Assembly: GCF_014083985.1 (NCBI RefSeq)
Contig: NZ_CP046907.1
Location: forward strand, 5,156,501-5,220,500
Direction of reading: 5' to 3'
DNA from: Streptomyces sp. SCUT-3
GTDB taxonomy: Bacteria; Actinomycetota; Actinomycetes; Streptomycetales; Streptomycetaceae
DNA: 64,000 nucleotides
The first letter of the stretch is position 1. The number at the start of each line of letters is the position of its first letter. Below the pieces are notes generated by a model. That model was not told the origin of the DNA. It saw only the letters and a list, made by a program, of their open reading frames with translations, and made no database searches. Made by a program: the position numbers and the translations under genes. Shown one piece after another: positions 1-64,000 of the stretch.

Positions 1-69
1 CCGACTGACACCGGCGCCCCGGGCGGTCCGGCCCGAGCCCCCGCGCCCCCAGCCGAAAGGCCACCACCC

Positions 70-1917
70 ATGCGCATCCTCGGAATCAACGCCCTCTTCC
101 ACGACCCCGCCGCCGCCCTCGTCGTCGACGGGCGCACCGTCGCCGCGGCCGAGGAGGAGCGGTTCTCCCGCCGCAAGCACGGCAAGCGGCCGGTGCCCTT
201 CTCCGCCTGGGAGGTGCCGGAGAAGGCCGCGGCCTGGTGCCTGGAGCAGGCCGGGCTGCGCCCGCAGGACCTGGACGCCGTCGCCTACTCCTTCGACCCG
301 TCCCTGGCCCGCCCCGCCGACGCGATGGGCCTGCACGACCCCTGGGACCACCTGCGCCTGGCCTACGCCCGCGAGGCGCCGAACTTCCTGGCCACCGCCC
401 TGCCCGGGCTCGACCCGGCCATCGTGCGCTTCGTGCCCCACCACATGGCGCACGCGGCGTCCGGCGCCCTGGCCGCGCCCGGTGCCGGGAACTCCTCCGT
501 GCTCGTCCTCGACGGCCGGGGCGAGGCCACCTCCCACCTGGCCGCCCGCCGCACCGGCGACCGCATCGAGCCCCTGTACGGCCAGGAACTGCCGCACTCC
601 CTCGGCCTGGTCCACGAGGAGCTCACCGAGCACCTGGGCTTCCTGCGCTCCTCCGACGAGTACAAGGTGATGGCGCTCGCCTCCCACGGCCGCCCCCGGA
701 TGCTCGCCGAGCTGCGCCGCCACGTGCACCCCACCGGGGACGGCGGCTTCCGGGCCGCCGGGGTGCCGTGGGCGGAGCTGAGCCGCCCCCGCCGCCCGGA
801 CGAGGCGTGGACGCAGGAGCACGCCGACCTGGCCGCCAGCGCCCAGGCGTGCCTGGAGGAGACCCTGCTCGACCTCGCCCGCTGGCTGCACGGCCGCACC
901 GGCGACCGGGTGCTCACCATGGCGGGGGGAGTGGCGCTCAACTGCGTGGCCAACTCCCGCATCGCCCGCGAGGGGCCCTTCGACCGGGTGTGGGTGCAGC
1001 CGGCCGCCGGCGACGCCGGCACCGCGCTCGGCGGCGCCCTGCTGCTGGCCGCCGCCGGCGGGGAGTCCCCGGAGCCGATGGCCGGGGCCGACCTGGGCCG
1101 CGGCTGGTCCGACGCCGAACTGGAGGCCTGGCTCAAGGCCGCCGCGGTGCCGTTCGACCGCCCGGTGGACATCGCCGAGACGGTCGCCGAGGCGCTGGCC
1201 CGCGACGAGATCGTCGCCTGGTTCCAGGGCCGCGCCGAGTACGGGCCGCGCGCCCTGGGCCACCGCTCCCTGCTCGCCCACCCGGGCCACTCCGGCAACC
1301 TCGAACGGCTCAACGACGTCAAGGGCCGCGAGCAGTTCCGCCCGGTGGCGCCGATGGTGCTCGCCGAGCGGGCCGCGGAGGTCTTCGACGGCCCCCTGCC
1401 CAGCCCCTACATGCTCTTCGTGCACGACGTGGCGCCGCAGTGGCGCGACCGCATCCCCGCCGTGGTCAACGTCGACGGCACCGCGCGCATCCAGACCGTC
1501 GACCCCGCGGCCGAGCCGCTGGTCGCCCGGATGCTCGGCCGCTTCGAACGGCTCACCGGACTGCCGGTGGTGGTCAACACCAGCCTGAACACGGCCGGGC
1601 GGCCCATGGTCGACGACCCCCGGGACGCGCTGGAGTGCTTCGGCTCGGCCCCCGTGGACATGCTGGCGATCGGGCCGTTCGCCGTCCGGCGCGCCGCGTT
1701 CTTCGCCGGCGGCCGGCCCGACGCGGTCACCGTGCGCGCCGGCCGCGCCCCTGCGCCCGGCACGCGCACCGCGACGGGCGGCCGCCGCCCGGCCGCGGGC
1801 CTGTCCGGCCTGGACGGCGGCATGGCCGGGCCCCCGGACGGGACGCCGGTCGTCCCGTACGTGGACGGCACCGCGGACGGCACCGTGAACGGCACCGCGG
1901 GGGAGGCCGGGCGATGA
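70..1917 (+). CDS. NodU/CmcH-family O-carbamoyltransferase
   Basis: Predicted to transfer a carbamoyl group from carbamoyl phosphate, via an adenylated intermediate, to a sugar or other hydroxyl. The 615-residue protein has the Kae1-like N-terminal fold of this family (FHDPAAAL near the start, HHMAH at about 124-128, MAGGVALNC at about 284-292) and the C-terminal YrdC-like half (YGPRALGHRSLL, FRPVAPMVL, VVNTSLN). The last ~60 residues are Gly/Thr/Asp-rich and outside the fold. It starts at ATG 70 behind a GAAAGG ribosome site and its stop overlaps the next start (ATGA), so it is probably translationally coupled to the glycosyltransferase. Family and context (glycosyltransferases, heptose genes) suggest sugar decoration; the acceptor cannot be told. 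Confidence 0.88.
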   Translation: MRILGINALFHDPAAALVVDGRTVAAAEEERFSRRKHGKRPVPFSAWEVPEKAAAWCLEQAGLRPQDLDAVAYSFDPSLARPADAMGLHDPWDHLRLAYAREAPNFLATALPGLDPAIVRFVPHHMAHAASGALAAPGAGNSSVLVLDGRGEATSHLAARRTGDRIEPLYGQELPHSLGLVHEELTEHLGFLRSSDEYKVMALASHGRPRMLAELRRHVHPTGDGGFRAAGVPWAELSRPRRPDEAWTQEHADLAASAQACLEETLLDLARWLHGRTGDRVLTMAGGVALNCVANSRIAREGPFDRVWVQPAAGDAGTALGGALLLAAAGGESPEPMAGADLGRGWSDAELEAWLKAAAVPFDRPVDIAETVAEALARDEIVAWFQGRAEYGPRALGHRSLLAHPGHSGNLERLNDVKGREQFRPVAPMVLAERAAEVFDGPLPSPYMLFVHDVAPQWRDRIPAVVNVDGTARIQTVDPAAEPLVARMLGRFERLTGLPVVVNTSLNTAGRPMVDDPRDALECFGSAPVDMLAIGPFAVRRAAFFAGGRPDAVTVRAGRAPAPGTRTATGGRRPAAGLSGLDGGMAGPPDGTPVVPYVDGTADGTVNGTAGEAGR

Positions 1918-3227
1918 GCACCCCCGCAGGCACCCCCGCGAGCACGCCCCCGTCCGGCGGCCCGGACTACGCGGTCGTCGTGCCCACCCTCGGCCGTCCC
2001 AGCCTGGACGCCTGCCTGCGGGCCCTCGCCGACGCCGAGGGGCCCCCGCCCCGCCGCGTCGTCGTCGTCGACGACCGGCCGCTGCAGGACTGCACGCCGC
2101 CCGCGGTGCGGGTGCCGGAGGAACTGCGCGGCACCGTCGAGATCGTTCCCGGCTGCGCGGCCGGGCCGGCCGCCGCCCGCAACGCGGGCTGGCGCGCCGC
2201 CGACGAGGAGTGGATCGCCTTCCTCGACGACGACGTGGTCCCCGGCCCGACCTGGGCGGCCGACCTCGCCGCGGACCTGGCGGCCGCCGGGCCCCGCACC
2301 GCCGGCGTGCAGGGGCGCGTCAGCGTGCCGCTGCCCACCGACCGCAGGCCCACCGACTGGGAGCGCGTCACCGCCGGGCTGGCCGACGCACGGTGGATCA
2401 CCGCCGACATGGCCTACCGGCGGGCCGCGCTGGAGGAGGTCGGCGGCTTCGACGAGCGGTTCCCGCGCGCCTTCCGCGAGGACGCCGACCTGGCGCTGCG
2501 ACTGCTGGACGCCGGCTGGACGCTGACCACCGGCGGCCGGCGCACCGAGCACCCGGTCCGCCCGGTTGACCGGTGGGTCTCGGTGCGCACCCAGGCCGGG
2601 AACGCCGACGACGTGCTGATGAACCGCCTGCACGGGCGGGACTGGTGGGGGCGGGCCGGGGCCCCGCGCGGCCGCCTGCCGCGCCACCTGGCGGTCACCG
2701 CCGCCGGGCTCGCCGCCCCGGTCCTCGCCGCGACGGGCCGGCCGCGCGCGGCCGCGGCCTGCGCCGGCCTGTGGCTGGCCGGCACCGCCGAGTTCGCCCT
2801 GGCCCGCGTCCTCCCCGGCCCGCGGACCCGGGAGGAGGTCATGACCATGGCGGCGACCAGCGTCCTCGTCCCGCCCGCGGCCACCGCGCACTGGCTGCGC
2901 GGACTGCTGCGGCACCGCCGGGCACGGCCCTGGACGGCGGCCCGCCCCCGCCCCCGGCCCCGGCGGCCGGGCCCCGCCGGGAACGGGCGCACGCGGCCTG
3001 AACGCCCGGACGGGTGCCCGGCTCCCCGCGTCCCGTCCGGGCCCCCGCGCCTCGCCCGGACCGGCCGTCCCGTCCGTCCGGGCGGGTCGTGGCGGCCGGC
3101 CCGGGCGGGGCGGGGCCGTGCCCGTCCGCGGAGCGCCCCGACCCTCTCCGGCCCTCCTCGACCCTCCCCGGCCCTCCCCGGGCGGCCGGACCGCTCCCTT
3201 CGGCGACCTGCGGGAAACAAGTCATGA
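1914..3227 (+). CDS. Glycosyltransferase family 2
   Basis: GT-A fold transferase using a nucleotide sugar. Seen in sequence: VVVPTLGRPSLDACL at the N-terminus, AARNAGWRAA, the metal-binding triple Asp FLDDDVVPGP (Asp 105-107), and a GGFDERFPRAFREDADLALR block typical of GT2 acceptor-side loops. ATG 1914 overlaps the stop of the carbamoyltransferase. After about residue 340 the protein runs into a ~100-residue Arg/Pro-rich tail that reads like translated intergenic DNA; another frame has a stop at 3001. The natural stop may therefore have been lost to a frameshift, given that neighbours are frameshifted. Fold assignment is firm, donor and acceptor unknown. Confidence 0.82.
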   Translation: MSTPAGTPASTPPSGGPDYAVVVPTLGRPSLDACLRALADAEGPPPRRVVVVDDRPLQDCTPPAVRVPEELRGTVEIVPGCAAGPAAARNAGWRAADEEWIAFLDDDVVPGPTWAADLAADLAAAGPRTAGVQGRVSVPLPTDRRPTDWERVTAGLADARWITADMAYRRAALEEVGGFDERFPRAFREDADLALRLLDAGWTLTTGGRRTEHPVRPVDRWVSVRTQAGNADDVLMNRLHGRDWWGRAGAPRGRLPRHLAVTAAGLAAPVLAATGRPRAAAACAGLWLAGTAEFALARVLPGPRTREEVMTMAATSVLVPPAATAHWLRGLLRHRRARPWTAARPRPRPRRPGPAGNGRTRPERPDGCPAPRVPSGPPRLARTGRPVRPGGSWRPARAGRGRARPRSAPTLSGPPRPSPALPGRPDRSLRRPAGNKS

Positions 3228-3323
3228 CATACGGTGATGTTTGCTTCTTTGGTCTCTGGTTAGCCGACACGCTGTGCATACCTCACCAGCACCAAGGGCA
3301 ACGACAGCCGCAGCCGACGGGCC
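3222..3323 (+). promoter_or_regulatory. AT-richer island before the heptose phosphatase gene
   Basis: About 100 bases here are visibly poorer in G+C than the surroundings, with runs such as GATGTTTGCTTCTTTGG. In a GC-rich actinobacterial genome such a patch upstream of a start usually marks a promoter. No convincing paired -35/-10 hexamers could be fixed, so this is only a likely promoter for the gene at 3324 and those coupled to it. Confidence 0.3.
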
Positions 3324-3920
3324 GTGGCTGCTCGACCTCGGCGCCCCGGTCCGCAGGACCGCGCCCCCGAGGGGCTGCCGGAGCGCCTGCCGGAGGCCGT
3401 GCTGTTCGACCGCGACGGCACCCTCGTCGAGGACGTCCCCTACAACGGCGACCCCGCCCTCGTCACCCCCATGCCCCGGGCCCGGGCCGCGCTCGACGTG
3501 CTGCGGGGGCTCGGGATCGCGGTGGGCGTGGTGAGCAACCAGTCCGGCGTCGCCCGGGGCCTGCTCGACCGCGAGCGCGTCGAGGCCGTGGCGCGCCGCG
3601 TCGACGCCCTGCTGGGCCCGTTCGCGGTGTGGGCGGTGTGCCCGCACGGCCCGGACGACCTGTGCGCCTGCCGCAAGCCCGCCCCCGGACTCGTCCTGGC
3701 CGCCTGCCACCGCCTGGGCGTCGACCCGTGCCGCACGGCCGTGGTCGGCGACACCGGCGCCGACACCGGCGCGGCCCGCGCGGCCGGCGCCCGCGGCGTC
3801 CTGGTCCCCACCCCGGTGACCCTGCCGGAGGAGGTCGCCGGGGCGGAGGAGACCGCCCCCGACCTCCTCGCCGCCGTGCACCTGCTGGTCACCCCCGCCC
3901 CGGCAGGAGGAGACCGGTGA
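3324..3920 (+). CDS. gmhB: HAD-IIIA phosphatase, D-glycero-D-manno-heptose 1,7-bisphosphate 7-phosphatase-like
   Basis: HAD-superfamily phosphatase of the GmhB/histidinol-phosphatase type, expected to remove the 7-phosphate of heptose bisphosphate. The nucleophile motif LFDRDGTLVED carries Asp29 and Asp31; VVSNQSGVARG is motif II; VVGDTGADTGAA is motif IV. A zinc-loop signature, Cys106-x-His108 ... Cys114-x-Cys116 followed by RKPAPG, is characteristic of GmhB. Start GTG 3324 is the first in frame that keeps the domain whole; the true start could be slightly downstream. Its TGA overlaps the GTG of the next gene. The GmhA-like isomerase further down supports a heptose role. Confidence 0.78.
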   Translation: MAARPRRPGPQDRAPEGLPERLPEAVLFDRDGTLVEDVPYNGDPALVTPMPRARAALDVLRGLGIAVGVVSNQSGVARGLLDRERVEAVARRVDALLGPFAVWAVCPHGPDDLCACRKPAPGLVLAACHRLGVDPCRTAVVGDTGADTGAARAAGARGVLVPTPVTLPEEVAGAEETAPDLLAAVHLLVTPAPAGGDR

Positions 3921-5048
3921 CGGCCGCCGGCACCGCGCCGCGCACTCTGGTGGTGCGCCTCGACAGCGCCGGGGACGTCCTGCTGGCGGGCCCCGCCGTG
4001 CGGGCTGCCGCGGCCGGCTCCTCCTTCACCGCCGTGCTGTGCGGACCGCAGGGGGAGCGGGCGGCACGGCTGCTGCCCGGCGTGGACGAGGTGCTGGTGC
4101 ACGACGCGCCGTGGGTCGGCCTGGAGCCGCCCCCGGTCAGCCGCGAGGAGACCGACGCCCTGGTCCGGGCCGTCGCCGCCCGCCGCTTCGACCGCGCCCT
4201 GGTCCTGGCCTCCTTCCACCAGAGCCCGCTGCCCGCCGCGCTGCTGCTCCGCCTCGCCGGCGTCGGCTGGATCGGCGCCGACAGCGAGCACTACCCCGGC
4301 GCGCTGCTCGACCTGCGCCACCGGCGCGCCCCCGGACGGCACGAGGCGCAGGCGGCCCTCGACCTCGCCCTGGCCGCCGGCTTCGCCCTCCCCCGGGCGA
4401 CGACGGGTCCCTGCGGATCACCCCGCCCCCGGACACCGCCCGCCTGACCGGCGACGACCCGTACCTGGTCGTCCACCCCGGGGCCGCCGTCCCGGCCCGC
4501 GCCCGGAGCCCGGGGCGGGCCGCCCGCGCGGTGGCCGCCCTGGCCCGCGCCGGGCACCGGGTGGTGGTCACCGGCGGGCCGGGCGAGAAGGAGCTGACGG
4601 CCGCCGTCGCCGGACGCCACGCCCTCGACCTCGACCTCGGCGGGCGCACCGGCCTGCCGGCGCTGGCCGGCGTGCTGGCCCGTGCCCGTGCCGTCGTCGT
4701 CGGCAACACCGGCCCGGCGCACCTGGCCGCGGCCGTCGGCACACCGGTGGTCTGCCTGTTCGCCCCGTCGTGCCCGCCGGGCGCTGGGCGCCCCACCGGG
4801 TGCCGCACGTCCTGCTCGGCCGGCCCCACGCCGCCTGCGCCGGCACCCGCGCCCGCACCTGCCCGGTCCCCGGCCACCCCTGCCTGGACTCGGTGACCGA
4901 CGACGAGGTGCTCGCCGCCGTCGACGCCCTGACCGGGCCCCGGCCCACCGCGGCCGGCGGGCCGGGGCCCGGTCAGGGCGCCGACGGCACGGCCCCGGGC
5001 GCCGGGCCCGGCGCGCCGGCCACCGACGAGAGCGAGGTGACCGTATGA
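3917..5048 (+). pseudogene. Frameshifted GT9 (ADP-heptose:glycan heptosyltransferase-like)
   Basis: A GT-B heptosyltransferase-family protein spread over three frames. Frame one runs from GTG 3917 (LVVRLDSAGDVLLAGPA) to about 4390. Homology continues in the -1 frame (SLRITPPPDTARLTG, YLVVHPG, GNTGPAHLAAAVGTPVVCL) to about 4766, then -1 again (GRWAPHRVPHVLLGRPHA) to the stop at 5048. Each break is repaired by one base: a C in the run 4390-4394 and a G near 4767. The last frame still overlaps the next gene's ATG, so the ancestral coupling is intact. Either a decayed gene or two one-base sequence errors; as given, only a truncated protein of about 175 residues can be made. Confidence 0.8.
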
Positions 5049-6011
5049 ACATCCTGCTGTGGCACGTGCACGGTTCCTGGACCACCGCGTTCGTCCAGGG
5101 ACCGCACCGCTACCTGGTGCCCGTCACGCCCGACCGCGGCCCGGACGGGCTCGGCCGGGCCCGCACCTTCGCCTGGCCCGACTCCGTCCACGAACTGACG
5201 CCGGAGCAGCTGCGCGGGGAACCGGTCGACCTCGTCGTCCTCCAGCGCCCCCACGAGGCGGAGCTGGCCGAGTGCTGGCTCGGCGGCCGGCGGCCCGGAC
5301 GCGGCGTACCCGCCGTCTACCTGGAGCACAACGCCCCGACGGCGACGTGCCGCACACCCGCCACCCGTGCGCGGACCGCGACGACCTCCTCCTCGTCCAC
5401 GTCACCCACTTCAACCGGCTGTTCTGGGACAACGGCGGCACCCGCACCGCGGTGGTCGAGCACGGCATCGTCGACCCCGGGCACCGCTGTACCGGCCGCG
5501 TCGAGCGTGCGGCCGTGGTCGTCAACGAGCCCGTGCGGCCCGCCCGCACCACCGGCACCGACCTGCTGCCCGCCCTGGCCGGCGCCGTCCCCCTGGACGT
5601 GTTCGGCATGCGCACCGGGGACTGGCCGAACACCTCGGCCTGCCGCCGGAGCGCTGCCGCACCCAGGACCTGCCACAGGCCGCCCTGCACGACGCCATGG
5701 CCGAACGCCGCCTCTACCTGCACCCGGTGCGCTGGACCTCCCTGGGACTGTCCCTGCTGGAGGCCATGCACCTGGGGATGCCGGTCGTCGCGCTCGCCAC
5801 CACCGAGGCGGTCGAGGCCGTGCCCGCAGGGGCCGGCGTGCTCTCCACCCGCCCCGAGGTCCTCGCCCGCGCCGCCCGCACCTACCTGAACGAACCGCAG
5901 GCGGCCGCCGAGGACGGGGCCCGGGCCCGCCGCGCCGCGCTCGAGCGGTACGGGCTCAAACGCTTCCTGAAGGACTGGGAGCGGCTGATCGAGGAGGTGA
6001 CCCGCGGATGA
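5045..6011 (+). pseudogene. Frameshifted GT-B glycosyltransferase
   Basis: Starts at ATG 5045 (MNILLWHVHGSW). The reading moves -1 at 5341-5342, where GG instead of GGG breaks YLEHNAPT from GDVPHTRHP, and -1 again at the G run 5617-5620, after FGMRTG and before LAEHLGLPPER. The final frame carries the GT-B donor-site block LEAMHLGMPVVALATTEAVE and ends at 6011, overlapping the next ATG. Adding one G at each place restores a protein of about 321 residues. Family is recognisable as a Streptomyces glycosyltransferase of the GT4-like type; the sugar is unknown. Inactive as written. Confidence 0.75.
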
Positions 6012-7388
6012 CCGGCACCGAACCGGGGACCCGGAACAGCGGCTTCGTCCGGGCGGGGGGCAAGGCCCGCGACATGGTCGCGCCCGTCCCGGGGGCGGCC
6101 GTCGTGCCGGGGGCGGCGGGCGTGCCGGGGGCGGGCGCCGCCCCGGGCGGCGGGAGCGGCCCGCTGCGCGTCGCGCTCGTCTCCGAGCACGCCAGCCCCC
6201 TGGCCGTCCTCGGCGGGGTGGACGTCGGCGGGCAGAACGTCCACGTGGCGCACCTCGCCGGGGCGCTCGCCGCGCGCGGCCACCGCGTCGTCGTCCACAC
6301 CCGCCGCGACGCCCCCGACCTGCCGGACCGTGTCCCCCTGCGCCCCGGCGTCGAGGTCCGCCACGTGCCCGCCGGGCCGGCCCGGCACATCCCCAAGGAC
6401 CGGCTGCTGCCCCACATGGCGCAGTTCGGCCGCTTCCTGGCGCGGGACTGGGAGAAGGACCGGCCCGACCTGGTCCACTCCCACTTCTGGATGTCCGGGC
6501 TGGCCGCGCTGCGCGCCACCGGGAAGCTCGGCCTGCCCCTGGTGCACACCTACCACGCGCTCGGCACGGTCAAGAAGCGCCACCAGGGCGAGGCCGACAC
6601 CAGCCCGGCCGGCCGGCCGCATCGCGATCGAGACCGACATCGGCAACGGGTGCGACCGGATCATCGCCACCTGCCGCGACGAGGTCGCCGAACTGACCGC
6701 CATGGGCGTGCCCGCACGGCACTGCACGGTCGTGCCCTGCGGCGTGGCCGTCGACCGCTTCACCCCGCACGGCCCGGCCGCCCCGCGCGGGGAGTTCCCC
6801 CACCGGCTGCTGCAGATCGGCCGCCTGGTGCCGCGCAAGGGCGCCGCGGTCTCGATCGCGGCCCTCGCCCGCGTCCCCGACGCCGAACTCCTCGTCGTCG
6901 GCGGCCCGCCGCCCGACCGGCTCGACGACGACCCCGAGGTGCGCAGGCTGCGCGACGCCGCCCGCGCGGCCGGGGTCGCCGACCGCGTCCGGTTCACCGG
7001 CGGCGTCGGCGCCGACGAGGTCCCCGCCCTGCTGCGCAGCGCGGACGTGGTCCTGTGCCCCGCGGACTACGAGCCGTTCGGCATCGTCCCGCTGGAGGCC
7101 ATGGGCTGCGGCACCCCGGTGGTCGCCAGCGCCGTCGGCGGACAGCTCGACACCGTCGCCGACCCGGGCACCGGGCGGCTGGTCCCGCCCGGTGACCCCG
7201 AGGCCCTGGCCGGGGCCGTCAACGCCCTGCTCGCCGACCCGGCGCAGCGGGCCGCCTGCGCGGCCGCCGGGCGCCGCAGGGTCCTGGACCGCTACGGCTG
7301 GGACCGGGTCGCGGCGGCCACCGAGGACGTCTACCGCGACGTCCTGGCCCGCCGCCCGGCCGCCGCCACCGTCACCGGGGCCGCGTGA
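6008..7388 (+). pseudogene. Frameshifted GT4 glycosyltransferase
   Basis: The N-terminal half (GGVDVGGQNVHVAHLA, HSHFWMSGLAALRA, TYHALGTVKKRH) resembles the MshA/sucrose-phosphate-synthase branch of GT4. It reads from ATG 6008 to about 6610, where the frame changes. The C-terminal half (RIAIETDIGNGCDRIIATC, EPFGIVPLEAMGCGTPVVAS, GRLVPPGDPEAL) runs on to 7388. The break lies in a GGCC repeat (about 6608-6620): three units are present, and removing one 4-base unit restores ADTSPAGRIAIE without gap. Unlike the two upstream pseudogenes this is a +4 change rather than a one-base loss. As written the product is truncated near residue 200. Confidence 0.78.
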
Positions 7389-7530
7389 CCGGCCGCGCGG
7401 CCGGGCCGCACAGGCCCCTCGTGCGGCCCCGCCGCCCGGTCGTCCCGCCGCCCAGCAGCCCCGTCGCCCGCCGGAAAGGAGGCCCGGGCCGAGAGCGCCG
7501 TCCCCGCGGACGCGCAGGGCCCGACCAGCC

Positions 7531-8208
7531 ATGACCGAACCCCACCGCGCCGCGCACGAACACTGCCGCTCGCTCCAGGACGCCCTGGACCGCCTCCGCG
7601 AGGACGGCCTGGACCGGCTCGCCGCATGGGGCGAGCACCTCGCCGCCCTGCTGCCCGCCGGGGGCCGCCTGCTGGCCGCGGGCAACGGCGGCAGCGCCGC
7701 CCAGGCCCAGCATCTGACGGCCGAACTCGTCGGGCGCTACCGCGACGAGCGCCCCGCCTACTCGGCCATCGCCCTGAACGCCGAGACCTCCAGCCTCACC
7801 GCCATCGGCAACGACTACGGCTACGAGGAGGTCTTCGCCCGGCAGGTCGCCGCCCACGGGCGCCCCGGCGACGTCCTCGTCCTGATGTCCACCTCCGGGC
7901 GCAGCCCGAACCTGCTGGCCGCCGCCGACACCGCCCGCGGCGCGGGACTGCCCGTGTGGGCCATGACCGGCCCGCGTCCCAACCCGCTGGCGGCCCGCGC
8001 CGACGAGGCGCTGTGCATCGACGCCCCGGCCACCGCCACCGTCCAGGAGGCGCACCTGGTGGCGCTGCACCTGCTGTGCGAGGCGTTCGACGCCGCCGTC
8101 GCCGGGCGGGACCCGGCGGCCGCCGACGAGGCCGCCCCCGTCCGCCGCGGCCGCCCCGTCGCCGTCCGCCCGGCCCCCGCCCCCGCGCCCGCGCGCAGGA
8201 CCGCGTGA
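7531..8208 (+). CDS. gmhA: SIS-domain phosphosugar isomerase, GmhA-like (sedoheptulose 7-phosphate isomerase)
   Basis: Expected to isomerise sedoheptulose 7-phosphate to D-glycero-D-manno-heptose 7-phosphate, the first heptose step. The SIS signature GNGGSAAQAQHLTAELVGRY is nearly identical to GmhA, and LMSTSGRSPN and VQEAHL complete the family pattern. ATG 7531 is used; a strong AAAGGAGG lies about 50 bases upstream, too far to serve it, so initiation is weakly supported. The last ~25 residues are an Ala/Pro/Arg tail beyond the domain and may be the edge of a deletion, because what follows is only the tail of a GT9 gene. Intact although its neighbours are broken. Confidence 0.83.
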   Translation: MTEPHRAAHEHCRSLQDALDRLREDGLDRLAAWGEHLAALLPAGGRLLAAGNGGSAAQAQHLTAELVGRYRDERPAYSAIALNAETSSLTAIGNDYGYEEVFARQVAAHGRPGDVLVLMSTSGRSPNLLAAADTARGAGLPVWAMTGPRPNPLAARADEALCIDAPATATVQEAHLVALHLLCEAFDAAVAGRDPAAADEAAPVRRGRPVAVRPAPAPAPARRTA

Positions 8209-8283
8209 CCGGCCGCCCCGCCGCCGCGGGCCCCGCCGCCCAAGGCCCCCGAACCGCCGCGTCCCCCGCCCCCGGAGGTGCCC

Positions 8284-8610
8284 GTGAAACCGCAGCAGCC
8301 ACTCGTCGTCGTCGGCGACACCGGGCTCGCCCACCTGGCCACGGCGCTGGGCACGCCGTCCGTGGTGCTCTTCGGCCCGGTCTCCCCCCGCCTGTGGGGG
8401 CCGCCGGACCACCCGGCGCACCGGGTGCTGTGGCGGCCGGACGCCGCCGACCGCGACCGGCCCCGCCCGGGCGACGCCCACGGCGACCGCCCCGACGAAC
8501 GGCTGCTGCGCATCACCGCCGAGGACGTCCTGGCCGCGTTCGACGCGCTCCCGCCCGCCGGGCGCGGCCCCGCCGCGGCCCCCGGCCGAGTCCCGGAGCC
8601 GCTGTCATGA
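8284..8610 (+). pseudogene. C-terminal remnant of a GT9 heptosyltransferase
   Basis: Only the distal third of a GT9 protein remains: VVVGDTGLAHLATALGTP, then VVLFGPVSPRLWGPP and a helical tail to TGA 8610. About 230 residues of N-terminal domain are missing; the sequence between the gmhA stop (8208) and 8284 does not encode them in any frame. GTG 8284 sits four bases behind GGAGG, so a ~108-residue fragment might be translated, but it could not be an active transferase. This is best explained by a deletion that also removed whatever lay between gmhA and this gene. The TGA overlaps the next ATG. Confidence 0.78.
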
Positions 8611-9719
8611 GGGACGTCCCGCCCGGCCCGTCGCCCGCCTCCGGCCCGCCGCCCGCCCCGGGCACGTCGGACGTCCCCGGCACGTCGGATGCCGCGGATG
8701 CCGCGCGCACGGCCCCCGGCGACGGCCGCACCGGGGTCGTGGTGATCACCCGCGACCGCAGGGAGCGCCTGCTGCACACCCTGGAGCGGTTGACCGCCCT
8801 GCCGGAGCGGCCGCCGGTGGTCGTGGTGGACAACGCCTCCTCGGACGGCACCGCGCGGGCGGTGCGCGAGCGGTTCCCGCAGGCGCGGCTGCTGACCCCG
8901 GGCCGCAACCTGGGCGCGGTCGGCCGCAACCTCGCCGCCCGCGTGACCACCACCCCCTACCTGGCCTTCTGCGACGACGACTCGTGGTGGGAGCCGGGGG
9001 CCCTGGCCGGCGCCGCCGACCTGCTCGACGCGCACCGGCAGGTCGCAGCCGTCACCGCGCGCATCCTCGTCCACCCCGTTCCGCATGCGCCCCAGGACCC
9101 GCATGAGCCGCAGGACCCGCATGCGCCCCAGGACCCGCATGAGCCGCAGGACCCGTACGCGCCGCCGGGCGCGGTGGCGCAGGGCGACCCCTACGAGGAC
9201 CCGGTCGTCCCCGAACTGCGGCACTCCCCGCTGCCCGCCCCCGACTGGCTGCCGGGACCGGCGCTCGGCTCGTTCCTGGCGGCGGCCACCGTGCTGCGCA
9301 CCGACGCCTTCCGGGAGGCCGACGGCTTCTCCCCGCGGCTGTGGCTCGGCGGGGAGGAGGAACTGCTCGCCGCAGACCTCGCCGCGTCCGGCTGGTGGCT
9401 GGTGCACGCCGACAACCTGACGGTCCACCACCGCCCCGCCCCCCGCAGGGACTCCACGCTGCGGCGGCGCCACGGCATCCGCAACACCCTGTGGTTCGGC
9501 TGGCTGCGCCGCCCGGCGCCCGCCGCCGTGCGCCGCACCGTGCGGCTGGCCGCCTCGGTGCCGCGCGACACCGTCTCGGCCCGGGCCTTCGCCGAGGCGC
9601 TGGCCGGGCTGCCGTGGGTGCTGCGGGAACGGCGGCCGCTGCCCGCGGAGGTGGAGGAGCGGTTCCGGCTGCTGGAGGAGGCGCAGAACGCCTCGACCGC
9701 CCGGCGCTATGTCGGCTGA
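8607..9719 (+). CDS. Glycosyltransferase family 2
   Basis: GT-A glycosyltransferase of 370 residues, full length. Recognisable elements are GVVVITRDRRERLLHTLERL, VVVDNASSDGTA, GRNLGAVGRN, the metal-site FCDDDSWWEPGA, and the late GGEEELLAADLAASGW and HHRPAPRRD blocks. ATG 8607 overlaps the stop of the upstream remnant. The first ~40 residues are Pro/Gly/Ser-rich. Between the two halves of the catalytic domain is an inserted HAPQDPHEPQDP sequence present in two exact copies (see repeat). Sugar donor and acceptor unknown. Confidence 0.82.
   Translation: MRDVPPGPSPASGPPPAPGTSDVPGTSDAADAARTAPGDGRTGVVVITRDRRERLLHTLERLTALPERPPVVVVDNASSDGTARAVRERFPQARLLTPGRNLGAVGRNLAARVTTTPYLAFCDDDSWWEPGALAGAADLLDAHRQVAAVTARILVHPVPHAPQDPHEPQDPHAPQDPHEPQDPYAPPGAVAQGDPYEDPVVPELRHSPLPAPDWLPGPALGSFLAAATVLRTDAFREADGFSPRLWLGGEEELLAADLAASGWWLVHADNLTVHHRPAPRRDSTLRRRHGIRNTLWFGWLRRPAPAAVRRTVRLAASVPRDTVSARAFAEALAGLPWVLRERRPLPAEVEERFRLLEEAQNASTARRYVG
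9084..9155 (+). repeat. Two exact 36-bp tandem copies inside the GT2 gene
   Basis: Positions 9084-9119 and 9120-9155 are identical and keep the frame, each encoding HAPQDPHEPQDP; the unit itself is two 18-bp half-copies differing at one codon (Ala/Glu). It adds a Pro/Gln/Asp-rich loop at residues 160-183. Copy number probably varies between strains by slippage. Confidence 0.9.
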
Positions 9720-9787
9720 CGCCGCCCGGCTGCCCCTGGACACGCGCCTGGACACCCGCGACCGGCCCCTGCCCGCCACCCCCCGGC

Positions 9788-9868
9788 CAGTTGCACGCGG
9801 TGCTCTCCCGGCTGGACGCGGTGGTCAACACCCGGCTGCACGGGACGGTGCTGGCCCTGCGGGCGTCA
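9788..9868 (+). pseudogene. Remnant of a polysaccharide pyruvyl transferase
   Basis: Directly after the GT2 gene, one frame reads QLHAVLSRLDAVVNTRLHGT followed by VLALRA. This matches the most conserved block of polysaccharide pyruvyl transferases (the xDxxxxxRLHxxxLAL motif of Pfam PF04230). It has no start, and it is cut at about 9866 where the 3' end of the convergent gene begins. Upstream of 9788 nothing convincing remains of the N-terminal part. It marks a second deletion edge of the glycan locus. Identification rests on about 26 residues. Confidence 0.6.
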
Positions 9869-10924
9869 GTCCGCCGGTCCCTCCGGCTCCTCGAGGCCCC
9901 AGCCGGAGCGGTAGGCGGCCCAGTCCTCCGCGGTGGCCTCGAAGTCGACGTACAGGGCGACACCGAACCGGCGGCGCTCCGGGTCGTGCCGGTCCAGGCC
10001 GAGCCGGACGCCGCGCATCGCGGCGGCCACCGTCTCGGCGGACTCCCAGTGGGCGACGGTGTCGCTGCTGTGGAAGGCGGGCGCGCCCATCAGCAGGTCG
10101 GTGTCCTCCGGCGTGGCCTCCAGGGCCAGTTCGGTCTGCCGGGCGACGTACCCGCCGTACAGGGACTCCAGCGGCGTCCAGGTGTCGTACGACATCACCG
10201 CGATCTGGTCGACCCGGCGGGCGACCTCGCCGAAGTACTCCCGCGACCACCACTTGGTCTCGTCGCCGGTGAAGGCCCCGGCCACGGCGTGCATGCCGGG
10301 GAACGGGTCGATCTGGTGGGCGGCCACCGACAGGGGGGCGCCGCGCCGGGAGGTGGCGCGGTGCACGTCGTCCAGCAGGGCGAGGAAGTGCCGGTCCCCG
10401 GAGCGCATCGGCTCCAGGTCGAAGTGGACGCCGTCGAAGCCGGCGTCCAGCACCTGTTCCGCGCTGCGCGCGACGTTCCTCCGCGCGGTCCCGGACGGCA
10501 GCCGCAGGCCCGTGGAGCCGTTGTGGCTCAGCACCTGGCCCAGCCACGCCTGCACCCGCACCCCGGGCAGCTCGCGGTGCACGGCCTCCACCAGCCACGC
10601 CGCGCGCGGGTACAGCTTCCGGTCCAGGGTTCCGTCGAACTCCAGGGGGCCCGTGTGCACGTACAGGTCCTTGACGCCGGTGCCGCGCACCCGCTTTGCC
10701 AGTGCGGCCAGGTCCGTTCCGTCGCGGCGGCCGTCCACCCAGGCGTGGCCCAGCCACACGGCGTCCTGGCCGCGGGTGCGGGCCTGCGGCGACGGATCGC
10801 CCCGGTAGGCCAGCCGCAGCGCGGCGGCCCCCGCCGCGGGCGGCAGCACCAGCAGGGCCACCAGGATCAGGACCGTCCACCGCACCGCACGGCGGCCGGG
10901 CCGCCCCATCCCCCGAATACGCAT
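9866..10924 (-). CDS. Membrane-anchored GH18-like TIM-barrel protein
   Basis: 352 residues from ATG 10924 (GTG 10930 also possible). A short basic N-terminus and a hydrophobic segment at about 13-33 (VLILVALLVLPPAAG) form a signal anchor, so the domain should lie outside the membrane. The body resembles glycoside hydrolase 18-type barrels: FDGVHFDLEPM occupies the place of the DxxDxDxE catalytic strand with Glu retained, and DQIAVMSYDTWTP matches the late MxYD strand. Substrate unknown; it could bind rather than cleave glycan. It converges on the glycan locus and stands alone as a transcription unit. Confidence 0.6.
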   Translation of the reverse strand: MRIRGMGRPGRRAVRWTVLILVALLVLPPAAGAAALRLAYRGDPSPQARTRGQDAVWLGHAWVDGRRDGTDLAALAKRVRGTGVKDLYVHTGPLEFDGTLDRKLYPRAAWLVEAVHRELPGVRVQAWLGQVLSHNGSTGLRLPSGTARRNVARSAEQVLDAGFDGVHFDLEPMRSGDRHFLALLDDVHRATSRRGAPLSVAAHQIDPFPGMHAVAGAFTGDETKWWSREYFGEVARRVDQIAVMSYDTWTPLESLYGGYVARQTELALEATPEDTDLLMGAPAFHSSDTVAHWESAETVAAAMRGVRLGLDRHDPERRRFGVALYVDFEATAEDWAAYRSGWGLEEPEGPAD

Positions 10925-11061
10925 TCGCACAGCCTGCCAGAAACCGCCGCCGCACGGGCGGCGGCCGGTGCGGAGGACGGCCGGGACCGCGGCCGGAGCG
11001 TGCCGGGCGGGGCCGGGCAGGGCCCGCCCGGCCCCGCCCGGCACGGCTGCCGGACGTGCCG

Positions 11062-12669
11062 TCAGGCGCGCTTCGCCAGCAGCGCCTCGACCCTGCTCCG
11101 GACCTCGGCGGTGTCCAGGCCGCGCACGGTCAGGGTGGTGCGCCGCCGCAGCACGTCCTCGGCGGTGGCGGCCCACTCGTGGTCGCGGGCGTAGACGACC
11201 TGTGCCCAGATCTCCGGGCCGTCGGGGTGGATCCTCTCGCCCAGTGCGGGGTCCTCGTTGACCAGGCGGGCGATGTCGAAGGACAGGGCGCCGTAGTGGG
11301 TGGCCAGGTGGCGGGCGGTCAGCGGGTCCATCCGGCTGCCCGGGTCGTGGTCCACCAGCAGGCGGTGCGCCACCGCGTTGGGGCTGGCTATCCCCGGCAG
11401 CGGCACCCGCCGCGGCAGGCGGTCCAGCGGCTCCATGTCCTCGGCCAGCGCCCGGCCGGGCAGCCCGGCCAGCTTGGCCATGACGGTGCGGCCGATGTGC
11501 CGGTAGGTGGTCCACTTGCCGCCGGCCACCGACAGCATCCCGCCGCGGCCCTCGGTGACGACCGTCTCGCGCTTGGCCGACGCCGTGTCACCGGGCCCGC
11601 CGGGCAGTACGCGCAGCCCGGCGAAGGCGTAGGTGATCAGGTCCCGGGACAGGTGCTCGTCCCGCACGGAGAACGCGGCCTCGTCCAGGATCTGGGCGAT
11701 GTCGGCCTCGGTGGCCCGCACGTCCGCCGGGTCGCCGGTGTACTCCTCGTCGGTGGTGCCGAGCAGGAGCTGGTCCTCCCAGGGCAGGGCGAAGGTGATC
11801 CGGTACTTGTCGATCGGGGTGGCCATGGCGGCCTTCCACGGCGCCTTGCGCCGCAGCACCACGTGGGCGCCCTTGGACAGCCGGATGCTGGGGGCCGCGC
11901 CCGGGTCCTCCATGGCGCGCAGGTGGTCCACCCACGGGCCGGTGGCGTTGAGCACCAGGCGGGCGTCGACGCCGAACTCCGTGCCGTCGAGCCGGTCCTT
12001 CAGGTCCGCGCCGGTGACCCGTCCGCCGGTGGTGCGCAGGCCGGTGACCTCGGCGTGGTTGAGCACGACCGCGCCGGACTCCACCGCCGCGCGCACCGTC
12101 ATCACGGCCACCCGGCTGTCGTTCATCTGGTGGTCGCCGTAGACGGCAACCGCCTTGAGGTTCTCGGTGCGCAGCGCCGGGTTGTCGGCCGCGGCCCTCG
12201 CCGGGCTGATCACCCGGCCGACGCCGTCGCCGAAGGCGGACAGCATCGAGTAGGCGAAGACGCCGGCGCCGAGCTTGGCCGCGCCGTGCGGGCCGCCCCG
12301 GTAGACCGGCAGGTAGAACGTGAGGGGGTTGACCAGGTGCGGGGCCACGTCCTTGGCCAGCACCCGGCGCTCGTGGTGGTTCTCGGCGACCAGCTTGACC
12401 GCGCCGGTCTGCAGGTAGCGCAGGCCGCCGTGGACGAGCTTGGAGGACGCCGACGAGGTGGCGCCGGCGAAGTCGCCGGCGTCGACCATCGCGACCCGCA
12501 GCCCCGACTGGGCGGCATGCCAGGCGACCGAGGTGCCCAGGATGCCGCCGCCGACGACCAGCAGGTCGAAGGTGCCGTGGCTCAGCAGATCCCGTGTCTC
12601 CGAGCGGCTCGGGTTGAGGCCGCCGGTCGGGTGCGCCCCGAGGGTCGGGGCGCTCTGCGGAGTTGACAT
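11062..12669 (-). CDS. glpD: Glycerol-3-phosphate dehydrogenase (FAD, respiratory)
   Basis: Oxidises sn-glycerol 3-phosphate to dihydroxyacetone phosphate and passes electrons to the quinone pool at the membrane face. The 535-residue protein has the FAD-binding LLVVGGGILGTSVAWHA, SSASSKLVHGGLRYLQ, the substrate-side LLLGTTDEEY and LSVAGGKWTTYR, and a C-terminal helical cap domain (about 400-535). ATG 12669 lies two bases beyond the glpK stop, so the pair is one transcript. Last gene of the glpF-glpK-glpD operon, which is expected to be controlled by gylR. Confidence 0.96.
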   Translation of the reverse strand: MSTPQSAPTLGAHPTGGLNPSRSETRDLLSHGTFDLLVVGGGILGTSVAWHAAQSGLRVAMVDAGDFAGATSSASSKLVHGGLRYLQTGAVKLVAENHHERRVLAKDVAPHLVNPLTFYLPVYRGGPHGAAKLGAGVFAYSMLSAFGDGVGRVISPARAAADNPALRTENLKAVAVYGDHQMNDSRVAVMTVRAAVESGAVVLNHAEVTGLRTTGGRVTGADLKDRLDGTEFGVDARLVLNATGPWVDHLRAMEDPGAAPSIRLSKGAHVVLRRKAPWKAAMATPIDKYRITFALPWEDQLLLGTTDEEYTGDPADVRATEADIAQILDEAAFSVRDEHLSRDLITYAFAGLRVLPGGPGDTASAKRETVVTEGRGGMLSVAGGKWTTYRHIGRTVMAKLAGLPGRALAEDMEPLDRLPRRVPLPGIASPNAVAHRLLVDHDPGSRMDPLTARHLATHYGALSFDIARLVNEDPALGERIHPDGPEIWAQVVYARDHEWAATAEDVLRRRTTLTVRGLDTAEVRSRVEALLAKRA

Positions 12670-12671
12670 GT

Positions 12672-14207
<1,536 letters not shown>

Positions 14208-14293
14208 GGGTCTCTCCCGGTGTCCGGTGTCCGGTGGTGGCTGGGGTGCTGGGGGTGCGGTGCCGCCGTCGGCGGGCTCCCCGCGGGGTGTGC

Positions 14294-15094
14294 TCAGGCG
14301 AACGCGAGGTGGTAGATGCCTCCCGCGAGGAGGCCGCCGACCAGCGGGCCGGCCACCGGTATCCAGGCGTACCCCCAGTCGGATCCGCCCTTGTTGGGCA
14401 GCGGCAGCAGGGCGTGCACGATGCGCGGGCCGAGGTCGCGGGCCGGGTTGATGGCGTACCCGGTGGGGCCGCCCAGGCTCAGGCCGATGCCGACGACGAC
14501 GAGGGCGGTGATCAGCACCCCGGTGCCGGACAGGCCCAGGCCCTTGGTCATGCCCTGGGTGAGGACGGCCAGGACCAGCACGGTGGTGCCGATGACCTCG
14601 GTCAGCAGGTTCTGGACCGGGTTGCGCACCTCGGGGCCGGTGGAGAAGATCCCGAGCACCGGGCCGCCGGGGGTCCGCCCGTGGCGCACGGCGTCCGCGG
14701 TGGTGACCGGGCCCTCGGGGTCGGCGTGCGCCGCGACGGTCTCCGGGTCGGTCAGGTGGGCCTTGAACTGGCCGAGGTAGGCGACCCACACCAGGGCGGC
14801 GCCGAGCATCGCGCCGATCAGCTGGCCGGCGAAGTAGACCGGCACCTGCCCCCAGTCCCCGGACTGGACCGCCACGCCGACGGTGACGGCCGGGTTGAGG
14901 TGGGCCCCGGACACTCCCAGGGATATGTAGGCGGCGGTCAACACCGCGAATCCCCAGCCGAACGTGATGGCGAGCCAGCCGGCGCCCTGGGCCTTGGAGC
15001 GTTTGAGGGTGACGGCCGCGCAGACGCCGCCTCCGAGCAGGATGAGAACGGCGGTCCCGATGATCTCACCGATGAGGATGTTGCCGTTGGTCAC
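14294..15094 (-). CDS. glpF: Glycerol facilitator, MIP/aquaporin family
   Basis: Six-helix channel for glycerol uptake in the cytoplasmic membrane. Both half-helix NPA motifs are present (AHLNPAVTV and [10 protein letters not shown]); the Asp after the second NPAR is the aquaglyceroporin marker. 266 residues. GTG 15094 is preceded by AAAGGAG at five bases, which decides it over longer in-frame extensions. First gene of the operon; the promoter region upstream holds a palindrome also found before gylR. Confidence 0.94.
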
Positions 15095-15153
15095 CGCGAC
15101 TCCTTTGTCCTTGCCGCTGGGACGTCGGCCGGGTCCCGTTCGGGCCGCCGTCC

Positions 15154-15195
15154 AGGATAGCGGACAGTGTCGTAGAGCGTTCGACAATGCCGAAC
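15154..15195 (-). promoter_or_regulatory. glpF promoter with probable GylR operator
   Basis: On the minus strand a TATCCT -10 (15159-15154) is preceded by the palindrome GTTCGACAATGCCGAAC (plus-strand 15179-15195), whose half-sites GTTCGRCA are inverted copies. The palindrome covers the -35 position, as expected for a repressor site. A 14-of-17 match lies in front of gylR. Assignment to GylR is inferred from position and duplication. Confidence 0.6.
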
Positions 15196-15266
15196 GGTGG
15201 ACGGCAGTTTTCTCCCCGGCGCCGACCCCGTCAAGGCTTCGGGCCGGACGATCTGCGCTGTTCCTG

Positions 15267-16031
15267 TCAGAAGCGGGTGGCACCCAGGTCGCGGGAGACG
15301 GCCCGGGCGGCGTCGCGCACGGCGGCCACCAGCCCCGGCCGGATCTCGCCGTCGAGACATACCCGCTCCACCGCCCCCGTCACACCGACCGCGCCCACCG
15401 GCATCCGCCGGCGGTCGTGCACCGGTGCGGCCACCGAGGCCACGCCCTCCCAGGTCTCCTCCAGGTCCGACCCCCAGCCGCGGGCCCGGGTCAGCTGCAG
15501 GACCTTCTCGAACTCCCCGGCGTCGGTGACGGTGCGGTCGGTGAAGGCGGTGCGCTCCGCCTCCAGCGCCTCGCTGTGCGCCACCGGGTCGTAGGCGGCC
15601 AGCACCTTGCCCAGCGCGCTGCTGTGCAGCGGGTGCATGGCCCCCACCTCCAGGACCTGCCGGCTGTCGTCCGGCCGGAAGACGTGGTGCACGATCAGCA
15701 CGCCGTGCTGGTGCAGCACGCCCAGGTACACGCTCTCCCCGCTGGAGCGGGCCAGGTCGTCCGTCCACACCAGCGCCCGGGCGCGCAGCTCGTGCACGTC
15801 CAGGTAGCTGTTGCCCAGCCGCAGCAGCTCGGCCCCCAGCTGGTAGCGGCCCGAGGCGGGGTCCTGCTCGACGAAGCCCTCCTGCTGCAGGGTGCGCAGG
15901 ATGCCGTGCGCCGTCCCCTTGGCCAGTCCCAGGGTGGAGGCCACGTCCGACAGCCCCAGCCGCCGCTCGCCCCCGGCGAGCAGCCGCAGGATCGCTGCCG
16001 CGCGCTCCAGCGACTGGATGGGTCCGGGCAT
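15267..16031 (-). CDS. gylR: IclR-family regulator of the glycerol operon
   Basis: 254 residues, the length of Streptomyces GylR. N-terminal winged helix ([37 protein letters not shown]) and C-terminal IclR effector domain ([45 protein letters not shown]). ATG 16031 has GGAGGTG at five bases. It is known in S. coelicolor as the repressor of the gyl operon, relieved by glycerol or glycerol 3-phosphate; here it sits just upstream of glpF on the same strand, with sites at both promoters, suggesting autoregulation. Confidence 0.93.
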
Positions 16032-16051
16032 CGTGCACCTCCGCGGCCGAC

Positions 16052-16088
16052 GGTCGGCAATGCTGAACGCCATGGGGCGATGCCGACC
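16052..16088. promoter_or_regulatory. Second probable GylR operator, upstream of gylR
   Basis: GGTCGGCAATGCTGAAC (16052-16068) matches the glpF palindrome at 14 of 17 positions. A further half-site TGCCGACC begins exactly 20 bases after TGCTGAAC, two helical turns away. Position 21 bases behind the gylR start fits autorepression. Confidence 0.5.
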
Positions 16089-16254
16089 GGATGGTTGTGC
16101 CACGAGTGTGCCAAGAAGCGGGGCCGCCGTGCACCTCGCCCCGCCCCGGTCCGGCCGTGTCCCGCACCCGGTGCCCGCCCCCGCACCGCCCCCGCGCCGC
16201 GCCCGGCACCGTCCCAATGCGTGGAACCCCCTCGGGCTCCTCCGGCCCTGCCTA

Positions 16255-16260
16255 TAGCCT
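16255..16260 (+). promoter_or_regulatory. Possible metH -10 element
   Basis: TAGCCT within CTATAGCCTGG, about 69 bases before metH ATG, in a 297-base divergent interval with gylR. A short G+C hairpin (CCGGG...CCCGG) follows in the leader. No cobalamin or SAM riboswitch core was recognised. Confidence 0.35.
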
Positions 16261-16328
16261 GGCCGGGTGCGCGCCCGGTGCCACGAGGTGCGCAAAGCCG
16301 ACAGCCGTCGCACTCAGGGAGTACTTCC

Positions 16329-19300
16329 ATGGCCTCGCCTTCCCCCCAGCCCGCCGCCGCAGCGAACCCCGGCCGACCGCAGGACACCGCCCGCCGGGAG
16401 CGGGCCGACGCACTCCGGGAGGCCCTGGCCTCCCGCGTGGTGGTGGCCGACGGGGCGATGGGCACGATGCTGCAGGCGGCCGACCCCTCGCTGGAGGACT
16501 TCCAGCAGCTGGAGGGCTGCAACGAGGTGCTGAACGCGACCCGGCCGGACATCGTGCGGTCGGTGCACGAGGCGTACTTCGCGGTCGGCGTGGACTGCGT
16601 GGAGACCAACACCTTCGGGGCGAACCTGGCCGCGCTGGGGGAGTACGGGATCGCGGACCGGATCTTCGAACTGTCCGAGGCGGGCGCGCGGATCGCGCGG
16701 GAGGTCGCGGACGAGCACACCGCCGCCGACGGGCGGCAGCGGTGGGTGCTGGGCTCCATCGGCCCCGGCACCAAGCTGCCCACCCTGGGACACACCACCT
16801 ACGCCGCGCTGCGCGACGCCTACCGGAGCAACGCCGAGGGGCTGATCGCCGGCGGCGCGGACGCACTGCTGATCGAGACGACGCAGGACCTGCTGCAGAC
16901 CAAGGCGTCGGTGGTCGGGGCGAAGGCCGCGCTGGCGGACGCCGGGGCGGACCTGCCGGTCATCGTCTCCGTCACCGTGGAGACCACCGGCACGATGCTG
17001 CTCGGCTCGGAGATCGGCGCCGCGCTCACCGCGCTGGAGCCGCTGGGCATCGACATGATCGGGCTGAACTGCGCGACCGGCCCGGCGGAGATGAGCGAGC
17101 ACCTGCGGCACCTGTCCCGCCACGCGCGGACGGCGCTGTCGTGCATGCCCAACGCCGGGCTGCCGGTCCTGGGCAAGGACGGGGCGCACTACCCGCTGTC
17201 CCCGGCGGAGCTGGCGGACGCGCACGAGACGTTCGTGCGCGAGTTCGGGCTGAACCTGGTGGGCGGCTGCTGCGGCACCACCCCCGAGCACCTGCGGCAG
17301 GTGGTGGAGCGGGTCCGCGGCCTGGTGCCCGCCGAGCGCCGCCCGCGCCCCGAGCCGGGCGCGGCGTCGCTGTACCAGGCGGTGCCGTTCCGGCAGGACG
17401 CCTCCTACCTGGCGATCGGGGAGCGCACCAACGCCAACGGGTCGAAGAAGTTCCGCGAGGCCATGCTGGAGGGCCGCTGGGACGACTGCGTGGAGATCGC
17501 GAGGGAGCAGATCCGCGAGGGCGCGCACCTGCTGGACGTGTGCGTGGACTACGTCGGCCGCGACGGCGTGGCGGACATGGCCGAGCTGGCGGGGCGGCTG
17601 GCGACGGCCTCCACGCTGCCGGTGGTGCTGGACTCCACCGAGCCGGAGGTGATCCGGGCCGGCCTGGAGAAGCTGGGCGGCCGCGCGGTCATCAACTCCG
17701 TCAACTACGAGGACGGCGACGGCCCCGACTCGCGCTTCGCGCGGATCACCCGCCTGGCCGTCGAGCACGGCGCGGCGCTGATCGCGCTGACCATCGACGA
17801 GGACGGCCAGGCCCGCACCCCCGAGCACAAGGTCGCGGTCGCCGAGCGGCTGATCGCCGACCTCACCGGCAACTGGGGCATCGCCGAGTCCGACATCATC
17901 GTCGACTGCCTGACCTTCACCATCGCCACCGGCCAGGAGGAGTCCCGCAAGGACGGCCTGGCCACGATCGAGGCGATCCGCGAGCTCAAGCGCCGCCACC
18001 CGGACGTCCAGACCACGCTCGGGCTGTCCAACATCTCCTTCGGGCTGAACCCGGCCGCCCGGATCGTGCTCAACTCCGTCTTCCTCGACGAGTGCGTCAA
18101 GGCCGGCCTGGACTCGGCCATCGTCCACGCCGCGAAGATCCTGCCCATCGCACGCCTGGAGCCCGAGCACGTGGAGGTCGCCCTGGACCTGATCCACGAC
18201 CGCCGGTCCGAGGGCTACGACCCGCTGCAGCGGTTCCTGGAGCTGTTCGAGGGCGCCACCGCCAAGTCCCTCAGGGCCGGCAAGGCCGAGGAGCTGGCCG
18301 CCCTCCCGCTGGAGGAGCGGCTGAAGCGGCGGATCATCGACGGCGAGCGCAACGGCCTGGAGGCCGACCTGGACGCCGCACTGGCCGAGCGCCCGGCGCT
18401 GGAGATCGTCAACGAGGTCCTGCTGGAGGGCATGAAGGTCGTCGGCGAGCTGTTCGGCTCCGGGCAGATGCAGCTGCCGTTCGTGCTGCAGTCCGCCGAG
18501 GTGATGAAGACCGCGGTCGCCCACCTCGAGCCCCACATGGAGAAGACCGACGAGGACGGCAAGGGCACCATCGTGCTGGCCACCGTGCGCGGCGACGTGC
18601 ACGACATCGGCAAGAACCTGGTCGACATCATCCTGTCCAACAACGGCTACACCGTGGTCAATCTGGGCATCAAGCAGCCCGTCTCCGCGATCCTGGACGC
18701 CGCCGCCGAGCACCGGGCCGACGTGATCGGCATGTCCGGCCTGCTGGTGAAGTCCACCGTGATCATGAAGGAGAACCTCGAGGAGCTCAACGCCCGGGGC
18801 CTGGCCGCGGACTACCCGGTCATCCTCGGCGGCGCCGCCCTCACCCGCGCCTACGTCGAGCAGGACCTCCACGAGATCTACGCCGGCGAGGTCCGCTACG
18901 CCCGCGACGCCTTCGAGGGCCTGCGCCTGATGGACGCCCTCGTCGCCGTCAAGCGCGGCGTGCCCGGGGCGAAGCTGCCCGAGCTCAAGCAGCGCCGGGT
19001 CCCTGCCCGGGAGGGCGTGACGGCCGAGCCGGAGCCCCAGGAGGGCGTGCGCTCCGACGTCGCCACCGACAACCCCGTCCCCGCCCCGCCGTTCTGGGGC
19101 ACCCGGGTGGTCAAGGGCATCCCGCTCAGGGACTACGCCTCCTGGCTGGACGAGGACGCCCTGTTCAAGGGGCAGTGGGGCCTCAAGGCATCCCGCACCG
19201 GCGACGGCCCCGCCTACGAGGAGCTGGTCGCCACCGAGGGCCGCCCCCGGCTGCGCGGCTGGCTGGACCGCCTGCACACCGACGGGCTGCTGGAGGCCGC

Positions 19301-19871
19301 CGTGGTCCACGGCTACTTCCCCTGCGTGTCCAGGGGCAACGACCTGATCCTCCTGGACGAGGACGGCTCCGAGCGCACCCGCTTCACCTTCCCCCGGCAG
19401 CGCCGCGGCCGCCGCCTGTGCCTGGCGGACTTCTTCCGCCCCGAGGAGTCCGGCGAGACCGACGTCGTCGGCCTGCAGGTCGTCACCGTCGGCTCCCGCA
19501 TCGGCGAGGAGACCGCCCGCCTGTTCGCCGCCGACGCCTACCGCGACTACCTGGAGCTGCACGGCCTGTCCGTCCAGCTCGCCGAGGCCCTCGCCGAGTA
19601 CTGGCACGCCCGGGTGCGCGCCGAGCTCGGCTTCGCGGGCGAGGACCCCGACGCGGTGGAGGACATGTTCGCCCTGAAGTACCGCGGCGCCCGGTTCTCC
19701 CTCGGCTACGGGGCCTGCCCGGACCTGGAGGACCGCGCCAAGATCGCCGCCCTGCTGCGGCCGGAGCGCATCGGCGTCACCCTCTCGGAGGAGTTCCAGC
19801 TCCACCCCGAGCAGTCCACCGACGCCATCGTCGTCCACCACCCCGAGGCCAAGTACTTCAACGCCCGCTGA
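16329..19871 (+). CDS. metH: Cobalamin-dependent methionine synthase
   Basis: Transfers methyl from methyltetrahydrofolate through cobalamin to homocysteine. 1180 residues with all four modules: homocysteine-binding barrel (about 30-340) with zinc ligands Cys248, Cys314, Cys315 (GLNCATGP, GGCCGTTP); pterin barrel (about 365-640; SYLAIGERTNANGSKKFREA, DVCVDY); cap and B12-binding Rossmann domains (about 655-900) with the base-off motif Asp756-x-His758-x-x-Gly761 (DVHDIGKN); and the SAM-dependent activation domain (about 940-1180; ARFSLGYGACPDLEDR). ATG 16329 follows AGGGAG. Nothing essential appears to be missing. Confidence 0.97.
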   Translation: MASPSPQPAAAANPGRPQDTARRERADALREALASRVVVADGAMGTMLQAADPSLEDFQQLEGCNEVLNATRPDIVRSVHEAYFAVGVDCVETNTFGANLAALGEYGIADRIFELSEAGARIAREVADEHTAADGRQRWVLGSIGPGTKLPTLGHTTYAALRDAYRSNAEGLIAGGADALLIETTQDLLQTKASVVGAKAALADAGADLPVIVSVTVETTGTMLLGSEIGAALTALEPLGIDMIGLNCATGPAEMSEHLRHLSRHARTALSCMPNAGLPVLGKDGAHYPLSPAELADAHETFVREFGLNLVGGCCGTTPEHLRQVVERVRGLVPAERRPRPEPGAASLYQAVPFRQDASYLAIGERTNANGSKKFREAMLEGRWDDCVEIAREQIREGAHLLDVCVDYVGRDGVADMAELAGRLATASTLPVVLDSTEPEVIRAGLEKLGGRAVINSVNYEDGDGPDSRFARITRLAVEHGAALIALTIDEDGQARTPEHKVAVAERLIADLTGNWGIAESDIIVDCLTFTIATGQEESRKDGLATIEAIRELKRRHPDVQTTLGLSNISFGLNPAARIVLNSVFLDECVKAGLDSAIVHAAKILPIARLEPEHVEVALDLIHDRRSEGYDPLQRFLELFEGATAKSLRAGKAEELAALPLEERLKRRIIDGERNGLEADLDAALAERPALEIVNEVLLEGMKVVGELFGSGQMQLPFVLQSAEVMKTAVAHLEPHMEKTDEDGKGTIVLATVRGDVHDIGKNLVDIILSNNGYTVVNLGIKQPVSAILDAAAEHRADVIGMSGLLVKSTVIMKENLEELNARGLAADYPVILGGAALTRAYVEQDLHEIYAGEVRYARDAFEGLRLMDALVAVKRGVPGAKLPELKQRRVPAREGVTAEPEPQEGVRSDVATDNPVPAPPFWGTRVVKGIPLRDYASWLDEDALFKGQWGLKASRTGDGPAYEELVATEGRPRLRGWLDRLHTDGLLEAAVVHGYFPCVSRGNDLILLDEDGSERTRFTFPRQRRGRRLCLADFFRPEESGETDVVGLQVVTVGSRIGEETARLFAADAYRDYLELHGLSVQLAEALAEYWHARVRAELGFAGEDPDAVEDMFALKYRGARFSLGYGACPDLEDRAKIAALLRPERIGVTLSEEFQLHPEQSTDAIVVHHPEAKYFNAR

Positions 19872-20048
19872 CGCCCGCTGACGCCCGCGCCGGCACTTCC
19901 GCCGGTATCACTGCGCGCTGCGCCGGTCGCCCGCCGTACACTTGTCGGCCCGGCTCGGGCCGGCCGCCCCGCCCCACAGGGCGGGGCGGCCGGCCCCCGC
20001 GCCCTCCGGGGCGCACCCCGCGCAGCCGATCGCCGAAGGAGCGGACGC

Positions 20049-20753
20049 ATGACGAGCACCATCCCCGCCGTCGAGGAGTCCCTGCCGGACGGAGGCAGCC
20101 GCCTGCAGGCCGTGCTCCTCGACATGGACGGCACCCTGGTGGACACCGAGGACTTCTGGTGGGAGGCCGAGCGGTCGGTCTTCGCCGACCTCGGGCACGA
20201 CCTCGGCGAGGAGCACCGGGAGATCGTCGTGGGCGGCCCGATGAGCCGCACCGCCGCCTACCTGCTGTCCGTCACGGGGGCCCGGGTGGGGGTGCCGCAG
20301 CTGTCGGAGATGATCGACTCCCGCTTCGCGGAGCTCATCTCCCGCGGCGTGCCGACCATGCCCGGGGCCGGGCGGCTGCTGTCGGAGCTGTCCGCCCACG
20401 GCGTCCCCACGGCCCTGGTCTCCGCCTCGCACCGGCGGATCATCGACATCGTGCTGCGCTCCCTGGGCCCGGAGCACTTCCGCTTCAGCGTCGCCGGGGA
20501 CGAGGTGACCCGCACCAAGCCGCACCCGGAGCCCTACCTGACCGCCGCCTCCCGCCTGGGGGTGCACCCGTCCCGGTGCGTCGTGGTGGAGGACACCCCC
20601 ACCGGCGTGGCGGCGGCGGAGGCCGCGGGCTGCCGGGTCCTCGCGGTGCCCTCCGTCGCCCCCGTCTCCTCCGCGCCGGACCGGACGGTGGTCGGCTCCC
20701 TGGAGGGCGTCGACATCCCCTTCCTGCGCTCTCTGGTGCCCGCCGGGCACTGA
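20049..20753 (+). CDS. HAD-superfamily phosphatase (beta-phosphoglucomutase/CbbY-like)
   Basis: 234 residues. HAD motifs are complete: nucleophile LLDMDGTLVDTE, motif II Ser/Thr in ALVSAS, motif III Lys in RTKPHPEPYL, motif IV VVVEDTPTGVAAAEAAG, with an alpha-helical cap between I and II. Substrate cannot be read from sequence; members of this group hydrolyse small phosphosugars or nucleotides. It follows metH by 177 bases on the same strand, with AAGGAG before ATG 20049, and a hairpin terminator lies 47 bases after its stop. Confidence 0.85.
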   Translation: MTSTIPAVEESLPDGGSRLQAVLLDMDGTLVDTEDFWWEAERSVFADLGHDLGEEHREIVVGGPMSRTAAYLLSVTGARVGVPQLSEMIDSRFAELISRGVPTMPGAGRLLSELSAHGVPTALVSASHRRIIDIVLRSLGPEHFRFSVAGDEVTRTKPHPEPYLTAASRLGVHPSRCVVVEDTPTGVAAAEAAGCRVLAVPSVAPVSSAPDRTVVGSLEGVDIPFLRSLVPAGH

Positions 20754-20799
20754 GCGTCGCCGCGCCCGCCCCTGCGGAAAGTGATGTTTGTCACCCGTC

Positions 20800-20823
20800 C
20801 GGGGGGTCGACAGCGACCCCCCG
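20800..20823 (+). terminator. Hairpin terminator after the HAD gene
   Basis: A 10-base perfect stem CGGGGGGTCG / CGACCCCCCG with loop ACAG, no T-run. It lies in the 304-base gap 20754-21057, which otherwise holds the promoter of the next unit and no gene. Confidence 0.6.
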
Positions 20824-20993
20824 TTCCCGCTCCGGGAGGCCCCGGCGGGCCGGCACCGGAGGCGGTGTGTCCGCATTGGTCAAGTGCGGTCACAAAAGCC
20901 CCCCGAGTGCCGCCCGCCGCCGCCCGCCCCTTCGTTACCGGTGCGTGACATCGATCGGTTTCTCCGCATTCCGGTGAGACCGGTCCGCCGGGC

Positions 20994-20999
20994 TAGGGT
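20994..20999 (+). promoter_or_regulatory. -10 element for the ABC-ATPase unit
   Basis: TAGGGT in a GGGCTAGGGTCCT context, matching the TAnnnT of the principal sigma factor; a -35 was not clear. It would start transcription near 21006, about 52 bases before the 22-codon reading frame. Confidence 0.4.
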
Positions 21000-21057
21000 C
21001 CTCCCACGTCCGTGCCGAACAGCCGGACCGGCCCAGGAACGAGGGGAAAGAGACCAC

Positions 21058-21126
21058 ATGTCGGGCAACGGGCGCACCGGGGCGGCCGTCGGGACCGAGG
21101 AGGCCGCCGTTGCCTGCGAAGCCTGA
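21058..21126 (+). CDS. 22-codon upstream reading frame overlapping the ABC gene
   Basis: ATG 21058, with AGGGGAAAG seven bases before it, encodes MSGNGRTGAAVGTEEAAV and four further residues and stops at 21126, 16 bases inside the ATPase gene but in another frame. Its ribosome site is as good as that of the downstream gene. It could couple or attenuate translation of the ATPase, or be the original N-terminus separated by a frameshift. Too short for codon statistics to decide. Confidence 0.4.
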   Translation: MSGNGRTGAAVGTEEAAVACEA

Positions 21127-22411
21127 CGCGACCGCGGAGGAGGGCGGGGACCACCCCCTCCTGACGGCCGAGGACCTCAGCGTGCTCCCGGGCCTGCGGC
21201 GCAGGGCCCTGGCCCGCATCGGCACGCGCCCCGAACGCTCCGGCGAGGCCGTCCGCGCGGCGAGCCTGACACTGGCCGCCGGCGAGGCGCTGGCCCTGGT
21301 CGGGGAACCGGGCTCGGGCAACCTCGTCCTCGCCCGCGCCCTCGTCGGCCGGAGACGGGCGGCCGGCGGCACCGTCCGCCACCGCGGAAGCGACCTGGCC
21401 GCCCTAACCGGCCGCCGGCGGCGCCCCCTGCGCCGCGCCCTGCAGACGCTCTCCCTGGGCCCCGAGCCCTCCCTGGACCCGGCGCAGACGGTCCGCGCCG
21501 CCGTCGGCGGGCCGCTGTCCGAGCACCGGACGGCCCCGGACGAGGAGCACGACGACGCCCGGACCGCCCTGGCCCTGGAACGGGCCGGCCTCCCCGCCGA
21601 CTGCCTGGACCGCCCCCTGTCCGACCTGTCCGAGCAGGACCGGCGCCGCGCCGAACTGGCCCGGGCGATCGTCGTGGAACCGGAGCTGCTCGTCGTCGAG
21701 GAGCAGCCCGGCCCGCACGCCGCCGGAGCCCGCGACGAGGTCCTGGCACGGCTGCGGGGGCTGCGGGAGTCCACCGGGCTCGCCTGCGTCCTCGTCACCG
21801 GCGACCTGGCCGGCGCCGGGCGCTCGTGCGACACCGTCGCCGTCATGCACCTCGGGCGCGTCGTCGAGTACGGGCCCGCGGAGCGGGTCTGCGCCGAACC
21901 GCTCCACCCCTGCACCCGGGCCCTGCTCGCCGGGGGCGGCGACGGGCCTCCCCGGCCCACCGCGGCCGCGCCGGACCGCGGGGAACCCGCGCCCGGCTGC
22001 GCCTTCCGGCCCCGCTGCCCGGCGCCCCTGGGGCACTGCGGCTGGGAGCCCCGCGACCTGGCGGCCCTGCTGCAGCGCCGCCGGGCGCAGCTGGACCCCG
22101 CACGGCGCAGGGCCGAGCGGGCCCTGATCGCCGGTGCCGACGCCGTCGGCCCGCCGGGCGCAGGGCGCCTCGTCCTGACCCCGGGCCGCCGCAGCAGCGC
22201 CGAGGAGCTCCTGGCCCACCTGCGCGGGCTGCGCGAGGAGGACTCGGCCGCCGACCCGCGCGAGCCGCTCTGGGGCGGGGTGGTGACGATGAGCCCGGAC
22301 GGCGACCGGGTCGTGGTGGAGTTCGTGGAGGCCGTCACCCCGGTCCTGGCCCCCGCGGGGGAGCCCGGCAGGCGGGTCGCCTGCCACCTCGCGGCCGGGG
22401 CCGCGGACTAG
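21110..22411 (+). CDS. Degenerate oligopeptide-transporter-type ABC ATPase
   Basis: 433 residues aligned to DppD/OppD-type ATPases throughout, including the C-terminal HPCTRALL and CAFRPRCPAPLGHCG regions, plus ~110 extra residues. The catalytic motifs are altered: Walker A reads GEPGSGNLVL (Asn71 for Lys), the signature LSGGQ is LSEQD, Walker B ends EEQPG, and the H-loop THD is TGD. ATP hydrolysis is therefore unlikely. The start is TTG 21110 with GAGGAGG six bases upstream; no in-frame ATG or GTG precedes the domain. A peptide-binding lipoprotein follows but no permease. The gene is intact, so it is probably kept for a non-transport or regulatory role. Confidence 0.75.
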   Translation: MPAKPDATAEEGGDHPLLTAEDLSVLPGLRRRALARIGTRPERSGEAVRAASLTLAAGEALALVGEPGSGNLVLARALVGRRRAAGGTVRHRGSDLAALTGRRRRPLRRALQTLSLGPEPSLDPAQTVRAAVGGPLSEHRTAPDEEHDDARTALALERAGLPADCLDRPLSDLSEQDRRRAELARAIVVEPELLVVEEQPGPHAAGARDEVLARLRGLRESTGLACVLVTGDLAGAGRSCDTVAVMHLGRVVEYGPAERVCAEPLHPCTRALLAGGGDGPPRPTAAAPDRGEPAPGCAFRPRCPAPLGHCGWEPRDLAALLQRRRAQLDPARRRAERALIAGADAVGPPGAGRLVLTPGRRSSAEELLAHLRGLREEDSAADPREPLWGGVVTMSPDGDRVVVEFVEAVTPVLAPAGEPGRRVACHLAAGAAD

Positions 22412-22611
22412 GCCGCCCGGGGGACGCGTCCCGGTGCTGTCCGGAGCGGGAACGCGGACGGTACTTTGTGGGCCGCACCGTGTGGCCCGCGACGACACCA
22501 CCGGTATTGAATGGGCCCCGAACTCTTCCTCCCCTCCCGCTACCGGGAGAGTCGGCAGGGATGTCGGGGGCCGAACCGACCACACGTTGAGAGAGCTGTG
22601 AGGAACTGCGC

Positions 22612-24201
22612 GTGAGGAAACACGTCCGGCGGTTGACACTTCCGGTGTGCACCGCCCTGGCCGGTGTCATGCTCGCGGGGTGCGGTGGCGACTCCACCGG
22701 CGCCTCCGCGGAAAAGGCCGCCGTGGTGATGGGCACCACCGACCGGATCGCCTACACCGATCCCGCCGCGGGTTACGACCCGGGCTCGTGGGTGCTGTTC
22801 AACAACGTCTACCAGACCCTGCTCGCCTTCCCCCGCGGAGGCGTCGAGCCGGTGCCCGAGGCCGCCGAGGACTGCCGCTTCGACCAGGGCGGCAACAAGG
22901 TCTACACGTGCACCCTGAAGTCCGGGCTGACCTTCAGCAACGGCGACCCGCTCACCGCGAAGGACGTGAAGTTCTCCTTCGACCGCATGATGCGGATCAA
23001 CCACGACAACGGCCCCGCGGTCCTGTTCACCTCCCTCGACGAGGTCCTGGCGCCCAGCGACAAGCGCGTCGTCTTCCGCCTCAAGCACGCCGACGCGTCC
23101 TTCCCGCAGAAGCTCGCCTCCGGGGCCGGGGCCATCGTCAACAGGTCGGTGTACCCGGCGGACAAGCTCCTCGCCAACGGCAAGGTCGTCGGCTCCGGCG
23201 TCTACCGCCTGGACTCCTACAAGGAGGACAAGGAGGCGGTCCTGACGCCCAACCCCTCCTACAAGGGCACCGCCGAGACCCAGAACTCCGGCATGACGAT
23301 GCGGATCTACCCCGGCGACCAGACGTCGCTGAGGAAGGCCCTCTATGCCGGCGACGTGGACTTCGCCTACCGCGGCCTGAGCGCCAAGGACATCGCCGAC
23401 CTGCAGACCACCGAGGGCAGGAAGGAGGGCATCAAGGTCGTCCAGGGCAACGGCGCCGAGCTCCAGCACCTGGTCTTCAACATGAAGGACCCCGTGGTCG
23501 GCAAGAAGGGCGTCCGCGAGGCGATCGCCCACCTGATCGACCGCAAGGCGTTCATCCGCGACGTCTACCGGCGCACCGTCGACCCCCTGTACTCGATAGT
23601 CCCGGCCGGCATCACCGGCCACAACACCGCCTTCTACGACCGCTACGGCGCCCAGCCCTCCAAGGCGCAGGCGGCCGAGGCGCTCTCCGACGCGGGCATC
23701 AGCACCCCGGTGCGGCTGACCCTGCACACCACCCCGGTGCGCTACGACCCCAACACCGACGAGCAGGTCGAGGCCATCGCCCAGCAGCTCGAGGCGAGCG
23801 GCCTGTTCGAGGTCACGGTCAAGAGCGTGGAGTGGCCCCAGTACCGGGAGGAGTTCCACGACGGCCGGTACAGCGCGTACATCGTCGGCTGGGTCCCCGA
23901 CTACCCCGACCCGGAGAACTTCACCGCCCCCTTCTTCGGGAAGGACAACGTGCTCGCCAACTCCTACACCAGCGAGCGCATCACCGGGCAGCTGATCCCG
24001 CGGACCTACGCCGAGACCGACCGCTCCGCCGCGGTCCACGACTACCAGGAACTGCAGAACCAGGTCGCCGAGGACATCCCCATGATCCCGCTGTGGCAGA
24101 GCAACCTGTACGCCGTCGCCAAGCAGGAGGTCTCCGGCCTGGAGTGGACGCTGGACCCCTCCACCGTCTTCCGCTTCTGGGAGATCAGCAAGAACGACTG
24201 A
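22612..24201 (+). CDS. Peptide/nickel-type ABC substrate-binding lipoprotein (SBP_bac_5)
   Basis: 529 residues. Signal peptide with lipobox LAGC (Cys24), so it is anchored to the outer face of the membrane. Family blocks: PEAAEDCRFDQGG, LTFSNGDPLTAKDVKFSFDR, GSGVYRLDSYK, VREAIAHLIDRKAFI, VGWVPDYPDPENF, IPLWQSNLYAV. It would bind oligopeptides or a similar ligand for uptake. GTG 22612 has GAGGA at eight bases. No permease gene is near, and the only ATPase nearby is the degenerate one upstream; it may use permeases encoded elsewhere or act as a sensor. Confidence 0.9.
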   Translation: MRKHVRRLTLPVCTALAGVMLAGCGGDSTGASAEKAAVVMGTTDRIAYTDPAAGYDPGSWVLFNNVYQTLLAFPRGGVEPVPEAAEDCRFDQGGNKVYTCTLKSGLTFSNGDPLTAKDVKFSFDRMMRINHDNGPAVLFTSLDEVLAPSDKRVVFRLKHADASFPQKLASGAGAIVNRSVYPADKLLANGKVVGSGVYRLDSYKEDKEAVLTPNPSYKGTAETQNSGMTMRIYPGDQTSLRKALYAGDVDFAYRGLSAKDIADLQTTEGRKEGIKVVQGNGAELQHLVFNMKDPVVGKKGVREAIAHLIDRKAFIRDVYRRTVDPLYSIVPAGITGHNTAFYDRYGAQPSKAQAAEALSDAGISTPVRLTLHTTPVRYDPNTDEQVEAIAQQLEASGLFEVTVKSVEWPQYREEFHDGRYSAYIVGWVPDYPDPENFTAPFFGKDNVLANSYTSERITGQLIPRTYAETDRSAAVHDYQELQNQVAEDIPMIPLWQSNLYAVAKQEVSGLEWTLDPSTVFRFWEISKND

Positions 24202-24209
24202 CCCCCGCC

Positions 24210-24237
24210 CCGCGCCGCCCCGCACGGGGCGGCGCGG
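24210..24237. terminator. Convergent terminator hairpin
   Basis: Twelve-base perfect stem CCGCGCCGCCCC / GGGGCGGCGCGG with loop GCAC, between the convergent substrate-binding protein and response-regulator genes; can act in both directions. Confidence 0.65.
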
Positions 24238-24254
24238 CCGCGCCCCGGGACCGC

Positions 24255-24923
24255 TCAGGCCCCTGGGCGCACCAGTCCCGACTCGTAGGCGTACACCGCG
24301 GCCTGCACCCGGTCCCGCAGGCCCAGCTTGGTCAGCACGTGCCCCACGTGGGTCTTGACCGTGGTCTCGCTCACGAACAGCTCCGCGGCGATCTCCGCGT
24401 TCGACAGGCCCTTCGCCACCAGCCTGAGCACCTCCACCTCGCGCTCGGTCAGCGACCGCACCGACTGCGGGAGCTCGTCGGTCCCCGTGGGCAGGATGCC
24501 CGCGTACTTGTCCAGCAGCCGCCGCGTCACGCTGGGCGCCAGCATCGCGTCGCCCGCCGCCACCACGCGGATCGCCTGCACCAGCTCCTGCGCCGGGGCG
24601 TCCTTGAGCAGGAAGCCGCTCGCCCCGGCCCGCAGCGCCTCCACCACGTACTCGTCCAGGTCGAAGGTGGTCAGCACCAGCACCTTGGCCGGGCCGTCCC
24701 GCTCCGGCCCGGTGATCTGCCGGGTGGCCTCCACCCCGTCCATCCGCGGCATCCGGATGTCCATCAGGACCACGTCCGGCTGCAGGGCGCGCACCTGGTC
24801 GACGGCCTGCCGGCCGTCGCCGGCCTCCCCGACCACCACGAGGTCCCCCTCCGCCTCGAGGATCATCCGGAAACCGGTGCGCAGCAGCGGCTGGTCGTCG
24901 ACCAGCAGGACCCGGACAGTCAC
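24255..24923 (-). CDS. NarL/FixJ-family response regulator
   Basis: 222 residues. Receiver domain (1-120) with acidic pocket Asp9-Asp10, phosphoacceptor Asp55 (VLMDIRMP), Thr/Ser switch (VLTTFD) and Lys in LKDAP; LuxR-type helix-turn-helix at about 155-215 ([21 protein letters not shown]). Binds DNA when phosphorylated. GTG 24923 has AAGGAG at nine bases. No sensor kinase is adjacent, so its partner lies elsewhere or it is an orphan. Confidence 0.92.
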
Positions 24924-24956
24924 AGGGGAGTCTCCTTACACGTCGGGAAGCCGGCC

Positions 24957-25835
24957 TCAGGCCGTGGTCTGCGGGTATTCTCGCGCAACCACCGGCAGCG
25001 GGTAGTCGGGCGGAGTGCCGCCGAACTCCGGGCACACCGCCCGGTGGTCGCACCAGTCGCACAGCCGGCTCGGCCTCGGACGCCAGTCGCCGCTCTCCGT
25101 CGCCCGCCGGATCGCGTCCCACAGGGCCAGCAGCTTGCGCTCGACCGCCAGCAGCTCCTCCCCGTCCGGGTCGTAGGTGATCACCGTGCCGCTGCCCAGG
25201 TAGACCAGCTGCAGCCGCCGCGGCACCACCCCGCGCAGCCGCCACAGCACCAGCGCGTAGAACTTCATCTGGAACAACGCCTGCCCCTGGTACTGCTCCG
25301 CCGGGGCCTTGCCGGTCTTGTAGTCCACCACCCGCAGGTCGCCGCCGGGCGCGACGTCCAGCCGGTCCACGAAACCGCGCAGCACCAGGCCGGAGTCCAG
25401 CCGCGTCTCCACGTACAGCTCCCGCTCGGCGGGCTCCAGCCGGGTCGGGTCCTCCAGCGTGAACCAGCGGTCCACCAGCCGCTCGGCCTCCTCCAGCCAC
25501 CCGCCCAGCCGCGCCCCGTCGGGGTCGTCGGCGAACAGCTCCGCCAGCTCCGGGCGCTTGCCGAGCAGCCGCTCCCACTCGGGCCGCAGCAGCGCCCTGG
25601 CGCGGTCCGCGGTGCGCTCGGCGGCGGGCACGTCGAAGAGCCGCTCGAGGACCGAGTGGACCACCGTGCCCCGGGTCGCCGCCGCGGACGGCTTCTCGGG
25701 TAGCTTGTCGATCACCCGGAAGCGGTACAGCAGGGGACAGGTCATGAAATCGCCCGCCCTGGAGGGGGAGAGCGAGGCAGGAGGCCGCGCGGGCGCGGGG
25801 CCGGCCGGAGCCGGGCCGGTGGAAGAAGGTCCCAT
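24957..25835 (-). CDS. RecB-family Fe-S exonuclease domain protein
   Basis: 292 residues forming a stand-alone PD-(D/E)XK nuclease of the RecB/AddB/Cas4 type: RGTVVHSVLERLF (motif His), FVDRLDV (Asp) and VVDYKTGKAP (Asp and Lys). Four cysteines, one in FMTCPLLYRF and three in LCDWCDHRAVCPEF, match the 4Fe-4S clamp of AddB-like nucleases. ATG 25835 gives the usual short Pro/Ala-rich lead before the conserved SLSPSRAGDF; its ribosome site is weak. It precedes no helicase here. Divergent from the M50 protease gene. Confidence 0.88.
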   Translation of the reverse strand: MGPSSTGPAPAGPAPARPPASLSPSRAGDFMTCPLLYRFRVIDKLPEKPSAAATRGTVVHSVLERLFDVPAAERTADRARALLRPEWERLLGKRPELAELFADDPDGARLGGWLEEAERLVDRWFTLEDPTRLEPAERELYVETRLDSGLVLRGFVDRLDVAPGGDLRVVDYKTGKAPAEQYQGQALFQMKFYALVLWRLRGVVPRRLQLVYLGSGTVITYDPDGEELLAVERKLLALWDAIRRATESGDWRPRPSRLCDWCDHRAVCPEFGGTPPDYPLPVVAREYPQTTA

Positions 25836-25980
25836 GGCGGACGACCCTACGACGCCGCACGGACAGCACTGCGCCGCACCCGGCCGCAGCGCCCGGCGGG
25901 ACGCCCCGCCGCACCGGCGGTGTCGGCGCCGCGCACCGGGGCACATACCATCGACGGCATCCACCCGAAGAGGGGAACGA

Positions 25981-27159
25981 GTGAACGAGAACGGGCAGCC
26001 GGCCGACGGTAAGAAGCCCCCGCGCGAGGCCGGCGGAGGCATCGTCATGGGGCGGCCCTTCGGCGTGCCGGTCCACGTCGCCCCCAGCTGGTTCGCCGTG
26101 GCCGCGCTGATCACCTGGATCTTCGGCGGCCGGCTCGAACAGGTCCTGCCGGAACTCGGGGCCTCCCGGTACCTGGTCTCCTTCTTCTTCGCCGTCGCCT
26201 TCTACGCCTCGGTCCTGGTGCACGAGCTCGCCCACACCGTGGCGGCACTGCGCTTCGGCCTGCCGGTGCGCCGCATCCAGCTGCAGTTCTTCGGCGGGGT
26301 CTCGGAGATCGAGAAGGAGTCCGGGACTCCGGGCCGCGAGTTCGTCCTCGCCTTCGTCGGGCCGCTGCTCTCCCTTGTCCTGGCGGGCCTCTTCCAGCTG
26401 GGCGCCCAGGCGGTGCGCCCGGGCACCGTCCCCGGCGTGCTGCTCGCCGGCCTGATGATCAGCAACCTGATCGTCGCCGTGTTCAACCTGCTGCCCGGGC
26501 TGCCGCTGGACGGCGGCCGGATGCTGCGCGCCGTGGTGTGGAAGCTCAGCGGCAACCCGATGACCGGCACCGCGGCCGCCGCCTGGGCCGGCCGCCTGCT
26601 GGCCCTGGCCGTCCTGTTCGGCCTGCCCCTGCTGAGCTACTCGGGCGACCCCGACGCCGGCCCCGGCCGGATCACCGACATCGTGCTGGCGGTCGTCCTG
26701 GCGGCCGTCATCTGGTCCGGGGCGGGGAACGCCCTGCGGACGGCCCGGCTGCGCGAGCGCCTGCCGGCCCTGCAGGCCCGCGCCCTGACCCGGCGGGCCG
26801 TGCCGGTCTCCGCCGACACCCCCCTGTCCGAGGCGCTGCGGCGGGCCGACGAGGCCGGGGCCCGCGCCCTGGTCGTCGTCGACGGGCACGGCGAGCCCAC
26901 CGCGCTGGTGCGCGAGTCGGCGATCGCCGGGACCCCGCCGCACCGCCGCCCCTGGGTGTCGGCCGGGGGCCTGGCCCAGGACCTCACCGCCGGCATGCGG
27001 ATCTGCGCCGAGCTGGGCGGGGAGGAGCTGCTGGAGGCGCTGCGGGCCACCCCGGCCACCGAGTACCTGGTGGTCGAACCCACCGGGGAGATCTACGGGG
27101 TGCTGTCCGCGGCCGACGTCGAGCGGGCCTTCGTCGACGCCATGACCGGATCCCCCTGA
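25981..27159 (+). CDS. M50 (site-2-type) metalloprotease with CBS pair
   Basis: 392 residues with about five hydrophobic helices. Intramembrane zinc site HELAH (His81, Glu82, His85) and the third ligand in PLDGGRML (Asp177). The C-terminal third (about 270-385) is a CBS-domain pair (VPVSADTPLSEALRRADEAG, TEYLVVEPTGEIYGVLSA), which binds adenine nucleotides in relatives. Likely cleaves membrane-embedded regulators, substrate unknown. GTG 25981 follows AGAGGGGAACGA. It lies just upstream of the tRNA methyltransferase on the same strand. Confidence 0.9.
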   Translation: MNENGQPADGKKPPREAGGGIVMGRPFGVPVHVAPSWFAVAALITWIFGGRLEQVLPELGASRYLVSFFFAVAFYASVLVHELAHTVAALRFGLPVRRIQLQFFGGVSEIEKESGTPGREFVLAFVGPLLSLVLAGLFQLGAQAVRPGTVPGVLLAGLMISNLIVAVFNLLPGLPLDGGRMLRAVVWKLSGNPMTGTAAAAWAGRLLALAVLFGLPLLSYSGDPDAGPGRITDIVLAVVLAAVIWSGAGNALRTARLRERLPALQARALTRRAVPVSADTPLSEALRRADEAGARALVVVDGHGEPTALVRESAIAGTPPHRRPWVSAGGLAQDLTAGMRICAELGGEELLEALRATPATEYLVVEPTGEIYGVLSAADVERAFVDAMTGSP

Positions 27160-27215
27160 CCGTCCGCGCCCGGGGCCCGGCGGACGGCGATTACGGCCCC
27201 GGCCCCGGGCTCAAG

Positions 27216-27221
27216 TAGTCT
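27216..27221 (+). promoter_or_regulatory. -10 of an apparently leaderless trmI transcript
   Basis: TAGTCT ends seven bases before ATG 27229 and there is no ribosome site, the layout of a leaderless transcript starting at or next to the initiation codon. Confidence 0.5.
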
Positions 27222-27228
27222 TGCCCGC

Positions 27229-28188
27229 ATGTCCGAACCGACCGGTGCCGCCCGCCGTCGCGGGCCCTTCCAGGTCGGGGACCAGGTCCAGCTCACCGAC
27301 CCCAAGGGACGCCACCACACCTTCACGCTCGAGGCCGGGAAGAACTTCCACACCCACAAGGGTTCCTTCCCCCACGACGAGCTGATCGGTGCCCCCGAGG
27401 GAACCGTCGTGCGTACCACGGGGAACACCGCGTACCTCGCGCTGCGTCCCCTGCTCCCCGACTACGTCCTGTCCATGCCGCGCGGCGCTGCCGTGGTCTA
27501 CCCCAAGGACGCCGGGCAGATCCTGTCCATGGCCGACATCTTCCCCGGCGCCCGCGTCGTCGAGGCGGGGGTCGGGTCCGGCGCCCTCAGCACCTACCTG
27601 CTGCGCGCCGTCGGCGACCTGGGCATGGTCCACTCCTACGAGCGCCGGGCCGACTTCGCCGAGATCGCCACCCAGAACGTGCGCCGCTACTTCGGCGGCG
27701 ACCACCCCGCCTGGCGGCTGACCGTCGGCGACCTCCAGGACAACCTCGACGACACCGACGTCGACCGGGTGATCCTCGACATGCTCGCCCCCTGGGAGTG
27801 CCTGGAGGCGGTCTCCAAGGCGCTGGTCCCCGGCGGCATGCTCTGCTGCTACGTGGCCACCACCACGCAGATGGCCCGCACCGTCGAGGCCATCCGCGAG
27901 CACGGCACCTTCAACGAGCCGACGGCGTGGGAGACCATGGTCCGCACCTGGCACGTCGAGGGCCTGGCGGTGCGCCCGGACCACCGCATGATCGGCCACA
28001 CCGGCTTCCTGCTGACCGCCCGGCGCCTGGCCGACGGCGTCGAGCCCCCGCTGCGCCGCCGCCGCCCCTCCAAGGGCTCCTACGGCGAGGACTACACCCC
28101 TCCGGGGGGCGCCGGCAGGAAGTCCGCCGCGGACTCCCCGGCGGCCGTCCCCGAGGGCGCTGCCCAGGGCGGCGAACCCACCTCCTGA
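27229..28188 (+). CDS. trmI: tRNA (adenine58-N1)-methyltransferase
   Basis: SAM-dependent enzyme making m1A58 in the tRNA T-loop. 319 residues: small N-terminal beta domain (FQVGDQVQLTDPKGRHHTF), then the class I methyltransferase domain with SAM motif VVEAGVGSGALSTYL (about 107-120), ERRADFAEIATQNV, and the DMLAPWECLEAV catalytic strand. The last ~45 residues are a low-complexity tail (RRRPSKGSYGEDYTPP). Homologues precede the proteasome ATPase gene in other actinobacteria, as here. No Shine-Dalgarno; probably leaderless. Confidence 0.94.
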   Translation: MSEPTGAARRRGPFQVGDQVQLTDPKGRHHTFTLEAGKNFHTHKGSFPHDELIGAPEGTVVRTTGNTAYLALRPLLPDYVLSMPRGAAVVYPKDAGQILSMADIFPGARVVEAGVGSGALSTYLLRAVGDLGMVHSYERRADFAEIATQNVRRYFGGDHPAWRLTVGDLQDNLDDTDVDRVILDMLAPWECLEAVSKALVPGGMLCCYVATTTQMARTVEAIREHGTFNEPTAWETMVRTWHVEGLAVRPDHRMIGHTGFLLTARRLADGVEPPLRRRRPSKGSYGEDYTPPGGAGRKSAADSPAAVPEGAAQGGEPTS

Positions 28189-28230
28189 GTCCGGCGCGCA
28201 CACCTGCCGCGCACCCGGGCCGACACCTCC

Positions 28231-28274
28231 GCGCCGGCGCCGCTCCCCGTACGGGGACCGGCGCCGGCGCTTTT
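28231..28274 (+). terminator. Rho-independent terminator after trmI
   Basis: Stem GCGCCGGCGCC...GGCGCCGGCGC with an inner CTCCCCGTACGGGGA extension, followed by TTTT at 28271-28274: one of the few in the window with a T-run. Confidence 0.85.
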
Positions 28275-28369
28275 CAACACCCCCCGGGGACCCGCCGGTT
28301 CCACCGGAGTGTGAGGTGTGGCACCATGCTGGCCACCCCCTCCGAAACACCTCCCGAGGAGACTGGCGC

Positions 28370-28960
28370 GTGCAGCAGCCGTCGGCCGGCGTACTTCCGC
28401 ACACCCGGACCCGCGCGGTCCACTGGATCTCCACCGCCGCGGCGCTGGGCGCCGTCGTGGGAGGGGGGATGCTGGTCCAGCCGGCCGGCGCGTCCCCGTC
28501 CGGGCCGGACACCGCGATCGGGGCCCAAAGCGGCGGGGAGACCGCCGCGACGGCCGCCCCCGACCCGGAGGAGGCGGAGTACCCCTTCGACTGCGCCGGG
28601 GTGCCGGTGCTCGTCGTCGACCACGCCCCCGCCGACCTCGACGGGGACGGGCGCCCGGAGACGGTGGCGCTCGTGCGCTGCGACGCCCCCGGCGGCAACC
28701 CGCCGAACGGCGTCTACCTGCTGTCCGCCGGCACCGGGGCGCACGCGGCCCCGCAGGTGGCCGAGGCCTTCGTGGAGCCGGAGGAGGGGCTGGTCGTCGA
28801 CGGCCTCGAGGTCACCGACCGCGAGGTCTCGGCGACCCTGCGCGGCTACTCCGACGACAGCGTGCCGCGCTGCTGCCCGGACCAGGAGCGCCGGGTCTCC
28901 TGGCGGTGGAAGGACGGCAGCTTCCTCAAGTACGCGGCCCCGCCGCCCGGGGCGGTGTGA
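28370..28960 (+). CDS. Secreted hypothetical protein
   Basis: 196 residues from GTG 28370, which has GAGGAG nine bases upstream. A signal peptide with Ala-x-Ala-type end is visible (ISTAAALGAVVGGGMLVQPA then GASPS). The mature part has paired cysteines (DCAGVP, VRCDAP, RCCPDQ) and an FG-GAP/EF-like acidic loop ADLDGDGRPETVALV, suggesting a small calcium-binding, disulfide-bonded extracellular domain. No function recognised. It is its own unit between the trmI terminator and the convergent ferredoxin gene. Confidence 0.7.
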   Translation: MQQPSAGVLPHTRTRAVHWISTAAALGAVVGGGMLVQPAGASPSGPDTAIGAQSGGETAATAAPDPEEAEYPFDCAGVPVLVVDHAPADLDGDGRPETVALVRCDAPGGNPPNGVYLLSAGTGAHAAPQVAEAFVEPEEGLVVDGLEVTDREVSATLRGYSDDSVPRCCPDQERRVSWRWKDGSFLKYAAPPPGAV

Positions 28961-29008
28961 CGCGGCCGCGGTGACGGGTCGGCCGGTCCGTCACCGCCCG
29001 CGGCGGGC

Positions 29009-29299
29009 CTAGCCGGCGTCCGGCCCGTAGACCTCGACCCGGTCCGCGACGCGCCGCACGTGGATGCACTCGCCGGGGCACTCCTTCGCCGAGTCCACCA
29101 CGTCGTTCAGCAGCTTCAGCGGGACCGGGGCGGTTGCCCCCGGGGCCTGCCGCAGCTCGTCGTCCTCGCCCTTGACGTAGGCGAGGCCGTCGATGTCCAG
29201 CTCGAAGACCTCCGGCGCGTACTGCGCGCAGATGCCGTCCCCGGTGCACAGGTCCTGGTCGATCCAGACCTCCAGGGACTCGCCTTCCTCGTTCGACAT
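29009..29299 (-). CDS. Ferredoxin, 3Fe-4S/4Fe-4S monocluster type
   Basis: 96-residue acidic electron carrier. Cluster ligands are Cys18 and Cys24 ([15 protein letters not shown]) and Cys74 (ECPGEC); Cys78 is an additional candidate. The spacing C-x5-C...C-P is that of actinobacterial ferredoxins serving P450s and other oxygenases. ATG 29299; no partner enzyme is adjacent. It is divergent from the proteasome ATPase gene with a 240-base shared upstream region. Confidence 0.88.
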
Positions 29300-29437
29300 C
29301 TCGCCTGCCGTTCTGCCTGTTCCGGGGCCGCCCGCCGCCTGCGGGCGGGCGCTGACCCGTCCGACGATACAAGCCGGCCGCATTCCCGCCCCCCGGGGTG
29401 GGTATCCCCCTGTCGGAGGGACGCGCGCAAGGGTGAA

Positions 29438-29501
29438 GATCGGCCACTCGCCGATCGTCTTTGTGATCTAGGGTTTCAGATCCCACCGGCGCAGGTAGGG
29501 T
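29438..29501 (+). promoter_or_regulatory. arc promoter with two palindromes
   Basis: TAGGGT (29496-29501) is a -10 about 38 bases before the arc start. Upstream are GATCGGC-CACTC-GCCGATC (29438-29456) and GATCT-n8-AGATC (29465-29482), both perfect inverted repeats. The first may be a terminator-like hairpin or an operator; the second overlaps the -35 position. The string GTAGGGTCTG around the -10 recurs before pup. Confidence 0.45.
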
Positions 29502-29539
29502 CTGGAAGCGTCCAGCTCCCCTTGGAGGAGGTGAGGACC

Positions 29540-31306
29540 GTGGCGGCCCACGACGACGACATCAACCGTGGCGGCCGACCCGCTCGTGGATCGGATGATC
29601 CCATGGGCCAGGTCGCCTTTCTTGAACAGGAAATCGCCGTCCTGCGGCGCAAGCTCGCCGACTCTCCGCGGCACACGAGGATCCTGGAAGAGCGGATCGT
29701 CGAGCTGCAGACCAGCCTGGCGGGCGTGAGCGCGCAGAACGACCGTCTGGCGAGCACACTCCGCGAGGCCCGCGACCAGATCGTGGCCCTCAAGGAGGAG
29801 GTCGACAGGCTCGCGCAGCCCCCGGCCGGATTCGGCGTCTTCCTGCAGGCCAACGACGACGAGACGGTGGACATCTTCACCGGCGGCAGGAAGCTGCGGG
29901 TGAACGTCAGCCCCAACGTGGACACGGAGGGCCTCCGGCGCGGCCAGGAGGTGATGCTCAACGAGGCGCTCAACGTGGTCGAGGCCATGGAGTTCGAGCG
30001 CCTGGGCGACATCGTCACCCTCAAGGAGATCCTCGAGGACGGCGAGCGCGCCCTCGTCATAGGGCACACCGACGAGGAGCGGGTGGTGCGGCTGGCCGAG
30101 CCGCTGGCCGGGGAGACCCTGCGGGCCGGCGACGCCCTGCTGCTGGAGCCCCGCTCCGGCTACGTCTACGAGAAGGTGCCCAAGAGCGAGGTCGAGGAGC
30201 TCGTCCTCGAAGAGGTCCCCGACATCGACTACGAGCGCATCGGCGGCCTCGGCAACCAGATCGAGCTCATCCGCGACGCGGTCGAGCTCCCCTACCTGCA
30301 CCCGGACCTGTTCAAGGAGCACGAGCTGCGCCCGCCCAAGGGCGTGCTGCTCTACGGGCCCCCCGGGTGCGGCAAGACGCTCATCGCCAAGGCGGTGGCC
30401 AACTCCCTGGCCAAGAAGGTCGCCGAGGTCACCGGGCAGCCCGCGGGCAAGAGCTACTTCCTGAACATCAAGGGCCCGGAGCTGCTCAACAAGTACGTCG
30501 GCGAGACCGAGCGGCACATCCGCCTGGTCTTCCAGCGGGCCCGGGAGAAGGCGAGCGAGGGCACGCCCGTCATCGTCTTCTTCGACGAGATGGAGTCCCT
30601 GTTCCGCACCCGCGGCTCCGGCGTCAGCTCGGACGTGGAGAACACCATCGTCCCGCAGCTGCTGGCGGAGATCGACGGTGTCGAGGGCCTCGAGAACGTC
30701 ATCGTCATCGGTGCCTCCAACCGCGAGGACATGATCGACCCGGCGATCCTGCGGCCGGGCCGGCTGGACGTGAAGATCAAGATCGAGCGTCCGGACGCCG
30801 AGGCGGCCAAGGACATCTTCAGCAAGTACCTCACCGCGAGCCTGCCGCTGCACGCGGACGACGTCGCCGAACACGGAGGCTCTCGGGAGGCCGCCGTCCA
30901 GGGCATGATCCAGTCCGTCGTCGAGCGGATGTACAGCGAGTCCGAGGAGAACCGCTTCCTGGAGGTCACCTACGCCAACGGTGACAAGGAGGTCCTGTAC
31001 TTCAAGGACTTCAACTCCGGGGCGATGATCCAGAACATCGTGGACCGGGCGAAGAAGATGGCCATCAAGGCCTTCCTCGACCACCGGCAGAAGGGCCTGC
31101 GCGTCGCCCACCTGCTCGCCGCCTGCGTCGACGAGTTCAAGGAGAACGAGGACCTGCCCAACACCACCAACCCGGACGACTGGGCCCGCATCTCCGGCAA
31201 GAAGGGCGAGCGGATCGTCTTCATCCGCACGCTCGTCACCGGGAAGCAGGGCGCGGACACCGGCCGTTCGATCGACACGGTGGCCAACACCGGTCAGTAC
31301 CTGTAG
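29540..31306 (+). CDS. arc: Proteasome-activating AAA ATPase (ARC/Mpa)
   Basis: Hexameric unfoldase that captures pupylated proteins and feeds them to the 20S proteasome. 588 residues: N-terminal coiled coil (about 25-85, [17 protein letters not shown]), tandem OB domains (to ~230), AAA module with Walker A GPPGCGKT (273-280), Walker B FFDEMES (Asp349-Glu350), sensor and arginine-finger region (RPGRLD). The C-terminus GQYL has the penultimate tyrosine that docks into the proteasome alpha ring. GTG 29540 is chosen over GTG 29531: it gives the conserved MAAHDDD start behind GGAGGTG. Confidence 0.97.
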
Positions 31307-31315
31307 CGACACCCT

Positions 31316-31352
31316 CCGGCTGCGGGCGCCCCGCGCGGGCGCCCGCAGCCGG
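31316..31352 (+). terminator. Strong hairpin after arc
   Basis: Sixteen-base perfect stem CCGGCTGCGGGCGCCC / GGGCGCCCGCAGCCGG, five-base loop, no T-run. Separates arc from dop-pup. Confidence 0.7.
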
Positions 31353-31395
31353 ACCGTTTGCCCGCGACGATCCCCCGCCCGTCGCGGATGCGTTC

Positions 31396-31401
31396 TAGGC
31401 T
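31396..31401 (+). promoter_or_regulatory. Possible dop -10 element
   Basis: TAGGCT after the arc terminator, giving a leader of about 100 bases before dop ATG 31510. Confidence 0.4.
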
Positions 31402-31509
31402 CTGCGGTGTGCACCGGGAGCCGCCGCGGCGGGACGCCGACGGGCGCCCCGAGCAGTGGGACCGATGCGCCCGCCCCGACCGGGGCGGGCGCCGGGCAAG
31501 GAGGGCCGC

Positions 31510-33021
31510 ATGACCGTACGGCGAGTAATGGGCATCGAGACGGAGTACGGGATCTCCGTCCCGGGGCAACCCAACGCCAATGCCATGCTCACCTCGTCCC
31601 AGATCGTCAACGCCTACGCGGCGGCGATGCACCGGGCCCGGCGGGCCCGCTGGGACTTCGAGGAGGAGAACCCGCTGCGTGACGCGCGGGGGTTCGACCT
31701 CGCCCGGGAGGCGGCGGACACCAGCCAGCTCACCGACGAGGACATCGGCCTGGCCAACGTCATCCTGACCAACGGCGCGCGGCTGTACGTCGACCACGCC
31801 CACCCCGAGTACTCCTCCCCCGAGGTGACCAACCCGCTGGACGCCGTCCTGTGGGACAAGGCGGGGGAGCGGATCATGGCCGAGGCCGCGGAGCGGGCCG
31901 GCATGCTGCCCGGGGCCCGGCCGATCCACCTGTACAAGAACAACACCGACAACAAGGGCGCGTCCTACGGCTGCCACGAGAACTACCTGATGAAGCGGGA
32001 GACCCCCTTCTCGGACATCGTGCGCCACCTGACGCCGTTCTTCGTCTCCCGCCAGGTGTTCGCCGGGGCCGGCCGGGTCGGCATCGGCCAGGACGGCCGG
32101 GAGCACGGCTTCCAGATCAGCCAGCGGGCCGACTACTTCGAGGTCGAGGTCGGCCTGGAGACCACCTTGAAGCGGCCCATCATCAACACCCGCGACGAGC
32201 CGCACTCGGACGCCGAGAAGTACCGCAGGCTGCACGTCATCATCGGGGACGCCAACCTCTCCGAGATCAGCACCTACCTCAAACTGGGCACCACCTCCCT
32301 GGTCCTGGCGATGATCGAGGACGGCTTCATCGCCGTCGACCTGGCCGTCGACCAGCCGGTGCGCACCCTGCACGAGGTCTCCCACGACCCCGGTCTGAAG
32401 CAGCTGGTCACCCTGCGCAACGGACGCACCCTGACCGCCGTGCAGCTGCAGATGGAGTACTTCGAGCTGGCGCGCAAGTACGTCGACGAGCGCTGGGGCA
32501 CCGACGCCGACGACCAGACGAGGGACGTCCTGGCCCGCTGGGAGGACGTCCTGGGGCGGCTGGAGACCGACCCGATGAGCCTGGCCGGCGAGCTGGACTG
32601 GGTGGCCAAGCGCGAACTGCTGGAGGGATACCGCCGCCGCGACGGCCTCGGCTGGGACGCGGCCCGGCTGCACCTGGTCGACCTGCAGTACGCGGACGTG
32701 CGCCAGGACAAGGGCCTGTACAACCGCCTGGCACTGCGGGGCCGGACGAAGCGCCTGCTGGACGAGCGGGACGTGGAGCGGGCCAAGACGGCCCCCCCGG
32801 AGGACACCCGGGCGTACTTCCGCGGCCGCTGCCTGGACCAGTACGCCGACGACGTGGCCGCGGCGTCCTGGGACTCGGTCATCTTCGACCTGCCGGGACG
32901 GGACTCGCTCCAGAGGGTCCCCACCCTGGAACCGCTGCGCGGCACCAGCGCCCACGTCAAGGACCTGCTGGACCGCTGCCGCTCCGCGGAGGAGCTGGTC
33001 CGGGTGCTCGCGGGGGACTAG
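31510..33021 (+). CDS. dop: Depupylase/deamidase of Pup
   Basis: Glutamine-synthetase-like enzyme that removes Pup from substrates and, where Pup ends in Gln, deamidates it. 503 residues. Nucleotide and metal site begins GIETEYG (Glu10); the catalytic Asp95 is in [33 protein letters not shown] and [11 protein letters not shown] are family signatures shared with PafA. The region after IETEYG up to about 80 is the Dop loop absent from PafA. ATG 31510 follows GGAGGG-like GAGGGCCGC. Because Pup here already ends in Glu, depupylation is likely its main task. Confidence 0.96.
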
Positions 33022-33077
33022 ACGACGGGGCGCGGGCGGCGGAGGCGGTCCCCGCCGCTGCGGATGAACGGGGGCGT

Positions 33078-33161
33078 ACGGGGAATCATCCCCGTGCCCG
33101 ACGGGAACGATCACGAACAGTGAACCAACGGGGACGAAACGTCAGGCCCCGCCTGTAGGGT
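33078..33161 (+). promoter_or_regulatory. pup promoter and upstream palindrome
   Basis: -10 TAGGGT at 33156-33161 in GTAGGGTCTGATCC, the same decamer as the arc promoter. About 60 bases upstream is ACGGGGA-ATCA-TCCCCGT (33078-33095), a perfect 7-base-arm palindrome. Suggests pup has its own promoter in addition to read-through from dop. Confidence 0.45.
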
Positions 33162-33197
33162 CTGATCCTGGAATCGCAACCGAGCGGGGTGAGGCAG

Positions 33198-33413
33198 ATG
33201 GCGACCAAGGACACCGGCGGCCAGCAGCGTGCGACGCGTTCCACCGAGGAGGTCGAGGAGACCGCCCAGGACACCCAGGCGTCCGAGGACCTCAAGGAAC
33301 GACAGGAGAAGCTCTCCGAGGACGTGGACTCCGTCCTGGACGAGATCGACGACGTCCTCGAGGAGAACGCGGAGGACTTCGTGCGGTCGTTCGTGCAGAA
33401 GGGCGGGGAGTAA
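33198..33413 (+). CDS. pup: Prokaryotic ubiquitin-like protein Pup
   Basis: 71-residue, mostly disordered tag ligated to substrate lysines for proteasomal destruction. Conserved TRSTEEVEE, the ARC-binding helix SEDLKERQEKLS to about residue 58, and the C-terminal FVRSFVQKGGE. The last codon is GAG: the mature Glu is encoded directly. ATG 33198 is preferred to GTG 33189 because GGTGAGG stands four bases before it and the N-terminus MATKDTGG is conserved. Lies between dop and prcB, with a terminator after it. Confidence 0.97.
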   Translation: MATKDTGGQQRATRSTEEVEETAQDTQASEDLKERQEKLSEDVDSVLDEIDDVLEENAEDFVRSFVQKGGE

Positions 33414-33424
33414 CCCGACCCCGT

Positions 33425-33468
33425 CCGTCCTGCCCCCCGGCCCGCCGGGGGGCAGGACGGATGACTTT
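33425..33468 (+). terminator. Terminator after pup
   Basis: Seventeen-base arms CCGTCCTGCCCCCCGGC / GCCGGGGGGCAGGACGG, then ATGACTTTT. Puts prcBA under its own promoter. Confidence 0.75.
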
Positions 33469-33481
33469 TCCGGGCCGGGGG

Positions 33482-33487
33482 TAAGGT
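33482..33487 (+). promoter_or_regulatory. Possible prcB -10 element
   Basis: TAAGGT just after the pup terminator, about 68 bases before prcB GTG. Confidence 0.4.
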
Positions 33488-33554
33488 CCGTGCAGAGCTT
33501 CAAGATCGGCCCGCCGCCTCGGGGGGCGAGGCCGCCATACCCGGAAGGAAACGC

Positions 33555-34400
33555 GTGGAAGCCAACACCCGTGGCACGGGGCGTCTGCCTGCTGCCTTCC
33601 TGACGCCCGGCTCCTCCTCGTTCCTGGATTTCCTGTCCGAGCACTCCCCGGAGCTGCTGCCCGGCGGCCGGAGCCTGCCCCCGGTGCAGGGCGCGGTCGA
33701 GGCGCCGCACGGGACCACCATCGTCGCCCTGGCCTTCCCCGGCGGGGTGGTGCTGGCCGGCGACCGGCGGGCCACCATGGGCAACGTCATCGCCCAGCGC
33801 GACATCGAGAAGGTCTTCCCGGCCGACGAGTACTCCGCCGTGGGCATCGCCGGCACCGCGGGCCTGGCGGTGGAGATGGTCAAGCTCTTCCAGCTGGAGC
33901 TGGAGCACTACGAGAAGATCGAGGGCGCGGTGCTCTCCCTGGAGGGCAAGGCCAACCGCCTGTCCACCATGATCCGGGGCAACCTCGGCATGGCCCTGCA
34001 GGGACTGGCGGTCGTCCCCCTGTTCGCCGGCTGGGACACCGACCGGGAGAAGGGCCGGATCTTCTCCTACGACGTCACCGGCGGCCGCTCCGAGGAGCAC
34101 GGCTTCGCCGCCACCGGCTCCGGCTCGGTCTTCGCCCGCGGCTCCCTCAAGAAGCTCTACCGCGACGGCATGACCGAGCAGCAGGCCGCCACCGCAGTCG
34201 TCCAGGCGCTCTACGACGCGGCCGACGACGACTCCGCGACCGGCGGCCCGGACCTGGCCCGGCGCATCTACCCGATCGTCACCGTCATCACCGACGAGGG
34301 CTTCCGCAGGCTCACGGAGGCCGAGGTCTCCGAGATCGCCCGCGCCGTGCACGAGGGGCGCATGGAGCAGCCCAACGGGCCGCAGGCCCCGCTGCTGTAG
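33555..34400 (+). CDS. prcB: 20S proteasome beta subunit
   Basis: Catalytic subunit. 281 residues with a 53-residue propeptide removed autocatalytically at Gly53/Thr54 in [12 protein letters not shown]; Thr54 is then the N-terminal nucleophile. The active-site Asp/Lys environment is present ([24 protein letters not shown]). GTG 33555 has GGAAGGAAA before it and gives the standard propeptide. Stop is 57 bases before prcA; the two form one operon and assemble as alpha7-beta7-beta7-alpha7. Confidence 0.97.
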
Positions 34401-34457
34401 CCCGCCCGACGCACGACGCAACGCACTCGTCACAGACATGAAAGGGGCGGTTGACCG

Positions 34458-35264
34458 GTGTCGACGCCGTTCTACGTCTCACCCCAGCAGGCCATGGCCG
34501 ACCGCGCCGAGTACGCCCGCAAGGGCATCGCGCGGGGCCGCAGCGTCGTCGTGCTGCAGTACGCCGACGGCATCGTCTTCGTCGCCGAGAACCCCTCCCG
34601 GGCGCTGCACAAGGTCAGCGAGATCTACGACCGGGTGGCCTTCGCGGCGGTCGGCAAGTACAACGAGTTCGAGAACCTGCGCATCGGCGGCATCCGCTAC
34701 GCCGACCTGCGCGGCTACACCTACCACCGCGGGGACGTCACCGCCCGGGGCCTGGCCAACGTCTACGCCCAGACGCTGGGCACCATCTTCTCCAGCGTGG
34801 GCGAGAAGCCCTACGAGGTGGAGCTGATCGTCGCCGAGGTGGGGCCCGCCCCGCAGGACGACCAGATCTACCGGCTGCCTCACGACGGCTCCATCGTCGA
34901 CGAGCACGGCTCGGTCGCGGTCGGCGGCAACTCCGACCAGATCAGCCGCTACCTCGACCAGCGCCACCGGGACGGCATGTCCCTGGGCGAGGCGCTCCGG
35001 CTGGCCGTGGACTCGCTGTCGAGGGACGCCAGCGGGGAGGAGCGCGCCCTCACCGCGGAGCAGCTGGAGGTGGCGGTCCTGGACCGCACCCGGCCGCAGC
35101 AGCGCAAGTTCAAGCGGATCCTGGGATCGCAGCTGAACCGCCTGCTGGACCGCAGCGCCCCCGGCGGCGAGGCCGCGGCCGAGGAGCCGGAGGAGCCCGG
35201 GAAGGGCGGCGGGCCCGCCGCCCCGGAGGAGGACGGCCCCTCCTCCTCTTCCTCCTCCGAGTAG
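34458..35264 (+). CDS. prcA: 20S proteasome alpha subunit
   Basis: Non-catalytic ring that gates entry and binds ARC. 268 residues: N-terminal gate and helix H0 ([20 protein letters not shown]), [38 protein letters not shown]. The last ~45 residues are a disordered Glu/Gly/Ser tail ending in six serines, typical of actinobacterial PrcA. GTG 34458, with AAAGGGG upstream. Confidence 0.96.
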
Positions 35265-35286
35265 CCCGGGACCGGCCCGCGTCTCT

Positions 35287-35349
35287 CCGGCCCGCCGCCT
35301 CCCCGCCCGTCCGGCCCGCCCGGGCGCGGGCGGGGAGGCGGCGGGCCGG
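35287..35349. terminator. Bidirectional terminator between prcA and the LacI gene
   Basis: Very long perfect stem: CCGGCCCGCCGCCTCCCCGC plus CCG (35287-35309) pairs with 35327-35349, 23 base pairs, 17-base loop; between convergent genes. Confidence 0.75.
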
Positions 35350-35379
35350 GGCGTGCGCGCCGCGTCACAGGGCGACGCG

Positions 35380-36570
35380 TCACGCGGCGCCGGGAGCCGG
35401 TCCGGTGGAGCCGCGCGTGCGCAGCACCACCGGCAGCTCCCGCGGGCCGGGGACGCGTCCCTCGAGCACCGCCAGCAGGGCGGCCATCCCGGCCGCGCCG
35501 GCCTCCTCGGCAGGCAGGCTCACGGTGGTCAGCTCGGGTTCCAGCGCCGAGGCCAGGGTCAGGTCGTCGAAACCCGTCACCGAGACGTCCTCGGGCACCC
35601 GCAGCCCCGCCCGGCGCGCCGCCTTGAGGGCGCCAGCGGCCAGGACGTCGTCGTCGCAGACCAGCGCGGTGGGCCGGTCCTCCACTGCTGCCAGGGCCCG
35701 CTGCGCCGCGCACCGGCCCGCCTCCACGTTCAGCGCCGCGTACTCGGTGCGCGCCCGCGCGCCGGGCTCGTCGGCCAGCGCCTCGGCCAGTGCGCGGGCG
35801 CGCACGTGGAAGGTCCACGAGTCCACCGCCGCGGCGACGTGCACGATCCGGCGGTGGCCGAGGGAGAGCAGGTGCCGGACGGTGCGGCGCATGCCGTCCG
35901 CGATGTCGAGGTTGACGGTGGCGGCGGCCCCGGGCGAGGACGGGTCGCTGTCCAGCATCACCAGCGGCAGCGCCTCGGCGCCGGCCGCCGTGCCGCGGAT
36001 CGCGGCGAGCGCGTCGGCGGCCATGGAGGAGGCGATCACGCCGTCCAGGGCGGCCCGTGCGGAGGCGAACGGGTCCCGGGCGGGCCCCACCCCCTCCGGC
36101 GACGGGTAGACCACCACGCCGAAGCCGTGCTCGGCGGCGACCCGGGCGGCCCCGCTGTGCACCCGCGCGAAGTACTCGTTCGTCAGCGCGGGGACGACCA
36201 GCAGGGCGGTGCGGGTGCGGCCGGTGCGCAGGCTGCGGGCCGCGAGGTTGGGGCGGTACCCCAGCGACCGCGCGGCCTCGCGCACGCAGTCCGCGGTGCG
36301 CTGCGAGACCCGCCCGCTCCACTTGCCGCCCATCACCAGCGAGACCGTGGCCTGGGAGACCCCCGCCGCCCGCGCCACGTCCCGCGAGGTGGGCGGCCCG
36401 GAGCGCCCGGCCCGGGGCCCGGAGCCGCCCGCGGCACCCGCCGGGCCCGCGTCCGCCGATCCACCCGGGGCCCCCGCGACCCCCGGCGCCTCGGGGGTCC
36501 CCGGCACCTCGAGGGTCCCCGGCGCCCCGGGGGCCTCGGGGGGCCCTCCCGCGCCCTGCTGAACCGCCAC
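35380..36570 (-). CDS. LacI-family transcriptional repressor
   Basis: 396 residues from GTG 36570 (AGGAGGG upstream decides it; the open frame continues to 36702). A ~58-residue Pro/Gly/Ala tail of PEAPGAPG-type repeats precedes the helix-turn-helix (TSRDVARAAGVSQATVSLVM, hinge GYRPNLAARSLRTGRT). The periplasmic-binding-like effector domain follows (ALLVVPALTNEYFARV, GVIASSM, VTGFDDLTLASALEPELTT). Divergent from the MFS gene, with a palindrome between them; it probably represses that exporter and itself. Sits inside the proteasome locus. Confidence 0.88.
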   Translation of the reverse strand: MAVQQGAGGPPEAPGAPGTLEVPGTPEAPGVAGAPGGSADAGPAGAAGGSGPRAGRSGPPTSRDVARAAGVSQATVSLVMGGKWSGRVSQRTADCVREAARSLGYRPNLAARSLRTGRTRTALLVVPALTNEYFARVHSGAARVAAEHGFGVVVYPSPEGVGPARDPFASARAALDGVIASSMAADALAAIRGTAAGAEALPLVMLDSDPSSPGAAATVNLDIADGMRRTVRHLLSLGHRRIVHVAAAVDSWTFHVRARALAEALADEPGARARTEYAALNVEAGRCAAQRALAAVEDRPTALVCDDDVLAAGALKAARRAGLRVPEDVSVTGFDDLTLASALEPELTTVSLPAEEAGAAGMAALLAVLEGRVPGPRELPVVLRTRGSTGPAPGAA

Positions 36571-36707
36571 CAGACACCCTCCTCGACCCGCCACCGACGC
36601 CCCGTCCGGGGCTGCCACAGTAGCCACCGCGCGCGTCTCCGGCCCGCCGGCCCGGGTGCGCCCCCGCCCGGTGGACCGGAAACGCGGCGGCGTGCTACTC
36701 ATAGGGG

Positions 36708-36729
36708 CGAAGTTATACGTAAAACTTCG
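36708..36729. promoter_or_regulatory. Palindromic operator between LacI and MFS genes
   Basis: CGAAGTT-ATACGTAA-AACTTCG: perfect 7-base arms around an AT-rich centre, in an otherwise GC-rich 198-base divergent interval. The centre could double as -10 material for the MFS gene. Likely target of the adjacent LacI-type protein. Confidence 0.6.
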
Positions 36730-36768
36730 GATGCCGAGAACACCACGACCGTCGGAGGACCGGGCTCA

Positions 36769-38022
36769 GTGAGAAGTGCCGGATACCTGGAACTGCTGCG
36801 CACCCGGCACGCCGCCCGGCTGCTGGCCGGCACCCTCGTGGGCCGGCTGCCGCACGGCATGGCCGCGCTGGCGATCGCGCTGGCCGCCCGCGCCGACGGC
36901 GCCGGCTACACCCTGGCCGGCGCCCTGACCGCCCTGTTCGGCCTCGCCGTCGCCGTCGGCCAGCCGCTGCTGGGCCGGTGGGTGGACCGCCGCGGCCAGC
37001 CGCGCGTCATGCTGCCCGCGGCGGTGCTGTCCGCCGCCGGGTTCGCGGTGTACGCGGCCGTCGGCACCGACCCGCTCCCGGTGGCGGTGGCCGCCGTGCT
37101 GCTGGCCGGAGTGGCGGCCCCGCCCCTGGAGGCGGGGCTGAGGGCCCTGTGGCCCGACGTCCTGCGCCGCCCGGACCGGGTGCACGCCGCCTACGCGCTC
37201 GACGCCTCCGCCCAGGAGGTCATGTTCGCCGTCGGCCCGCTGCTGGTCACCGCCGCGACCGCCCTGGTGTCGCCGGCCGGCGCGGTCCTGGCCACCGGCC
37301 TGTTCGGCCTCCTCGGCACCCTCGCGGTGGTCACCTCGCCCCCCTCGCGGGCCTGGCGCGCCGAGGCGCGCGAGACGCACTGGCTGGGCCCGCTGCGCTC
37401 GCCCGGCCTGCTGGCCCTGCTGGGATCGCTGTTCTTCGTCGGCACGGCGCTCGGCTCGATCTCGGTGGCGGTCATCGCCTACGACGACGCCCGCGGCAGC
37501 CGCGGGGACTCCGGCTACCTGCTCTCGGCCCTGGCGGTCGGCGCGCTGGCCGGCGGCCTCGCCTACGGGGCCCGGGAGTGGCCCGGTGTCCCCGAGCGGC
37601 GGCTGCGGCTGCTGGTGGCCGCCCTGGCCGTCTGCTACCTGCCGCTGGCCCTGGCCCCGGGCCTGCTCGCCATGGCCGCCCTGACGGCCCTGGCCGGCCT
37701 CTTCCTGGCCCCGGTCCTGGCCTGCGCCTTCGTCGTGGTCGACCGGCACGCCCCGCCCGGCACGGTCACCGAGGCGTTCTCCTGGCTGGTCACCGCCTTC
37801 GGGGTGGGTGCGGCGCTGGGCTCGGGAGCGGCCGGCCCGGCCGCCGAGTACGGCGGCGTGGAGGCGTCCTTCTCGGTCGCCGGGGCCGGCGGCGCCGCGG
37901 CGCTCGTGGTCCTGCTGGCGACCTCCCGCGCACTGGCCCCGCCGCGGGCCGTCGTCGCAGGTCCGACAGGAGGTCAGGAACTCACCCGGAAGGGGGATCC
38001 GGTGACGGAAGCCGGAAAATGA
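36769..38022 (+). CDS. MFS transporter
   Basis: 417 residues, about 12 hydrophobic helices with the MFS motif A between helices 2 and 3 (GQPLLGRWVDRRGQPRVML). Probable drug or metabolite efflux pump; substrate not readable. GTG 36769 with GGAGG at ten bases. Its start lies 40 bases after the LacI-type palindrome and its stop 58 bases before pafA, which however has its own promoter. Confidence 0.88.
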   Translation: MRSAGYLELLRTRHAARLLAGTLVGRLPHGMAALAIALAARADGAGYTLAGALTALFGLAVAVGQPLLGRWVDRRGQPRVMLPAAVLSAAGFAVYAAVGTDPLPVAVAAVLLAGVAAPPLEAGLRALWPDVLRRPDRVHAAYALDASAQEVMFAVGPLLVTAATALVSPAGAVLATGLFGLLGTLAVVTSPPSRAWRAEARETHWLGPLRSPGLLALLGSLFFVGTALGSISVAVIAYDDARGSRGDSGYLLSALAVGALAGGLAYGAREWPGVPERRLRLLVAALAVCYLPLALAPGLLAMAALTALAGLFLAPVLACAFVVVDRHAPPGTVTEAFSWLVTAFGVGAALGSGAAGPAAEYGGVEASFSVAGAGGAAALVVLLATSRALAPPRAVVAGPTGGQELTRKGDPVTEAGK

Positions 38023-38068
38023 TCGGAACGGGCCCTGTCGACTCGGTTTCGACAGCACGTATCAGGCG

Positions 38069-38074
38069 TAATGT
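38069..38074 (+). promoter_or_regulatory. -10 of an apparently leaderless pafA transcript
   Basis: TAATGT, six bases before ATG 38081, no Shine-Dalgarno. Predicts a transcript beginning at or by the ATG. Confidence 0.5.
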
Positions 38075-38080
38075 TCAGTC

Positions 38081-39442
38081 ATGGATCGCCGCATTTTCGG
38101 GCTGGAGAACGAGTACGGCGTCACGTGCACGTTCCGGGGGCAGCGGCGCCTGTCCCCGGACGAAGTGGCGCGGTACCTCTTCCGCCGTGTCGTGTCCTGG
38201 GGCCGCAGCAGCAACGTCTTCCTGCGCAACGGCGCCCGCCTCTACCTCGACGTGGGGTCGCACCCGGAGTACGCCACTCCGGAGTGCGACAGCGTGACCG
38301 AACTGGTCACCCACGACAAGGCCGGCGAGCGCATCCTCGAAGGCCTTCTCGTCGACGCCGAACGCCGCCTCCACGAGGAGGGCATCGCCGGTGACGTCTA
38401 CCTGTTCAAGAACAACACCGACTCGGCCGGAAACTCCTACGGCTGCCACGAGAACTACCTGGTCGCCCGGCACGGGGAGTTCTCCCGGCTGGCGGACATC
38501 CTCATCCCGTTCCTGGTCACCCGCCAGCTGATCTGCGGCGCCGGCAAGGTGCTGCAGACCCCGCGCGGCGCGGTCTACTGCGTGAGCCAGCGGGCCGAGC
38601 ACATCTGGGAGGGCGTCAGCTCCGCGACGACCCGCTCGCGTCCGATCATCAACACCCGCGACGAACCGCACGCCGATGCCGAGCGCTACCGCCGCCTGCA
38701 CGTCATCGTCGGCGACTCCAACATGTCGGAGACCACCAACCTGCTCAAGGTCGGCGCCACCGACCTGGTGCTGCGCATGATCGAGGCGGGCACGGTCATG
38801 CGCGACCTCACCCTGGAGAACCCGATCCGGGCCATCCGCGAGGTCAGCCACGACATCACCGGCCGCCGCAAGGTGCGCCTGGCCAGCGGGCGCGAGGCGT
38901 CCGCCCTCGACATACAGGAGGAGTACTACTCCAAAGCGGTCGACTTCGCCGAGCGGCGGGACATCCGCACCGGGGTCGTCGACCAGGTCCTCGAGCTGTG
39001 GGGCCGGACCCTGGAGGCCGTGCGCACCGGGGAGCTCGACCGGGTCGGGACCGAGATCGACTGGGTGATGAAGTACCGGCTCATCGAGCAGTACCGCTCC
39101 CGGGACAACCTCACCATGTCGCACCCCCGGGTCGCCCAGATAGACCTCGCCTACCACGACATCCACCGCAGGCGCGGCCTGTACTACCTGCTGGAGAGGA
39201 AGGGCCGGGCCAAGCGGGTCTGCAACGACCTGAAGATCTTCGAGGCGAAGTCGGTGCCCCCGCAGACCACCCGCGCCCGCCTGCGCGGCGACTTCATCCG
39301 CCGCGCCCAGGAACAGCGGCGGGACTTCACGGTCGACTGGGTGCACCTGAAGCTGAACGACCAGGCGCAGCGCACCGTGCTGTGCAAGGACCCGTTCCGG
39401 TCGGTGGACGACCGGGTGGAGAAGCTCATCGCGGGCATGTGA
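38081..39442 (+). CDS. pafA: Pup-protein ligase
   Basis: Uses ATP to phosphorylate the Pup C-terminal Glu and joins it to substrate lysines. 453 residues, a glutamine-synthetase-like fold: GLENEYG (Glu9), catalytic Asp57 in [55 protein letters not shown], and a C-terminal domain binding Pup (to 453). Paralogue of dop, lacking the Dop loop. Separated from prcA by the LacI/MFS pair. Confidence 0.97.
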
Positions 39443-39567
39443 CCCGCGGAGTGCGCGGGCGGCGACCGCGGCCGCTTTTCGCAAGGGCGTGCGACGACCC
39501 TTCCGGAAAGCGGCCGCGCGGTGGCTAGAGTGGGCCGGGTCGCTGTGACCACACTTCGAGACTTGGG

Positions 39568-40464
39568 ATGTCCGTGCGCCGAATCGCTGCTCTGCTGACC
39601 GTCCCCCTGCTGCTCGTCCCCGTCGCCGCGTGCAGCGACGACTCCGGGGGGAAGCAGGGCGCCGTGCCCGCCGTCACCGGCGACGCCGGCAAGAAACCGA
39701 AGATCGCCGCGGGTGAGGGCGAGGCGCCGAAGGACCTGAAGGTGAAGGTCCTGGAGAAGGGCGACGGGAAGAAGGTCGCGAAGGGCGAGATCCTGCGCGC
39801 CGACTACCTGGGCCAGACCTGGGACGGCAACGTCTTCGACAACAGCTACGACCGGGGGGCTCCCGCCTCCTTCCCGATCGGGGTGGGGAGCGTCGTCAAG
39901 GGCTGGGACGAGGGCCTGGTCGGGCAGAACGTCGGAAGCCGCGTCGAACTGGTCATCCCGCCGGCCAAGGGCTACGGCTCCCGGGAGCAGTCGGGCATCC
40001 CGGCCGACTCCACCCTGGTCTTCGTCGTGGACATCAAGGACAGCATCTCCACGAAGCTGGACGGGAAGGTCGTGGAGCCCGAGGACGGGGACCTGCCGAA
40101 GGTCTCCACCGAGGACAACGGCAAGCCCGCCTCCGTCGAGATCCCCAAGGGCGCGAAGGAGCCGAAGGAGATCGTCTCCGAGACGGTGATCGAGGGCGAC
40201 GGCAAGCCCGTGGGCGCCAAGAGCAGCGTGCTGGTCAACTACGCCGCGGTGCTGTGGAAGGACGGCAGCCAGGTCGGCAGCACCGAGCAGAGCGGCCCGC
40301 AGGAGTACCCGGTCGAGCAGCTGAAGCCGTGGGGCGGGGAGCTGGTGGGCAAGAAGGCCGGCAGCCGGGTCCTCGTCGTCGTCCCCAAGGACAAGCTGAG
40401 CAAGGAGCAGCAGCAGGTCGGCTCGACGGTCGTCTTCGTCGTCGACGTCCTCGCCGTTTTCTGA
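39568..40464 (+). CDS. FKBP-type peptidyl-prolyl isomerase lipoprotein, two domains
   Basis: 298 residues. Signal peptide with lipobox VAAC (Cys22), so a membrane-anchored extracytoplasmic folding catalyst. First FKBP domain about 55-160 (GEILRADYLGQTWDGNVFDN, VVKGWDEGLVGQNVGSRVEL, GYGS); second about 195-298 (VLVNYAAVLWKDGSQVGST) is more divergent and lacks several active-site aromatics. ATG 39568. Followed closely by the small FKBP gene. Confidence 0.9.
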   Translation: MSVRRIAALLTVPLLLVPVAACSDDSGGKQGAVPAVTGDAGKKPKIAAGEGEAPKDLKVKVLEKGDGKKVAKGEILRADYLGQTWDGNVFDNSYDRGAPASFPIGVGSVVKGWDEGLVGQNVGSRVELVIPPAKGYGSREQSGIPADSTLVFVVDIKDSISTKLDGKVVEPEDGDLPKVSTEDNGKPASVEIPKGAKEPKEIVSETVIEGDGKPVGAKSSVLVNYAAVLWKDGSQVGSTEQSGPQEYPVEQLKPWGGELVGKKAGSRVLVVVPKDKLSKEQQQVGSTVVFVVDVLAVF

Positions 40465-40518
40465 GCCGGCTTCTGCGAGACTGTCCCGGTTGCACGCGAA
40501 GCACTGAGGAGCAATTCC

Positions 40519-40890
40519 GTGAAGATCGAGAAGCCCGAGATCGACTTCCCGGGCGGAGAGCCGCCGGCGGACCTGGAGATCAAGGACATCTGGGAGGGCG
40601 AAGGCCCGGTCGCCGAGGCCGGGCACAACGTCGCCGTCCACTACGTCGGCGTGGCCTTCAGCACCGGCGAGGAGTTCGACGCGAGCTGGAACCGCGGCGC
40701 ACCGCTGCGCTTCAAGCTCGGCGCCGGCCAGGTCATCGCCGGCTGGGACCGGGGCGTGCAGGGCATGAAGGTCGGCGGCCGCCGCCAGCTGACCATCCCG
40801 GCGCACCTGGCCTACGGCGACCGCGGCGCCGGCAACGTCATCCAGCCCGGCGAGACGCTGATCTTCGTCGTGGACCTGATCTCCGTCTGA
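40519..40890 (+). CDS. FKBP-type peptidyl-prolyl cis-trans isomerase
   Basis: 123 residues, single cytoplasmic FKBP domain without signal peptide. Complete pocket: VHYVGVAFSTGEEFDASWNR, the Trp of VIAGWDRGVQGMKVGGRR, IPAHLAYGDRGAG and LIFVVDLI. GTG 40519 with GAGGAG upstream. 54 bases after the lipoprotein FKBP; a 21-base-pair terminator ends the unit. Confidence 0.94.
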   Translation: MKIEKPEIDFPGGEPPADLEIKDIWEGEGPVAEAGHNVAVHYVGVAFSTGEEFDASWNRGAPLRFKLGAGQVIAGWDRGVQGMKVGGRRQLTIPAHLAYGDRGAGNVIQPGETLIFVVDLISV

Positions 40891-40905
40891 GCCCGCCCGG
40901 CCCGC

Positions 40906-40958
40906 GAAGGGCCCCTGCCCCGGGAGTCCGTCTCCCGGGGCAGGGGCCCTTCGGCTTT
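40906..40958 (+). terminator. Terminator after the FKBP genes
   Basis: Twenty-one-base perfect stem (GAAGGGCCCCTGCCCCGGGA plus G, 40906-40926, pairing with 40932-40952), loop TCCGT, then GGCTTT. Strongest hairpin in the window; isolates pafBC. Confidence 0.88.
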
Positions 40959-40970
40959 CACCTCACCGTC

Positions 40971-40984
40971 CGTTACCGGTAACG
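40971..40984. promoter_or_regulatory. Perfect 14-bp palindrome upstream of pafB
   Basis: CGTTACCGGTAACG, 33 bases before the pafB ATG and right after the FKBP terminator. A symmetric site at this place suggests an operator for pafBC. Confidence 0.5.
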
Positions 40985-41016
40985 TCGGCCCCGACAGCTC
41001 CACAGAAGGGTGCACG

Positions 41017-41970
41017 ATGGCCATTGCCAAGGCCGAGAGGCTGATGAACCTGGCGCTGTGCCTGATGAACACCCGGCGCCCCCTGAGCAAGCGCGAGCTG
41101 CGCACCTCCGTCGAGGCCTACCACGAGGTCACCGGGGAGGACGCCTTCAACCGCATGTTCGAGCGGGACAAGGACGACCTGCGCGAGCTCGGACTGATCA
41201 TCGAGACGGTCGAGAGCGCCGACGGCGAGACCGGCTACGTGGCCCGCCGCGACCGCAACCGCCTGCCCGAGGTCTCGCTCGACGCCGAGGAGGCCGCCGC
41301 CCTGGCGCTGGCCGCCCGCGTCTGGCAGCAGGCCAGGCTCGCCGGGGCCGCCAGCGGCGCCCTGCAGAAGCTCCGGGCGGCCGGCGTGCCGTTCGACGAG
41401 GGCGACCGGGCCGGCCACAGCGCGCTGGAACCGCGCATCCCCGCCCACGAACCGGCCTTCGAGGACCTGATGCTGGCGGCCCGCAACCGCCGCCCCGTCG
41501 TCTTCGACTACCGCAAGGCCAACGCCGCCCGCGCCGAGCAGCGCCAGGTGGAGCCGTGGGCCCTGGAGTGCTGGCACGGCCACTGGTACCTCGCCGGCTG
41601 GGACCGCGCCCGCGGCGCGGCCCGGGTCTTCCGGCTCTCCCGCATCACCGGGAAGGTCCGCAGCCGGGCGGGGTCCTTCACCGCGCCCGTCCCCGACCAC
41701 GTCGACGTCCGCGCCACCGTGGCGGGCTGGGCCGGGGAGAGCGCCACCACCACCGCCCGCATCAGGCTGCGCCGCGACGCCGGCTACCCGCTGCGGGCCC
41801 GCGCCCTCGCCGCGACCCGCGCGGACGGCGAGTGGGACGAGCTGGAGATCCCGTACGGCCACGGCCTGGACGCCTGGCTGGCCGAGTTCGGCCCCGACGT
41901 CGTCGTCCTGGCCCCGGACGAGCTGCGGGCCGACGTGCTGGAACGGCTGCGCGCCGTGGCCAAGGGCTGA
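41017..41970 (+). CDS. pafB: WYL-domain regulator PafB
   Basis: Half of the PafBC heterodimeric activator of the RecA-independent DNA-damage response of actinobacteria. 317 residues: winged helix (1-75, MAIAKAERLMNLALCLMNTR), central helices, and a WYL domain at about 150-215 (HWYLAGWDRARGAARVFRL) followed by the WCX C-terminal extension. In mycobacteria it responds to single-stranded DNA through the WYL domain. 18 bases before pafC. Confidence 0.95.
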   Translation: MAIAKAERLMNLALCLMNTRRPLSKRELRTSVEAYHEVTGEDAFNRMFERDKDDLRELGLIIETVESADGETGYVARRDRNRLPEVSLDAEEAAALALAARVWQQARLAGAASGALQKLRAAGVPFDEGDRAGHSALEPRIPAHEPAFEDLMLAARNRRPVVFDYRKANAARAEQRQVEPWALECWHGHWYLAGWDRARGAARVFRLSRITGKVRSRAGSFTAPVPDHVDVRATVAGWAGESATTTARIRLRRDAGYPLRARALAATRADGEWDELEIPYGHGLDAWLAEFGPDVVVLAPDELRADVLERLRAVAKG

Positions 41971-41988
41971 GAGAGGACCGATCCGGAC

Positions 41989-42942
41989 ATGGCCAACGCC
42001 ATCGACCAGACCCGCCGCATGCTGTCCCTGGTCACCTACCTGCGCGAGCGCCCCGGCGCCCGGGTGAGCGAGGTGGCCCGGGCCTTCGGCATCACCGAGG
42101 CCGAGCTCATCGGCGACCTCAACGTCCTGCCCATGTGCGGCACCAGCTTCCGCGGCGGGGACCTCCTCGACATCGACACCGACGGCGAGCGGATCTGGTG
42201 GCACAACGTCGACGACGTCGCCCAGCCGCTGCGCCTGGCGGCCGACGAGGCCACCGCCCTGCTGGTGGCCGCCCGCGCGGTCAGCGCCCTGCCGGGGCTG
42301 CGGGAGGGCGACCGGGAGGCACTGCTGCGCGCCACCTCCAAGCTGGAGACCGCGGCCGGCGAGAGCGCCGACGCCAGCAGCCGGCTGTCGGTGACCTTCG
42401 AGTCCGAGGGCAGCGTCTTCGCCGACGTCGACCGGGCCGTCACCGAGCGCCGCAGGCTGTGGATCCGTTACTACTCCCCGGGCCGGGACGCCCTCACCGA
42501 GCGCGAGGTCGACCCGATCCGGCTGTTCACCGTGGGCCACACCTACTTCGAGGCGTGGTGCCGGCTCTCCGAGGACCGGCGCACCTTCCGGCTCGACCGG
42601 GTCGCCGCGATCAGGATCCTCGACGAGCCCTCCGACCCGCCGCCCGTCGAGCTGCGCGACCTGTCCGAGAGCCTGGTCCAGCCCGCCGCCGACGACCCCG
42701 AGGTGGTCGTCGAGGTCGGCCCCGGCGGCCGCTGGGTCGCCGAGTACTACCCGCACGACCGGGCGGAGGAACTGCCCGACGGCGGCCTGCGGATCACCCT
42801 GCGCACCCCCGAGCCGGGCACCCTCAAGCGGCTCGCCCTGCGCCTGGGCAGCGACGGCCGGATAGTCGCCCCGCAGTCCCTGGCCGCAGCCGCCCGCGAC
42901 GCGGCCCGGGCCGCGCTGGCCCAGTACGGCGACCGGGTCTGA
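41989..42942 (+). CDS. pafC: WYL-domain regulator PafC
   Basis: 317 residues, partner of PafB with the same layout: winged helix (RRMLSLVTYLRERPGARVSE), WYL domain at about 155-210 (LWIRYYSPGRDALTEREVDP, YFEAWCRLSEDRRTFRLDR) and WCX tail. ATG 41989 with GAGAGGA upstream. The operon probably continues into the small zinc-ribbon gene 11 bases downstream. Confidence 0.95.
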   Translation: MANAIDQTRRMLSLVTYLRERPGARVSEVARAFGITEAELIGDLNVLPMCGTSFRGGDLLDIDTDGERIWWHNVDDVAQPLRLAADEATALLVAARAVSALPGLREGDREALLRATSKLETAAGESADASSRLSVTFESEGSVFADVDRAVTERRRLWIRYYSPGRDALTEREVDPIRLFTVGHTYFEAWCRLSEDRRTFRLDRVAAIRILDEPSDPPPVELRDLSESLVQPAADDPEVVVEVGPGGRWVAEYYPHDRAEELPDGGLRITLRTPEPGTLKRLALRLGSDGRIVAPQSLAAAARDAARAALAQYGDRV

Positions 42943-42953
42943 GGAGGACGACG

Positions 42954-43196
42954 GTGACCGCGCCCATACCCGACGTGCTGTTCCGGGCCGCCTGCCCGGA
43001 CTGCCGCAGCCGCTTCGAGCTGGCCTCGGAGGCGCTCAGGCTGGCCATAGGGGCCTCCCGCCGCACCACGTTCTACTCCTTCACCTGCCCCGACTGCGGC
43101 GCCTCGGTGCGCAAGCCGGCGGGGGAGAGGATCGTCGAACTGCTCACCACCGGTGGCGTGCGGACCATGCGGCTGGCCCGCCCCGCCACGGACTGA
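42954..43196 (+). CDS. Small zinc-ribbon-like protein
   Basis: 80 residues from GTG 42954, with GAGGAGGAC seven bases upstream and only 11 bases after pafC. Two CPDC knuckles (ACPDCRSRF and TCPDCGASV) about 28 residues apart make a likely zinc ribbon. Function unknown; its place directly behind pafBC suggests a nucleic-acid or regulatory role connected with that operon. Confidence 0.75.
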   Translation: MTAPIPDVLFRAACPDCRSRFELASEALRLAIGASRRTTFYSFTCPDCGASVRKPAGERIVELLTTGGVRTMRLARPATD

Positions 43197-43302
43197 CCCG
43201 CGACGGGAACCGCCGGCCCGGGACCTGCCGGTCCGGGGCGCGGCGGTCCGGGGCGCGGCGGTCCGGGGCGGGGCCGCGCCGCGGAGGCACTACGCTCGCA
43301 CC

Positions 43303-43503
43303 ATGCCCTGGCTGTTCCTCTTCGTGGCCCTGTCCACCGCGGCGATCCTCCTCCTCGGAACGCTGGCCGTACGCGTCTTCCTCGAGGCCCGGCGCCTCGG
43401 CCTGCAGGTCGACGAGAGCGCCCGGCGCTTCGCGGCCGCCGCCGAGGCACTGGAGAGGGCCGCCGTGCCGGTGGCCGAACACGCCGGACGCGCGGGACGC
43501 TGA
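43303..43503 (+). CDS. Small single-pass membrane protein
   Basis: 66 residues. An N-terminal transmembrane helix (WLFLFVALSTAAILLLGTLA) followed by an amphipathic, Ala/Arg/Glu-rich helix, probably cytoplasmic coiled coil. ATG 43303 has no Shine-Dalgarno; TACGCT ends six bases before it (43291-43296), so the transcript may be leaderless. Conserved type of small gene before tatA in streptomycetes; function unknown. Confidence 0.7.
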   Translation: MPWLFLFVALSTAAILLLGTLAVRVFLEARRLGLQVDESARRFAAAAEALERAAVPVAEHAGRAGR

Positions 43504-43676
43504 CCGCCGTATCCGGTTCGGCGCCGCAGCCCCGGCCCCCCGGAGGGGAACGGTACTCTGGTGGGCGCGGCACAGCGCGGTCGCAACCAAGAAGGCGACC
43601 GGGGCTTGCCGTCCGTTCACCGGGGAGAGCTACGATCGCAGAGCACCCCGCCGTTCCGACGAGAAGGTAGCTGCTT

Positions 43677-43961
43677 ATGTTCGGTCAACTCGGCGCCCCC
43701 GAGATCATCCTCATCCTGATCGTCGTCCTGCTGCTGTTCGGTGCCAAGCGGCTCCCCGACATGGCGCGCGGGCTCGGCAAGTCGATGCGCATCCTCAAGA
43801 GCGAGGCCAAGGCGATGAAGAACGACGGCTCCGCGCCGTCGGAGTCCGCGCCGACCGCCCCGCAGGAGACCACCGCGCCGCGCACCATCAAGGCCGCCCC
43901 CGGCGACGTCACCAGCGCCCGCCCGGTCGACGAGCAGGCCAGGACCCCGCAGCAGAACTGA
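43677..43961 (+). CDS. tatA: Twin-arginine translocase subunit TatA
   Basis: 94 residues: short N-terminus, one transmembrane helix ([15 protein letters not shown]), the FGAKRLPD hinge, an amphipathic helix ([18 protein letters not shown]) and a disordered tail. Forms the pore-like assembly for folded-protein export. ATG 43677 with AGAAGGTAG upstream. tatC follows by 110 bases. Confidence 0.95.
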
Positions 43962-44071
43962 CGCCTCCGTCATGAGCGGCGCTCGGGCCGCACCGTCCCC
44001 GAGCAGTACCGAAGAAGAAGACGCCATGCCCAGCCGGCGACGGCGGCTGCCGCACGAGATGAGGACGTGGG

Positions 44072-45043
44072 TTGCTCAAGTCCGCCAGAAAACCGCAGAC
44101 CAAGGACGCCGAGGGGCGTATGCCCCTGACCGAGCACCTGCGTGAGCTGCGGAGCCGGCTGTTCAAGTCGGTCGTCGGCATCGTCGTCGTGACCGTCGCC
44201 ACGGCCTTCTTCTACAACGAGATCATCGAGACGATGACCTCCCCGGTGCTGAAGTCCGTCGGCTGCGACACCTCCTTCCTGGAACTGGCGAAGGAAGCCG
44301 ACGGCCACTGCGCCAGGATCACGATGAACGGCCTGATCACCCCGTTCACCCTGGCCCTGAAGGTCTCGCTCGTCGGCGGCCTGGTCTTCTCCAGCCCGAT
44401 CTGGCTGTACCAGCTGTGGGGCTTCCTCGCCCCGGGCCTGCACAAGCACGAGAAGAAGTACGCCCTGTCCTTCGTGGCGGCGGGATTCCCGCTCTTCCTC
44501 GCCGGCGGGTACCTCTCCTACAACGTCCTCCCGCAGGCCGCGAAGGTCCTGATCGAGTTCACCCCGGTCGGCGTCAACAACTTCCTCCCGCTGGACGACC
44601 TGCTGGACCTCGTCCTGCGCATGGTGGTCGTCTTCGGGCTCTCCTTCGAGCTCCCCCTGCTGCTGGTCCTGCTGAACTTCGGCGGGGTCATCTCCGGCAG
44701 CCGGATGCTCGGCTGGTGGCGCGGCATGATCATGGGCATCACGCTCTTCTCCGCGATCGCCACCCCCAGCACCGACCCCGTCAGCATGCTCGGCCTGGCG
44801 GCTCCGATCTGGGTGCTGTACTTCGTCGCGGCGGGGATCAGCATCCTCAACGACCGCCGCCGCAGGCGCAACGACCCCGACGCCGGTCTCGACGACGACG
44901 AGGCCTCCGACCTGGACCTGACCCCCGGGGCCATCGGGGAGATGGAGCCCGTCTCCGCCTCGCCCGCCCTCCCGTCCGCCGACGACGGCCCCGACGGGGA
45001 CTCCCTCCCGGCCCGCCGCGACGGCTTCGACGACGCCACCTGA
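44072..45043 (+). CDS. tatC: Twin-arginine translocase subunit TatC
   Basis: 323 residues with six transmembrane helices; receptor for RR signal peptides. Conserved MPLTEHLRELRSRL before helix 1 and FGLSFELPLLLVLL in helix 4. The C-terminal ~70 residues are an acidic cytoplasmic tail. Start is TTG 44072 with GAGGA at about eight bases; the residues LKSARKPQ after it match Streptomyces TatC N-termini, so TTG is preferred to any downstream ATG. Confidence 0.94.
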   Translation: MLKSARKPQTKDAEGRMPLTEHLRELRSRLFKSVVGIVVVTVATAFFYNEIIETMTSPVLKSVGCDTSFLELAKEADGHCARITMNGLITPFTLALKVSLVGGLVFSSPIWLYQLWGFLAPGLHKHEKKYALSFVAAGFPLFLAGGYLSYNVLPQAAKVLIEFTPVGVNNFLPLDDLLDLVLRMVVVFGLSFELPLLLVLLNFGGVISGSRMLGWWRGMIMGITLFSAIATPSTDPVSMLGLAAPIWVLYFVAAGISILNDRRRRRNDPDAGLDDDEASDLDLTPGAIGEMEPVSASPALPSADDGPDGDSLPARRDGFDDAT

Positions 45044-45126
45044 AAGACCCGGCCCGGGCACCGCGGTCCGGGCCGGGAAAAAGATCACGCCGACTGTCAC
45101 AGGCGGCCGGTAGGCTCGTCAGTACG

Positions 45127-47940
45127 ATGACCGACCAGATGTCACCCTCCGAGCGCTACGCCGCCGCCCGACGCCGAGCCGCGGACCAGGCCACCGCGCT
45201 CGGCTCGTTCCGCGAGATGTACGACTTCGACCTGGACCCGTTCCAGATCGAGGCCTGCCAGTCCCTCGAAGCCGGCAAGGGCGTGCTGGTCGCGGCCCCC
45301 ACCGGCTCGGGCAAGACCATCGTCGGCGAGTTCGCCGTCCACCTGGCCCTGCGCGAGGGCCGCAAGTGCTTCTACACCACGCCCATCAAGGCCCTGTCCA
45401 ACCAGAAGTACTCCGACCTGCTCAAGCGCTACGGCGCGGGGAAGGTCGGCCTGCTCACCGGCGACAACAGCATCAACCCCGAGGCGCCCGTGGTCGTGAT
45501 GACCACCGAGGTGCTGCGCAACATGCTCTACGCCGGCTCCTCGACCCTGGGCGGCCTGGGCTACGTGGTGATGGACGAGGTCCACTACCTCTCCGACCGG
45601 TTCCGGGGCGCGGTCTGGGAGGAGGTCATCATCCACCTCCCGGAGTCCGTCACCCTGGTCTCCCTGTCGGCCACCGTGTCCAACGCCGAGGAGTTCGGCG
45701 ACTGGCTGGACACCGTGCGCGGCGACACCGAGGTGATCGTCTCCGAGCACCGGCCGGTGCCGCTGTGGCAGCACGTGCTGGCCGGGCGCCGGATGTACGA
45801 CCTGTTCGCCGACGAGCAGCAGCGCGAGGTCAACCCCGACCTCACCCGCCTCGCTCGGATGGAGAACAGCCGGGTCGGCCGCCCCCAGGACCGCTACCGC
45901 CGCGGCCGCAACGGGCGCGACGGCGGCCGCGACCGTGACAGGGAGGACGGCGGCCGCACCCGCAGCCGGGTGTGGACGCCCAGCCGGGTCGAGGTCATCG
46001 AGCGGCTCGACGCCGAGGGCCTGCTGCCCGCGATCACCTTCATCTTCTCCCGCGCCGGCTGCGAGGGAGCCGTCCAGCAGTGCCTGTACGCCGGGCTGCG
46101 GCTCAACGACGACGACGAGCGGGCCCTGGTCCGGCAGATCGTCGAGGAGCGCACCGCGTCCATCCCCGACGAGGACCTGCACGTCCTGGGGTACTTCGAG
46201 TGGCTGGACGCGCTGGAGCGGGGCATCGCCGCGCACCACGCGGGCATGCTGCCGACCTTCAAGGAGGTCGTGGAGGAGCTGTTCGTCCGCGGCCTGGTCA
46301 AGGCGGTCTTCGCCACCGAGACCCTCGCCCTGGGCATCAACATGCCGGCCCGCTCCGTGGTCCTGGAGAAGCTCGTCAAGTGGAACGGCGAGACCCACGC
46401 CGACATCACCCCCGGCGAGTACACCCAGCTCACCGGGCGCGCGGGCCGCCGCGGCATCGACGTCGAGGGCCACGCGGTGGTGCTGTGGCAGCGGCAGCTC
46501 GACCCCGGGCAGCTGGCCGGCCTGGCCGGGACCCGCACGTACCCGCTGCGCTCCTCCTTCAAGCCCTCGTACAACATGGCGGTCAACCTGGTCTCCCAGT
46601 TCGGGCGGCACCGCTCGCGCGAGCTGCTGGAGACCTCCTTCGCGCAGTTCCAGGCGGACAAGTCGGTCGTCGGCATCTCCCGTCAGGTGCAGCGCAACGA
46701 GGAGGGGCTGACCGGCTACCGCAAGTCCATGACCTGCCACCTGGGCGACTTCGACGAGTACGCCCTGCTGCGGCGGCAGTTGAAGGACCGGGAGACCGAA
46801 CTGGCACGGCAGGGCAGCTCCCAGCGGCGGGCCGCCTCGGCCGCCGCCCTGGAGAAGCTCAAGCCGGGCGACGTCATCCACGTCCCGTCGGGCAAGTTCG
46901 CGGGCCTCGCCCTGGTGCTGGACCCGGGCCTGCCCGCCGGGCGCAGCAACGGCAACCGCTACGACCACCACGACGGGCCGCGGCCCCTGGTGCTCACCGC
47001 GGAGCGCCAGGTCAAGCGGCTCGCGCAGATCGACTTCCCCGTCCCCGTCGAGCCGGTGGAGCGGATGCGCATCCCCCGCTCGTTCAATCCGCGCAGCCCG
47101 CAGTCCCGCCGCGACCTGGCCTCCGCGCTGCGGACCAAGGCCGGCCACCACGTGCCGGAGCGCCGTCGCAAGCAGCGCTCGGACGCGGCCGACGACGGCG
47201 AGATCCTGCGTCTGCGCGCCGCCATCCGCGCCCACCCCTGCCACGGCTGCGACGAGCGCGAGGACCACGCCCGCTGGGCCGAGCGCTACTACCGCCTGCG
47301 CCGCGACACCAAGCAGCTCGAGCGGCGCATCGAGGGCCGGACGAACACCATCGCCCGCACCTTCGACCGGGTGACGGCCGTGCTCACCGAACTCGGCTAC
47401 CTCAAGGGCGACCAGGTCACCGAGGACGGCCGCCGGCTGGCCCGCCTCTACGGCGAACTGGACCTGCTGGCCAGCGAGTGCCTGCGCGAGGGCGTCTGGG
47501 AGGAGCTCAAGCCGGCCGAGCTGGCCGCCTGCGCCTCTGCCCTGGTCTTCGAGGCGCGCGCCGGGGACGACGCGCTGCCGCCGAGGCTGCCGACCGGGGA
47601 GGCCAAGCACGCGCTGGGCGAGATGATCCGCATCTGGGGGCGGCTGGACGCGCTGGAGGAGGCGCACCGCATCCACCAGACCGAGGGCGTGGGGCAGCGG
47701 GAGCCCGACCTGGGCTTCGCCTGGCCCGCATACCGCTGGGCGTCCGGCCACGGCCTGGACGCGGTGCTCAGGGAGGCCGAGATGCCGGCTGGCGACTTCG
47801 TCCGCTGGACGAAGCAGCTGATCGACGTGCTCGGCCAGATCGCCGAGGCGGCCCCGGACGGCAGCCGGGTGCGCGGCAACGCGCGCAAGGCCGTCGACAC
47901 CCTGCGCCGCGGAGTCGTCTCCTACTCCTCGGTGGGCTGA
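45127..47940 (+). CDS. helY: Ski2/Mtr4-like DEAD-box RNA helicase
   Basis: 937 residues. Helicase motifs: Walker A APTGSGKT (Lys63), TTPIKALSNQKY, DEVH (Asp150-His153), SAT in SLSATVSN, AHHAGMLP, and motif VI QLTGRAGRRGID. A charged insert (about 258-280, Arg/Gly/Asp-rich) precedes the second RecA domain; a helical C-terminal domain follows. Probably unwinds structured RNA in decay. ATG 45127 has no ribosome site; TAGGCT (45111-45116) suggests a near-leaderless transcript separate from tatC. Confidence 0.93.
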   Translation: MTDQMSPSERYAAARRRAADQATALGSFREMYDFDLDPFQIEACQSLEAGKGVLVAAPTGSGKTIVGEFAVHLALREGRKCFYTTPIKALSNQKYSDLLKRYGAGKVGLLTGDNSINPEAPVVVMTTEVLRNMLYAGSSTLGGLGYVVMDEVHYLSDRFRGAVWEEVIIHLPESVTLVSLSATVSNAEEFGDWLDTVRGDTEVIVSEHRPVPLWQHVLAGRRMYDLFADEQQREVNPDLTRLARMENSRVGRPQDRYRRGRNGRDGGRDRDREDGGRTRSRVWTPSRVEVIERLDAEGLLPAITFIFSRAGCEGAVQQCLYAGLRLNDDDERALVRQIVEERTASIPDEDLHVLGYFEWLDALERGIAAHHAGMLPTFKEVVEELFVRGLVKAVFATETLALGINMPARSVVLEKLVKWNGETHADITPGEYTQLTGRAGRRGIDVEGHAVVLWQRQLDPGQLAGLAGTRTYPLRSSFKPSYNMAVNLVSQFGRHRSRELLETSFAQFQADKSVVGISRQVQRNEEGLTGYRKSMTCHLGDFDEYALLRRQLKDRETELARQGSSQRRAASAAALEKLKPGDVIHVPSGKFAGLALVLDPGLPAGRSNGNRYDHHDGPRPLVLTAERQVKRLAQIDFPVPVEPVERMRIPRSFNPRSPQSRRDLASALRTKAGHHVPERRRKQRSDAADDGEILRLRAAIRAHPCHGCDEREDHARWAERYYRLRRDTKQLERRIEGRTNTIARTFDRVTAVLTELGYLKGDQVTEDGRRLARLYGELDLLASECLREGVWEELKPAELAACASALVFEARAGDDALPPRLPTGEAKHALGEMIRIWGRLDALEEAHRIHQTEGVGQREPDLGFAWPAYRWASGHGLDAVLREAEMPAGDFVRWTKQLIDVLGQIAEAAPDGSRVRGNARKAVDTLRRGVVSYSSVG

Positions 47941-47960
47941 TCCCACCCGTTCGACCAACA

Positions 47961-48014
47961 CGGCCGCGGGCCGCCGTCCGCCCCGGGAAGGGGCCGGGCG
48001 GCGGCCCGCGGCCG
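47961..48014. terminator. Convergent terminator after helY
   Basis: Outer perfect 16-base stem CGGCCGCGGGCCGCCG / CGGCGGCCCGCGGCCG with a further G+C inner stem; lies between helY and the siderophore reductase. Confidence 0.65.
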
Positions 48015-48063
48015 TGCCGGGGGAACACGGCAGGCGGCGGACGGAGGAGCCGGGAACGGGCCG

Positions 48064-48918
48064 TCAGGGGGCGGCGGCCCTCGCGGCCTCCTCCTCGGCC
48101 TCGGCCCGCCGGTTCCACTCCGCCTTGGAGGACTGCCAGCCGTCCTCGTCCGCGCCGCGGCGCCAGTAGCCGGAGACCGACATCCGCTCCCGCTCCAGGC
48201 CGCGCTCGACGCTCAGGAAGCGGCGCAGCTCCTTCACGAAGCCGGCCTCGCCGTGCACGAACGCCTGCGGCCGCCCGGGGAGGAACTCCAGGGCGCGCAC
48301 CGCCTCCACCAGGGCGTCGCCGACCGGACGGGGCCCGCGGTGGATCCAGACCACCTCGGCGCCCGGCGGCGCGGCGATCCGCTGCTCCTCCTGCGGCCCG
48401 GCGACCTCCACGAACGCCCGTGCCACGGCGCCGGGCCCCATCGCCTCCAGCGCGGCGGCGATCGCGGGCAGGGCGCTCTCGTCCCCTGCGAGCAGGTGCC
48501 AGTCGGCCTGCGGGTCGGGGGCGTAGCCACCGCCGGGGCCGAGGAAGAACACCTCCTCGCCGGGGAGGGCGCGGGCCGCCCACGGCGCGGCCAGGCCCTC
48601 GTCGCCGTGGTGCACGAAGTCCACGGTCAGCTCCAGCGCCCGCGGGTCCCAGGCGCGCACCGTGTAGGTGCGGGTGCGCGGCCACTGGTCGCGCGGCATC
48701 GCGGCGCGCACCTCGGCCATGTCCAGCGGCTCCGGGTAGCGCACGCCGGGCACGGGGAACAGCAGCTTGACGTAGTGGTCGGTGTACCGGCACGCGTCGA
48801 ACCCGGCCAGGCTCCCGCCGCCGAGGACCATGCGGACCGTGCGGGGGGTGACGCGTTCGGTGCGCAGCACCGTCGCGCGGTTGAGCTCGGCCTTCTTGCG
48901 TACCGGACGTTCCGCCAC
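48064..48918 (-). CDS. Siderophore-interacting protein (FAD-dependent ferric reductase)
   Basis: 284 residues of the ViuB/YqjH type: FAD-binding domain 1-130 with RTRTYTVR (flavin) and DFVHHGDEGLAAPWA, then the SIP NAD(P)H domain with LLAGDESALPAIAA, HGEAGFVKELRRFL and SGYWRRGADEDGW. It reduces iron in imported ferric siderophores so it can be released. GTG 48918. An iron box sits 36 bases upstream, so repression by DmdR/IdeR when iron is plentiful is likely. No siderophore genes nearby. Confidence 0.94.
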   Translation of the reverse strand: MAERPVRKKAELNRATVLRTERVTPRTVRMVLGGGSLAGFDACRYTDHYVKLLFPVPGVRYPEPLDMAEVRAAMPRDQWPRTRTYTVRAWDPRALELTVDFVHHGDEGLAAPWAARALPGEEVFFLGPGGGYAPDPQADWHLLAGDESALPAIAAALEAMGPGAVARAFVEVAGPQEEQRIAAPPGAEVVWIHRGPRPVGDALVEAVRALEFLPGRPQAFVHGEAGFVKELRRFLSVERGLERERMSVSGYWRRGADEDGWQSSKAEWNRRAEAEEEAARAAAP

Positions 48919-48953
48919 GGGCTCTCTCCAGACCTGGTGGGCAGCTCGAAAAC

Positions 48954-48967
48954 TTAGGCAAGCCTAA
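48954..48967 (-). promoter_or_regulatory. Iron box (DmdR/IdeR site)
   Basis: TTAGGCAAGCCTAA, arms TTAGGC/GCCTAA perfect, matching the core of the actinobacterial iron box (TTAGGTTAGGCTAACCTAA type). Located at the promoter of the siderophore reductase. Confidence 0.8.
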
Positions 48968-49018
48968 CCGAACGTCCGGAGGGGTGGCGGCCGGTCGCCG
49001 GGAACGGCCGCCACCGGG

Positions 49019-50302
49019 TCAGCAGACGCCGTCGCCCGGCTTGGGGTTGGCCAGGCCGAACAGCGGGCGCAGCCGCAGGCCGGCCCAGGTGCCGAGCAGG
49101 GCCACCGCCCCCCAGATCCAGCCGTGCAGGCTGCCGGAGGCGATCCCGGCCAGGTAGGCGCCGATGTTGCAGCCGCCGGCCATCCGCGCGCCGATCCCCA
49201 TCAGGACGCCGCCGACCACCGCGGCCGCCGCCGTGCGCCCGGGGACGGAGCGGCGCAGGGCCCAGGTGCCGCCGAGGGAGGCGGCCACCGCGGCGCCGAC
49301 CATGATGCCGATGTTCGTCAGGCTGGTCTTGTCGGCGAGCACCGGACCGGCCAACTGGGCGGCGCTGTCCGGCCGCTGCCAGTACGACCAGCTCTCCGGG
49401 TGGCCGCCCAGGGCGCCCACCAGCTCCGAGCCCCACAGCGCGAAGGCGCTCGTGACGCCCCAGGCGCCGCCGGAGACCAGCAGGACGCCCGCGCCGAGCA
49501 CCGCCAGGGCGACGGCCCCCGCGGCCAGGGGCCAGGAACCGCGCAGGACCCGGGCGGCTCCCCGGACGGAGGGCACCGGACCGGTCGGCGGGGGGTTGCG
49601 GCGGGCCTGGACGACGCGGCTGACCACCACGACCAGCCCCAGGGCGAGGAGGGTGACCGCCCACGAGCCCGCCCAGCCGATCCGGTCGGCCAGGACGACC
49701 GGCTCCAGGGCGGGCAGGCCGCTCCACAGGTCGAACTGCCAGGCCGCCAGGGTCGACCCGGCGACGAAACCGCCCAGCGTCAGGACGACCGCGCCGTGCC
49801 CGGAGCCGACGTTGAACAGCGTTCCGGAGGCGCAGGCCCCGCCCAGCTGCATGCCGACCGCGAACACGAAGGCGCCGACGACCAGGCCGACGCCCAGCGG
49901 GCCCGCCGAGGGGGCCGGGGCCGAGCCGAACAGACCGGTGCCGGTGCCTATGACCAGGGCGAAGAGGGTGGCGGTGGTGCCGAGCAGCAGCGCGTGGGCC
50001 CGCAGGCCGGTGCCGTTGCCGACGGCCACCAGCTGCCGCCAGGCGGAGGTGAAGCCGAACCGGGAGTGGAAGAGGGCCACGCCCAGGCCCAGGCCGAGCA
50101 GCAGCAGGACGGCCGGCTTCGTGCCGTGCGCGGACCACACGTACGCGGTGAGGCCCGCGGCGAGCAGGCCCGACACGGCCAGCGGACCGCGCCGCACGGG
50201 CGGGGCGGGAGGCGCCGCCGGGCGGGGCGCGGACGTGGGGGAGGGGGACAGCAGGGCGGCGGGCGCGCGCGGCGGCGCCCCCGCAGGGGGTGCGGTGGTC
50301 AC
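49019..50302 (-). CDS. YeeE/YedE-family (TsuA-type) sulfur-compound transporter
   Basis: 427 residues with about ten hydrophobic helices arranged as two pseudo-symmetric halves. Both signature loops are present: GGACASGTLFNVGSGH and MAGGCNIGAYLAGIAS with GSLHGWIWG; their cysteines match those that bind thiosulfate in TsuA. Likely imports thiosulfate or a similar sulfur anion. GTG 50302 with GGAG six bases before is preferred over the longer open frame. A cysteine-containing leader peptide lies 130 bases upstream on the same strand. Confidence 0.88.
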   Translation of the reverse strand: MTTAPPAGAPPRAPAALLSPSPTSAPRPAAPPAPPVRRGPLAVSGLLAAGLTAYVWSAHGTKPAVLLLLGLGLGVALFHSRFGFTSAWRQLVAVGNGTGLRAHALLLGTTATLFALVIGTGTGLFGSAPAPSAGPLGVGLVVGAFVFAVGMQLGGACASGTLFNVGSGHGAVVLTLGGFVAGSTLAAWQFDLWSGLPALEPVVLADRIGWAGSWAVTLLALGLVVVVSRVVQARRNPPPTGPVPSVRGAARVLRGSWPLAAGAVALAVLGAGVLLVSGGAWGVTSAFALWGSELVGALGGHPESWSYWQRPDSAAQLAGPVLADKTSLTNIGIMVGAAVAASLGGTWALRRSVPGRTAAAAVVGGVLMGIGARMAGGCNIGAYLAGIASGSLHGWIWGAVALLGTWAGLRLRPLFGLANPKPGDGVC

Positions 50303-50431
50303 GGAAGAACTCCGGCAGGTGTCGGGGCGGGAACGGCTGGACGCCGGGGGAAGAGGGCAGGGCGCCGGGGACGGCACCGGGTGCTCGTGTCGCGGACCGG
50401 CGACGCGTCGGGGCGACGGGCCGGTGACGGG

Positions 50432-50515
50432 TCAGCGGCGACAGAGGCCGTCGTCGACGCACCAGGCGGAGTTCGCCATCAGGGCCAGGCACAGCAGGCG
50501 GGCGGGTGCGGACAT
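50432..50515 (-). CDS. Cysteine-containing leader peptide, probably controlling the sulfur transporter
   Basis: 27 residues from ATG 50515 to TGA 50432: MSAPARLLCLALMANSAW, then CVDDGLCRR. Three cysteines (9, 19, 25) and the CRR end. No Shine-Dalgarno; TACTGT (plus-strand 50528-50523) ends seven bases before the ATG, so it appears leaderless and thus the first codons of the mRNA. The 129-base G+C-rich spacer to the transporter GTG can form several hairpins. Position, leaderless start and late Cys codons are those of a cysteine-sensing attenuator; function is inferred. Confidence 0.6.
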   Translation of the reverse strand: MSAPARLLCLALMANSAWCVDDGLCRR

Positions 50516-50579
50516 GCGGACGACAGTAAACGGAAATGCGTGGGCGATGCACCTTTGGTCCGCGATGCGGACGGCGTGG

Positions 50580-50781
50580 TGAGACGGCGCGTGCCGCCGG
50601 GCCGCCGCACCGCCCTCCGCGGCGGCCCGGCGAGGCGGCGCGGCGGCGGGGCGGCGGGGTTCTCGGACGGCGCGGCGGCGGGGCGGTGCGGTGGCGCGGC
50701 GGCCTTGAGATGCGGCGGTGCGACGGCGCGGCGGTCCCGGGATACGGCGGTCCGGCGGTCCCGGGGCGCGGCGGGGCGGGG
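50580..50781. repeat. Low-complexity GGC/CGG-rich tract
   Basis: About 200 bases of imperfect GGCGGC, GCGCGGCGG and CGGCGGTCCCGGG repeats between the leader-peptide promoter and the exonuclease stop. No gene, promoter or hairpin stands out. Probably slippage-prone spacer. Confidence 0.6.
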
Positions 50782-51726
50782 TCAGGGACGGTCGCGCAGA
50801 GCGGTGAGCAGGCGCTCCAGGGAGCCGCCCAGGCCCCAGCGCCCGGCCAGCGCCTCCAGTGCCTCCGGATCGCGGGGCTCGCGGGGCAGCGTCGCGTCGA
50901 GAGCGGGTACGGGGACGTCCAGGGCGACCCGTACGACCTTCGGGGCGGCCGCCAGGTACTCCCGCGCGGCCTCGAACTTCGCCCGTTGGGCCTTCGTCAT
51001 CCCCGAGGCCGGGTCCTCGGCGGCTGCCAGGATGCCGGTCAGGTCGCCGTGGGCGGCCAGCAGCTTGGCCGCGGTCTTCTCGCCCACGCCCGCGACTCCG
51101 GGCAGCCCGTCGCTGGGGTCGCCGCGAAGCAGCGCCAGGTCCGCGTAGCCGGGGCCGTCCACGCCGTACTTCTCCCGCAGGAGCGCCTCGTCGGTGCGCT
51201 GCAGGCTGCCCATGCCCTTGAGCGGGTACAGGACCGTGACCCCGCGTGCGTCGTCGACGAGCTGGAACAGGTCGCGGTCGCCGGTGACGATGTCGACCGG
51301 GCCCGGCGCCCGGGCCGCCAGGGTGCCGATGACGTCGTCGGCCTCGTAGCCGGGGACGCCTGCGCGGGCGATGCCGACCGCGTCCAGGACCGCCTCGATC
51401 ACCGGCACCTGGGGGGTCAGGGTGTCGGGCACCTCCTCCTCGCCCGTCGAGCCCTCCTCGCCCGTCGAGCCCTCCGCGACCCGGTGCTGCTTGTAGGAGG
51501 GGATCAGATCCACCCTCCACTGCGGGCGCCAGTCGGCGTCCAGGCAGGCGACCAGCTCGTCCGGTCGGTGCTCGGTGACGAGCCGGGCGACGAAGTCCAG
51601 CAGCCCGCGCACCGCGTTGACCGGAGTCCCGTCCGGAGCCTTCACGGACTCGGGCACGCCGTAGTAGGCGCGGAAGTACAGGCTTGCGGTGTCGAGGAGC
51701 ATCAGACGTCGGGTCACAGCAGGCAT
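50782..51726 (-). CDS. 5'-3' exonuclease (Pol I-type FEN domain)
   Basis: 314 residues, the polymerase-I 5' nuclease domain as a separate protein. Metal-binding acids in LLDTASLYFRAYYG, CLDADWRPQWR (then the RVDLIPSYKQHR arch), YEADDVIGTLA, DIVTGDRDLFQLV; H3TH DNA clamp LRGDPSDGLPGVAGVGEKTA. ATG 51726. Expected to trim primers and flaps. A duplicated EGSTGE stretch (18-bp tandem copies near 51448-51483) lies in the arch loop. Confidence 0.93.
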   Translation of the reverse strand: MPAVTRRLMLLDTASLYFRAYYGVPESVKAPDGTPVNAVRGLLDFVARLVTEHRPDELVACLDADWRPQWRVDLIPSYKQHRVAEGSTGEEGSTGEEEVPDTLTPQVPVIEAVLDAVGIARAGVPGYEADDVIGTLAARAPGPVDIVTGDRDLFQLVDDARGVTVLYPLKGMGSLQRTDEALLREKYGVDGPGYADLALLRGDPSDGLPGVAGVGEKTAAKLLAAHGDLTGILAAAEDPASGMTKAQRAKFEAAREYLAAAPKVVRVALDVPVPALDATLPREPRDPEALEALAGRWGLGGSLERLLTALRDRP

Positions 51727-52002
51727 GATGCCGCATCCCCGCGTGCTTCCGGGTCCGCGCCGGACGGGCCGTCACGGCCGTGCCCCCGCGCGTCGTCCGA
51801 CGTGCCGGGTGTGTTCGCGCCTCTGCACGGCGGGAAACGCGGCCCTCTTGTCATGTTCGCCACATCGCGGCCATGATGAGGGCCGTCACGTTGCGCACAC
51901 GCCCGTTCACTCACGGGCGATGTTCCGCGCCGGGCGGCGCAACTCCCACGAAATCCTTCCCCGCAGGCGGGCAGGCCCCGCCGCATCAGACCGAGGAGAT
52001 CC

Positions 52003-55000
52003 GTGGCACCCTTTCGAAGATCCCCACGCCGGATCGCTCCGGCTTCCCTGGCGGCCCTGACAGCCCTGGTGCTGCTGCCCTGGGGCGCCGGAGCCGCGGC
52101 GGCCGCCGAGCCTTCGGCGCAGGAGCTGCTGAGCGCCAAGGCCGAGCGGAAACTGCTCGAGCAGCTGGACGAGAAGGACAGGACGACCTTCTGGGTCGTC
52201 ATGAAGAAGGAAGCAGACCTCTCCGCCGCCGAGAGCGCCGAGAGCAAGACGGCCAAGGCCGAGGCCGTGCTCAGGGCCAAGAAGAAGGTCGCGCAGGACA
52301 CCCAGTCAGGCGTCCTCGGGGCGGCCGGGGCGGCCGGGGCGGACGCCGTCCCGTACTGGATCGACAACTCCGTCAAGGTCGTCGGCGACATCGGACTCGC
52401 CACGAAGATCGCTGCATTGCCCGAGGTCGAGGCGATCGAGGCCGACCAGGCGGTCAAGCTCGACCGGCCCGCCGACGGCAGCAGCGAGCCGACCGTCGAC
52501 GGCGTCGAGTGGGGCGTCGACCGGATCAACGCCCCGCAGGTGTGGAGCACGTACGGCGTCCGCGGAGAGGGCGTGGTCGTCGCCAACATCGACAGCGGTG
52601 TCCAGTACGACCACCCGGCGCTCGTCAAGCAGTACCGGGGCCGCAACGCCGACGGCTCCTTCTCCCACGACTACAACTGGTTCGACCCGGCCGGCGTCTG
52701 CACGGGCGACAACCCGTGCGACAACAACGGCCACGGCACCCACACCATGGGCACCATGGTCGGCGACGACGGCAACGGCAACCGGATCGGTGTCGCGCCC
52801 GGCGCCACCTGGATCGCCGCCAAGGGCTGCGAGAGCAGCAGCTGCTCCCGCGCGTCCCTCCTCGCCTCCGGGCAGTGGACGGTCGCGCCGACCGACGCGA
52901 ACGGCGCCAACCCCCGGCCCGACCTGGCCCCCGACATCGTGAACAACTCGTGGGGGTCGAGCGTCCAGGACCCCTGGTACCAGGACGTGGTGACGTCCTG
53001 GCGGGCGGCGGGCATCTTCCCCTCCTTCTCCAACGGCAACAGCGGCCCCGGCTGCAACACGGCGGGCTCCCCGGGCTCCTACGTCAGCAGCTATGCGAGC
53101 GGCGCGTTCGACAGCGGCAACGCCATAGCGAGCTTCTCCTCGCGCGGAACGGGCGAGAACGGCACCGTCAAGCCGAACCTGGCCGCCCCCGGCGTCAACG
53201 TCCGCTCCGCCTACACGGGCGGCGGGTACAGCTCGCTGAGCGGCACGTCGATGGCCTCCCCGCACACCGCCGGCGCCGTCGCCCTGGTCTGGTCCGCGTC
53301 GGCCTCCCTGCACGGCGACGTGCCGGCCACCGAGGCGCTCCTCGACGACACGGCGATCGACGTGTCCGCCCTGACCTGCGGCGGTACCGCGGACGACAAC
53401 AACGTCTTCGGCGAGGGCCGGCTCGACGCCCACGCCGCGGTGAGCGGCGCCCCGCGCGGCGCGACCGGTTCCCTGACCGGCACCGTCACCGTCGCCGGCG
53501 ACGCCGTCCCGGGCGCCCAGGTCGTCGCCGACGGGCCGATCGACCGCACCGTCGTCACCGACGCCGAGGGCGGCTACAGGTTCCCCGCCCTGTCGGTGGG
53601 CGACTACGACCTGACGGTCAAGAAGTTCGGCCACGCCGACGCGACCGGCACGGCCACCGTCGAGGACGGCCGGAACACGGTTCGGGACTTCTCCCTCGTC
53701 GCCGCCCCGTCCGCCAAGGTGTCCGGCACCGTCACCTCCTCGGCGGGCCCCGCTGGCGGCGCCGAGCTGTCCTTCGCCGGCACGCCGGTGACCGCCACCG
53801 CGGACGCCCGGGGGCGCTACGAGGCGACCCTGCCGCACGGCTCGTACACGCTGAACGCCACGCACGAATCGCGCTGTGTCACACCGGGGAGCGCGGAGGT
53901 GTCGGTGTCCGGCGACACGGTCGCCGACGTGCGCCTGCCCGCCCGCCTCGACACCTTCGGCACGGCGTGCGCCACCGGAACCGGGTCCTGGGTGGCGGGC
54001 ACCGACAGGCTGAACCTGAGCGGTGACTCCGGCAACGTCAAGGTCGACCTGCCGTTCCCGGTCCCGTTCTACGGCAAGACCTACCGGTCGGCCTGGGTCA
54101 GCACCAACGGATACCTGAACTTCCTCACGGCCAACTCCAGCAACTCCAACAGCGCGCTGCCCGGTACGGCGGCCCCGAACGCGGCCCTCTACCCGTTCTG
54201 GGACGACCTGCTGGTCCGTGCCGACGCCGGCGGCGTCTACACCGCGGTCAGGGGCGAGTACCCGGACCGGACGCTCGTCGTCGAGTGGCGGGACGTCGTG
54301 AGCTGGTACGACCAGGGCGCCCCGTTCTCCTTCTCCGCCGAGATCGGCGAGGACGGCTCCGTCACCTACCGGTACAAGGACATCGCCGACACCTCCGGCG
54401 GCTACTCCACCGGCAGGAGCGCCACCGTCGGCGTCGAGAACGCCACCGGTACGGACGCCCTCCAGTACTCCTTCAACTCCGAGGCGATCTCCGACGGCCT
54501 CGGCGTCGCCTTCCGCACGACGAAGTCCGGCGTCGTGCTCGGCACGGTCACGGACGGCAACGACGACGGACCGGTGCCCGGCGTCGAGGTGGCCGCGGGC
54601 CCGGCGAGCACCATGACGGACTCCGACGGCAGGTACGCGCTGCAACTGGACGCCGGCACGCACACGCTGGCGTTCTCGGCCACGGGGTACGCCGGCGAGG
54701 AGAAGGCCGTCGTCGTGGAGGCGGGCCGCGCCGCCGACGCGAGCGCCTCCCTGGCCACCGGCCGGGTCGCGCTCGACCAGGAGCAGGTCACGGCCGTCGC
54801 CCCCGCCGACCAGACGCGGGAACGGTCGGCGACCCTGACCAACACCGGCTCCGCGACCCTGTACACCATCACCGAAGCCGTCGACGGCACGGCGCGGGAC
54901 GTGCCGTGGCTCACGGTCTCGCCCGTCCGGGGCGACCTGGCGAAGGGCGCCTCGCAGACGGTGAGGCTCGGCTTCGACACCACGGGCCGCAAGCCCGGCG

Positions 55001-55563
55001 ACGTGCTCTCGGCGGACCTGCTGGTGCGTTCCGACAGCGGGCGCAGCCCGGAGCTCAAGGTCCCGGTGAAGCTGGTCGTCCCCGGCTACCAGCAGTCGCT
55101 CGACAGCGGCACCGGCTCCTCGTCGACGGACGCCCGCGGCGACAGCTGGCAGCCGGACCGGGCGTACGAAGCCGGGTCCTTCGGGTACCTCGGCACCACG
55201 AAGACGACGTCCACCAAGCAGGAGATCGGCGGGACCCAGGACCCCCGGCGGTTCACGACGGCCCGCGAGGGCATGCACGAGTACCGCTTCGACAACGTTC
55301 CGAACGGCGTCTACACCGTGGAGCTGGACTTCGCGGAGCTGTCGTCGACGAAGCCGACCGCGCGGGTCTTCGACGTGATCGCGGAGGGCAAGGAGGTCGA
55401 GTCGAGCCTGGACGTCGCACTGGAGGCCGGTACGTACACGGCTCTGCAGCGCACCTTTACGGTGACGGTCACCGACGGGGTGCTGAACGTCCGCTTCGTC
55501 GCGAACTCGGGCAAGACACTGGTGAACGCCGTCCGCGTCACCGAACGCCCCGACCTCTCGTGA
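52003..55563 (+). CDS. Large secreted subtilisin-like serine protease, multidomain
   Basis: 1186 residues. Signal peptide 1-36 (ALTALVLLPWGAGAAAAA); inhibitor propeptide to ~165; S8 domain about 170-480 with catalytic Asp197 (NIDSGVQYDHPA), His244 (NGHGTHTMGT) and Ser416 (SGTSMASPH), resembling bacillopeptidase F. Then two carboxypeptidase-regulatory-like repeats (SLTGTVTVAGDAVPGA, KVSGTVTSSAGP), a nidogen-like module (PFYGKTYRSAWVSTNGYLNF, YPFWDDLL), a third repeat (VVLGTVTDGNDDGPVPG), and a malectin-like C-terminus (YRFDNVPNGVYTVELDFAE). GTG 52003 behind GAGGAGAT. Extracellular nutrition or developmental proteolysis; targets unknown. Confidence 0.92.
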   Translation: MAPFRRSPRRIAPASLAALTALVLLPWGAGAAAAAEPSAQELLSAKAERKLLEQLDEKDRTTFWVVMKKEADLSAAESAESKTAKAEAVLRAKKKVAQDTQSGVLGAAGAAGADAVPYWIDNSVKVVGDIGLATKIAALPEVEAIEADQAVKLDRPADGSSEPTVDGVEWGVDRINAPQVWSTYGVRGEGVVVANIDSGVQYDHPALVKQYRGRNADGSFSHDYNWFDPAGVCTGDNPCDNNGHGTHTMGTMVGDDGNGNRIGVAPGATWIAAKGCESSSCSRASLLASGQWTVAPTDANGANPRPDLAPDIVNNSWGSSVQDPWYQDVVTSWRAAGIFPSFSNGNSGPGCNTAGSPGSYVSSYASGAFDSGNAIASFSSRGTGENGTVKPNLAAPGVNVRSAYTGGGYSSLSGTSMASPHTAGAVALVWSASASLHGDVPATEALLDDTAIDVSALTCGGTADDNNVFGEGRLDAHAAVSGAPRGATGSLTGTVTVAGDAVPGAQVVADGPIDRTVVTDAEGGYRFPALSVGDYDLTVKKFGHADATGTATVEDGRNTVRDFSLVAAPSAKVSGTVTSSAGPAGGAELSFAGTPVTATADARGRYEATLPHGSYTLNATHESRCVTPGSAEVSVSGDTVADVRLPARLDTFGTACATGTGSWVAGTDRLNLSGDSGNVKVDLPFPVPFYGKTYRSAWVSTNGYLNFLTANSSNSNSALPGTAAPNAALYPFWDDLLVRADAGGVYTAVRGEYPDRTLVVEWRDVVSWYDQGAPFSFSAEIGEDGSVTYRYKDIADTSGGYSTGRSATVGVENATGTDALQYSFNSEAISDGLGVAFRTTKSGVVLGTVTDGNDDGPVPGVEVAAGPASTMTDSDGRYALQLDAGTHTLAFSATGYAGEEKAVVVEAGRAADASASLATGRVALDQEQVTAVAPADQTRERSATLTNTGSATLYTITEAVDGTARDVPWLTVSPVRGDLAKGASQTVRLGFDTTGRKPGDVLSADLLVRSDSGRSPELKVPVKLVVPGYQQSLDSGTGSSSTDARGDSWQPDRAYEAGSFGYLGTTKTTSTKQEIGGTQDPRRFTTAREGMHEYRFDNVPNGVYTVELDFAELSSTKPTARVFDVIAEGKEVESSLDVALEAGTYTALQRTFTVTVTDGVLNVRFVANSGKTLVNAVRVTERPDLS

Positions 55564-55676
55564 GCCGTACCCGGCACTGACCGGCGGACGGCAGCGCCGG
55601 GCCCCCGGCGAGGACCGTCGTGCCGACGGACCGGACCGGCCCCAAGGCCTCCGGCCGAGGCCCCTTCCCCGAACGA

Positions 55677-55709
55677 GTGAGCCCCCGGCACACAGGGCCG
55701 GGGGCTCAC
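55677..55709 (+). terminator. Terminator after the subtilase
   Basis: Thirteen-base perfect stem GTGAGCCCCCGGC / GCCGGGGGCTCAC with 7-base loop. Confidence 0.75.
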
Positions 55710-55806
55710 GCCCGACCGACGCCGTTCCGGCCCCGGACCCCGCACACGCCGTGCGGCGGTCCGACCAGCCGGACGGGGCCGTGCGGCGAGCCGCTAGTTT
55801 CCCCCC

Positions 55807-56550
55807 ATGGCACATCGAGTCCGACGCGTCGTCTCCCTCGTCCCCTCGCTCACCGAGGCGGTGGCCGCCACCGCCCCCGGGCTGCTGGTGGGCGTCACCG
55901 ACTGGTGCAGCCACCCCGCCGGCCTGGACGCCGTGCGCGTCGGCGGCACCAAGAACCCCGACGTGGCGCGCATCACCGCCCTGGCCCCGGACCTGGTGCT
56001 GGCCAACGAGGAGGAGAACCGGGCCCCGGACCTGGACGCGCTGCGCGCGGCCGGGGTCCCGGTCCTGCTCACGGTGGTGCGCGACCTGCCCTCCGCCTTC
56101 GCCGAACTGCACCGGGCGCTCACCGACGGCTGCGGCCTGCCCCGTCCCCGCTGGCTCGACGAGGCCGAGGCCGCCTGGCGGGACCTGCCCGTGCCCGCCC
56201 ACCGCAGGAGCGCGGTGGTGCCGGTGTGGCGCAGGCCGTGGATGGTGCTGGGACGGGACACCTTCGCCGGCGACCTGCTGGCCCGGCTCGGCGTCGACAA
56301 CCTGTACGCCGGCCACGCCGAGCGCTACCCGAAGGTCCCCCTGGCCGAACTCACCGCGGCCGGACCGGACCTGGTGGTCCTGCCCGACGAGCCCTACCGG
56401 TTCACCGCCGACGACGGCCCCGAGGCGTTCCCCGGCGTCCCCGCGGCCCTGGTGAGCGGGCGTCACCTCACCTGGTACGGGCCCTCGCTGGCCGAGGCGC
56501 CGAAGGTCCTGCGCTCCGCCCTGGACGCGGCGGCGCCCTCCGCCGCGTGA
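55807..56550 (+). CDS. BtuF/TroA-like metal or cobalamin receptor without signal peptide
   Basis: 247 residues with the helical-backbone receptor fold: RRVVSLVPSLTEAVAA, VGVTDWCSHPAG, VGGTKNPDVARITALAPDLV, PDLVVLPDEPY. In transport systems this family is secreted; here the N-terminus (MAHRVRRVVSLVPS) has neither signal peptide nor lipobox, so it should be cytoplasmic. Could store, deliver or sense cobalamin or a metal. ATG 55807 is six bases after TAGTTT (55795-55800) with only C's between: a leaderless layout. No permease nearby. Confidence 0.8.
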   Translation: MAHRVRRVVSLVPSLTEAVAATAPGLLVGVTDWCSHPAGLDAVRVGGTKNPDVARITALAPDLVLANEEENRAPDLDALRAAGVPVLLTVVRDLPSAFAELHRALTDGCGLPRPRWLDEAEAAWRDLPVPAHRRSAVVPVWRRPWMVLGRDTFAGDLLARLGVDNLYAGHAERYPKVPLAELTAAGPDLVVLPDEPYRFTADDGPEAFPGVPAALVSGRHLTWYGPSLAEAPKVLRSALDAAAPSAA

Positions 56551-56653
56551 CGCGGCGCCGCCGCGGGCCGCATCGGCGCCACGGGGCGCGTCGGCCGCGG
56601 TCGACGGCGCCCGCCCGGTTCCTCCGGCCGGGGACGGCCTTAGAGTGTGCCGC

Positions 56654-57520
56654 GTGAGCATGACGACACCCCCGGGCTGGTACCCGGAGCCGTCCCAGGC
56701 GGGCCAGGCCGTCACCGTGGAACGCTGGTGGGACGGGACCACGTGGACCCAGTACACCCGGCCGGCGCAGAGGCAGCAGCCCGTCCCCGCCCAGGACCAC
56801 TACCCGCCGGGCCCGGCGGGCCCGACGCACGCACCGGCGGGCGGCCGCCGCAGGGGAGCGGTGGCCGTGGCGGTCGTCGCGGCGGTGGCGGTCGTTGCCT
56901 CGGCGGTCGTCGGGGGGTTCTTCCTCCTCTCCGGCGGGGACGGGGAGCCGCAGGCCGGCCCCTCCGCCCCGCCGAGCGCCTCCGCCCCGGAAGACGGCGG
57001 CACCGCGGCGGGGTTCGCCACGGACACCGTCAACGGCATAGCCCTGCCGGTCCCCGAGGACTGGCAGGAGCGAGACTCGGAGGCGGGCACCGCGTACATG
57101 GTCAGCGGCAGCTACAAGTGCGCCTCTTCCGAGTCGGGGACCTGCGTCAGCGCCGGCGTCTACACGCTGCCGGCCCCGCCGAAGGGCTCGGACGCCAGGG
57201 CCGCGGCCGAGGCGGACATCGCGGCCAACGCCCGGGACTCCTACGGCGACCTGGAGTCCCACCGGCAGGTCGAGGCGCGCGCGGTCGAGGTGGCGGGGGA
57301 GGACGGCTACCTGGTCCGCTGGAAGGTGGAGCCGGCCGACGGCCCGGACGGGTACGTCCAGAGCCTGGTCTTCCCCTCCCCGGACACCGGGAAGCTGATC
57401 GGGGTGCGGTTCGGCTTCGACGACACCGCGGAGGCCCCGGACCTGTCGGTGATGGACGAGATCGTCCGCGGCATACGGACGGCGGACACCGCGGCGGACA
57501 CCGACCAGGGCGCCGTCTGA
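56654..57520 (+). CDS. DUF2510 membrane protein
   Basis: 288 residues from GTG 56654. N-terminal DUF2510 (PGWYPEPSQAGQAVTVERWW ... WTQYTRP), Pro-rich linker, one transmembrane helix (AVAVAVVAAVAVVASAVVGG, about 75-95), then an extracytoplasmic domain of ~180 residues starting GIALPVPEDWQERDSE with two cysteines (YKCASS, GTCVSA). GTG is chosen because TAGAGT (56641-56646) stands seven bases before it with no ribosome site; ATG 56660 is an alternative. Function unknown. Confidence 0.8.
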   Translation: MSMTTPPGWYPEPSQAGQAVTVERWWDGTTWTQYTRPAQRQQPVPAQDHYPPGPAGPTHAPAGGRRRGAVAVAVVAAVAVVASAVVGGFFLLSGGDGEPQAGPSAPPSASAPEDGGTAAGFATDTVNGIALPVPEDWQERDSEAGTAYMVSGSYKCASSESGTCVSAGVYTLPAPPKGSDARAAAEADIAANARDSYGDLESHRQVEARAVEVAGEDGYLVRWKVEPADGPDGYVQSLVFPSPDTGKLIGVRFGFDDTAEAPDLSVMDEIVRGIRTADTAADTDQGAV

Positions 57521-57537
57521 TGACGAACGGCCCCCGG

Positions 57538-57603
57538 CCCGGAGGCCGCGCGCCCCGGGCCCGGAGGCCGCGCATCCCGGCCCCGGACGCCGCGCGCCCC
57601 GGG
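57538..57603. repeat. Three 22-bp tandem repeats
   Basis: Copies start at 57538, 57560 and 57582 with consensus CCCGGAGGCCGCGCGCCCCG plus two bases; three to four differences among copies. Just after the DUF2510 stop; noncoding. Confidence 0.75.
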
Positions 57604-57615
57604 GCCGATCCGTTC

Positions 57616-57639
57616 GTTTATCACTCACACGAGTGGTAG
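57616..57639 (+). promoter_or_regulatory. Possible stress-sigma (SigB-type) promoter with CACTC/GAGTG palindrome
   Basis: GTTT, 14 bases, TGGTAG resembles the GNNTN14-16GGGTAY consensus of Streptomyces SigB-like factors with two mismatches at -10. The spacer contains CACTC-ACAC-GAGTG (57622-57635). Would drive the PP2C protein at 57731. Weak match. Confidence 0.3.
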
Positions 57640-57689
57640 GGGACGGGCTTTTCCCGACCTCCGGCGCGGCTCCGGCTAGCGTCGGCGCC

Positions 57690-57729
57690 CAGTTGCCCGC
57701 CACGGGACGGCAGTTGCCCGTGACGGGAC
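57690..57729 (+). repeat. 21-bp-period direct repeat before the PP2C gene
   Basis: CAGTTGCCCGCCACGGGAC at 57690-57708 and CAGTTGCCCGTGACGGGAC at 57711-57729, two mismatches in 19. It ends one base before ATG 57731 and contains inverted CCCG/CGGG arms. May be an operator pair or a local duplication; it leaves ATG 57731 without a good ribosome site. Confidence 0.7.
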
Positions 57730-57730
57730 C

Positions 57731-60691
57731 ATGCGGCGGGACGCAGCGGAGGCGGTGACGGCGATGCCGGGAAGGTGCCGGGACGACGCCCGGGCGCTGA
57801 CGGAGGCACGGGACCGGGTGCTGGCGGGCGAACCGCCGAGGGCGCCGGTGCGCGACACCGTCCTGGCCTCCTGGCTGCGGTGCCGCGAGGGCGGCCTGCG
57901 GCCGGAGGGCTGCGAGCCGCCCCACCACCCGGACCTCGACCCGGACGGCGGACTGGCCCGTGCGGCGGCCCCCGTCCTCGACCGGCTCGCCGACCTGGTC
58001 GCCGGTGTGCCGGTCAGCATCGTCCTGGCGGACGAGGGGGCGCGGATCCTGGAGCGCCGCGCGGGCGGGCCCGGCCTCGACCGCCACCTGGACGAGGTGC
58101 GGCTCGTCCCCGGTGCCGGCTTCGACGAGGGGGCGGCCGGCACCAACGGCATCGGCACCGCCCTCGCCACCGGACGGCCCGCGCTGGTGCGCGCCGGCGA
58201 GCACTACGCAGACCGCCTCCGGTCCTTCGTGTGCACCGGCGCCCCCGTCCGCGACCCGCTCACCGGGCGCATCGCGGGCGTCGTCGACCTCACCCGGCAC
58301 GAGCCGGACACCGCGGAGACCGCGGACTCCATGGCCGAACTGGTGCGGCGGGCCTCGGCGGCGGTCGAACAGGAAATGCTGGAGCGGTGCACCGACCGGG
58401 AGCGCTCCCTGCTGCACGCGTGGACTTTGGCCGCGGGCCGCCCCGGCGGCACGAGCGCGTTCATCGGACCGGACGACCTCGACGACCCCGGGGAGCTTCC
58501 GCTGCCCGAGGACTGGACGGCGGCCCGCCGCGACCGGCACGCCCGGCAGATCCTCCTGGAGACCTCGGCCGGGCTCATCGCCCGCGGGGAGCGGGCCGCC
58601 GTGGAGGTGCGGCTCCCCGGGGCCGGTCCCACGGTCCTGATCTCCCACCCGGTGGAGTACCGCGACGGGACGCGCGGGACCGTCGTGGAGGCCAGACCGG
58701 CCGCCGACCACCGCCACCGGGTACTGCGGGCCGTGCCCGCCGCTCCTGCGCCGGGCCGTGCACCCGTGCGCCCGGGTGGGGCACGACCGGTACGGGAAAA
58801 GGGGCCGGTGGAACGGGGGACGTCGGAAAGGGACTCGGTGGACACAGACCCGTACGGTGGGACGTCGCGGCCGGTGATGGTCGGCGAGCGCGGCGTGGGC
58901 AGGTTCGCGGTCGCGGCCCGGCAGCGGCTGGCCCTGTTGTGGGAGGCGGGCGGCCGGATCGGCGCCGCCCTCGACCCGGCGCTCAACGCCGCCGAGCTGG
59001 CGGACCTGGTGGTGCCGCGCTTCGCCGACGGCGTCACCGTCGACCTCCGCGAGAGCTTACTGCGCGGCGGCGCGCCGCCCGGCGCGGCCGACAGGGCCGA
59101 CACCGCGCTGCGCCGCGCCGCGGCCCGCAGGCGCTCGGGGAGGGACGCCTCCCGTCCCGCGCCGGGCGAGGGCAAGCCGGTCGAGCACGGCCCCGCCACC
59201 CCGCAGGCCCGCAGCATCGAGCAGCGCGGGCCGGTCCTCGCCCCCGGCCCGCGCGCACCCGGCGCACCCGGCGCACACCGCACCCGGGGCACGCTTCTGT
59301 GCGTCCCACTGCTCTCCCGGAACGCCGTCCTCGGCGTGGTCACCTTCCACCGGGACGCGGGCCGCGAGCCCTTCGAGGAGGACGACCTGCGTCTGGCCGA
59401 GGCACTGGCGGCCAGGACGGCCCTCTGCGCCGACAACGCCCACCGCCGTCTGCACGAGCGCGACGCGGCCCTGGCCCTGCAGCGCAGCCTGCTGCCCCGC
59501 ACCCTCCCGCAGCAGGGCGCCCTGGACGTCGCCCACCGCTACGCGGCCGCCCCGGAGGGCACGGGCCGCGGCTGGTACGACGTCATCCCGCTTTCCGGCG
59601 CCCGGGTGGCGCTGGTCGTCGGCGACGTGGTGGGCGGCGGACTGCACGCGGCCGCGACGGTCGCCCGTCTGCGCACGGCCGTGCAGAACTTCGCCGCCCT
59701 GGACCTGCCGGCCGACGAACTCCTGGGACGCCTGGACGACCTGGTGGTCCGGCTCGACGCCGAGGCCGGCCACGGCCGGACGCCCCCGCAGGACCGCCGG
59801 GAGACCGGGGCGGCAGGGGAGACCGGGGTTCTCGGGACGGCCGGGGTTGTCGGGGAGGCCGGGGAGACCGGAGCGGCCAGGGTGGCGGGGGCCACCTGCC
59901 TGTACGCGGTCCACGACGCGGTCGCCCGCCGTTGCACGATGGCCCGCGCAGGCGGCCTGCGGCCCGCGCTCGTCCACCCCGACGGAACCGTCGAGTTCCC
60001 CTCGCTCCCGCCGGGGGAACCGCTCGGCCACGGCGGCAGGGAGCCGTTCGAGTCGGTGGAACTGGAGGTCCCCGACGGCGCACGGCTGGTGCTGTTCACC
60101 GACGGCCTCTGCGGCGGGCGCTCCGCCGGGGACCGGGCCGGGGACCGCGGCGCGGAGCGGGGCGCGGAGCGGCTCCGCGAGGTCCTGGCCGTCGCGGGCC
60201 GCTCCCCGGAGGAGACGTGCGACGCCGTGGTCCGCGCCCTGCTGCCGGCCGTGCCGCAGGAGGACGCGGTCCTGCTGGTCGCCGCCCCACGGCCCCTCGA
60301 CGGACGCCGGGTCGCCCGCTGGGACGTCCCCGCCGACCCGGCCCGGGTCGCCGCCGCCCGGGCCGCGGTCACCCGGCGCCTGACCGAGTGGGGCCTGGGC
60401 GAGGTGGTGTTCGCCACCGAACTGATCGTCAGCGAACTGCTCACCAACGCCATCCGCTACGGCGGCGGCCCCATCCAGTTGCGCCTCATCCGCGACCGCG
60501 CCCTGACCTGCGAGGTCTTCGACGGCAGCAGCACCTCACCGCGGCTGCGCCGGGCCAAGAGCACCGACGAGGGCGGGCGCGGGCTGTTCCTGGTGGCCCA
60601 GCTCGCCGACCGCTGGGGCACCCGGCACACGGCCGACGGCAAGGTGATCTGGACGGAGCAGTCCCTGGACGGGGACGCCCCCGGCCTGTGA
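57731..60691 (+). CDS. GAF-GAF-PP2C(SpoIIE)-HATPase signalling protein
   Basis: 986 residues if started at ATG 57731; ATG 57764, 11 bases after GGAGG, is an alternative. Domains: DhaR/AcoR-like GAF (about 30-210, GAAGTNGIGTALATG), a fis-like-region remnant, a second GAF (about 395-580, LLCVPLLSRNAVLGVVTFHR), SpoIIE-type PP2C phosphatase (about 605-855) and RsbW-like HATPase (about 870-980; VSELLTNAIRYGG, DGSS, GGRGLFLV). The phosphatase metal motif GGDWYD is GRGWYD, losing one Asp, and NAGH is RAGG, so activity may be reduced. Likely acts in an anti-sigma/anti-anti-sigma stress switch. Confidence 0.88.
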   Translation: MRRDAAEAVTAMPGRCRDDARALTEARDRVLAGEPPRAPVRDTVLASWLRCREGGLRPEGCEPPHHPDLDPDGGLARAAAPVLDRLADLVAGVPVSIVLADEGARILERRAGGPGLDRHLDEVRLVPGAGFDEGAAGTNGIGTALATGRPALVRAGEHYADRLRSFVCTGAPVRDPLTGRIAGVVDLTRHEPDTAETADSMAELVRRASAAVEQEMLERCTDRERSLLHAWTLAAGRPGGTSAFIGPDDLDDPGELPLPEDWTAARRDRHARQILLETSAGLIARGERAAVEVRLPGAGPTVLISHPVEYRDGTRGTVVEARPAADHRHRVLRAVPAAPAPGRAPVRPGGARPVREKGPVERGTSERDSVDTDPYGGTSRPVMVGERGVGRFAVAARQRLALLWEAGGRIGAALDPALNAAELADLVVPRFADGVTVDLRESLLRGGAPPGAADRADTALRRAAARRRSGRDASRPAPGEGKPVEHGPATPQARSIEQRGPVLAPGPRAPGAPGAHRTRGTLLCVPLLSRNAVLGVVTFHRDAGREPFEEDDLRLAEALAARTALCADNAHRRLHERDAALALQRSLLPRTLPQQGALDVAHRYAAAPEGTGRGWYDVIPLSGARVALVVGDVVGGGLHAAATVARLRTAVQNFAALDLPADELLGRLDDLVVRLDAEAGHGRTPPQDRRETGAAGETGVLGTAGVVGEAGETGAARVAGATCLYAVHDAVARRCTMARAGGLRPALVHPDGTVEFPSLPPGEPLGHGGREPFESVELEVPDGARLVLFTDGLCGGRSAGDRAGDRGAERGAERLREVLAVAGRSPEETCDAVVRALLPAVPQEDAVLLVAAPRPLDGRRVARWDVPADPARVAAARAAVTRRLTEWGLGEVVFATELIVSELLTNAIRYGGGPIQLRLIRDRALTCEVFDGSSTSPRLRRAKSTDEGGRGLFLVAQLADRWGTRHTADGKVIWTEQSLDGDAPGL

Positions 60692-60726
60692 CGGCGTCGG
60701 CGCCGCCCGCGGACAGAGGAACGTTT

Positions 60727-60762
60727 TTCCGGTGCTTCCGGTGCTTCCGGTGCTTCCGCTGC
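60727..60762. repeat. 9-bp tandem repeat, four copies
   Basis: TTCCGGTGC three times, then TTCCGCTGC (60754-60762), in the 88-base gap between the PP2C gene and the IS remnant. Confidence 0.85.
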
Positions 60763-60779
60763 CGCGGGCCGGCTCCACC

Positions 60780-60958
60780 CGGTCCGCGCTGGTGAACGTC
60801 ACTTCGGCGGTCTTCGCCACGGGCACGCCCTGCGCGGACAGCAGCACCGTCCGGGCGCGCCGCCAGGCCACCACCGGCCCCGTGCCCCTGCGGACGATCC
60901 GCAGCGGGCCCCGCCCCTCGTCGTCGTCGATCTCACGGGCTCGTACTCGCTCTGTCAC
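60780..60958 (-). mobile_element. 5' remnant of an IS630-family transposase
   Basis: From GTG 60958 the minus strand reads TERVRAREIDDDEGRGPLRI, VRRGTGPVVAWRRARTVLLS, AQGVPVAKTAEVTFTSADRV: the helix-turn-helix N-terminus of Streptomyces IS630-type transposases, about 60 residues. Similarity stops at about 60780 and the rest (DDE domain, second end) is missing; the 9-bp repeats follow. Recognised from memory of the family, not by search. A dead insertion. Confidence 0.75.
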
Positions 60959-61003
60959 CGGGGCGGCCCGCCCGGGCCGCACCACCGCGTGGTGGCTGCC
61001 GCA

Positions 61004-61510
61004 CTACCGGCGTGTCGCGTGCATCTCCTGGAACAACTCGAACTCGCCGTCGGGGGCGGCGCTGAAACCCTGCCAGAGGAAAGAGGTCGGCGTGACGTCG
61101 GTGAACGTCCACCGCGAGCGCCTGCCCTCGGGGTCGGTTCCCTCCTGGATCATCCCACCGGCACCGTCGGACCGACCGACCTGGGAGAAGTACGAGGGAA
61201 GCTTCGGCGAGATCCACGTAATCCGCCACAGCCCGGTCGTGACGTCGTACATGCGGACAGTGGTGCCGGGGTACCGATCGTGGAACTCCGGACAGAAGAG
61301 CACATCCTGCACCACCCGCCCGCCCAGGGCCCAGCCGAAACGCCACTCGCCCGCTGCGCTGCGCCACTGACCGTCACCGAACCGGTACCGGTTGCTGATG
61401 TCCCACGTTCCGACCAGCCGGCCGTAGAGCATCATCGCCTCGGCGTGGTCCGGGTCCGGGCCGTCCGCCGAGAGCAGCTCCAGCATCGAGTCACGGGACG
61501 GCACAGTCAT
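61004..61510 (-). CDS. Calycin/DUF1579-like small protein
   Basis: 168 residues from ATG 61510 (GAGG five bases upstream); the frame is open further but without conserved sequence. A beta-rich single domain is suggested by LVGTWDISNRYRFGDGQWRS, GEWRFGWALGGRVVQDVLFC, TTVRMYDVTTGLWRITWIS and WTFTDVTPTSFLWQG, resembling DUF1579/lipocalin-like barrels that bind small hydrophobic ligands. No signal peptide. Function unknown. It is 46 bases beyond the IS remnant and may owe its position to it. Confidence 0.65.
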   Translation of the reverse strand: MTVPSRDSMLELLSADGPDPDHAEAMMLYGRLVGTWDISNRYRFGDGQWRSAAGEWRFGWALGGRVVQDVLFCPEFHDRYPGTTVRMYDVTTGLWRITWISPKLPSYFSQVGRSDGAGGMIQEGTDPEGRRSRWTFTDVTPTSFLWQGFSAAPDGEFELFQEMHATRR

Positions 61511-61599
61511 CAGGGCCTCAAATCTCCTGCGGAGGAACGCGGTCGACCGGCCCGAGGATAGCCCTCCCCCTGACGGGGCGAACGTTGCCTGCCGCGGCG

Positions 61600-62796
61600 C
61601 TAGAGGAACGTCTTCCCCTCGCCCCGGTACGTCGGCACCGACGCCACCACCCGGTCCCCCTCCACCAGGTGGAGCGTCTCGAAGCGCTCGCACAGCTCGC
61701 CCGCCTTCGCGTGCCGGAACCACACCCGGTCGCCCACGCGCAGGTCGGCGGCGGCCGCCCCCAGCAGGGGCGTCTGCACCTCGCCGGCGCCCTCGCGCGG
61801 GTCGTAGGACAGCCCCCGGGGGAGCCAGGGCACGGGCAGCCGGTCCCGCCCGGCCGGCCCCGACGCCGGATAGCCGCCGCCCAGCACCGTCACCGCCCCC
61901 GCCCCGGGCCGCCGCACCACCGGCTGCGCGAACAGGGCCGCCGGCCGTCCCCGGAACGAGGTGTAGCCGTCGAACAGGCGCGGCACGTACAGGCCCGAAC
62001 CCGCCGCGACCTCGGTCACCGCGTCCTCCGCGACCGTGTGCTGCACGCTGCCGGTGCCCCCGCCGTTGACGAACTCCAGGTCCGCCACCTCCCGCACCGC
62101 CCGCACCACCTCCGCCCGGCGCACCGCCAGCTCGCGCCGCGCCAGGGCCTGCATCCTCCGCACCGCGCGCGAGTACAGCGGCCGCCCCGGCACCGCGTCG
62201 CCCACCCCGGCCACGTGCCCCTCGTACGCCATCAGCCCCACCAGCCGGAAACCCGGCCGGCGCACGACCTCGCGGGCCAGGCCGCGCAACTGCTCCGGGG
62301 TGCGCAGCGGGGAGCGGCGCGAACCGATGCGCACCCGGCCGCCGAGCAGGTGCAGGGAGGTGTCCATCTCCAGGCAGACCCGCACCTGTTCGTTACCGCT
62401 GCGGGCGGCGTCGACCAGGTCCAGCTGCGAGGGGTCGTCGACCATGACGGTGACCGCGGCCGCCGCCTCCGGATCGGCCGTCAGCTCCCCGAAGCCGGCG
62501 CGGTCGGCCGACGGGTACGCCAGCAGCACGTCGCCGAACCCCGACCGGGCCAGCCACAGCGACTCGGCGAGGGTGAAGCCCATGACGCCCGCGAACCCCT
62601 CGATGCCCAGGACGCGTTCCAGCAGGGCCCGGCAGCGCACCGACTTGCTCGCCACCCGTACCGGTTTGCCCTGCGCCCGGCGCACCAGGTCCCGGGCGTT
62701 GGCCTCGAACGCGTCCAGGTCCACCACGGCCAGCGGCGCTTCCAGGTGCGCGGTGGCCCGGTCGTAACGGGCCCGGACGGCAAAGGGATCAGACAT
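61600..62796 (-). CDS. PLP-dependent alanine-racemase-like enzyme (amino-acid deaminase/aldolase)
   Basis: 398 residues with a fold-type III PLP barrel: PLAVVDLDAFEANARDLV, the Schiff-base lysine in RVASKSVRC, CLEMDTSLHLLGGRVRIGSR, LVGLMAYEGHVAG, FVNGGGTGSVQ, and a C-terminal beta domain (VWFRHAKAGELCERFETLHL). Closest to D-threonine-aldolase/D-serine-dehydratase-type proteins annotated in Streptomyces as amino-acid deaminase/aldolase. Substrate not determined. ATG 62796. Divergent from the next gene. Confidence 0.85.
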   Translation of the reverse strand: MSDPFAVRARYDRATAHLEAPLAVVDLDAFEANARDLVRRAQGKPVRVASKSVRCRALLERVLGIEGFAGVMGFTLAESLWLARSGFGDVLLAYPSADRAGFGELTADPEAAAAVTVMVDDPSQLDLVDAARSGNEQVRVCLEMDTSLHLLGGRVRIGSRRSPLRTPEQLRGLAREVVRRPGFRLVGLMAYEGHVAGVGDAVPGRPLYSRAVRRMQALARRELAVRRAEVVRAVREVADLEFVNGGGTGSVQHTVAEDAVTEVAAGSGLYVPRLFDGYTSFRGRPAALFAQPVVRRPGAGAVTVLGGGYPASGPAGRDRLPVPWLPRGLSYDPREGAGEVQTPLLGAAAADLRVGDRVWFRHAKAGELCERFETLHLVEGDRVVASVPTYRGEGKTFL

Positions 62797-62927
62797 GGCG
62801 GCAGCTTGCCAGAGGCCCGCGCCCCGGGGTAGGGCGGGGAGCCGCGCGGGACGTCCCGCACCCCGCCGACAACCAATAGAGTGACGCGCACACACCGCAC
62901 GGCACAGCACACGACAAGGGGGCGTCG

Positions 62928-64000
62928 GTGGGTACCGGAGTCGACAGCGGGGGAGCCGGCGCGCCTCCGCCTCCGCAGCATCCCGGCCCCATGCCGCCCG
63001 AGGCCTCCCGGGCCGGGGAAGGGGCCGTCCCGCCGCCCGGACGCATTCCGCCCCGGCCGACCGTCCGCCCCGCGGCGGGGCTGCCCGGCACACCGGGCGC
63101 ACCCCCCGCGCCCGCCTCCCGCGTCGACGCGCCGGCGGCCCCGGCCGGCGTTCCGGGGGCCCGCGCCGGCGCACCGGGGCCTCTCACCGCCGATCCCGGG
63201 CGGGCCGCCCCCACCGGCCCGCCGCCACCGCCGCCCCCCGGCGGCCCGCCCGCCGCAACGGCGTTCGCGGCCGCCGCGCCGCCGGCTGCCGGGCCGCCTG
63301 TTGCAACGGCGTTCGCGGCCGCCGGGCAGCCGGTCGGCGTGCCGCCTGCCGTAGCGCCGCCCGCCGCCGGGGCAGCGGCCGGGCGGCCGGGGGCCGGGCG
63401 CGTGGCCGCAGCCGTGTGCCTCGTCCTCGGCCTGGGCCTGCTCGGGGGCTCGGTCCTCGGCAGCCGGCTCGCCGGGGCCCCGGTCACCACCGTGTCCGCG
63501 ACCGGGCCCCGCACCTACGAACTCGCCCGCACCCTCTGGGCAGAGACCCCCGTGGACGAGATCTTCCCCCGCACCCTCAACGGCCCCGACGCCGGACCGG
63601 GCGGGGCGGACCGCCGCTGGACGCGCATCGGAGTGGACCCGCGGACGCGCTGCTCCGACGCCGCCTTCGACCCCCTGCTCGCCCGCGCCCTCGCCCCGGT
63701 CGGCTGCGTCCGGCTCCTGCGAGCCACCTACACCGACGCGACCGCCACCAGCGTCACCACCGTCGGCGTGCTCGTCGTCGAGGGCGACCGGGCGGCCGTG
63801 CGCGCCCTGCGCAAGCGCTGGACCGACGAACGGCTGGGCGAGCGGGCCGACATGCTCCCCCGTCCGTATGCACCGGCAGAGACGCCGGCCGCCGGGTTCG
63901 GCGACCGGCAGCGGGCGAGCTGGACGGTGAGGGTGCACACCGGCCTGCCGTTCGTCACCTACGCGGTCAGCGGTTTCGCCGACGGCAGGTCCGTCGAGCG
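62928..64000 (+). CDS. Proline-rich membrane protein, C-terminus beyond the window
   Basis: Open from GTG 62928 (AAGGGGG seven bases before) to the window end, 357 codons without stop. Residues 1-155 are Pro/Ala/Gly-rich and disordered, including two copies of a 20-base ATAFAAA-coding repeat near 63259 and 63304. One transmembrane helix at about 160-180 (AAAVCLVLGLGLLGGSVLG) is followed by an extracytoplasmic domain with two cysteines (TRCSDA, VGCVRLL) and ATYTDATATSVTTVGVLVVE. TAGAGT at 62877-62882 may be its -10. Family not recognised. Confidence 0.7.
   Translation, partial: MGTGVDSGGAGAPPPPQHPGPMPPEASRAGEGAVPPPGRIPPRPTVRPAAGLPGTPGAPPAPASRVDAPAAPAGVPGARAGAPGPLTADPGRAAPTGPPPPPPPGGPPAATAFAAAAPPAAGPPVATAFAAAGQPVGVPPAVAPPAAGAAAGRPGAGRVAAAVCLVLGLGLLGGSVLGSRLAGAPVTTVSATGPRTYELARTLWAETPVDEIFPRTLNGPDAGPGGADRRWTRIGVDPRTRCSDAAFDPLLARALAPVGCVRLLRATYTDATATSVTTVGVLVVEGDRAAVRALRKRWTDERLGERADMLPRPYAPAETPAAGFGDRQRASWTVRVHTGLPFVTYAVSGFADGRSVE

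Follow-up and report, generated by a model that had tools for sequence, protein, structure and literature searches.

Transporter, leader and spacer in the window

The window, a 64,000-nucleotide stretch of DNA from Streptomyces sp. SCUT-3, carries on its minus strand a gene for a sulfur-transport membrane protein, preceded by a C-rich spacer and a short leader ORF (Table 1). The transporter matches PF04143 (Sulf_transp) with an E value of 3e-55, which places it among predicted genes of sulfur or cysteine supply, and it remotely resembles TsuA/YeeE chains of solved structure (E = 2e-15). StTsuA from S. thermophila has three relay cysteines (C22, C91 and C293; for their roles see PMC11073785), two of which align with Cys in the window protein. 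The Cys residues of its GGACASG and GGCNIG motifs align with Cys of the solved TsuA chain, but there is no Cys at the position of C22 (SRFGFTS versus GRICFNS). The protein stayed far below the cut-offs of all curated TsuA/YedE models (scores of 74.7 and 41.2 bits where 400 and 645 are required). Because one of the three relay cysteines is unmatched and the curated cut-offs are unmet, 'thiosulfate' is an unsafe label, and 'sulfur-compound transporter' is the safe one as judged from sequence. An initial sequence-only reading of this DNA had named the gene a YeeE/TsuA sulfur transporter, from a family that imports thiosulfate. Its family placement agrees with PF04143 and the remote TsuA/YeeE match, but scores so far below the curated cut-offs do not carry the narrower assignment.

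The leader ORF encodes a peptide with Cys at positions 9, 19 and 25, a hydrophobic N-terminal half and strong amino-acid conservation. No Shine-Dalgarno (SD) sequence was found upstream of its ATG on the minus strand of the window. As the TACTGT element ends only 7 nucleotides before that ATG, a leaderless transcript is well predicted. An exact-pattern search of the same genome returned no second leader of this VDD type. Further upstream, a 5'-3' exonuclease gene on the minus strand has its stop at 50782. Between this gene and the leader promoter lies a perfect inverted repeat (50595-50632) of 14 bp around a 10-nucleotide loop, which may terminate the upstream transcript.

The spacer between the two ORFs had been read as structured, a description that did not survive comparison with shuffled sequences: its fold z was −1.12 (about −1.1) for the spacer alone and −0.1 when the leader and the transporter start were included. 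No intrinsic terminator hairpin with a U-run was found before the transporter in the window spacer, and no U-run was visible in the spacers of relatives. Spacers of the family are 51% C and 29% G; in the part adjoining the SD, C rises to 55% and G falls to 22%.

Table 1. Positions of the leader, spacer and transporter features within the window
Feature	Position	Strand	Detail or basis
PF04143 sulfur-transport membrane protein, YeeE/YedE-like, 427 aa	49019..50302	-	GTG at 50302, SD CGGAG
Transporter translation-initiation region	50285..50314	-	CGGAG SD, GTG, codons 2-6 (GTG ACC ACC GCA CC..)
C-rich spacer, leader to transporter, 129 nt	50303..50431	-	fold z, terminator search
Leader peptide ORF MSAPARLLCLALMANSAWCVDDGLCRR, 27 codons, predicted leaderless, stop included	50432..50515	-	ATG at 50515, TGA 50434-50432; reading and conservation upstream of orthologous transporters
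Cys25 codon UGU	50441..50443	-	most conserved Cys codon across leaders
Leader codons 16-25, antisense to SD/start region, including Cys19 and Cys25	50441..50470	-	duplex z, RNAalifold
Cys19 codon UGC	50459..50461	-	candidate stall site freeing the SD in the window genome; footprint masking
GAACUCCG, codons 14.3-17.1	50467..50474	-	perfect 8-nt complement of SD segment 50307-50314; minimum-energy fold
Hairpin HP1, codon 10.3 to 14.3	50474..50486	-	family form CGCG-CUNUU-CGCG; window 3/4 pairs
-10 element TACTGT (TAnnnT)	50523..50528	-	7 nt from its end to leader ATG

Conservation of the leader and its cysteine codons

A contig scan kept 80 orthologous transporter loci of 323 encoding relatives, mostly from Streptomyces, with one locus each from Pseudonocardia and Actinomadura. 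Enough upstream DNA for a leader count was present at 73 of them, the window included. Counting without the promoter as a filter, we found a leader with the core W-[C/S/D]-VDD-x-L-C directly upstream of the transporter in 69 of the 73. A TAnnnT element ends 6-7 nucleotides before the start codon in every one of these 69 leaders, compared with 2.3% of ATGs in the same DNA. The conservation of leader and -10 element is far beyond chance, and comparison among loci establishes both the conserved peptide and the leaderless architecture, the latter as predicted from the -10 element. The sequence-only reading had proposed a 27-codon, Cys-containing ORF beginning at the first base of its transcript and separated by 129 nucleotides from the transporter. 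The coordinates, the three Cys positions and the spacer length were all borne out, the predicted leaderless start holds for the window element and for its relatives, and the short frames looked for upstream of orthologous transporters are there.

Since the neighbouring genes vary among the loci examined, the leader goes with the transporter; the pair also occurs on a linear Streptomyces plasmid. The spacing between them ranges from 53 to 225 nucleotides among the loci scored and is longer in L078. The leader is absent from four of the 73 loci. One of these, Pseudonocardia nigra L074, has a different ORF, VVLTRRLHVDHCTQRAAACRP, 121 nucleotides upstream of the transporter match. Like the VDD-type leader, it is TAnnnT-leaderless, contains Cys and precedes the same type of transporter, but its sequence is unrelated. 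It resembles another actinobacterial Cys-leader type (R-x-HVD-x-C), and its position suggests that Cys leaders with no relation to one another have come to stand in front of this transporter gene.

Leaders fall into two subtypes, MSAPARLLCLALFANSAWCVDDGLCRR and MFGPARQLALALFAATPWSVDDALCRR. Among 68 leaders V20, D21, D22 and L24 are invariant and W18 is found in 65, while position 19 is Cys in 52, Ser in 12 and Asp in four. Position 25 is Cys in 66, and the other two leaders stop there and retain Cys19 (codon 25: TGT 65, TGC 1, TGA 2). Every leader thus has a conserved Cys codon near its C-terminus, at position 19, 25 or both; in the Ser19 and Asp19 subtypes most leaders have a single Cys. Because at least one Cys occupies position 19 or 25 in every leader and Cys9 is present in just 46 of the 68, Cys9 is dispensable; the notion that all three Cys codons matter is not supported. 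The use of UGU at 65 of the 66 Cys25 codons is among the oddest features of the leader, given that Cys codons in the transporters are TGC 204 times and TGT 3 times (3/207, 1.4%).

Constraint on the leader RNA and complementarity to the transporter start

At synonymous sites, leader codons 10, 11, 14, 16, 20, 24, 26 and 27 vary far less than the codons of matching conserved residues in the transporter, whereas codons 7, 8, 9, 12, 17 and 23 are not frozen in the same comparison. Hairpin HP1 is paired in 98.1% of cells across the leaders, with both-sided changes in three of its four pairs, and none of 500 shuffles matched it. At L017, L046, L064 and the window, Ala11 changed from GCG to GCC and codon 13 changed with it, to TTG or ATG, so that the pair is restored, and the Actinomadura leader keeps the helix with two exchanged pairs. 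By these comparisons, frozen codons and HP1 alike, selection is acting on the leader RNA as well as on the peptide. A second hairpin, HP2 in codons 16-21, is at most a candidate.

We also compared the leader with the start of the transporter. RNAalifold was run on separate alignments of 14 clade A loci and 29 clade B loci, and in both it paired leader codons from about 18 to 25 with the SD of the transporter, its start codon and the first codons that follow, through CUCUG/CGGAG, ACGG/CCGU and GGUG(CG)/(CG)CACC. Plain duplex energies along the mRNA were dominated by G+C, with an unremarkable start region; because they followed G+C in this way, a shuffle control for composition was needed, and complementarity was expressed as z against dinucleotide shuffles of the leader segment. 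It was strongest at −12 to +18 of the transporter start, where the mean z of −2.08 was the lowest of 51 offsets and 82% of the loci had z below −1. At most other offsets mean z stayed within +0.5 to −0.9; only the neighbouring offset at −18 and a peak in the spacer at −36 departed from this range. Start regions of other genes averaged −0.40, and at 45 of 68 loci the leader's own start region ranked within the best tenth. The signal was weak or absent in the Asp19 subtype, in L040 and L047, in Actinomadura L080 and in the window itself (z −0.8). Comparison among loci establishes start-region antisense as a feature of the leader, together with the frozen codons and HP1.

GGAG is preceded by C or U at 67 of 68 loci (C makes up 35% in a rough background set), a base that is therefore able to pair with the G of UGU. 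The choice of UGU at codon 25 has no explanation in start-region pairing. No firm covariation was found in the long-range leader/start helix among the loci examined, and because both strands are nearly invariant, covariation cannot confirm it. The first transporter codons, GTG ACC ACC GCN CC, are nearly fixed in the window (50285-50302) and its relatives. Yet many relatives match the query no earlier than residue 12-42, which is unusual for an N-terminus. Both observations are consistent with constraint at the RNA level.

Two further pairing schemes were set aside. A simple SD hairpin shared by the family was rejected, as single-sequence folds gave the SD a different partner at different loci and masking changed the mean little. 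A helix between the W18-C19-V20 codons and the spacer just before the SD looked compensatory by eye, but own and swapped spacers scored about the same, and clear support came only from the four Asp19 loci.

In the window, GAACUCCG pairs with CGGAGUUC at the SD in the minimum-energy fold of the leader RNA (P = 1.0), an 8-bp helix that the family does not share. The predicted cost of opening the SD falls from 10.8 kcal/mol in the free RNA to 4.3 with a ribosome footprint that has Cys19 in the A site, and stays at 9.9 or 10.2 with the footprint at Cys25 or Cys9. Opening the SD and the start codon together would cost 10.1 kcal/mol in the free RNA and 5.2 with a stall at Cys19. Folding with a masked ribosome had a small mean effect across the family, about −0.5 kcal/mol, and because of this thermodynamics alone is no proof of a switch. 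The earlier suggestion that a stall could expose the transporter start agrees with the complementarity of the leader RNA to the start region and, in the modelled window RNA, with the freeing of the SD by a stall at Cys19.

A proposed cysteine response, its rivals and its relatives

On balance, the leader is probably a cysteine-responsive, leaderless translational attenuator of the transporter. Transcription would start at the A of the leader ATG, so that ribosomes load directly. With enough Cys-tRNA, a ribosome would complete the leader and depart, and leader codons from about 15 to 25 would then pair with the SD and start region of the transporter and keep its translation low. If Cys-tRNA ran short, a ribosome would pause on one of the Cys codons (for most relatives Cys25, here most likely Cys19) and cover the antisense strand, leaving the SD and GTG free. 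Cysteine as the signal, stalling of the ribosome and repression by pairing are the steps that we infer. A more specific version, a family of Streptomyces-type attenuators in which the coding strand of the leader doubles as an antisense lock over the SD, the start codon and the first codons of the transporter, is offered with more reserve, as a possibility somewhat short of even. According to it, the same nucleotides would encode the peptide core and the cysteine-sensing codons and form the repressor RNA, with the sensing codon fixed as the rare UGU.

Control could act on transcription instead, with the ribosome released at the UGA, Rho binding to the C-rich spacer, and a stall altering the exposure of RNA so that polymerase passes. 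Rho-dependent attenuation stays a rival because the family spacer is C-rich (51% C against 29% G, and more so before the SD), and the missing intrinsic terminator also fits it. It leaves without explanation, however, both the complementarity of codons 16-25 to the SD and start region and the near-fixed C or U before GGAG, and the C-rich stretch, lying downstream of a stalled ribosome, would stay exposed; we regard Rho control as unlikely. The invariant V20, D21, D22 and L24, the near-invariant W18 and the replacement of Cys19 by Ser or Asp would suit a nascent chain, SAWCVDDGLC, that arrests in the exit tunnel on a sulfur metabolite, the level of Cys-tRNA not being the signal. Since the synonymous sites of these very codons are frozen too and their RNA is complementary to the start region, pairing can explain why the residues do not vary, and Cys stays at position 25 in 66 of 68 leaders, which makes such an arrest distinctly unlikely in our estimation.

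It is very improbable that translation of the leader merely raises the local supply of ribosomes or couples to the transporter start, with nothing sensed. A boost to downstream translation through reinitiation has been proposed for leader genes (PMC4833913), but spacers that run from 53 to 225 nucleotides in the loci scored, and further in L078, are too long and too uneven to suit coupling, and neither the conserved Cys codons nor the antisense pairing is given a reason. Finally, a strongly conserved peptide whose N-terminal half is hydrophobic could be a functional small protein, in the membrane or as a partner of the transporter, with the RNA features incidental. We give this hardly any credence, in view of the frozen synonymous codons, the covariation in HP1, the rare UGU codon and the natural leaders that stop at codon 24 (L032 and L055).

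The cysteine-responsive attenuator proposed here has relatives in principle. Leaderless, Cys-rich uORFs before cysA2 and other genes in mycobacteria were proposed as the first cysteine attenuators (Shell 2015, PMC4633059), and attenuation that responds to cysteine through contiguous Cys codons was reported by Canestrari 2020 (doi 10.1111/mmi.14498), as cited in PMC9031893 and PMC13236596. Like the window leader, these are leaderless 5' ORFs with Cys codons towards the C-terminus and stand upstream of sulfur or cysteine genes, and as far as those accounts describe the mycobacterial ORFs, they are proposed or reported to work through ribosome speed at Cys codons, similarly to our proposal. In the same accounts the mycobacterial Cys codons are clustered or contiguous and precede cysA2 and other cysteine-metabolic genes. 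By contrast, the present leaders have one to three dispersed Cys (no contiguous Cys codons were found in the window leader), a W-x-VDD-x-LC peptide, a PF04143 transporter downstream, HP1 and start-region antisense. Leaderless leader peptides also precede amino-acid genes in S. lividans (leuL, trpL, ilvL and metL; PMC8079986). They resemble the window leader as leaderless short ORFs in Streptomyces, but none of the eight leaders in that study precedes a sulfur transporter with this peptide, and several were assigned Rho-independent terminators, which the window leader is without. Translational attenuators in which a uORF pairs with the SD until a stalled ribosome relieves the masking are described in principle in PMC13236596, and the same relief is proposed here. 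The difference is that in our case the masking strand would carry the sensing codons and would also pair with the start codon and first codons.

The peptide matched nothing in NCBIfam or Pfam, the leader RNA gave a single line far below threshold in Rfam, and a description of either was not found in the literature searched. The initial remark that this was not recognised as a described family therefore stands, within these searches, for the peptide and the RNA, but not for the principle, as leaderless Cys-codon attenuators are already in print (PMC4633059; Canestrari 2020, to the extent cited in PMC9031893 and PMC13236596). The leader is related in principle to the mycobacterial poly-Cys ORFs, its peptide is unrelated to theirs and its Cys are dispersed, and this version looks new. 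If the proposal is correct, cysteine-sensing leaderless leaders are not confined to mycobacteria but also occur in Streptomyces-type bacteria, where they serve sulfur import, and a contiguous run of Cys is unnecessary for cysteine sensing.

The dual coding of peptide and putative antisense lock, combined with natural one-Cys variants, would provide a compact test of amino-acid sensing by a single codon (UGU). The leaders of L032 and L055 end at codon 24 because TGT became TGA. Both retain CUCUG and Cys19, and L032 also has Cys9; they are natural variants ready for testing. In five loci (L012, L030, L037, L040 and L047) the Cys19 codon is UGU, not UGC, and the transporter start is ATG, not GTG.
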